A stretch of 64,000 nt of DNA from Antennarius striatus (Eukaryota; Chordata; Actinopteri; Lophiiformes; Antennariidae): the NCBI RefSeq assembly GCF_040054535.1, contig NC_090791.1, positions 16,968,827-17,032,826 of the forward strand, read 5' to 3'. The notes under the pieces are model-generated. The model worked only from the letters and a program-made list of their open reading frames with translations, ran no database searches and was not told the origin of the DNA. A program made the position numbers and the translations under genes. The first letter of the stretch is position 1. The number at the start of each line of letters is the position of its first letter. This document shows positions 1-64,000 of the stretch, piece by piece.

Positions 1-222
1 AAGTGTCACGTCACTGGAAGTTTCATGACATTAATAAATACTTTCAGGATGTTGGTGGCTCATAACAGAAAATGCAGTCTCAGAGCTTCCTGACTGTGCT
101 GTCAGTAGTATTTGTAACATTTAAAACCACATTAATGGTTTATTTTCTGAAATCTAATCTTTGTTTGTTGCTTATTTCTTATGAAGGAGCATGAAGGTAA
201 AAATGGGAGGAAGGTATTAGGT
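1..222. repeat. duplicated segment, copy 1 (mate at 8110-8283)
   Basis: Shares TCACTGGAAG, TATGACATTAA-like, GTGGCTCA, CAGAGCTTCCTGACTGTGCTG and GGGAGGAAGGTAT blocks in the same order with 8110-8283. Nature unknown. Confidence 0.7.
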
Positions 223-277
223 GTCAGCTCATCTCCAAAGCACAAGGGCGCCCTTGAGCATTGGATGCCCACAATAG

Positions 278-429
<152 letters not shown>

Positions 430-446
430 AGGGCCTGTACACATTT

Positions 447-510
447 CTTCTTCTCCTTTCGCCTTTTCTCTTCAGGGGTCGCCACAGCGAATCAGTTGCC
501 TCCAGTGGAT
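447..510 (-). mobile_element. RTE-clade LINE 3' end fragment
   Basis: The reverse complement matches the last 60 or so bases of the RTE element that ends at 50513: the stretch GATTCGCTGTGGCGACCCCT and the following purine-rich tail. It is a 5'-truncated insertion abutting the TG array. Confidence 0.8.
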
Positions 511-1990
511 AGACAGGCAGTGTGTTAGAGTGGAAGAGGTTTGAGCTGTTTTATTATATCTCACAACTGATACCTTAATACCAATGTTATAAAACACCAG
601 GTTGGTGAAGGTTCTGACAGTATAGAGTGGGCCACCAGAGGAAAAAAGTGCAGAAGGAAGATAGAGGGAATGAGATTGTGATGACTGAAAAGAGACTCAT
701 TACATTCTGACGGGACCCAACGGTTCTCAACAATTGGACTCGACAGAAGCTGGTAAGCCTTGACCCAGCTCTGGGCATTGGTTTCCATGTGTGATGGAAA
801 TAAATGCCCAGAGAGGCTACAAGAACCCAGCAGGGCCAGGCTATGAGAGCACCCCCAGGAGCATCCAGAAGTCATCACCCCAAGAGCCACCGGGAGTGCC
901 AAGAACCACATAGACCCAGAGACCAAGAGGAGGCAGCGGCTGCCACCGCCAGGGTGCCCAGGACAAGCCCAGGGGTCAAGGGGTAAGGCAGATCCACTTA
1001 TTCATCTTCTTCTAAAGATGCAGAAGAAGCCAAGCGAAAACCATCAAAAATCCAAACGTCTGTACCACAATGGATGCAATTGTTTTCCTGGGTTAGGCAC
1101 GACTAAATGTCGTCACCCAAGACAAAATAATGAGGGTGCTGCTTACAAAACATTTGTGTGGAAAAGGCTCTTTCAGCTTGGTGCCGTATCCACAGGAGCA
1201 TAAATGAATTAAAGGCAAAGAAAACTATTGGGTGAAAACCAAAAGTGATAAAAACAGTACCACATCTTTCTTTATTTCTTACACTGTTTTTTTTTTCCAG
1301 AATTACTACGGTTACGGTAAGATTTCAATTACTGTCTTCACAGAAGAATACTGTCTTTCATGTTTGTATCTGATTCATTAAAACTGTCCAGAATTAGTCT
1401 TCAAGGCCAGAGCCCATGGGAAGCTTCCTACTGTCCTTTTTCCACTGTACGTATCTGATAAAATATTGTTTCTGTCATAGGAAGTGATTTGTTTTGCATA
1501 CCTTTCTCCTTGTATTAAAATGATCACTCACTGAATTATGATTCGGTGACACATACAACCCAGATACAGGTTGACTTGTATCTCTCACCCATTTTATGCT
1601 GCAGCAAAGTGAAATAAAATCTTCAAAGACCGTTCCTCGTGATTGCCTTCATTACAGAAATTTCCACGACACCACCAGGCTTCGAAAGGGTCCTATAAGG
1701 AAAATCACATTTTTTCAGGTCTCTTTTGATTCACGATATTGATTGGTTGACATGCCCAAGGGTATGGCCATCCCTGAGGGGGAGTTCATTCAGGCTATGG
1801 TAGAATTGTGCGGTAATGTCCTAGCTCAGAGCTACACAACGGTCATAAACAAATGGCCTCAGCCTTTATTTACAGCCTAATGGATATTCACTGTCACCAG
1901 TTAAGGGGTTACGTTCAACTGACATAAAGCATGCATGTGAAAAAATCCAGGCAGAAATTAAGACGTGAAATTATCACTCATTCCCAGCAG
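511..1990. other. no confident gene; repeat-like sequence at 740-990
   Basis: The piece at about 740-990 (Pro/Arg/Gln-rich in translation, CCCAGGAGC and CAAGAACCACA blocks) looks like an old interspersed repeat, but I cannot name its family. The rest shows no splice-consistent exons or conserved motifs. Confidence 0.4.
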
Positions 1991-1994
1991 TGTT

Positions 1995-2390
1995 TTTCAA
2001 CCACTGTGCCGCGGGACAAGAGTGCGCCGTGAGATATTGTCAGGTGTGCCTTGGGAAATTATCTAATTTGTGTGCCTGTGCGGTCTAGTGCATGGCAGCG
2101 TAATCATGAAGTACTCTTCCATACCAGTAAGCGGCAGCAGCAGCAGGTAGCTAATTTCCATGTGGTTGGAGACGAGCGAATTAGTGATGCATGGATGCAG
2201 CGACAGGTGGATAGCAGGACGACGGTGAAAGTGATGAATACGTTTTTGAGGAGGAAAAATGTTGACTCTGAACTGGACCCTGGACAAAATCAAGATCCAG
2301 ATGAAGGCCCCAGTGTGAGCGGAGGTCAAAAGAAAGCAAAGACATCCAGCAAAGTTTCTGTCGCAAAAGCTATCTTTCATTTGGATTGAC
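1995..2390 (+). mobile_element. hAT-type transposon fragment (N-terminal end of a ZBED5/FAM200-like transposase)
   Basis: The opening CCACTGTGCCGCGGGACAAG resembles ends of vertebrate hAT elements. It is followed by an open stretch containing ISDAWM and VMNTFLRRKNVD, like the start of Charlie-type hAT proteins. No catalytic domain remains. Another element end with TACCGGGCAGTGGCCCGGGG lies at 2700-2765. Confidence 0.5.
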
Positions 2391-2770
2391 CATATTGGCC
2401 CGAATATAAGACGACCCTGATCGTAAGACGACCCCCTCTTTTTCAGGAGTCAGGTTTGAAAAAAGGCTTTTTGAACACCAAATTTAATTTTTATCCAGAA
2501 AATAATTACAGTACAATTACAATTACAATATAATTACTGAAACAAATGATTAGAACAAGATATTCGTGAGAAAAAGCATGTTATTTTGCCTCATTCAAAT
2601 CAAGCAAAAACTGTTTATCACATCTTAATATCTGAACATTTAAATATGTAAACTAAAGTGCAATCACATTTGTAAATGAATGGTGAGTGGCACTCTGTGC
2701 ATCCCGGTACCAAATGACCCACGGAACGGTACCGGGCAGTGGCCCGGGGGTTGAGGACCACTGCTTTAAA
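2391..2770. mobile_element. MITE-like remnants
   Basis: A module GAATATAAGACGACCCTG at 2401-2440 is typical of small nonautonomous DNA elements in fish. It is followed by AT-rich sequence and a GC-rich end at 2700-2765. Borders are unclear. Confidence 0.4.
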
Positions 2771-3930
2771 GGAAGGAGTCAATGTTGTGGACGTTGGTTC
2801 TCTGTTAGATTCTCTGTTGCTGAATTATTTAAATTTTTGATAGTTCAAAATTAAAGGTCATATATATTTCACTGCAGTTACTTTAAGTCAGGTAGGAGTT
2901 GAAGAAGAGCTGATGTGAAAGAAAATGTATTATGCCATTTTTAATGACTTTGGTAAGTTTTAATTAGTTAATTAATTAGTTTTAATTAGTTGGATAATTT
3001 CTTAGAATTAGTAACTGCAGTAATATCCTTGATTAATTTCCAGAAGCTTAGAACTTTGTCGAGGTGTTTTTAGGTAAGAACAAACATCTCATTTTTGAAT
3101 TGTTGAATTGTTACTCTCAGTAGTGGGATTGACCAATCCTTGTAACCTACTGTCCAGTTTACTAAGTATTTTCCAAGTCATTCACCAAGTGCACTGATCA
3201 TAGAGGAGAGCTGGCTCAGAGACAGTTCATGAATGAGAAAATACCCAGTGAGGGCAGTTCTGTGGGTGAAGATACCTTGTTGATGCCAGAAGTCAGAGGA
3301 GAATAGCCAAAATGGTTCAATCACACAATCAATCACTTGAAAGATTACGGCATTCTGAAGACTGAATGTGAGGATACGGTAGAAGTTGGAAAATGACCTG
3401 AACAAATACAATTATAAGCATGTGAAATGTTACGATTACTCTATTGTGTTCCTTTAAAAATGTAACCATGTATAACAGGAATGATTTCACACTCAGATAT
3501 CATCAATGACTCTTAGTATTTATTTATTTTTATTGTTTCCTGAAAGAAGAGGGTATTTTTCAACATATTTTGTATTATTACCCAGATCCTCTCTAAAGTT
3601 TTATGAAAACAGGATGTAGTAAATTAAGGAGTATGTTTAAAATATCCAGTATGTCATCAACCCCACAGGTTTTACCAGTGATCAGACATTTTTCTGTAGT
3701 TGAGAAACAAGGTCCAAAATAGATGTGGTGAAGAAGTTCTTTGATTGTTAATCAATGGATTCATCTCAATAATTGATCTAGTGTCTGAACTGTGCTGCAC
3801 ACTGTTTTAATTTTAGAGATCTATGAGGAGGTTTCAGTTTATTCACGTAAATCTTCTCAGTCCGCGTTGATGACGTTTCCTCAGAGAGGATAAATCACAC
3901 CAGACACAAAACATTCAGTAATATGCTTGA
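2771..3930. other. AT-rich intergenic sequence, nothing recognised
   Basis: No conserved ORF, splice-consistent exon, RNA gene or clear repeat was recognised. Confidence 0.5.
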
Positions 3931-3933
3931 TTT

Positions 3934-3939
3934 TTTATT
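3934..3939 (-). terminator. polyadenylation signal AATAAA of the Kazal gene
   Basis: On the minus strand AATAAA lies 115 bases past the stop codon at 4054, a normal spacing for a short 3' UTR. Confidence 0.6.
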
Positions 3940-4053
3940 ATCTTTTCATGTGCTGCTTCAGTAATGATTAATTAAAATGGTACACAGTTTAAAGAAGCAT
4001 TCAGATGACAAAGTCGTGAAATGCACATCCTGTGTTTGTTTTCTGATGTTTCC

Positions 4054-4620
4054 TCAGCAAAAGCCCGGGTGAATCAGGTGTACAGGACGGGTGTGACTAA
4101 AGAAAGAGAGAACGGGATAGAGAAAAAAAAAGTAGATAAACCAGTCTGAAAGCTTAGTTAAAACTAATTGTTGTTGTTTTTTTGTTAACATTGTAATTGA
4201 GAGGTTTTTCGCACCTAAAGAAGTTCAGCACACAGTCATTCAAGTAGGTCTGTCTATCGCTTCCACACACAGGAGCAAAGTGGCCTGGACATCCAGGCTG
4301 CAGACACACATTTTGATAAATTAGATAACAGTGCATGTGATTACAACATTATTGTGTAAATCGTGTTACAAATATTTGAATTTTTGTGCTCTTAGTCACC
4401 AATAACTATACAATATTAATATCAAGTGAAACAAACTGTAAACTATGATTTTACCACTGGTTCCATCGGATGCTGTCCAGCTGTTAAATAACATGACACA
4501 CAATTAATTTTCCTATTGAAATGATTACAGCTCACACATCCAACATATTCCAAAAGTGGTATACTTACAGGCCATGGAGACCATAATGAGGACCAAGAGC
4601 AGAGTGTATTTCACTGACAT
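4054..4620 (-). CDS. small secreted Kazal-type (SPINK-like) protein, 4 coding exons, 67 aa
   Basis: Four exons join with matching phases and consensus GT-AG sites: 4569-4620, 4455-4480, 4215-4297 and 4054-4096. They total 204 nt, giving 67 aa plus stop. Exon 1 encodes a signal peptide (MSVKYTLLLVLIMVSMA). Exon 3 carries the Kazal core CGSDRQTYLNDC, and exon 4 ends in HPGFC-stop, a typical Kazal C-terminus. Proteins of this family are secreted inhibitors of serine proteases or antimicrobial/reproductive peptides. The mature part has only four cysteines instead of six; the pair normally forming C1-C5 is absent. A Cys codon lies just past the exon 3 donor at 4214, so a longer exon 3 would regain C5, but no donor downstream fits the phase of exon 4. 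The P1 residue and target protease cannot be inferred. Family membership is confident; activity is not. Confidence 0.85.
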
Positions 4621-4628
4621 TGTGTTCA

Positions 4629-4992
4629 GCTGCAAAGACACAAGATTAAAATCTGCAGAGAGTAAGGAATACACTTCATTTGTTCACAAATCCCTAAAAA
4701 CACAAATGCTAAAATAAATGTACGTAAGTTTACTGCATTGTTTGTGGAGCAAGAACCTGATTAAATTCTGTTGAGTTGTTTTGAGAGAGAGACAGAGACA
4801 GAAGGAGACAGAGAGGGACAGACAGAGCAAAGGACAAAAACAGTTGAAGGTTTGTTTGACTTCAACCCATGAACAACATTGTTCCCCCAAATCCTGAGAG
4901 GATAGATGAGTCTTACCTTTGTAGTGATGGTTCAGCAAACAGCAACTAGGATGAAGTGGTAGAGAGTCAGTGTAACCAGGCTGCTTAAATAA
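4629..4992 (-). promoter_or_regulatory. promoter and noncoding first exon of the Kazal gene
   Basis: A TATA-like TTATTTAA (minus strand) sits at about 4984-4991. It is followed by a short leader ending in the donor AAAG|GTAAGA at 4917. The acceptor TTTGCAG at about 4630 opens exon 2, nine bases before the start codon at 4620. This predicts a noncoding first exon of about 40 nt. Inferred from signals only. Confidence 0.55.
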
Positions 4993-5194
4993 CCAGGCAG
5001 GACGGGTGGGGGGGGTGAAAGCAGGTGGGAGTGGGTGGAGTAGGGCGGATGAAGGGGTTGGGACAGGTTCGTTGAAGGTAACAATGAAGTGATGGAGAAT
5101 CTGTCATGGAATTTGTTTGAGGACGTAGAAACTTGTCCGGAGGGAGAGGCGGAGAGATCGACGGTTGAAAACATTTTTATGATACCAGTGGATA

Positions 5195-5310
5195 AATATT
5201 CAATTATTTTACCTGTGGGAAAAAAGAGCCGTGTGAAAAAGGTGATGTTGATGCCAACGGCTTCTCCCTTTGGACTGTTCCCAATACATCCAGGTCATCG
5301 AACCTATTTC
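5195..5310 (+). repeat. dispersed repeat copy, inverted relative to 7190-7300
   Basis: Shares the block around ACCTGTGGGAAAAAA and GGTGATGTTGATGCCAA with the reverse complement of 7190-7300. Probably a transposon remnant of unknown family, 2 kb from its mate. Confidence 0.75.
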
Positions 5311-6116
5311 TGTTTCATGTCATATGATCAGCTACTGACTTTTATCCCTCCATCACATCAGACCTCTTTCCATTAACAAAGAGCAGGTTTGTCTTTTTGG
5401 TCTTTGCTGATTTAGGTTCAAAGGTTAGATCAAAGTTCATAGGTAAAGACACAAATCCGCTCAGTCTCCTTCAGACATCTCCAGAGTGCTGAGAGTTGGT
5501 GTATCTCCCTCAGAGGCGTTCAAAACTATATATTATTGAAATATTTCTTAAGTGTTCCACTCATATCCATACTCCAATAACATCCATACTCTGGATGCTG
5601 ATCGCTCCCTTATTGAAGGGTGATATATGAATAAATTCAATTACTGAACTGTCCAGATTTTCACCAAAGTAAAAGCAGACATGTTATTCTTGCAGCAGTT
5701 AAAGCACAGCCTGACTCTTCAGGGGAGCAGGGACAACAGAGTAAAGCATGAACTGGATGGAGGATTTCTTATGACTTTTGTCTCATGGCTGCAGCCATTA
5801 ACAAATCAACACACCTCGGCTCCTCCAGCTCCCATGATGCCCTGTGTCACCTGCACTCAATATTGACTAGCGAGAACCCGTGGAAATTCCACGATAAAAT
5901 AATAATATCAGACTTCGTTTGTTTTCTTATTTGTTCTTCGCCGTCACAAGAAAACAAACTCTGTGTCCGACAAAGCCGTAAGGGCTCCGTGTGTGTGGGA
6001 CGGACGAACGAGAAGCATCGTATTTATCATCCAAGCTCAAAGTTGTGACTGCATGATACGGAAAATGAGCATGAGCTCGTGGAACAATGTTTAAAAACTC
6101 TGTAAGCATGAATTTG

Positions 6117-6344
6117 TCATGGTTCGGTGTGGGTGCTCTGTTGCTCTGCTGTGCTGGGGTGTTGCAGGAGGAGAGGCCGAACACGTGGGCGGAGCCTCAT
6201 CTCCACACCTGTGGTTCCTCTCAACGCCTGGACTTGATCAGGCTGATCAGCTGGAGGTTTTTTAAGCCGGGTTTTGTACTCATACCCTTATGTCTAGTTT
6301 TGGAATTCTTGAGTCTTCCTGTGTTTCCTGGGTTTTGTGTGTGC

Positions 6345-6350
<6 letters not shown>
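6117..6350 (+). mobile_element. gypsy-like solo LTR fragment
   Basis: TCATGGTTCGGTGTGGGTGC at the 5' side and TCTTCCTGTGTTTCCTGGGTTTT at the 3' side correspond to the same blocks at 23310-23545. Between them the spacing and composition are similar (about 235 bases). A TG array follows directly. LTR identity is inferred from the TGTCATGG start and from the Pro-rich reading frame preceding the other copy. Confidence 0.5.

Positions 6351-6440
<90 letters not shown>
6340..6440. repeat. (TG)n microsatellite
   Basis: About 47 TG units with an impure start (TGCGTCTG). Confidence 0.99.
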
Positions 6441-6441
<1 letters not shown>

Positions 6442-6667
6442 TGTTGCACATGTACTTGATGCATTTGATGGAAGTATATTGTGCTTTTCTGTCCATCTTG
6501 GGTCCACACACTTAACAGCTGCTTTTTGCTGCTAGTAGCCACAGCTTCAGGCGCTGTGGGTTGTGTGTGTGGGTTGCAAGCATTCTCCTCTTGAATCCTC
6601 GTTATGATGGCGGCAGACGGGGAAGGAAGGAGTTAGGGAAGGAAGGACGGATGGACTCAATCCCAAG

Positions 6668-7015
6668 AGGCACATGTGTCAAGCTGAAGGCCGCGGGCCA
6701 AATGTGGTTTGTATGCCACACCATTTTATGAGAGAGAATAAAAGGTCAGAGTGTCTAAAAAGGTTCAATAGTGTGCTTTGATCGAAAAACTACATTTCCC
6801 ACAATGCAGTAATTAAGCCCATTTAATCTATGAGGAAAATGTTTTGAACACAGTTAATGTCCTAACTTGTTTGTTATTTACTCGGATAGTTTAATCCTTG
6901 AATGATGGAGTTACGTGGGTTTCATAGTCTGACAACTCAAAAGGATTTAAGTTATAACCGATCAAGTGTAATGTTTGTAACTTGAATAAGTGATAAATTT
7001 GCGTTATTACCATTA
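6668..7015. mobile_element. hAT-like MITE fragment
   Basis: Begins with GTGTCAAGCTGAAGGCCGCG, a common end of nonautonomous fish hAT elements, followed by AT-rich sequence without an ORF. The 3' end is not defined. Confidence 0.45.
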
Positions 7016-7022
7016 AAAAGTA

Positions 7023-7185
7023 CAGTAATCCCTTGTTTCTCGCGGTTAATGCGTTCCAGGACCACCTGGGAAAATAAATTCAGCGATAGTTACAAACTAT
7101 TTTACTATTCAAGGTAATTTAAACATTTATGAGCCCTCCCCATACTAAAATAAACCACCTTATATCTGTGTTACCTTTTTCCTTA
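7023..7185 (+). mobile_element. partial TA-flanked MITE (same family as 58247-58595)
   Basis: CAGTAATCCCTTGTTTCTCGC and GGTTAATGCGTTCCAGGA match the 58.2-kb copy up to TCTGTGTTACC; the 3' half is missing. It is followed by the inverted repeat copy at 7190. Confidence 0.8.
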
Positions 7186-7189
7186 GTGA

Positions 7190-7300
7190 AATTGGGTTTT
7201 ACACCCATGTCATTAGGAAGCAATCCAAAGGGATAAACTTTTGGCATCAACATCACCTTTTTTACACAAACTTTTTTCCCACAGGTAAAATAATTTCATA
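7190..7300 (-). repeat. dispersed repeat copy, inverted relative to 5195-5310
   Basis: Reverse complement of the 5.2-kb block, with shared runs such as TTGGCATCAACATCACC. Confidence 0.75.
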
Positions 7301-9340
7301 TTAGCGCTTCAGGTCTGGGTTTGACAGAGACAAAGAGTTGTGACATTTATGTGTTTCTTCTCATTAACTGTTTTACATGTTCTCAATTAGAAATTGATGA
7401 TTTAGAAGGTCGACATGTTCTCAGGATAAGAAGCAGGAAATTCACACGTTTGTCATCCATCCACCCAGTTAGTTTCTTGAAGATGAGAAGATTGAAATCA
7501 TCTGATCTTCAGCTGTTATTCCACTTTGTTGGTCATGGGTGTTGCTGCAGTCTATCCCAGCTGGCTGTGGGAGAGAGGTGGGGTACACTCCAGATGCATC
7601 ACCACCACATCACGGACATTTATGATAATAAAATAAAAATTATTTAATTCTTTAATATGAACATGTGATGCATAGTTTTTTTTCTCAGTTAATCAAACTG
7701 ATGTGACTATAATGTTTAAGAGCTGCATTTAAACTGTTATCAAAAACATGTTTTTCATACGATCTCCGACTCTCCCTCCAGACACATTTCTACATTCTCA
7801 AACAAATGTAATGCCAGATACTCTTGGCATCTCTTTCCTTTCTCTGTCACATGATTGCCGTATTCGTCATACCAGTTCCCAACCCTTCATCAGCTGTACT
7901 CCCCAAAGTCATTTCATTTCCCACTTCTGGCCTATATTTACATTTGCTGCCTGTTTGTGTTGGGAAAATGCTGATATGTACTGAGTAGTCTTCATTTAAC
8001 AATTTTGTTTTTGTCACGTCTTCATTTGATCCTGGTTCTAGGCTGCCAGCAAACCTGTCTCTCTTGTGTTCCCTGTTTCCACACTGAGAAAGCCTTCTTT
8101 AAGGGAGTGTGTTTCTCATGTCACCGGAAGCCTGGCTGACAGTTTATGACATTAACAAGTACTTTAAGGATATTAGTGGCTCACAGCAGAAAAAGCTGTC
8201 CCACAGCTTCCTGACTGTGCTGATATATTTCTGATATATAATTTTTGTTTGTTGTTTGAAGGTAAAAGTCGGAGGAAGGTATAAAATCTTTTGCCTTTGG
8301 CTTTGTTTGACAACAGCTATGTGTTCTCTGCGTAACTGAATTCAGAGTGAAACTGAAGTGAGGTGAGATTCTTAAGAGAAAGACACAGATGCTTTGAGAA
8401 ACCTTCCCATGAGCACCTCAGAGGCTCATTTTAAATACTCACGTATCAACCTTAAGAAGATGAATGAATGAATAATAAAGATAATGGAACGCGTGATCAA
8501 ACTGTAGCAACCTTCTGCCCCTTTATCCAGCTTTCTTTAGTTGATTGGTTGATGAATTCATGTTGATAGAAGAACATTACAATACAATGTCTATCAACAT
8601 TTTCTTACCTTCCCAAAAATGTCTGAAAGATAATAGTCATAATTATTTTGTTTCCCCTTCAGTTATTTATTAAACCAATACGCTGTTGTTTTAATCCCAC
8701 AAAAAAGTTCATCTTTACATTTAGTCATGAATTATAGTATGGATTTTGTTGTTGTTTTTCCCTCCCTTTGCAATGTTTGCCAAAGCCAATAGATGGCTAA
8801 ATGTTTTTCACTGAATTTATTTCATTTCTTTCACATGACTTTTGTCAACAATTAAGTTTATCTTACTTTTTATAAATTTTGAACATTTCCCTGCAATATT
8901 TTCTGTCATTTCAGAGTCTTCCCCACCTCCCTGCACACATTCAAGCTCCTCCTCCTCACCTGTGTTTTCTCAGTCACCTGTAACCTAGCCAGTCAGTGTC
9001 CACCCAACATACAGTATATTCTGCTCAGCCCTCAGTTCTCGAACAGATTGTTAGCGTTCATGCTACTTTCCACCATTTATATTTTCTGCCTTAATACCTT
9101 GTACTGATCCCGCCTGATCCCTGGACTCTGCTTGTTGCCTGCCCCTTGTAGGATTTGTTTGCCTGTTTGGACTGATTGCGTGTTATTCTGAAACACCTGC
9201 CTTCTCTCCTGTCATGCTTTTTGGTTCAATCTGCCTTTTATGAGAAATGTGACAGTTTTCTAAAAAATTATATCTAATTCTAAATGCCCAGTGGTACCAT
9301 TTCCAATACATTTCCAATGATGTTCAATTTACAGTTTATA
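7301..9340. other. no gene recognised apart from the duplicated segment at 8110-8283
   Basis: A weak SINE-like stretch (GTCTATCCCAGCTGGCTGTG) lies at 7548-7610. The rest is AT-rich unique-looking sequence without conserved exons. Confidence 0.4.
8110..8283. repeat. duplicated segment, copy 2 (mate at 1-222)
   Basis: Same block order as copy 1. Here one frame stays open for about 35 codons (reading AWLTVYDINKYFKDISGSQQ), while copy 1 is interrupted in that frame. It may be a decayed coding sequence or transposon; I do not recognise it. Confidence 0.65.
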
Positions 9341-10560
9341 ACAGGGGTCTCAAAGTCACATTACCTTAGGGCAACAAGAAAGAGAGTCTGGGTGAGGCTG
9401 AGTCTCATCATATATTCTACAAAAAACACTTTTCATCATTATGAGCAGCTCTTAAATTTCCATGGATTCTTCTGAACATGAACTGGCATGAACATGAACG
9501 CAACGTTGAAGAACATGAACATATCTTCTGAACATGGCATCTCTCGCCTACTTCTTCCCGTCAGTGACCTGGCAGCATTTCCTCTTACGTAGCTAAGCTA
9601 CATTTGGCTTGAGGGAAGAAGCAGTTGAGACCCTCAGTATGCGTTGAAGACGATCATCAGTAAGTCTGGACCTGTATTTGGACTTTTTGATGCTCAAGGT
9701 GGAGAAAAACTTTTTCACGTGCTCCCAAAAAAGACACATGGTCCACTTGAACGTTTGAGAAAGATCAGGGAAGTCAAGGGGTCAATTCTCTCAAAAACTG
9801 TCCAAGCTCATCTATTTTTCCGCTCAACTCCCTGAACTTGGCTTTGACGTCAGGGTTTTACTGCAGGTAAATGATGTCCATTTGAAGCACAGGAGTGGAA
9901 TCTTGCACATCAAAGCAGAAGGTGTCCGAAAAAAAATGGTTAAGTAGCCCTGTGTGTTTTGAAGTCTGCAAATCTGTGATCCAATTTCTCCTCTATCTTC
10001 AAAATGGCATCAACATACTTCCTACCACTGCAAGTTGTGCCTGAATCTACAAGGGCCTTGCATGCTGGTAAATGGAAGAGGTTTGTCTGAGAGAGCCTGG
10101 CTTTAAATAACATAATTTTTGTGAAGAATGCTCGCACATTGTCATTGGTAGCCACCAGCAGCCTCTGGCCTTGTAGCTTCTTATTCAGTAAATTCAGTTC
10201 CTGTTTGACGTCAACAAAAAAAGCAAGCTATGTCCAGGAGCCACTGTAGATCAATTAGTATAGGAACAGCCAACCCATCCTTCTCCATGAAGGCTTTCAC
10301 TTCTGCTTTCAACTCAAAAAAATCTCTCCAAGATGTTTCCCCTGCTGAGCCAATGTAAGTCTGAGAAGTTGAGCACATCCTCATATTCTGACTCTATTTC
10401 CAGTTAAAAAGCACAGAAGTGTTTTAAGCCTCTGGATCTGATTTGGTTGATGCAATACACAGTATGACAAACATCACATTGTCAAACTTCAGGCATTTGC
10501 TGCAAAGAGATAAGGGTTCATGTCTTTTGTGACGACATGAAAATCATGACTTGTAGATGG
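9341..10560 (-). mobile_element. decayed hAT transposon (Charlie8/GTF2IRD2/ZBED5-like transposase)
   Basis: CAGGGGTCTCAAAGTC at 9341 is a typical hAT terminal repeat. On the minus strand, fragments in different frames read NVRAFFTKIMLFKARLSQTN and FHLPACKALVD. Upstream fragments include FFELKAEVKAFMEKDGL and LQWLLDIACF. This order is seen in the transposase part shared with GTF2IRD2 and ZBED5. Several stops and frameshifts make it dead. Confidence 0.75.
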
Positions 10561-11710
10561 GAGAAGATGGTAGAGTGAAAAATGGAGACTGCTAGTTGGA
10601 CGTTTACTACAAGCTGGGAAAGTTGGACATTGTTATTTACTTAGTTTATCATCAGTGATACGTTCCAGCCAACACTGATGTTTCCTTGACTATAGCAGAG
10701 GTGGTAGGTCCCCTCTGAGCCCCCAGTCTGACTCAGAAGTGGAAGGAAATCTGACTGGGTTTCCCCATTGGAAGTGTGCTGCCCTCTGTGACATCATCAA
10801 CGGAACATCTGTGTTGGTTGTTAATCCCAATCAGATTCCTCATGATAACACAAAAAAAAAACATACACAACATGTCTGTGTAGGTTCTCACTTATCCAAA
10901 GCTGTTTAAATCAATCCACTGGACTTTAAGTTCAGAACTGAAGAAGCTTCTTGGATGAGAGGTGAAACGTCTTCAACCAGCTTTGGATATCATACACAAC
11001 ATCAAGTGCAGTTCATATAAAACACACCAGCAGCACTAGTATTAAATTTTTACACTGTCCTGCAGGGGGAGGTGAGTGTCAAATCATCTGTTTTTGTCTG
11101 GAAATATTTTATTTGTATAGCTATTCATTTACAAGCACACCACATGCATCAAAAGGGAGACCTCAGAGCTTTCTGTCTTCTGACATACAACAGACACACG
11201 TATCGATGTTCGTATTCACCAGACGTTCAAAGTAAAATCTCATTCAGACACAAGAACAAAAGAACCACAAAGAGTACAAATATGCAACTAAATACATTTT
11301 ACATGGAAAATTTAAATTAGACTCACAGTTTGGAAGAAGAGTTGTCATGGGTAAAGAAGACGAAAACATGAGAATAAATCAAGAAAATAAGGTATGCACA
11401 ACACAAAAGAAGTTTAGTGGCCAAATAGATATTAATTACATAAATACACATTAACATTACTACAGTCAACTGGGATCATTTCAACTTTGAAACAAGAACA
11501 TTGATTACATGAAAGGCAGTGCAGCTCACCAAAGTAAAAACAGCCAGTTATTAAAGGAGAAATCCATCACTTGTACACTTTTCAATTCATAAATAGGCCG
11601 ACTCAGCCTGGGAGACCAGCAGGTTGTGCTGTCACAGACCTTGAAGAAACATCTTGGTGATGTCATCAGGTAATTTAAATTATTTCAGATTTGAATGTCA
11701 AGACATTCAA
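10561..11710. other. intergenic, with one common fish repeat at 10880-10985
   Basis: GGATGAGAGGTGAAACGTCTTC at 10955-10978 with GTAGGTTCTCA at 10881 is a widespread fish repeat motif. I cannot assign a family. Nothing else recognised. Confidence 0.4.
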
Positions 11711-11947
11711 TAAACACGTAATGCTTTAAGATGGAAAAACTAACTGATCATTACAAAACTAAACTGCGTAAAAAATTCCTATTAATCAATTAAATTTATT
11801 AAAGTGAACTTTTAATATATTAATTCTTGAGTCATTCATATATTAAAAGTTCACTTTAATAAATTTAATTGATTAATAGGAATTTTTTACGCAGTTTAGT
11901 TTTGTAATGATCAGTTAGTTTTTCCATCTTAAAGCATTACGTGTTTA
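11711..11947. repeat. 110-bp perfect inverted repeat (palindrome) with 17-bp spacer
   Basis: Bases 11711-11820 are the exact reverse complement of 11838-11947 with no mismatch I can find. The spacer is 11821-11837. One more base pair extends it (11710/11948), then similarity ends. The arms are unique-looking AT-rich sequence without TIR or transposase motifs. It lies 102 bases past the synaptotagmin stop and contains an AATAAA on each strand. Confidence 0.95.
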
Positions 11948-12048
11948 TACTTCTACTTATACTAGTCATTCATGGAGTGTTGGGGTTTTGGCAGTGGACA
12001 GGTTGAGTCTATATATATGATGGTGCATTCACTTGTGTGTGAGTTGGT

Positions 12049-17347
<5,299 letters not shown>

Positions 17348-19185
17348 CGCCGCTGTGACAAGGACAAAGAAGAGCAGAATGGTTGGCAGCTTGGAAGTCA
17401 CATCAGGAGACATTTAAACTCTGAAGCCCTGCAGCTCACAGCAGCTCTCTGTTCAAAATTCATTGTACATTCACTTTTGCAAGCATTGCAGAAACCTATC
17501 CTCATCAAGGGCAAAGCATTCTTTCATTTATCAGGGTTTTATTGAAACAGAAGTAGACATGTTTCCAGAAATGTACAGGAAATCACGTCATCATTTCACG
17601 CATAATAGTTGGCTAAATTAAATAGAAGAGCAAAAAATTATCACCTTAGTTTTTTTTCTTAAATTTACATAGTTGCTTTTTTATTCATACATTCATCTTC
17701 TTGAGGATAAGACGATCACAATTAAGCTGGCGTTTCATCTAGGGTTTACCTTAACTCTCGCCCATAACAAGGTTAAGAAATATTTTATGATTTACTTTTT
17801 TACTCTTACATCTACGTACATGTGCACTTTAAACCATTAACTAGTCAAATTATTATGTATTTGCGTAATCTGTTGGATGATGAGAACCTACACAGACAAA
17901 TATTGATGCAAAAATGACAGAATTAAGGATTTTACTGCACTACAAAGGCAAAGAGCAGTATCTGTAATCTTCATGAAAAACTATTTTTTTGATCAATTGA
18001 TTTCATCCTGATGTTACATTTTTTCTTATATGTAAATTTATCCTTTCAGCTGATTTATTTGTCCTGCTTCTGTTTGTTTCCTCCTCCTTTGCTGCTCACT
18101 GCTGTTCCCTCTTTAACTAAAATTCTAAATGGAATTCAGCCATCTTTTATCATTCCAATTTGTTCATTTTCTATTTTGTGTCAACAGGAATTTACATTTC
18201 CAATCCCCACATTCAAACATCTTCATGTCCGTTTTATTTTTCGCTGACGCATATTGTGACTTTCCTTCAGTGTGACACTAGCATGTAAAGGTGTATGGAT
18301 TGTAGATTAATAGGCTTCGTTTATCCTCTCTTATAAATCTGCCGATAACCTGGAATGAAGCGAAGAAAAAAATTATTCCAAAGTAATTTTGTGCCCTTGT
18401 GAGGGTCCAGTGCACACTCACACAATGACATTTAAACACAACCAGGCCTCAGCCACGACACACACTCAGTGGCTGTGTGACGATATAACAAGATTAATTG
18501 CCAAAGGTAATCCTTAAATCCATCGGCTTAAACAAATTAAGGACAGTTTGCCTGATGGGCCGCCTCCCCTTTCTCATCCCATCCCTCTGTCACACTTCCT
18601 CCAGTCCTCTACTGTCTGTCTCTCATGTCTCATGACATCCATAGAAAAACACATAAACAAACATACTAGATTTGCGAACTGGAGACTGATCTCTAAGTGC
18701 CAGGCTGCATTTTATTAACACTTTCATTTCCTCGAATTGAAGCACAGGATTAGAGAGTGAATTGTGTGTGTGTGTGTGTGTGTCACGGCCTGTCTACATA
18801 TAAACATTATGTGTGTGAAACATGCAGACTATCAGGGGAAAAACTAAGGTACTTATTAAAGCACATTTCTTCTTCTTCTTCTTCATCCTCTTCATGATAT
18901 TTTACTGATTGTTTTTATGAATGTAAAAACAAATAACTTGGAATTAACAAAAATGTCTTTGCTCTCTTTGCTTTATTTGTGGTAAGGAAGGCAACGAATG
19001 TTTGATTAATAAGCAATGGACATACCACTAAACATTGAACAATGTTGAACTTCGACAGTTGTCAGGGATCTTAAAATAAATCTATCTTCATCTTCTTCTA
19101 CTTCTTCTCCTTCTCCTTCTCCTTCTCCATCTGACCAGCAGAGGCGCTGCTTTCCCGCTATAATTCATTCAACGAGTCCTGACTG
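17348..19185. other. 5' flank of the synaptotagmin gene; no exon identified
   Basis: An acceptor precedes the start codon, so a noncoding first exon should lie here or further upstream, but I could not fix it. Short TG (18765-18783) and pyrimidine-rich runs are present. Confidence 0.4.
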
Positions 19186-19545
19186 GGGCGGCACGGTGGC
19201 GCAGTGGGTAGCGCTGTCGCCACACAACGTGGCGGTTTCGGGTTCGAGTTCCGCTCTGTGTGGAGTTTGCATGCTCTCCCCGTGTCTGCGTGGGTTCTCT
19301 CCGGGTTCTCCGACTTCCTCCCACCTCCAAAAGCATTCGCTCCAGGTTGATTGGCCGGTCCCAAATTGCCCATAGGAGTGAGTGTGTGCGTGGTTGTCTG
19401 TCTTTGTGTGTGGCTCCGCGGTGCACTGGTGTCGTGCCCGGAGTGTCCAACGCCTCACGCCCTATGCCAGCTGGGATAGGCTCCAGTTCCCCGTCACCCG
19501 CTGCAGCGGATAAAGCGGCAGAAAATGGATGGATGGATGGTTCCT
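19186..19545 (+). mobile_element. tRNA-derived SINE with ATGG tail
   Basis: Starts GGCGGCACGGTGGCGCAGTG; A box TGGCGCAGTGGG and B box GGTTCGAGTTC at tRNA-like spacing. A conserved body contains GCCAGCTGGGATAGGCTCCAG-type sequence. It ends with (ATGG)n, the tail type of RTE LINEs, suggesting RTE machinery mobilised it. Confidence 0.8.
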
Positions 19546-19609
19546 GACTAGCATGAGGACCTGGTGTGGCGGCCCACGGTGCAGGCAGTACTGGCCCAGT
19601 GCTGACGTC

Positions 19610-20365
19610 TGGGACTAGATCGCTTGCTGTTTTTAATGGACCTGAGAAACGACAGACTGAAAGATCTTTTGTCCCAGAGGAGACCACAAGATTTTAAATC
19701 ACTCCATTGGTTTTTAAAGGAACCTGTTAACAGAGGAGGATTTTTCAATGTAAGATCTATTGCAGGAGCATCAATGGAATCCAAATTCATCACGGCTAAA
19801 ATCTCCAACGTTGAATGCGTGGTGGAGATCTGTGGGACCCACCCTGTCTGACGTTGCTGCTCTGTCCTCGGCTGTGGGTGTGACCTCAGTGAGGCTCATC
19901 GGAAGACTGTTGAGGAGCTGGAAGAGCCGACTCACCCCACAGCAACTGACTTTGATAGATTTGTATTGTACAGGTCTTTTAAACCCAAATCATACTGATC
20001 CTTTCCCCGAAGAGTTTGTCTCTTTGCTCCAACGACTCTGTGTCAGACCCGATCAGCCTCAGTAATGGGAAAACATGTATAAATTGATGGTAATGATTTT
20101 AAACAATGATAAACTTAAAGATCGGGATGACAAAACATGGAGGTTTCACTGTGGTCTGGCAATGGGTGTGAGCCCTTCATGGGAGTCTTTCTACAAGCCG
20201 CCGTTAACAAAGAAGGTTGGGGATCTCCAATGGAGGATTTCATATGGCGTATATTGTATTATATGTAAAAGTTGTCATTTACCTCAAGGGTTTGTGACAC
20301 AACCATTAGCTTTAGCACAGCATGAGACTAGAAACACCAAGACTACTGTGAAAATGTGCGAATAA
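19610..20365 (+). mobile_element. Tx1/L1-like LINE C-terminal fragment
   Basis: One frame reads KTWRFHCGLAMGVSPSWESF, YKPPLTKKVGDLQWR and SYGVYC, the C-terminal pattern of fish Tx1/L1-type ORF2. Frameshifts separate it from the upstream part (19624-20065). No catalytic RT motif remains. Confidence 0.65.
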
Positions 20366-21944
20366 AAACACACTATTCACATTCTTAAACTCACTAAACA
20401 CCCGTTAGGTAAGGAGTGACTCAGATTCTGGTACTGTTGCATTGGACTTTTGCTCTGTTTACCTGTGCTCAGCTAAACTAACTGGAGGCTCATCCTTCTG
20501 GTTGAACTCATAATTCACACTTTTTCTCTCGAAGCTGCAGATTATTTCCAAAAGAGCTGAAAACTGATTTCTAAATTACAGTTTAAATGAATTAAAATGA
20601 AAATAGAGATTTATTTGAGTCCAGAGCACATCTGTACTCAAGTACATTTAAGCCATAGATGATCTGGATTTGCCATTTCATTTGTGATAACTTGTAGAAT
20701 CCGCTGCTTGTATTTTTCTCTATTTTTTTTTAAATGTTTGTGTTAATTTCCAACTTTACAAAAGCCCCAAACACCTCCAACAATTTCCAATGCCAATGTC
20801 GATTCCCAGTGTAAGCATTGTGAGGTCACGGTTTCATGAGACACACAATCAGAGACATCATATGCTCTGTCAGAGTAAATACCTGTAGTGTTGTGGAGGT
20901 GACTGCATGTGAACACAGTCTGGAAATAGAACTGCATTAGCATCCTATAATCCAATTAACTAATCTTCTCTCAACTATAGAAAAACACCTCCTCTGCGCA
21001 TAAAATAAAATGTTTTTCCTTGTCACTCACATATTATCCAATTAAAAAAGAATGTCACATACACAGCATTAAGTTATAAAATCCAGTAAATGAACAGCAA
21101 CTTTGCCCCACGAGTGAGAATTGCTGCATCTTATTTAGAGCATGGCTGAAACACATGGTGACAAAAAAAAAATAAAATAAACTGCAACTGAAATGAGCTG
21201 TTGATGGATATATACAGTAGAAACTTCATTATAATAAGATTCATTATAAAGTTAATTTTAAAGTGAATGCGCAAGTTTTTTTGATGACAAGTTTGAAAAA
21301 GCAGAAAGAACAGCTTTCTTTTCTATTTTATTTTATTTGTACGCGAAACCCTTCGACTTTTCTGAAGGTTAGAGTGAGAAATCTGTAAATAACTGGGTTT
21401 AGCTGTAACGGATAAAATCATGGCTGTAATTCAAAGTAAAAACAGAACTCACCCCTTTTGGTGTCAGGCCTTCTTGGATTTTTGACTTTTAAGGATTTTA
21501 ATTTATTTTATACTTGTACATCTGAATGTCCTCTGGATGAATCCACCACCACTGACTGATGAGGACTCCGTGTCAAAATCTCCCCTCTTGCTCTCCCTTC
21601 CCCTCCCCCATTCTGTGCTAATCTCCACAATATCCCTTCTCTCGACTTACCGTCCGCTGTCAGCTCTACTGCTAACAGCCAACTAGTCCAACAGTGAAAC
21701 AGGAAATCATTTTATTCCACAATCCTGACATAAAGTTCAAGTATGACAGTGACATTGGTGAACCGGTAGTGAATTACAGACTCACTATGAGAGACAGGAT
21801 CATTTGACTACACTTTGTGGTTCATGTTAAATGGAATTATCAGATCTGAAAACTCAGCAATCATCAATATAATTATTTGTTTCACTTACAATACTGGGGT
21901 ACAACCAGCCGTCCCCATAGAGGAATGTCAAACTTCAATAAATA
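20366..21944. other. intergenic, nothing recognised
   Basis: AT-rich sequence with no conserved ORF, RNA gene or clear repeat recognised. Confidence 0.5.
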
Positions 21945-22700
21945 AGATGAAGTCATGTGAGAGATGCACAAATGTTTATTAAGATTAAACAGATCAGAAA
22001 TATTTTGTCACAATTGTTGAAAACACCACACAGGTAGAAGCTCTCAGGAACCTAGATGATCCTCACGTGACACCAGAAAGAGCCCCAACACAACATGAGC
22101 ATTTCCAACCTCAGACTGAACAGATTGGATAGAGAAGGATTGATTGACAGCTGGACGAGAAGCAGGCTCAGAATTTAAATTATGTTTTGCCACATTTACA
22201 CTTGGAGTTAGCTCTTGCCTCCCAGGGAATGCTTGTCAAATAAGTATTCAGCCATCTTGTTGTTGGGGGCGTCCATACGTCTGAGGTTGGTGATGTAGTC
22301 TCCCAGCTTCTTGATGGCCTCCACCGGCTCATTCAGGTAGTGGGTTTCCAGGAAGTCACACAGCTGAGGATAACAATATTGGTTTGGTTGGTAAGCATGA
22401 TTTAAGGTCACGCTCGGACCACATTTCAAAATCAGAGGACTTATGTCAGGATCCTGGTGTTCAGTAGCTAATTTGTGGAGCTCCAACACAACCTGATGTT
22501 CTTCTCCAGCTGCAGGGCATTCTGCATGGCTTCCAGCCCGCTCCCCCACTCTTGTCTCGTTGGCTTCTACATGTAACCCCCCACCCTCACCCCACAAGAC
22601 TGATTACTCATGGCAACAAAAGTGTGACTCAGTAGCACTCTGGTCAACCATCACTTCACCTTAGAACTAAACATTAGCTCTGATATCTGATGAGAAGAAA
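21945..22700. repeat. segmental duplication, copy A (ferritin 3' half)
   Basis: This block aligns over about 750 bases with 26080-26865: the 3' UTR, exon 4, intron 3, exon 3 and part of intron 2 of ferritin. Similarity stops near 22700, immediately before a MITE fragment. Divergence is clear but moderate, so the duplication is not recent. Confidence 0.8.
22208..22566 (-). pseudogene. truncated ferritin M pseudogene (exons 3-4 only)
   Basis: This is a diverged copy of exons 3 and 4 of the ferritin gene at 26.4-27.8 kb, with intron 3 and parts of intron 2 and the 3' flank retained, so it is a DNA duplication and not a retrocopy. Exon 4 (22208-22363) is open to the stop but changes the ferroxidase Gln to Pro (NEPVEA instead of NEQVEA). 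Exon 3 (22445-22566) has a 4-nt deletion that breaks the frame. Its donor GT has become AT. Exons 1 and 2, the start codon and the IRE are absent. It cannot make ferritin; transcription is unknown. Confidence 0.88.
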
Positions 22701-22722
22701 AACTGAATCTGAATGACCTTTT

Positions 22723-22778
22723 CCCACGCTCTTATCGACTGTTTAAAGCACTTTTGTGTCTCACTAAAGTCGGGTACC
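22723..22778 (-). mobile_element. MITE fragment at the ferritin duplication border
   Basis: CTTTTCCCACGCTCTTATCGACTG and TTGTGTCTCACTAAAGTC match an internal part of the MITE at 24185-24519 (opposite strand) and 58247-58595. It starts about 20 bases beyond the end of the duplicated ferritin block. Confidence 0.75.
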
Positions 22779-22872
22779 TTAAGTGGGATATGAAATCCCT
22801 ACAATTTAGAAAAACCAAGGAGACACAGCAGCAGATAAATGAAAGACTGAGGAGGATGTATTTACAATCTGA

Positions 22873-23575
22873 ATGAAATCCAGAGGAGATCAAACAATTA
22901 ATGAACATCAGAACAGAACATCAGAACATCTGGCCAAGACCGCTCAGATCGCTCAGACCAAAAGCATACTCCAGGCTCCAGAGACAGCTGCAAACCAGAT
23001 GTGGCAGTGGACAGCCACCAAGACTGCTTCTAAGACTGTTCCAGCGCCGGTCCCAGAGTCTGTTCTAGTGCCGGCTTCCACACCTGCTCCCGAACCTACT
23101 CCCAGCCTGCTCTCATGTCCGAGCCCCGGCCTGCTCCTGAGTCCAAGGCCCGGTTTGCTACAGAGTCTGAGCCCCGGCCTGTTCCCGATTCTGTTCCTGA
23201 ACCCCAGTCTGTCCCCGTGCCTGGACCTCAGCTGGTTCCTGAATCTGTTCCCAAGCTGGAATTCCATTCTTGGGACGTCTGGGGCTGTCCCTTGGCGGGG
23301 GGTACTGTCATGGTTCGGTGTTTGTGCCATGTCACTCTGCCAGGGTGTGATGGGGGGGAGACCGAAGTTATGGACAATGTCTGGTCTCCATACCTGTTCC
23401 TCATCTCAACACCTGTGCCCAAAAAGCCTGAGGCTTTTAAGACGGCTTCTCTTTTGGTTTGGAGCCAGATTGTTTTGTAACTCTGCCTACATGTCTAGTT
23501 TGTTGGACTTCTACAGTTTTCTTGTGTTTCCTGGATTTTTAATTTTTTGGTTAAACTATGAGTGAGAGATTCTCC
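22873..23575 (+). mobile_element. gypsy-like LTR with Pro-rich 3' internal sequence
   Basis: A 230-codon frame is rich in Pro, Ser, Val and Glu repeats (VPASTPAPEPTPS). Part runs into the LTR-like block beginning TGTCATGGTTCGGTG at 23307, related to 6117-6350. No protease, RT or integrase was found. I read it as a decayed LTR retroelement 3' end, not a host gene. Confidence 0.5.
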
Positions 23576-24184
23576 ACTGGTGTTCTGTATATGGGTCCTA
23601 ACCCTATCCATAACATCCTGAACTGTTTGTGAGGAAGAAAAAAGAAAAACTTTTGCAAGGCTCTGACAAAGTTGAGGGTATTGAGGGCAGTATGAATGGT
23701 TGCTCTGATAGCGTTAACGATAGGGTGCTGCTCCTGCTGTCCTACTGTAATGAGAAGGAATTTGTCATGCCATGACATGTCATGTCATGTTCTGTTTTGT
23801 GGATGACACATTTGTGGTCGGGGAAGTACGGCAGAATTTCCCTTGACTTCCTCCATTCTTGTGCATAGCGACTTCTTTTTTACCTTTCTCGATTCCTTTT
23901 TTTTTTCCCCTTTCATGCTCTCCTGTCTCGTGAAGCAATGTGTAAAGTTGTGTCATATGTTTGTTAGGTTGAACTCGCTACGATTGTTAAATGGGCTTAA
24001 AACGTCCTATAAATGTCTTGTTTCCAACTATACATTACAAAATTTCTGTACTGATGCTATCAACTTTTACAAGTATGTAGAGTTCTAAAAAAATTTGGCC
24101 AAACCAAACTTGTTTTCTTTTCAGTCATATTTATTGTTGATGTTCTACTTCTACTCCAGGTCAATAATCTAATCTTTAGGGATA

Positions 24185-24519
24185 CAGTGCACCCTTCGCG
24201 CGTCCACGCTCGCGACTTCACCTCATGTGGATTTTTGGTAGGCAGTCACATGATACCATATGCACATTCTATTGGCTGACGGCATCCAGAAGTGCGCTCC
24301 GTTCCATGAGTCTCGGACTTGCGTGAGACACAAAAGTGCTTTAAACAGTCAATAAGAGTGTGGGAAAAGGTAATACAGTTGGTTTAATGTCAGTACGGGG
24401 AGGGGTCATAAACGTTTAAATTACCGTAAATAATAAGATAAATAGTTTGTCACTCGCAAAATTCGTTAATCACGTGTGGTTTCTGGAACACATTAACCGC
24501 GAGGAACGAGGGCGCCCTG
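24185..24519 (-). mobile_element. full-length TA-flanked MITE (pogo/mariner-like)
   Basis: Flanked by TA dinucleotides. Ends CAGTGCACCC and GGGCGCCCTG. Contains AACACATTAACCGCGAGGAA and AGACACAAAAGTGCTTTAAA. Opposite orientation to the related copy at 58247-58595. No coding capacity. Confidence 0.8.
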
Positions 24520-24902
24520 TAATAGTGTTGAGTATTGAGTTAGATGCAAATATTACTGAAAGACCTGGGATCTTTAACAGTGTGAGACTGCAAATATGGC
24601 AGAAAACATGAAGGCCTCCTGCTGGTTCTCAAGATTTCAAAAAGTAATCTGGGAGGAAGAACTTTCAGCTATCAAACCCTTCGTCTCTGGATCGACCTCT
24701 CAGTTCAGACTCTCTCAATCTTAAGAGAAGGCTTCACATTTTACTTTTTTATAAAGCCTATAGTTGTCACTGGCCAAGGCTGGTCTGTAGTTAGGCTATC
24801 TTTTGTTTTGGTGCTTTCAGCAGACCCTTGTGATAACTAACCCACAGTCCCTTAAGCGTTTACCACAGAGAAACTCATTTCATGGTGATAACACGTAACT
24901 CA

Positions 24903-25136
24903 GTGTCCAAGTGTCAAACATATGGTCCACAGGCCAACACCGGCCCGCAGGATCCTTGGCAAAGAAATTACACTGAAAGTGAGAACAAAAGTATCTGCTA
25001 ATCAAAATTGTCTGCTGAGAGTTGATCTGCTTTTGTCTCTGACATAATACAGGGTAAGATCCAGAATTCAACAGCTGATGGCAGCAGTGCATCATTTTTA
25101 TGTCACCCCTGAACTAAAATGAGTTTGACGCCTCTG
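24903..25136. mobile_element. hAT-like MITE
   Basis: Left part AAGTGTCAAACATATGGTCCAC...CCGGCCCGCAGGAT and right end GAGTTTGACGCCTCTGGCC are inverted and typical of hAT nonautonomous elements. No ORF. Confidence 0.6.
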
Positions 25137-25204
25137 GCCAGGTGGATCTCAATCACTGCAAAACAAAGTTCGACTGATTTTATTGTTTTCATTTGCTCCA
25201 GCTG

Positions 25205-25520
25205 GGTGTGTGTGCGTGTAGAAAGTTTAATGGAATGGGTTTCCATGGCTGAGCAGCTGCATCAAGCTCTACATCACCAGCTTAATGCAAAGCATTGGAT
25301 GCAGTGGGGTCAAGCACGCCGCCACCGGACCCTAGAACAGTGGAGTGATGGATCACGCTTCTCCATGTTGTAAACTGATGGAAGTATCTGGGTTTGCTGG
25401 TTGCAGGGAGAACAGTACGTGGATGACTACACGAAGGTCAAGTAAAAGGAACCCAATGTTTCAGCATAAAACATTTTTGGACACCTTTGTGGGAACACTT
25501 TGGCATCACACAATGCAGAT
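25205..25520 (+). mobile_element. Tc1-family transposase fragment
   Basis: Reads HWMQWGQARRHRTLEQWSDG, then SRFSML, then after a frameshift WVCWLQGEQYVDDY. This matches the Tc1 transposase region with the SDESRF motif. Short and broken. Confidence 0.6.
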
Positions 25521-26079
25521 AGTAAACCACCTCTGGCCATTATAGTGGTCTTTATATTTAAATTTTTTTTGAAAATTGTCTTTTATATACTGTATTGCCA
25601 ATTCACAGAATTATATTTGATATGGTTAATGATTAGCTTAAGGTCCACATTGGTAGAGAACATTAACAAAATGCTCTGAAATGTTACAGGTTGATTATTC
25701 AACCAGGGATGGGTTCATTTTGAATAAACAGGATCTATGTGGACAGTCTAGACAGACATGTAATTCCATGCTTAGAGTTTTATAAACATCTGATTCTCAT
25801 TAGGTCACTAAAACTGAATTGCTAGTTGCTTTTACTCTGGAAACTGTTATCTTGTAGGAAAACAAGTTCTGCCAGTAACATGATCCTCTGAACTGGAATG
25901 AGGAAAAGTCCTCACCATGCGAAGAACATTCTAATGACCAAACTTCAATGAAAACTTTAACGTGCGATAAAGTTTCACATGTGGATTACCCCTTTTTCTA
26001 TGTGTTCACTTCCCCATCTTGTCAAAGCAGAAATGTCTCATTATAGTTACCAGTTTTTTTTTAAAGTGAATGCAAGTCA

Positions 26080-27795
<1,716 letters not shown>

Positions 27796-27932
27796 TTTAG
27801 CTGGCGGTTCGTACGCTTTTCTTAACAAAAGAAGTAGAAAAATAAAGCTTTATTTTTGGCAAAATTAAATATTTTCTGAGTCTGGAAGGCAAACGAGTAC
27901 GGAAAAAAAAACCTACAGGGACGAAAGGTGAA

Positions 27933-27962
27933 GTTCCGTTCAAACACTGTTGAAGCAAGAAC
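27933..27962 (-). promoter_or_regulatory. iron-responsive element (IRE) in the ferritin 5' UTR
   Basis: On the minus strand the leader contains GCTTCAACAGTGTTTGAACG. This gives the CAGUGU loop, a bulged C five bases upstream of the loop, and paired arms (UUCAA/UUGAA plus the flanking GUUC/GAAC). It lies about 138 bases upstream of the ATG. It is known in ferritin mRNAs to bind IRP1/IRP2 and block translation when iron is low. Confidence 0.95.
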
Positions 27963-28005
27963 TCCCGAAAATCTTCCCGATGAGAAGAATCAGGGAGACT
28001 CGGTG

Positions 28006-28013
28006 TATTTATA
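28006..28013 (-). promoter_or_regulatory. TATA box of ferritin
   Basis: The minus strand reads TATAAATA about 45 bases upstream of the IRE. This puts the transcription start near 27980 and the IRE close to the cap, as its function requires. Confidence 0.75.
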
Positions 28014-28115
28014 CGTCTCAGCAGACCTCGTGATACATGTGACGTCATGCATCTCCGCCAATCCCTGAGCTCAGAGGTGGCACATGACAGAGTACAGTAT
28101 ATGGGTAGCCTGGAA

Positions 28116-28125
28116 TGACTCAGCA
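28116..28125 (+). promoter_or_regulatory. antioxidant/Maf response-like site upstream of ferritin
   Basis: TGACTCAGCA fits the ARE core TGACnnnGC and the NF-E2/MARE half. It lies about 105 bases upstream of the TATA box. Vertebrate ferritin genes are known Nrf2-small Maf targets; a role here is inference. An inverted CCAAT box (CCAAT on the plus strand near 28058) lies between the two. Confidence 0.5.
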
Positions 28126-28779
28126 AATTTTTTAAAAGTTTTTTTTAAAATTATTTTAAAATCATGGTATTATGTCCAATCATTTATAGAAACTCGAAGC
28201 AGCTTTTTTTTTTTTCAGTTCAAGAATCAACAAAGTTTATGTCGCATTGTTATAAAAAATATAAACACTAAAGTCAGTTTTAAATATGTGATTTCTTGAA
28301 ATGGGAAGGTGGTAAAAAAAAAAAAATCGAAATAAACTTAAATCTAAAAATAAGGGAGAAATTCAAGATGAATCCATATATGAAAAAACATTCATTTGTT
28401 ACTGAAAGCATGTATAGAAAATCTGTACAATTTCCTGCTTGGCCCAAAACAGGACAAACAAGTACTTCAAGCTACGAATGACAAACATGGACTTGTTTAA
28501 CCTAACCTTTGATAAGCTCGTACTAGGATGTTCAACACTTCTACAGTTCTGATATAAAATCTGTTAAACTTTAGCCTGCATATTTACATTTACAAGATGC
28601 ACAATGGCATTCAAAACTGTTATTACATTATTGCAGCACTTCTGCAAAACGACGCAATTTTGTGAACTTCATAAAATGTGTTTAAAATCTTAGTCCTAAT
28701 GCCATGAAGGAATATGAATTCATTCATTACATTCATATTTTTTTTTGAAAATGAAATCTTCAGCCACTTAATCCAAAAC

Positions 28780-29030
28780 TGGGTCACAGGTTTATGCTGG
28801 AGCTTATCTGACATTGGGCGGAAAGTGGGGTACACCCTGGACAAGTTTCCAGTTCACTGCAGGGTCACGTAGAGACAAACGGTCGATTTAGAGTGGATAC
28901 ATTTATTTGATGGTGATAGAAAGCCGAAGAACCTGGAGAAACATACGCAGACATGGCAAGAGCTTACAAATGGAAGGAATCAAATGGAACCCAGGATTTC
29001 ATGTTGCTGAAATACGACTGCCGGTGAAGA
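28780..29030. mobile_element. degenerate interspersed repeat (SINE/L2-like)
   Basis: TGGAGCTTATCTGACATTGG and GGGGTACACCCTGGACAAG are modules common to old fish SINE/LINE repeats. Borders are unclear. Confidence 0.45.
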
Positions 29031-30217
29031 TGTAATAAATGTCCCTAAAATGTCTAAAACTATTTAAAAGGTCACCTAACAGATATTTTAGATAGCTTGG
29101 ATAAAGTAGCCACTATATCAGGTAACCAGTGGCCAAATCTACACCACAAGATGCTTACATCTGGATCACAAAGACTTTTTGACATAGCAATAAAACACAA
29201 TATCGGTCTTTATTATAAGAAAAAATTATTAGTTAGGGTTTGTTGTTTAAGACCTGAACCTCACACTTCAGTTGGGGAGAGGGTTGACTTAGTAGATTTC
29301 ATTATTTTCATTGAATAGCAGAGGACTGTAAAGTGGACATATGAAGGAAGAGACATATAAGACTTTCAAAAATAGGTTCTCTGTTTCTGTTTTATTATTA
29401 TAAGCAGAATAATCACAGAAACGGAACAACGAGACATTACAAAATTTTCTACTGTGATGTAAAGGCTTAGTTAAAATAATAATGCATGATAGGAAACATC
29501 ATGAAATGAAATGAACTTAATTGATCCATTGCAAGGGAATTGTTTTTCCACTCTAGCACACAGTCATAAAATACTTACATGTTTAATGATGAAACAGCGA
29601 GCTGTGTTAAGTCATTTAGTCTACTGGAAAGAATAGTTTGAATTTAGTTCAGGTCACCATGATGTAACCTGTACTATATGATGGACTGATCTTTGGATAC
29701 CGGTAATTCAAAGCTATGTTAATGATTAGACTCTGTGGTAAACCTAGCCCATCTGTTTCTGGTGTGGGTTCAACCACATGACTTATATTTCATCTTATTG
29801 ACCTCATCAGACCATAATAAACTGGCAGCACTTTGAACCAGTGTTTCCCTACTTTTGTAGCTGCTCTTTTAAAGTGCATTGATCAGCGGTATCACAGAGC
29901 CTACACTGAACTAGCTCTCTTCATGGAATGCTATCCCCTGAATCCTCCTAATATTTCATTTTTTGCATTAAATCTTACATGAAATTACAATTTTTCAGAC
30001 ATCATACGCAAAGTAACGCTCATTACACTCTGAACAAGTCTCTAGAAGCAATACTATATTTTTATATTTATTTTGCTCTCATTTGTCATAATTTGTCAAA
30101 AACAGTAATGTCGTTTTAGCAAAAACACCTCTTCAGCATGGACAATCTGTCCACAAACAGGCTTCAAGATGATCGCTCAGGTGCGCTTCGGACTGAGCAG
30201 AACAACCAACAAGCCAC
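29031..30217. other. no gene recognised; short open frame at 29097-29318
   Basis: The 73-codon frame at 29097-29318 has no splice support and no family I recognise. The motif ACTTAATTGATCC...GGGAAT near 29512-29542 resembles a SINE tail. Confidence 0.35.
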
Positions 30218-30219
30218 TA

Positions 30220-30365
30220 CAGTATTTTGCGCACTATAAGGCTAAAATCTTTTAATTTTCTCAAAAACCAACAATGCACCTTATAATCCAGTGTGCCTTA
30301 TATATGGAAAAAGATTTGAAATAGCCCATTCATTGAAGGTGCGCCTTATAGTCCAGGAGATACTG
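30220..30365 (+). mobile_element. short MITE, copy 1 (mate at 38247-38452)
   Basis: Left end CAGTATTTTGCGCACTATAAG after TA; contains TGCACCTTATAATCCAGTG and ends AGGAGATACTG. Same modules as the copy in the aldh16a1 intron. Confidence 0.8.
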
Positions 30366-30759
30366 TGATCTGTGTGTTCATTGCTATTCTCTTGCAGGTC
30401 CTGCTTTAAAACAAGTAGCAGAAGCTGGACCCAATGTTCCCAGTCTTGTGATTTCTATAGCCTATGACTTAGCAACATACACAGCCCACGCACACATTTT
30501 AGTGTCTGACTCACTTGTGCAACTGAGGATTGTGCTGTGTCATTGTTGTGACTCAGCATTCAGCCGCCCCTCCTTTACTTAGTGTTCTGTTTTTCACTGC
30601 TGTTGAGAAGGAGGAGTCTTGTGACAGGAAATGTCTGGAAGTTCACCGTAGTGCGCTGCTGGCTGGAACTGGTTTTTTACTTTAAAAAGTAATAAAAGAA
30701 ATAACCTGCTGGACAAACTGTACTGAGAACTCTCACAACATACACTGTTCACACTCCAC

Positions 30760-30895
30760 CATTTTAAAAATGACTGCAGCAGGTAAACCAGGAATATCCA
30801 AGAACTGTAGGCCTTTGTCCACAAGGAATGGACTAAGATTCCTCAGGAATGCTGCCAGAAGCCGGTGTCTGGATGGGCATAAGAACTAGAGACAC
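30760..30895 (+). mobile_element. Tc1-family C-terminal remnant
   Basis: TGCAGCAGGTAAACCAGGAA through GAAGCCGGTGTCTGGATG corresponds to the Tc1 C-terminal coding region seen inverted at 62420-62510. Heavily decayed. Confidence 0.55.
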
Positions 30896-31029
30896 TTGCT
30901 TTTTAAGGGCTGAATCATTTAGAGACTACAATAGTCAGGAAAACAACCTTTTGCATTGAATGTTGTGAAATACTCACCTGTTGCACTGAGATATTCGTCC
31001 TGTTCTGGTTTGAGTTGGTTTTGTTGTAT

Positions 31030-32225
31030 CTATAAGGGAGCTGAATAACTTTGTCTCATACAGCGAGTGCAGAATTTTTAGGCAAGTTGTATTTTTGAAG
31101 ATTAATTTTACTATTGAACATCAACCATGTTCTTAATGGACCCAAAATACTCATTAATACTGGAGCTTTTTTAGTTTTAGCCATTTTAGGGGGATATCTG
31201 TGTGTGCAGGTGACTTGACAGGCTTTAAAAAGTCAAAAATAGCGAGATATCTTGCAGACGGATGCAGCACTCTTAAAATTGCCAAGCTTCTGAACCGTGA
31301 TCATCGAACAATCAAGCGTTTCATTAAATATAGTCAACAGGGTCGCAAGAAGTGTGTGGAAAACCAAGGCACAAAATAGCTGCCCATAAACTGAGAAAAA
31401 TGTGCAGCTGCCATGATGCCACTTGCCACCAGTTTTTCCATATTTAAGAGCTGCAACATCACTGGAGTGTCCAAAAGCACAAGGTGTGTAATACTCAGAG
31501 ACATGGCCGAGGTAAGAAAGGCTGAAGAACGACCACCACTGAACAAGACACACAAGCTGAAATGTCAAGACTGTGGGCCAAGAAATATTCAAGACTGATT
31601 TTTCTAAGGTTTTATGGACTGATGAAATGAGAGTGAGTCTTGATGGGTGAGATGGATGGGCCTGTGGCTGGATCAGTAAAGGGCAGAGAGCTCCAGTCCG
31701 ACCCAGACACCAGCAAGGTGGAGGTGGGGTACTGGTATGGGCTGGTATTATCACAGATGAGCTTGTGGGACCATTTCGGGTTGAGGATGGAGTCAAGCTC
31801 AACTCCCAGTCCTACTGCCAGTTTCTGGGAGACACCTTCTTCAGGTGGTACAGGAAGAAGTCCGCATCCTTCAAGAAAAACATGATTTTCATGCAGCACA
31901 ATACTCCATCACACGCATCCAAGTACTCCACAGTGTGGCTGGCAAGACAGGGTCTAAAAGAAGAAAAACTAAGGACATTGCCTCCTTGTTCACCTGATCT
32001 TAACCCCATAGAGAACCTGTGGTCCCTCATCAAATGTGAGATTTACAAGGAGTGAAAACAGTACACCTCTCTGAACAGTGTCTGGGAGGCTGTGGTTGCT
32101 GCTGCACACAAGGTTGATCATGAACAGATCATGACTATGATCCACCTTCTTGAGCTGAGGGCATGCCAAGAGCATCTTGTTCAGGTCCAGTCAGTGTTAC
32201 AATATTTACATTCTGAGGTCAAGAT
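31030..32225 (+). mobile_element. Tc1/mariner-family transposon with dead transposase
   Basis: Pieces of a DDE transposase appear in order: the HTH region KIAKLLNRDHRTIKRFI, then KSTRCVILRDMAEV, then VEVGYWYG...LVGPFRVEDGVKL, the FMQHNTPSHASK catalytic area (HN where HD is expected) and [15 protein letters not shown]. At least three frameshifts and several stops separate them. The leader contains ATTGAACATCAACCATGTTCT. Not functional. Confidence 0.85.
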
Positions 32226-32979
32226 AGTATAATGCTCATGTTAGCATGCTAACATTTGCTGATTAGCTGTTGCTGATAGCAATTTCATTAGTTATGGAGG
32301 AAGCTTGATGTCAGATCATTAATGGTGAAATGGTAGTTTTCCTGATATTTTAATGTGGGTCAAAAACACGACTGAGTAAATCTTTTTAGTTATGGTTTGT
32401 AGACTCAGTCTGATTCTCTAGCAACAGGAATGAATGTTTGTACTTAGTACAGAACTGAAATTAGCAGAATGTTGTACAGTAAAGATATACAGTACAGTAT
32501 GTTGGCACACTTCAATAAAGATGACATCTTTTCTCAGTTATGGAAAGGACTAAAAGACAAATGACAATTCAAGTGTTAGACTGATGAAACTGATACATTT
32601 GCAGTAAAAAAAAAAAAAGTATTTGAAGTTCTGTGCTTCTACAATCTGACATTTTGTCACTTTGTGAATTCATGTCTGATCCAAGACTCCCTGGGTTAAA
32701 CAACGAGGCAAAATATCAGCCACAAAGCTGGCAGGGGTCCTCTTGGAGTAGAAGGTAGAATGTATCTGTAATTAGATTCGTTCACCTAATAACTGATAAA
32801 ACCCTTTTACATAATATTGAAATCAGCTGTAGAAAACTTGTAAAGCAGCGGTAACTACCGCTGGTAGAAACAGGAAGTTGCTCCATAGTATTTTCACTGT
32901 TTCATTAACCTCTTCATAGTTCATTTTGACACTTCATGTCTATCCCACTGGTTAGTTAAACTCTACATCCTCTGTCTAT
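32226..32979. other. 3' flank of aldh16a1
   Basis: No gene recognised. This stretch should hold the aldh16a1 3' UTR (minus strand); I could not fix the poly(A) site. Confidence 0.4.
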
Positions 32980-35900
32980 TCATGCTGTGGGAATCCACAC
33001 ACTCTTCCACTGGACTGCTTTTCTCCACATCTCTTCCATGAGTGAAGATCGACTCCGAGTCCAGTTTGTTCCTCCATCCTTGGCCTCCTCGTGGTGTTGG
33101 CGGGACAGGCAGAGGGTTTTCAGGGGGTTGGTACAGGTGTACTGGAGGTACTGACAGCCCTGTGGCAGAACACAAGACTGTGTGCTTTCACCAGAAATGA
33201 ACATGTCAACACTAACGTAGGTGTTTAGTCCTCACCTCGACGCTGCCCCAATACCAGATGGCCTTGATGACACTGTGGTTTGCCAACGCAACCGTCAACT
33301 GGTCTCTACTGCCAGTTACAATATTCACCAAGCCTGGTGGGAGGTCTGACGACTGGAGCACCTGATAGGGAGGAAGAGGAGGGCTGAAAAGACACTGTGT
33401 TTCATGCAACAACTGCACAACCTGTCATTTTTTTTTCATTTCAGTCATTGCTGCTTAAATGTATTTTTTTCAACCTCCATTCAGATGACACTCAGCTGCA
33501 TTCATCTGTTTGCCTCAAACGTTATGACTAAAAGAAGGATCTGAGCTGTATCAACAGGATTCCATCTAAATTTAACCATTTAAAAAAAATAAAATGAAGA
33601 GTTCAACAGTAAATGTGACTGAAGGGTTTTTTCCCAGTCCACTACCGATTTGCAATTTGTTTTATCAGGATTAAATTAAGGTTTTTCTCTTTTGGACTTT
33701 TTCTTTATTGATACACAAGTTGTATAACTCAAAAAATCTTATTAATGTAATGAGTACTACAATGGATAGAGAACTACTTCCATAAGAAATCACAATATGT
33801 CACATTGGGAGGGAAGAAACACTAGACATCATGTGTGTGTGGGCTACCACAGGAGTAAGTCATGGGTCCAAAATTGTTTATACCTTACATAAATCAGTTA
33901 TGTGAGGTTTCAAATGCCCTAAAATGATACTTTTCGCTGATGATACAACTATTTTATGCAAAGAAAATGATATACATAAATTAGCCCAGACAGTTAATGA
34001 GGAACTGTCCAAGCTGCAAATATGGTTTGACACAAAGAAATTATTGCTGAATCTAACAAAAACTATTTACATGTTATTTGGGAAAAGAAGCTGCAAACAA
34101 AGCATTTGAATGAGGTTAATATTGAAACAGGTTACTGAATACAAAATGCTAGGGGTGATCATAGATGAGATGATAAATTAGAAACCTCGTGCAAGTCAAT
34201 TGCAAAAGAAATTAGCCAGAGGTGTGTCCATTCTGTGGAAAAGTCAAAAACTATTAAATCAAATGGTGCTTTATATAATTTATTGTTCACTAGTTCTGTC
34301 CAATCCCAATCCACACCTCAGTACTGGGTACTGAGGTATCCACAGTGCTCATTATAGAGCTCATACGAATCGATTATTTATTAAATCTAAACTACTGAAA
34401 GTATATGACATCATACACTGTAGGACAATTCAACTCATTTATAAAGCAGCCATGGATGGACAGTTTAAAACAGCAATGTGCCACAATTAATTAAATGCTA
34501 AATTTGCTAAATCTGTTGTAATAACATGTCTGGAAAGAAAAACAAACTGAATAAATCAATCAATAAATGTTCAGATTTTTTTTTTCGCAAACAGACTGGA
34601 AAAGATTGAACGTGTGAAAAATCTACTAATAGTTTATTGTTTTCACAATGTCGTCGTTTCAATTTGTGATAGAAGGTGGTTCAAACCCAAGGAGTATTTA
34701 AGGTAATACCACAAATTTAACATCAGCAGAAATACCTGAATGAATGTCAAGACTGGGAGGGGATGTCTCTGACTGGGGACCATGATGATGGCGTTGCCAG
34801 TGGCGATGGCCGCACCAAGAAGTGTTACCATAGACAGGAGGGGATTCTTGTCAGGGAGGACCACTCCCACCACTCCCAGGGCTTCAGGGATGGAGAAACC
34901 AGAGCCAGACTGTGGCATCGGCTGAAAGGGGGAGACAGAAGAAGAGTAAATGTCGATCAGATCAGATAATGATACCAAGTCTCTGATAAATCAATCTTCA
35001 GCGATGTTTTCATAGGAACTAAAGACATTATTTTTAAAATCCCCACCACACTTCCTCCTTGGATTTTGTCACAGTAAGCTGCCCAATCACTGAGCCTGTT
35101 GATGCTGAGCTCCACCTCCTCCTCAGCCTCTTCCAATGAAACTCCGGTCTGAGCGCTGATTGACAAGGCAATGTCCTGCCTCTTTGCCTCCAGGCCTTTG
35201 GCCAGAGAATAGAGCGACTGACCCCGTGCAGACAGGCCCTTCTTCATCCAGCTGGAGAGAAAGATGTGACCAGACATGATGAATAAATGCTGTTAACAGC
35301 TTCTGTTATCTGTGCTTCGCTGTCAGGATAAATGTAATTATTTTATGAGAAGAAAAAGCATAATTCTGAATGCCCTGCAATATAATCATAAAACCATTTC
35401 TCTTTTCATGGTTATATGTAGTGATAAGAAAATGTAGATCTTTATTGGATTTTAAAATCCAATAAAGATATGAAAAAAAACAAACCAGGCCATTGATCTC
35501 ATGTGTAATCTACTTTGTTGATATGTTCCCTATGATTTTGTCGGTGCGTAACATTGGACTTTGAATGGTGATAAACACACAACCCAATGGATTTCAAAGT
35601 GCAAAACTTTTTTTTTAAAGCCAACATTGACTTCTATACAATACTATTAAAAAACACACAAAAGTAAAAAACTTCCATTTCTACTACGTTGCACATCTAA
35701 CGCAATCGACTGAGAATCACAAGACACTTCTCCCAGCTTTTTAGACCAATGTCCATCATCTATCTTTATAACTTTATTATCAATTTGAAGATGGTTTCTG
35801 TAAATCAGTAAGCTAGATAGTTATCACACCCTAACCCTTTTTAAAATTTAGATTACGAATTATTATTTTGTTCCATGGAAAGATAATTCTTTTATTCTGG

Positions 35901-36053
35901 TCATTTTCTCCATATCATATATCAAGGATAATCTCCTCTTGACTCAGCAAATGAATGAAGGATAGTCATCTTAAGATGACTTGCTAGAAAAAAATATTTT
36001 TTATACTGTTCTTCGCTGTTTTACATTAAATCCTCATCAAGACTCACTCAGTG

Positions 36054-36088
<35 letters not shown>

Positions 36089-39000
36089 CACCAGGGTTCT
36101 AAGTTTCGACTGTGAAAACACAACATTTTTTTTCCTGTTATTTGCACTGCTGTTTGCACTTCTGTTGTAAACATTGTGTGTAATGTGAGTGAAGGTGACA
36201 CAGCTCACCCAGGTTGGACTTTGATCGCAGCCTCTACTGCGTTACGGATGTCTTTCCGGCCTCCATCTGGACAATAGGCAAGCACACCATCGCCCCCTGG
36301 GGGCCGCACAGCCACGCTGCCTCCAGACACTGATTTACATGCCTTCCCTCCGACAAACTGCAGGTAGGACTTAGGAGCGCTGAGAGAACGGAAGACAGGT
36401 CAAAGTGATGAACTGGAGAAACATGTCTGCTCAAACGTCAGATGTAAAGACTGACAATATATTATGTGCAGCTAAAATCCTTTATAATCCTTTATAATCC
36501 CACCTGGCATGGCCTGAATCAACAGGAATGACAGCCGGGGAAGCTGCCGCTCCAAACTTTGAGTAGTCCATAGAGACTGGAGAGGAGCGAGGTAGAGGAG
36601 GAGAGGAGGAAGAAGAAGAGCACAGAAACTGGTACAGACCCTGTGACATGACAGAGAGGTGATCGTCACACTGTTGGCATGTTTGTAGCCCCAAAACTGA
36701 TCAATCACACACACAATATTAGTCAATAGATAATGATCTCCATTCATTTCCTATTATTATTAAAAGGAGCAAATTACTTTACGTCTGATCTTACCTGTTA
36801 CTGAACTTCTATGAATATTTGTGTATAGTGTACATATTCCAGGATATTTAAAATGTGTGACTCTAAGTACGAACGGTGAATGACGCAATGAAACATGGGA
36901 GGCTTTCATGTCCTTCCTTTCTAACACTGAAAGCTAAACAGCTAGTTGGCTACGGCAAAAAACAGAGCAAACTACTACATAAACTGTACCAACTGGTACA
37001 TTTTAAAATAATTGGGTATTTATTACTTTGCACATTGAACTGTAACAGTTTCTAAAGGACTACCCGTCAACAAGTCGACGTGTCCAAAGTTAACCAGCCC
37101 ATATGTAGAAACAGCGTACCTCCTGTCCTCCGTCGGTGCAGGTGCCGCTGTCTTTGTGACCGGAGACGGGCATAGAGGGGTCCCACACAGAGTGGGAATT
37201 CACCCACACCGAGCCAACGGACAGGCTGAGGAGTTAGGAAAACGGGGATATCAGGAGAGAATGAAGACGAAGGTTGGCTGCCGTGTTTGCAAATATCCAT
37301 GCAAAAATGTTGGAACATTTTGACTGTTGAAGCACACACTCTAGAAAAACACTATTTACATTCCTCAAGCAGTTTTAGATTTCCCTCAAAAACACTGACA
37401 GAATAACTACCTTTCAAAAAAAATCTAATTTGCACAAAAACAGCCCATAATAAACTTCAAACTTCAAAAACAAATTCAAAATATTCAAAAGAACAGCTAC
37501 TTATTATGGTTTATAGAACTATTAAGTTGAGTGCAGACAAGAAATGCTTCAGACAAGGGCTGACAGCAGATGGGCAGAAATTAAGAAGCAAAGGCAAAAA
37601 CAAAAAGAATAAGGAGTTGAAGTTGATGAAGAAGAGAACGGTGAGGATGAAGAGAAGAAGGCGTGTTTCTGTGTGCGAGTGTGACAGACCTCTTCGCCGT
37701 CTCCAGAGCCAGGGTGAGGTCTTCGGTCCAAATGGAGGCTGCCTGGCCATGAGGACTGTGGTTTCCTGTGGAGATCAGACGTTCACTGAGGCTCAGTGGA
37801 ATTTAGTATTAAAAGAACAAAACCTTCCGTGAGAAGCAGCTCTGAACTACAGCGTAGTGTTCATTACAGCCCATAATTGGTCATCAATTAACGTGGATTA
37901 AACCTAAGAACTCACATCCTGAGCTTTGAAGAACTGAAAACATCCGTATGAAAATCAACCACAGAACTTCAGTCTAACGCTTACGTCCGCAGACGCCTCC
38001 TTACCCAGAGTCACCGCCTCGGTGTTGCTTCTAAAGGTCAAGAGAGGCAGCAGAGGTCCAGGAGACGGGCTGACCACAAACGGAGAGGAGGGGGCCGCGC
38101 CGCAGACCACCGTCGGAGGGTACTGAGCGCCTGGAGGCGGGGCAGCGCAGGATTGCACCAGCTGGAAGAAAATACATGAAAAATAATAACCAATCAACCT
38201 GAAGCGCATGTTTTTGGAGGCTGGAAGAAGCCACTCATTCACTGTACAGTGTTTTCCGCGCTATAAGGTGCACCTTCAACGAATGACCTATTTTTTTTTA
38301 AAAATTCATACGTAAAGTACACTGGATTACAAATCTTCAATGAATGGTCTATTTTAAAACTTTTTTTCATATATAAGGCACATTGGATTATAAGAAATTG
38401 AGAAAATTAAAGGCTTTTAGGTGCGCCTTCAAGTACTGTACGGAAAATACTGTACAGTGGTACCTCTACTTATGTCTCTACTTACGAAATTTTCTACTTA
38501 GGAATTTCTCAGGAGGAAAAAATTGCCTCTACTTACGAAAGAAATTTCGACTTACGTAATGTAAAAACACAGTATCGGCTGATACTTGAATAAAAACACA
38601 GTATCGGCTGATACTTGAATCTCCCACAGGTTCCTGAACACAACATTCTCATAGCTGCTCTGCCATTGGCTATTACCTATTGTATCTTCCTGGCATCCCA
38701 TTGGCTAAGAGGGATGTCACTCCAGCTCTGTGTCGAGCTAGAACAGTACTTATGGAGTGTGTCGGCATTCGGCACTCGACCCGTGAGGTAGTCTGATAGT
38801 TTTGAACAAATATAATAACGTTTTGAGTACGTATTCGCTATGGACCCCAAGAAAGTGACGGAGAAAAGAGGAAAAGAAAGACGAAGAAAAGAGTTTTTTT
38901 GTCCGTACAAACAAAACAAGAGATCATAGAAAAGCATGAAAAAGGGATGCGTTTGGTTGATCTCTCCAAAGAATATGGCCGTAATGCATCTACAATCGCC

Positions 39001-42000
39001 ACGTTATTAAAACAAAAGGAAGTTTAAGCAGTTTAAGGCATTGCGTGGGTGGTTGGAGGAGTTCAGAAGGAGGACTGGAATTCACTCTGTTGTTTGGCAT
39101 CGTGAGATAGGAGCGCATGAACCAAAGAGGGCAAAAAGCAATGAGGACAGCTGTTAAAAGGTAAATGACTGTCATTATTATTCTTTACTCTATTTTGTTT
39201 TTACGTTATGCACAGCTCTCATTTATTGTGTAATAATCTAATCATAACATGTATTTGTTACATGTTTTGATGCATTTATATGCTTTATAAAACATTTTTG
39301 TCCGAATTTCTAGAGTAGAGGTACCGCTGTACTCATTTAGAACGCTAGACTCACCGTTGCCCCCTGCTGTTGAGCTTCCTGTACTGCAGCGTCAACCAGG
39401 AGCCGCTCCTCCTCGCTGTCCAGCGTCACACACTTCATCCCCGTCACACGGAGCCGGAGACGGGCCACGACCCTGTCCAGCACGCTCTCCTGCACACACA
39501 GCACCCAGTGAACCTGAGGGGAGAGGGTTAAAACGGTTATAAAGAAGCAGTGCTCTGACTGGACAGGATGAGACACACTCCACGCGCACGGACTTTTAAA
39601 TAATCAAACAGTCATTAAAGTACAAAAAGAATTGATTAGCATAAACAATCACCATTTTGATAATCAAGAGTTTATCATTGTTTCTATAGGGCGTATTTTA
39701 CTTGATACGGAATCCCAAATCCACTTTATCATTGTTTGTGTAAATCACCTCTTTCTTCTTTTTGAAGGCGGCCTCTATCACTCCATCCACCGCGCTGTCA
39801 ATGTCAGCTGACTCAAAGACGATGAAGGGACAGTTGGCTCCGATGCAGGGGGAGACAGAAACAGGGACGCCCATCCCTGCCGTGGCTTTACACAGCATCA
39901 CCGCATCCTGACGGAGGAGGAGCGTCAGAATGCGTTCAGATCAAACGTTCTCAGAGGTACGCCGAGGAATCAAACACTACTTTATTCACACACCTGCTTG
40001 TTTCCGCTGTAGGTGAGGTAGCTGACGCTAGGGCTCTGAGCCACTTTAACACCAAGTGAAAAGTCACCTCCGTTTAAAATATTCAGAGCCCCAGCAGGAA
40101 GTCCTGCTTCCATAAAGAGTTGGGCCAGCAGGAGGGCTGGAGGGGCGTTTCTCCGACCTGGGACGACGATGACAGAGTTCCCTAAAAAAAAAAATTCAAT
40201 TATAAAACCAACGACATTTTTTAAACAATAGAAAAATGAAGAAGTTTCAACAACAATCAACCAATATTGGTTGATGAGGAAGCTTGTTCACATGAAGGCA
40301 CTAAAAGCCAATTTCAAATTAAGGGCTTTAAATAAAGCAGCAGTAATTTTCCCCAACTTTCTTTGAAGAAAATTTAGATCATGAACTCAGTATAAAATTA
40401 AAAGTGAAAACGAAGAAGGAGGAGGAGGAGGAGGAGGAGGAGGAAGAGGAGGTTACCCATAGCCAGTGCTGGCAGGACTTTGAGCAGAAGGGAATAGAGA
40501 GAACAATCATCAGAGACGACGACGGCAACCACACCTGGAAAAAAACAACAACAACAAAAATTTAAAAACCCAAATGAAACCAAAATGCTTGTCATGCACC
40601 ACCTGATGGCCTCACCGAGAGGTGTCCAGTTGGGGATGAGATCGTCTCTGAGCTGAGCCCAGCTGCTGTAGTACTGCAGGAGTCTGACCAGGGTGGAGGA
40701 GGAGCAGGAGGCGCCAAACAGCTCACACAGCTGTGACACACACTGCCCATGCTGCCCGAGGACTCCCACCAGCCTGCGAGTGGAAAACGCAGACGTCAGA
40801 CGTCGTCTCAGTCAGTTCTTAAGTACCACAGTCAGGTCGGATGTACCTGAGCAGCACTCGGGCCCTCTGGTGGCAGCTCAGGCCGCTCCACAGCCTGAAG
40901 CCGCTGACAGCGGAGGAGGCACACTGGGAAACGTCCTCGTCCACAGCGCAGACGGTTCTGCACGCATCACCACCTGGAACCAGAGGAGCCACAACGTCCA
41001 TGGAGCTTGTAAAGGAGTCGTCTTTGCTTCCATAGTACAAAGATTCATGAACATCATCCCTGAATGTTTTTCCATTATCTTCTTGAAACCCTTAACTAAT
41101 CAACAAACCAAATCAAAGCAATGTCAGACTTTTGATGTATTTAGACTGTTTAATCTTGAACAATGACAATTAGAAAAAGACAGACCCTGAGGGCTTTAGT
41201 AACATGTGTGTAAAAAAACTCAATGATTGATACTATTGACAGTTCAATCAATCAGTGAACCAGAATTTTTCTTGGATTAATCAATCAAATATGTAAATAG
41301 TCTGAGGATGAAGAAACCAACAGGGAGATGTGATTTCTTATCCATGTTCCACCTGCCTGAAAGAAGAAAGCGCTTGTTGTAAACTGTCTGCTAAACATTT
41401 GTCTGCTCTCACCGGTAGAATCAGCCACAGAGAGGCTCTTTCTGTCTGCCGGACAGACAAACTTTCCATCGATGAACAGACCCAGGGAACGAGAATGGTG
41501 ATCCAACCAGGCCTGATGGAGGAGTAGAGGAGGCAGTCAACACGGAAACAACCTGAGAGCATCTCTTGAGTCGGACAACATGTGCCAGAACCAGAGCCAA
41601 GCTCCCACCTGATTGGCCAGGAGGACGCCACCTCTACCGGACGGCGACTGATAAAAATATTGAGTGTGTCAACGACAGAACAGACCTGACTTTCTCTCTG
41701 CATCATCAACCTCATCCTCATCAGGCAGCACGGACCAAACTAAAGCTGCTCTGACATCATCAACGTGTGACGATATGTTTTTCGTTGCCTACTTTTAATT
41801 CACACTATCTGCAGGGATGAGGCCGACTGCACACCAGTTCTGTGGTTGTTTTACTAAACTTTTACATAACTAAACTATGACTGGATTTAGAGGCCATAAT
41901 GACATATCTGAACACTTTTCTGGGCCTTATAATATTAATCAGAAATTTCTTGACCAGCTTTTACTTTGAGCAACTCTTCTTATCTAGAATTCAGGGTTAA

Positions 42001-42446
42001 ATGCTCTGATTTAACTTTCAGAAGTTTCATATATTTAGAGAGAAGCTGATTTGTTTGCTTTGCAAACAAAAACTCCAATATACAGTACTTTTTTTCTCTT
42101 TTTCCCCCAGCCTGTGTGTGTCTTCACGTTGGACATTACACAACTAGTTGCTGTACAGTTCCAGTCACATGTTTGCTTTGTGGGTAAGTTAGCTAAGAGA
42201 TAATGAACTTCACATGGGTCAAAGAGCCTCCGCGGGTGCCATCAAATAAGTTAGCAGCGAAACTCACTCAGGATCTACTCGTTTGCAGAAAAAAAATGGA
42301 TTTATGGCGACCAGGACCGTCGAATATCCTCCCCTGTAGTGAATCAGAGTTGTTACCTGTGCGACGGCATAGGAGGAAGCAGCGGCTGGTCCGAACTCCA
42401 TGCTTTGAAATATATCATACACAGTCTTGATGCTGCTGCCAGCCAT
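32980..42446 (-). CDS. aldh16a1: aldehyde dehydrogenase 16 family member A1, 17 coding exons, about 800 aa
   Basis: Exons: 42357-42446, 41413-41512, 40847-40973, 40616-40773, 40457-40534, 39994-40181, 39749-39907, 39355-39513, 38005-38161, 37690-37765, 37120-37225, 36504-36640, 36209-36379, about 35047-35251, 34736-34921, 33236-33361 and 32980-33159. Phases match throughout, and the total is about 800 aa (human about 802). The protein has two ALDH-like domains, roughly residues 1-500 and 500-800; the second shows VLPDKNPLLSMVTLLGAAIA and GLVNIVTGSRD. Mammalian ALDH16A1 is reported to lack the catalytic Cys and to act through protein partners. Here the usual GQxC motif region reads AAFKKKKE (exon 7) then VHWVLCVQES (exon 8), so no catalytic GQxC is present. 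The exon 14 donor is ambiguous by 3 nt. An upstream in-frame ATG ten codons earlier exists; I prefer MAGSS. The gene is head to head with kat7. Confidence 0.95.
33720..34570 (+). mobile_element. LINE reverse-transcriptase fragment in an aldh16a1 intron
   Basis: One frame reads MILFADDTTILCKENDIHKL and KLQIWFDTKKLLLNLTKT, the FADD catalytic box and following thumb of a Rex1/L2/jockey-like RT. An adjacent frame reads PQGVSHGSKIVYTL-like sequence upstream. Antisense to the host gene, between exons 16 and 15. Truncated and frameshifted. Confidence 0.75.
36058..36084. repeat. (TG)n microsatellite
   Basis: About 13 TG units in aldh16a1 intron 13. Confidence 0.95.
38247..38452 (+). mobile_element. 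short MITE, copy 2, in aldh16a1 intron 8
   Basis: Flanked by TA (38245-38246 and 38453-38454). Inverted ends CAGTGTTTTCCG and CAGTATTTTCCG. Contains TATAAGGTGCACC. Its 3' TA is also the 5' TA of the next element. Confidence 0.85.
38455..39329 (+). mobile_element. Tigger/pogo-like element with transposase remnant, aldh16a1 intron 8
   Basis: TA-flanked. Terminal inverted repeats CAGTGGTACCTCTAC and CAGCGGTACCTCTAC. Inside, broken frames read EKHEKGMRLVDLSKEYGRNA and STIATLLKQKE, the CENP-B/pogo helix-turn-helix, then short pieces only; the DDE domain is missing. A 29-bp unit around CAGTATCGGCTGATACTTGA is tandemly doubled at 38563-38620. Confidence 0.85.
40408..40452. repeat. (GGA)n purine tract
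   Basis: Imperfect GGA/GAA repeats next to the donor of aldh16a1 exon 5; pyrimidine-rich on the transcribed sense. Confidence 0.9.
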
Positions 42447-43255
42447 AATATGTATTTGAGTCGGAAAGGAAAACAAATCGCTTCAGCGCTTTTCGTTCGT
42501 TTTCTGGTGACGATTTCTGTTTGACAACTTAAAAGCTTGACAAGCCGAGAGGTTAAATGTGAAAGGCTAGCGTGGAAGAGACTGAAACGTCAGTGACGTC
42601 AGAGTCAACGCGCCAGCTCCCCTCCCACCGCCCCCGAAATGAATTAGCGGAACTACACATCGAGAGGGTTCCGTGTCAGTTACTTCCGGTTTTGTGTTTA
42701 AAGAAAACGCACTTTTTATTGTTTCTGTACGACACATATAGCAAAGTTACCATTGCTTGAAAAGTGTGCAAACAACTTTTGAGAAAACAACCTAATTTGC
42801 CGTGTTTGTAATGCATCGATTAAATTGTTATTTTTAAAATGTGCATTTGAACTTCCAAATGGTAATGCCTCTCTGTGTTACATAACATTTATTGCATTAC
42901 AGTATAAGCAGTGTTATATTACAGAAAATATCTCATTCGTTCAATGGACAAATATATCCGTAGTTTCAGGTTTATCATTGCGAGATACTGTTTTCTTTTC
43001 GAGCACATGATATTATCTTTAGAGTGATGTCCAATGGGTTCGCCACGTATCCGTGTTTCACACGGAGGCATTTAGTCGACGGATCCACACAACGCACGAG
43101 CCTGCGCTGTAAAAACAAGGAAGTCCAGACCACTGACGTGCATTTTTCAGCTGAGTTGGCTCAATCAAACGCTGGTTCGTAAGATTTATAGAACCTAAGA
43201 TAGATTGTTCCCAAAGTGCGTAGTACCAATTTGCCAGACCCGGTACGTCTTGAAA
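42447..43255. promoter_or_regulatory. divergent promoter between aldh16a1 and kat7
   Basis: The start codons of the two head-to-head genes are 809 bases apart. The interval holds a perfect CRE (TGACGTCA, 42594-42601), an ETS-type site (ACTTCCGG, 42682-42689) and GC-rich stretches with no TATA box near either gene. These are typical of a shared housekeeping promoter. No ORF of note. Confidence 0.65.
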
Positions 43256-57475
<14,220 letters not shown>

Positions 57476-58246
57476 AGGAGCGTCCTTTCATACTCCAGAC
57501 CCACACATAGACAAATCCTCCGCCGCATACTGGCATGCTCACTGACCCCGTGCCTAAACCCTAGTATTAGCAGCTACAGTACAGTCAGTGTCTCACAGCC
57601 TTTAACTCTGAGTTCCAGCGGTCACTCTCATCGCTCAGGTAACATCTGTTCATAAAATATGCCAATCCAGAACCTAGAAAAACGTTTTTAGATTCAGCTG
57701 ACAACAGAAAATGTGACAAATTCATCAAGGAATTATCAGAAATGTATAAAAATAATTAAAACTTGACCAAGTGGAGATTGGAAGGGTCTTAAATTCTAAA
57801 TTTTAAGTGGTTGTCAGTGTTGCTCAGAAGAAGCTTAAACATGTACTAGATGGCACCATTCATCCATTGAAATATTTTTTTAAAAATGTCTGGGTTAATT
57901 CTAAACATATTGTTATAAATTCAATGTAAATGTTTCTTTAAAATGAAACATGAGCGTGATTCCCGCTTCAGATCTCCCTGTAGATGCATGTCATGATTTA
58001 ATTTCATAATCACACCAGTTCAATAGTCGTTCTAATCGTTCTAATTGCACTTCAATAGTCTAAGCGTTCAGGAAACTGTCTAAATCTGTTTCCTGAAGAG
58101 TCAGGGGGGGATGCAATTGACTGGAATTTGAGAGGGAGGTGACATCACCGCTGTTATGTTATAAAGTAGACTCTCAATAAAGGAATTTTGCATTCATATA
58201 AAAATTTACAAATTAAATTAGATGTAATATAATTCAAGAAGGAGTA
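57476..58246 (+). other. kat7: kat7 3' UTR (predicted)
   Basis: Sequence from the kat7 stop to the AATAAA at 58176-58181 and beyond. No ORF. The exact cleavage site is not determined. Confidence 0.5.
58176..58181 (+). terminator. polyadenylation signal AATAAA, likely kat7
   Basis: AATAAA lies 700 bases after the kat7 stop codon and is the first clear plus-strand signal there. It would give a 3' UTR of about 0.7 kb. Confidence 0.5.
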
Positions 58247-58595
58247 AAGTAATCCCTTGTTACTCACGGTTAATGCGTTCCAGGAACACCCGTGAAAAAC
58301 GAAATTCCACCGTTATAGCGATGAACTATTTATTATTGACAGTAATTTAAACATTCATGAACCCTCCCCATACTGATATTAAACCACCTTCTATCTGTAT
58401 TACCTTTCCTCACACTCTGATAGACTGTTTGAAGCACTTTTGTGTCTCACGGAAGTCCGAGACTCGCGGAACGGAGCGTACTTCCAGATGCTATCAGCCA
58501 ATAGAATGCGTGTACGATATCACATGACTGCCTACCAGAAATCCTAGATGAAGTGAAGTCGCGAGTTTTAATGCGTGAGTGCGCGAGGGTGCACT
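58247..58595 (+). mobile_element. full-length TA-flanked MITE
   Basis: CAGTAATCCC-type start (here AGTAATCCCTTGTTACTC) with GGTTAATGCGTTCCAGGA, and an end GAGGGTGCACTG before TA. Two other copies (7023, 24185) and one fragment (22723) lie in the window. Confidence 0.8.
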
Positions 58596-58599
58596 GTAT

Positions 58600-58925
58600 A
58601 TTTGTATGTACATATTGTACATACTGTACGTGTGTGTGTGTACGCACATATACGGTATATACATATTCTATCATCTGACTTGCAGATGTTCGTATATACA
58701 AACAACGTCCGATGCACAAACACTATAGGTTCTCAGAGACTGTTCATAAGTTGAAGTGTTCGTAAGTCATTATTTATTAATTATCTGGGTAGTACGATTG
58801 TTGGACATGTTCGTGTGGAGCGGTGCTGCTCGGCGCCGGTTGTGGCAGGAAGGGGAACTACATATATAATGACTTATGAACAATTCAGCTTACAAACAGC
58901 CATTCAGAACCTATTGCATTCGTAA
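58600..58925. mobile_element. second MITE-like element
   Basis: Contains inverted modules TGTTCATAAGTTGAAG and GACTTATGAACAATTCAGC around a GC-rich centre (CTGCTCGGCGCCGGTTGTGG). Looks like a palindromic nonautonomous DNA element. Confidence 0.5.
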
Positions 58926-61900
58926 TGTGGGCACTGTCTGTATGCACACACACACTCCCACACACACATGCACATTAGTCAGTGATATCAGTCTTTGTAT
59001 GATCAAGCTGATTTCTCCTCCATCTCAACCAGTCTGTTTCCTGAAAAGTGAAAGTAATGGTCCGTTGTTGTTGGCCTCCTCCCTGACACTTGATTAGCAT
59101 GAAGCACCAGACGCATCGCTAATCCAATCTGTAACGGCCGTTTCATTCTTCAATGGAGACTGATGACACAACGCAGGTCAGCACTGCGTTGACTCACGCA
59201 ACACATTTTGGCAGACAGAGTCCAGCCGGCTGTGATTACGCAGCACATGGCCTGAGCATAATGTTGGTAAGACCACAAGCCCTGACCTTGGTTTGACACT
59301 CTGGAGGTGAGACGGAGTTCCAACACAGTCTGGAAAACACTCAGGACTGAATTTCCCTTGAGGTTGCTGACAAAAAATAGATAAAATTATGATATTTAGC
59401 TGTCATAAAGAAAGTACTGCCAGACATTAAAGGTCCCATATTCTGATTTCAGCTGTCGCTCAATCATCCCTACTCAGAACACACTGTTTCAGGCCTCCAC
59501 CGTTAAATCCTCCCTAAAATCCAACTGAGGATTCCTAGATGATTTCAGAAAGTTTGTGGGCTGAACGGTCCAGATTCTAGGACTTGGTAGGGTTAGGGAG
59601 GACGGATATTTCATGCCTTCCAAAAAATCTCTTTGCGTTTAAATAGGGGTTGTAAGAAATGCCTGACGGATTGTTGTGAAGAGACATTTTTGTGATGCTG
59701 TCTGAAGCGAATAACACACAGACACACCCGTTCTAGTATTTAACTTGTCACACCAGGATGCTATAGCTGCCATTGGCCGTTTCGGACCGTGTTGTGTCCT
59801 CATCATTTCGTCTTCTCTTCTTGTTTTATCTTTTAATCACATCAGTCATGCCGTTTTTTACGAGGGAACAGTGAAGAATCCATACTGTCTGAACTCACAT
59901 GCTCTTATTTTCTGGCCTTTTTGGTGGTTTAGTAAGTTCTCAAAGACATTTTGTACTTTTCTACCTCCAAGGTTTGTCACTGTATGAAAGCTAGAACAGC
60001 CTATAATAAGATTGTTTTCTTTTTTTATCCGGTGTGTTCATATGTGAAGCTATGTAGATCTGTTTTTTTCATAGAGTTTCTTTTTATATACTATTTATGA
60101 ACCTGGAAATATGTCAACTCCCTATGATTTAAGTGTCCGGTAGAGGTATGTCTACTCAGCAGAGCGGGCTTCTTGTGAATGGAGATATCCTCTGAAACCG
60201 CCCCCCCCAAAGGCACCCCAATAAAGACAATAGTCGAAGTCATTTACATTTTCGAGGCTCATCAAAAGTCACATGATTGGATCCAGTTACATCAGCTTTG
60301 CATTTTTGCTGCTTGTTACCAACGTTAATGCTGCTCCAAGCGATTAGGGAATCCCAAAACACAACTGTAAAAGATGACTTTGTTTCCCACTGTGTTTGCT
60401 TTAAAATATATTTATTGACAATCTCCATATTTATTGATCATAAATATATTTGAAGATTTGTTCAACGTATATTGGGAAGAGAGTTTGATAAAAACAAAGG
60501 ATTCCATTCTTGTTTTATGTAATAGTTACCAAGGTTACACTGAAACAAGTGGTACAACCTAACTGTTGCATTTACACAAACAGGCTGAGACATGATGTTT
60601 GTGATCTTTTATGGTTCTGATTTCTGGGTTTGGACAGAACCAGGCTAGATTCATCCCCTGTTTTTAGTCTTTTTTGCTAATTAAGCTAACAAGTTCTGTG
60701 ATTTCTCCAGTTTTTGCTGAAAGGAAATCAGACTGGTTTTGTTGTCCTCGCCAAAATTGATGGAAATACGTGCAGAACTCTCCTCGTCACCACCGTGTAT
60801 AAGCTGAGACAGCAGATGCTTGTGAGCCTGGAGGTGTTTGGCCATCGCGTCACATTGAATAAACCATTTCACTATTTTCAAGATACAACTACAGCTTTTG
60901 TGTGACAGTTTCAGATAAAGACAAATGTTTTTTTTCTTTGCAGAAAATACCCTCCGATGGCGTTAGATTATCTTCTTTGTTGCCTTTGTAATTCAGTTAA
61001 TGCTTTTCTTTGTTTTGTTTCATTTTTTATTGTGAAGTCATTTGTTTTGTGTGTGTGTGTGTGTTTTTTTTTCAACCATTTGTGGAAGTATATTTCTGTG
61101 TTGTATGCGGTTTTCTTGATTCGGGCTCGTACCTTAGGTCAAGACACCGACTTTCTGTCAATACTGACATTCATTTTGGAGGCCATCATTTTTTACTTGT
61201 CTCTGAAATGTCCTGCTGACCTAAATCACTCGTGTCAACTCCATTTATGGAAAAGTGCTCTTATTTTAAAGGATTGTCTGAGACAACTCATGATGATGAT
61301 GATGATGATGATGATGATTGCATGGACGAAAAAGAATATTTATTTGCTGGATCACACACTTCAAACCTATTAAAAAAGACATAGACTATGTTCAGATAGA
61401 TAGTGTAAACCGATCATCACATCATGTAAGAGTGTTTCAAAAGGATTTTTTTTCATTCATTTAAATAATCCTGTGCGTCTTGACCACAAAGTCTACTTTG
61501 GTTTCTCATTTATTTTCTATTGTGGTGTCTTCCAGTTTGACTCTGAGCCAGTGGCAGCTATAGACGGGCAGCTTCACACCACCTCACTCGTCATGAACAC
61601 ATCTCTGTGCCAGTTGCTTAGAGAAACCAGAGACATTTCATCACCTTCCATAGACACCAGTCAGCTTTTGTAACACTACGACCTGCTTCTTCCTCCAGCT
61701 GCGCGTTGAGTGCAGAGACTCCAGTAGTGTGGCGTTCCTGTGTAGCTACATCGTGATTTTGTTCTTGCTCCTCTTCTCCTCCCTCCTCAATAAATGCAAA
61801 TGTTGAAACTCGCTGTGAAGTCCTTTGTCTTGTTTGTGTGTTTCCATGGTAACAGCTTAGGTCAGTTAATACTTTGCGAGGTAAAAGCGCAAATTTCCAC

Positions 61901-62400
61901 CATGACTTCAACGATAATCAGATATCAAGGCAGAAGGTTTAACTGAAGTGCGTTAAAATTTGTCATACGCTAAATTTAGATGTTCATTATTTGGTCCCAG
62001 AAAAACCCGAGTGGAGCAGCAACACTTTATTTTAAGTGTATGAAAGTTAAACACACAATGCCTTCTGCTGAACACAATGTGCTCAAACTCCTTTTGTATA
62101 CAAGGTTTATTGGTAACATGTAGTGTATATCAGCTGTTTGCAATAACCGCAGCACAGAAGAACTGATTAAACTGCTCAATAAAGCCAATATTACAGTGAT
62201 TTTCTGGAGGAAACAGAAGCAGAGTTAAAGTATGAAGGCAATAAGCTACAAAAAGTAAACAAACACAGTTGGCAACAGATCCAGCCCACCTTATTTAAGC
62301 TAAATACACCAAAGTCTACTTTTAATACTACTGCAGTCTGTAAGTGATTCAACCCTTAATAACAGGCTTCTCTGTAGAGACCCTTTAGCTGCTAACATGA
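58926..62400. other. intergenic, no gene recognised
   Basis: Short open frames have no conserved motif. A (GAT)n run lies at 61289-61317. An AATAAA at 61789 sits in a context resembling a real 3' end (T/C-rich upstream, GT-rich downstream), which could mark an unannotated transcript or a distal kat7 end. Confidence 0.4.
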
Positions 62401-62419
62401 TGGACATCCAGACACCAGA

Positions 62420-62745
62420 TTCCTCATGAACAAACACCTCCAGTTCCTGAATATCCCTGGTTTACCTGCTGCAGACACCTTCAGATCCCACCAGAGATTT
62501 TCCGTGGATTCAATCAGGTGACTGACGGCCTCTAGAATGATCCAGGACTTCTTCTGGAACCAAGCCTTGGTGGACTTTGAGGTCTGCTTAGGATCACCAT
62601 CCCTCTGGAACCTCCTGGTTCATTTTTTCCCCCAGCAGCTCCAGAGCGTCACTGAACCACCACCATGTTTCACTGTAGCTAGAGTGTTCTATACAGCATC
62701 AGCTTCATCTTCCTCCTCCAGATGAGTCAGCAGTGATGAACATCT
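62420..62745 (-). mobile_element. Tc1-family transposon fragment
   Basis: Minus strand reads TVKHGGGSVTLW, the well-known Tc1 motif preceding the second catalytic Asp. Decayed sequence follows, and then ELEVFVHEESGVWM. Stops and shifts throughout. Confidence 0.75.
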
Positions 62746-63152
62746 TGGCGTTCAGACATCAAGCTCATATTTTTTATCTTGGGTGAAGCCCCCCCCCCCC
62801 CGTCGCCTGGACATCATTTCCTCAGAGGACTGCGGGACAGCAATCAGACCTCCCTCCAGACAACAGTCTCTTCTTCTTGGCTGAACCAATGACCAGTGAA
62901 GCAAGCTACCTGCACTCACAGGTTCACTACGTCTGAGTAGGGGGGGGGGGCAGTAGCTCCCTCCACCAGGTCCTGACTTGAGGACAAGAAGATGGCTGAT
63001 TCAAGACCATAAAGGTCCAAAAAGAACACAGTGTAAACAGGTTTTTGGAGAGGTGCCAATTCACCGCCTAAGAACTGTCTAGGTGCCGTTGAGCAAGGCA
63101 CCGCCCCACACAAGCTGCTTGTTTGGTGCTATGTGGCTGCATGCCACATAGT

Positions 63153-63283
<131 letters not shown>

Positions 63284-63376
63284 TAGGGTAGTTGCATAAG
63301 AAAGAGAGAGGGAAATAGAAATTGGAACTGTGATGAGCCACTTCCGTTTCTTTCTGTTTCCTCTACACACCAATAC

Positions 63377-63391
63377 ATACACACACACGCA

Positions 63392-63475
<84 letters not shown>
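63377..63475. repeat. (AC)n array, right arm of a facing pair
   Basis: About 50 AC units with an impure ACGCACGCGC start. Confidence 0.99.
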
Positions 63476-63477
<2 letters not shown>

Positions 63478-64000
63478 TCAATACCAATACACTCAGACCG
63501 TCTCAGTTGTGTGTTGTCATCTATTCTCATGCTATGTGGTGTATTGAGAAATACAACAGAAGAAGGATTCAGTGAAACAACAAATAATGGAACCTTTCCT
63601 TATTGCTGAAAATAATGTCACATGATAGGTAACTGAAAAAAGCTTGGTTTGAAAAAGTAGTTATACGTAAAACATTGACTTATGCTAAAATTAATGTAGT
63701 GCTATAGTGGGAGTCAGTGGTGTATCATGACCATATTATTAGATCTGATGTTGACATTATAAAATTAAAATCAAATGAAATCCTTGTTAATTGTTATTCC
63801 TCTACCATTAACACAAGTAAAACATTACTGAATACTTTTACTTTTACTATTCTTGTTTGTTTACAACAGTAGGAGCTGAATCAACTTATAGAGGACATAA
63901 ATATTCATTAAACCCATTCATCCTTTATGTCATTTGTTAGACTTGCTCAGAAGGTGAAATTAAATTTGTTCTCGACCTCAGAGGCCACACCCACTGAGGA
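63476..64000. other. nothing recognised
   Basis: AT-rich sequence to the window end with no exon, RNA gene or repeat recognised. Confidence 0.5.

Follow-up and report, generated by a model that had tools for sequence, protein, structure and literature searches.

A long perfect palindrome beside a synaptotagmin gene of Antennarius striatus, most likely a template-switch scar

Close to the 3' end of a synaptotagmin gene, the window that we have analyzed (a single stretch of 64 kb from the genome of Antennarius striatus) contains a long palindrome. How did it arise: as a transposon, as an older palindrome kept perfect, as a local inverted copy, or as an error of the assembly? Its presence in the assembly is confirmed, and this is the one assembly from which it is known. 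We consider that it is most likely the scar of a long template switch, an event of a known kind.

Structure and setting of the palindrome

The palindrome has two exact arms of 111 bp, located at 11710–11820 (plus strand) and 11838–11948 (minus strand, the left arm in inverted copy). They are reverse complements, identical at 111/111 positions, and a 17-nt spacer (11821–11837) separates them, for a total length of 239 bp. The original prediction was right about the perfection of the arms and about the spacer; the arm length of 110 bp which it gave is one short. Three extra inner pairs, 11822–11824 with 11834–11836, extend the arms to 115 bp with one mismatch and leave a 9-nt loop (11825–11833). 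Pairing ends sharply outside both arms: None of the next seven outward positions pair, and the left and right flanks are unlike and have no mirror symmetry. The termini of the palindrome read ATA...TAT. Its arms have 21.6% GC, compared to 36% and 40% in the flanks, and 111-bp positions with at most 22% GC represent 0.3% of the window. A small near-palindrome of 20 bp (11691–11710, with 9-bp arms and a 2-nt centre) abuts the left arm. It is not exceptional by itself, because the 64-kb window has 17 sites with exact 9-bp arms and a loop of up to 4 nt.

The abundance of such structures was estimated in 264 kb of the same genome: the window and twenty 10-kb stretches, taken at fixed, not random, places on ten contigs, two stretches which duplicated the palindrome region being excluded. 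Exact palindromes with arms of at least 14 bp and spacers of up to 150 nt were counted. This census contains 10 palindromes: the present one, with its 111-bp arm, followed by arms of 18, 17, 16 bp and smaller. Since the next longest exact arm, microsatellites aside, is only 18 bp in 264 kb, the palindrome is not a chance occurrence. The script removed low-complexity arms, so microsatellites are not counted, including a longer, imperfect inverted repeat of 150 nt and 84% identity (63156–63305/63349–63498), formed by facing TG/AC microsatellites. In fact, the long TG and AC arrays found there (63155–63282 and 63375–63475) face each other as another large inverted repeat.

The last coding exon of the synaptotagmin gene (12049–12258, minus strand) encodes the end of the C2B domain, with a TAA stop at 12049–12051 and a splice edge placed by eye near 12258. 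Its best PDB match is synaptotagmin-1 (E 1.2e-30), and its Pfam C2 score is 20.7 bits, below the cut-off of 22. Another exon, 14610–14882, matches Pfam C2 at 71.4 bits, and its best matches are also synaptotagmins. The outer end of the palindrome is found 100 nt beyond the TAA on the minus strand, a distance previously given as 102. The palindrome probably belongs to the 3' UTR of this gene or to the region downstream of it.

We should also note other features of the window. An intron of the synaptotagmin gene contains a Tc1-like remnant (12428–13713), whose inverted ends, 12428–12607 and 13554–13713, are 71% identical, with a DDE_3 match at 13190–13603. A second Tc1-like DDE_3 transposase fragment is found at 31651–32052, and an open frame of 384 codons at 52359–53510 encodes a reverse-transcriptase domain (RVT_1); we take this frame to be LINE-like. 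An iron response element (27930–27965, minus strand; Rfam IRE_I, 52.4 bits) lies just upstream of an open frame, 27520–27849, which is ferritin-like by eye. A direct repeat with 81% identity, 21970–22704/26116–26860, overlaps the open frame 22208–22603, also ferritin-like by eye; this frame, read as one piece, has no Pfam match. The direct repeat is possibly a tandem gene duplication.

Copy number and the transposon question

The arms had been described as unlike any known transposon, a description which many copies in the same genome would contradict. In the 548-Mb genome (42 contigs; a teleost, judging by gene content), a 237-bp query covering the palindrome finds one place, on both strands, and a single 111-bp arm, searched at E up to 10, matches the two arms only. 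The description therefore stands. Inside the window, matches other than the two arms do not exceed 15 bp. For the left flank, too, a search with 310 bp finds a single genomic place, contiguous with the palindrome.

This genome search skips very common words and scores the best candidates only; pattern searches agree with it. An outer-end pattern of 23 nt, with up to 3 mismatches, has two matches, both of them arms, and none for its reversed control. A mid-arm pattern, also with up to 3 mismatches, has six (two for its reversed control): the two arms and four places elsewhere with 3 mismatches each. These four look like chance matches, because they align with the arm over at most 31 bp. As a control we have used another repeat of the window, 58254–58599, with a size of 346 bp (longer than the arm, and unmatched in AT content), which gives 5106 first-look candidates genome-wide. 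This repeat is dispersed: Among the best 40 of the 5106 candidates scored, 39 are other places, with 83–86% identity. With one locus in 548 Mb at the sensitivity of these searches, against 5106 candidates for the control repeat, a multicopy MITE or foldback transposon has been rejected. Among phage and viral collections, 12 records are found with E about 0.9, and a 22-nt end pattern has no exact matches in viral_contigs; both results are what a fish window should give.

A different case would be a lone palindromic MITE-like insertion, for example with a TA or AT target duplication, from a family with no other members, or very few, in this genome. The low GC content of the arms relative to the flanks would agree with such an insertion, and with the terminal ATA...TAT a 2-bp target duplication could be TA or AT. 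Nevertheless, these dinucleotides carry no information at the ends of a palindrome, because they are self-complementary, and at the positions scanned the exact direct repeats that bracket the palindrome do not exceed 6 bp. The best bracketing near-match, AGACATTCA/AGTCATTCA, coincides at 8/9 positions and would leave 15 unpaired nucleotides, on one side only. The single locus, compared to the many candidates for the control repeat, also counts against a lone insertion, which we regard as unlikely. A hAT-like 8-bp duplication, GACATTCA/GTCATTCA, was also considered and dropped, as it requires about 15 extra nt on one side of the palindrome. Palindromic fish MITEs, such as Angel, are likewise short AT-rich hairpins; the present palindrome differs from them in its single genomic locus and in having no diagnostic target duplication.

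Origin of the palindrome

A local inverted copy is the simplest account of the palindrome, because a multicopy transposon is not supported and the flanks are not mirrored. We think it probable that the palindrome is a single-copy local inverted duplication, generated by template switching or snap-back synthesis. During replication or repair of an AT-rich stretch, the new strand would fold back or switch template near the present loop; about 111–115 nt of adjoining sequence would then be copied in reverse, and the polymerizing strand would afterwards return to its template. One of the arms would be original and the other its inverted copy, with different flanks on the two sides, and the product would be a passive hairpin-forming sequence. 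Here we infer the switching event and the identity of the original arm, as well as the age of the palindrome and its transcription. A quasi-stem of 3 pairs with a 9-nt loop is found at the inner edge of the arms, and it could prime snap-back synthesis.

Short-range template-switch mutations, as described by Walker et al. 2021 (PMC7954356) and Monttinen and Loytynoja 2022 (PMC8794818), share with our palindrome a local inverted copy and a perfect stem. One such event can yield perfect stems (PMC8794818), and the published sites are enriched in AT-rich sequence (PMC7954356), a setting which is found here as well. The exact reverse-complement source expected of a template switch lies nearby, coinciding at all 111 positions across the 17-nt spacer. 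In great apes the inverted copy has a median of 12 and a maximum of 128 nt (PMC7954356). The copy of 111 nt proposed here is within this maximum; this is about nine times the median, far above it and near the top of the great-ape size range, and membership in this class is putative. Searches of one open-access library list no paper that presents this case in its title or at the start of its abstract.

The return of the strand to its template is less clear. A 10-nt word, AGTCATTCAT, crosses the joint between spacer and right arm (11830–11839, plus strand) and appears again in the right flank (11964–11973, plus strand), 15 nt past the right arm; this link between joint and flank speaks for the inverted copy. 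The chance of finding this direct repeat, from 20,000 random placements in the window, is 0.0025 for the right flank and 0.0096 for any flank and orientation, in a test devised after the fact. By eye, no source was identified for the 15 nt that separate the second copy from the right arm, so a reconstruction of the template switch with a defined return point failed. Inspection by eye also reveals no clear microhomology at the return joint. Foldback inversions can result, too, when a break next to a hairpin is repaired (PMC8755829). Such foldback repair would leave the same structure as replication switching.

Since the arms are perfect, their sequence implies that the palindrome would be fairly recent, in origin or in correction. 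With 0 differences over 111 positions, the 95% age bound is about 1.7–6.8 million years, assuming that each arm changes at 8e-9 to 2e-9 per site per year and that the arms do not correct each other. The original prediction spoke of a very recent event: Recency or correction is upheld, "very" is loosely put in view of this bound. Gene conversion between the arms, or quasi-palindrome correction, might also have maintained or perfected an older, imperfect palindrome; such correction is a described process (PMC8604942, PMC8794818) and would likewise yield perfect arms. The window sequence favours neither this possibility nor a single event, but a single event is simpler than a homogenization of every one of the 111 positions, and we regard an older palindrome as improbable.

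The palindrome resembles the palindromic AT-rich repeats (PATRR), near-perfect AT-rich palindromes with the potential to form cruciforms (PMC4940405). PATRR are over 90% AT and have no spacer, while our arms are 78% AT and are separated by a 17-nt spacer or a 9-nt loop. Recurrent translocation breakpoints are a further trait of PATRR. The predicted DNA fold of the present palindrome has an energy of -123.7, versus -20.0 for 200 dinucleotide shuffles (z -32), and by analogy with PATRR a cruciform and local DNA instability are plausible at this locus.

The synaptotagmin transcript

It had been proposed that a transcript reading through the palindrome would fold into a hairpin, and as a prediction this holds: For a synaptotagmin RNA reading through, the full-length stem is predicted, with a fold of -168.1 kcal/mol compared to -40.5 +/- 4.4 in 200 dinucleotide shuffles (z -29). 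The AATAAA signals announced on both strands are indeed present, at 11709–11714 (straddling the palindrome edge) and 11858–11863 on the plus strand, and at 11795–11800 on the minus strand. The last of these is the sole sense-strand AATAAA within the palindrome; it is found inside the stem, and 65% of the next 54 nt are T+G. Beyond the palindrome, the next sense-strand AATAAA in the region scanned is at 11108–11113. Three ATTAAA are also present on the sense strand inside the palindrome. The idea of an AATAAA in each arm acting on 3' end choice is inaccurate: The synaptotagmin transcript would meet one, in the second half of the palindrome. If this signal is used, with cleavage assumed near 11780, a stem of about 44 bp is left, as computed.

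These features raise the possibility that the synaptotagmin 3' UTR contains a double-stranded RNA element with a function, which might be a substrate for ADAR, Dicer or Staufen or might control the 3' end. This concerns the use of the palindrome and overlaps with the different views on its origin. The predicted hairpin is very stable, and the AATAAA of the sense strand, placed in the second half and followed by T+G-rich sequence, could give two 3' ends, one of them with the 44-bp stem. Against it, the sequence is single-copy and looks young, and there is no match to Rfam families at the palindrome; the only Rfam match in the window is the iron response element, found elsewhere. Roles in editing, in small RNA production (ADAR, Dicer) and in 3' end formation would be an inference from the predicted fold, and we find a functional element of this kind unlikely. 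A more specific proposal is that one long template switch put a near-perfect stem of 115 bp into a synaptic gene's 3' UTR, with a poly(A) signal in its second half, so that the choice of 3' end would set a double-stranded RNA stem of 111–115 bp or of roughly 44 bp. This is quite improbable as a whole; if true, it would be a natural, datable, one-step origin of a double-stranded RNA regulatory element.

The weakest explanation is an artefact. A read foldback normally mirrors the flank too. Amplification, cloning and sequencing are all difficult for long palindromes (PMC4057610), and ours comes from a single assembly, but the mirror symmetry ends abruptly on either side, the left flank has its one place contiguous with the palindrome and the right side continues into the synaptotagmin exon. 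The simple assembly foldback suggested at first is disfavoured because the flanks are unlike, and we judge a chimeric foldback of assembly or library to be very unlikely.

Long perfect hairpins are readily dismissed as transposons. Found at a single locus and between flanks that differ, the present palindrome offers a tractable case of long inverted copying in the course of replication or repair, and of the way in which an RNA hairpin could originate from a single event.
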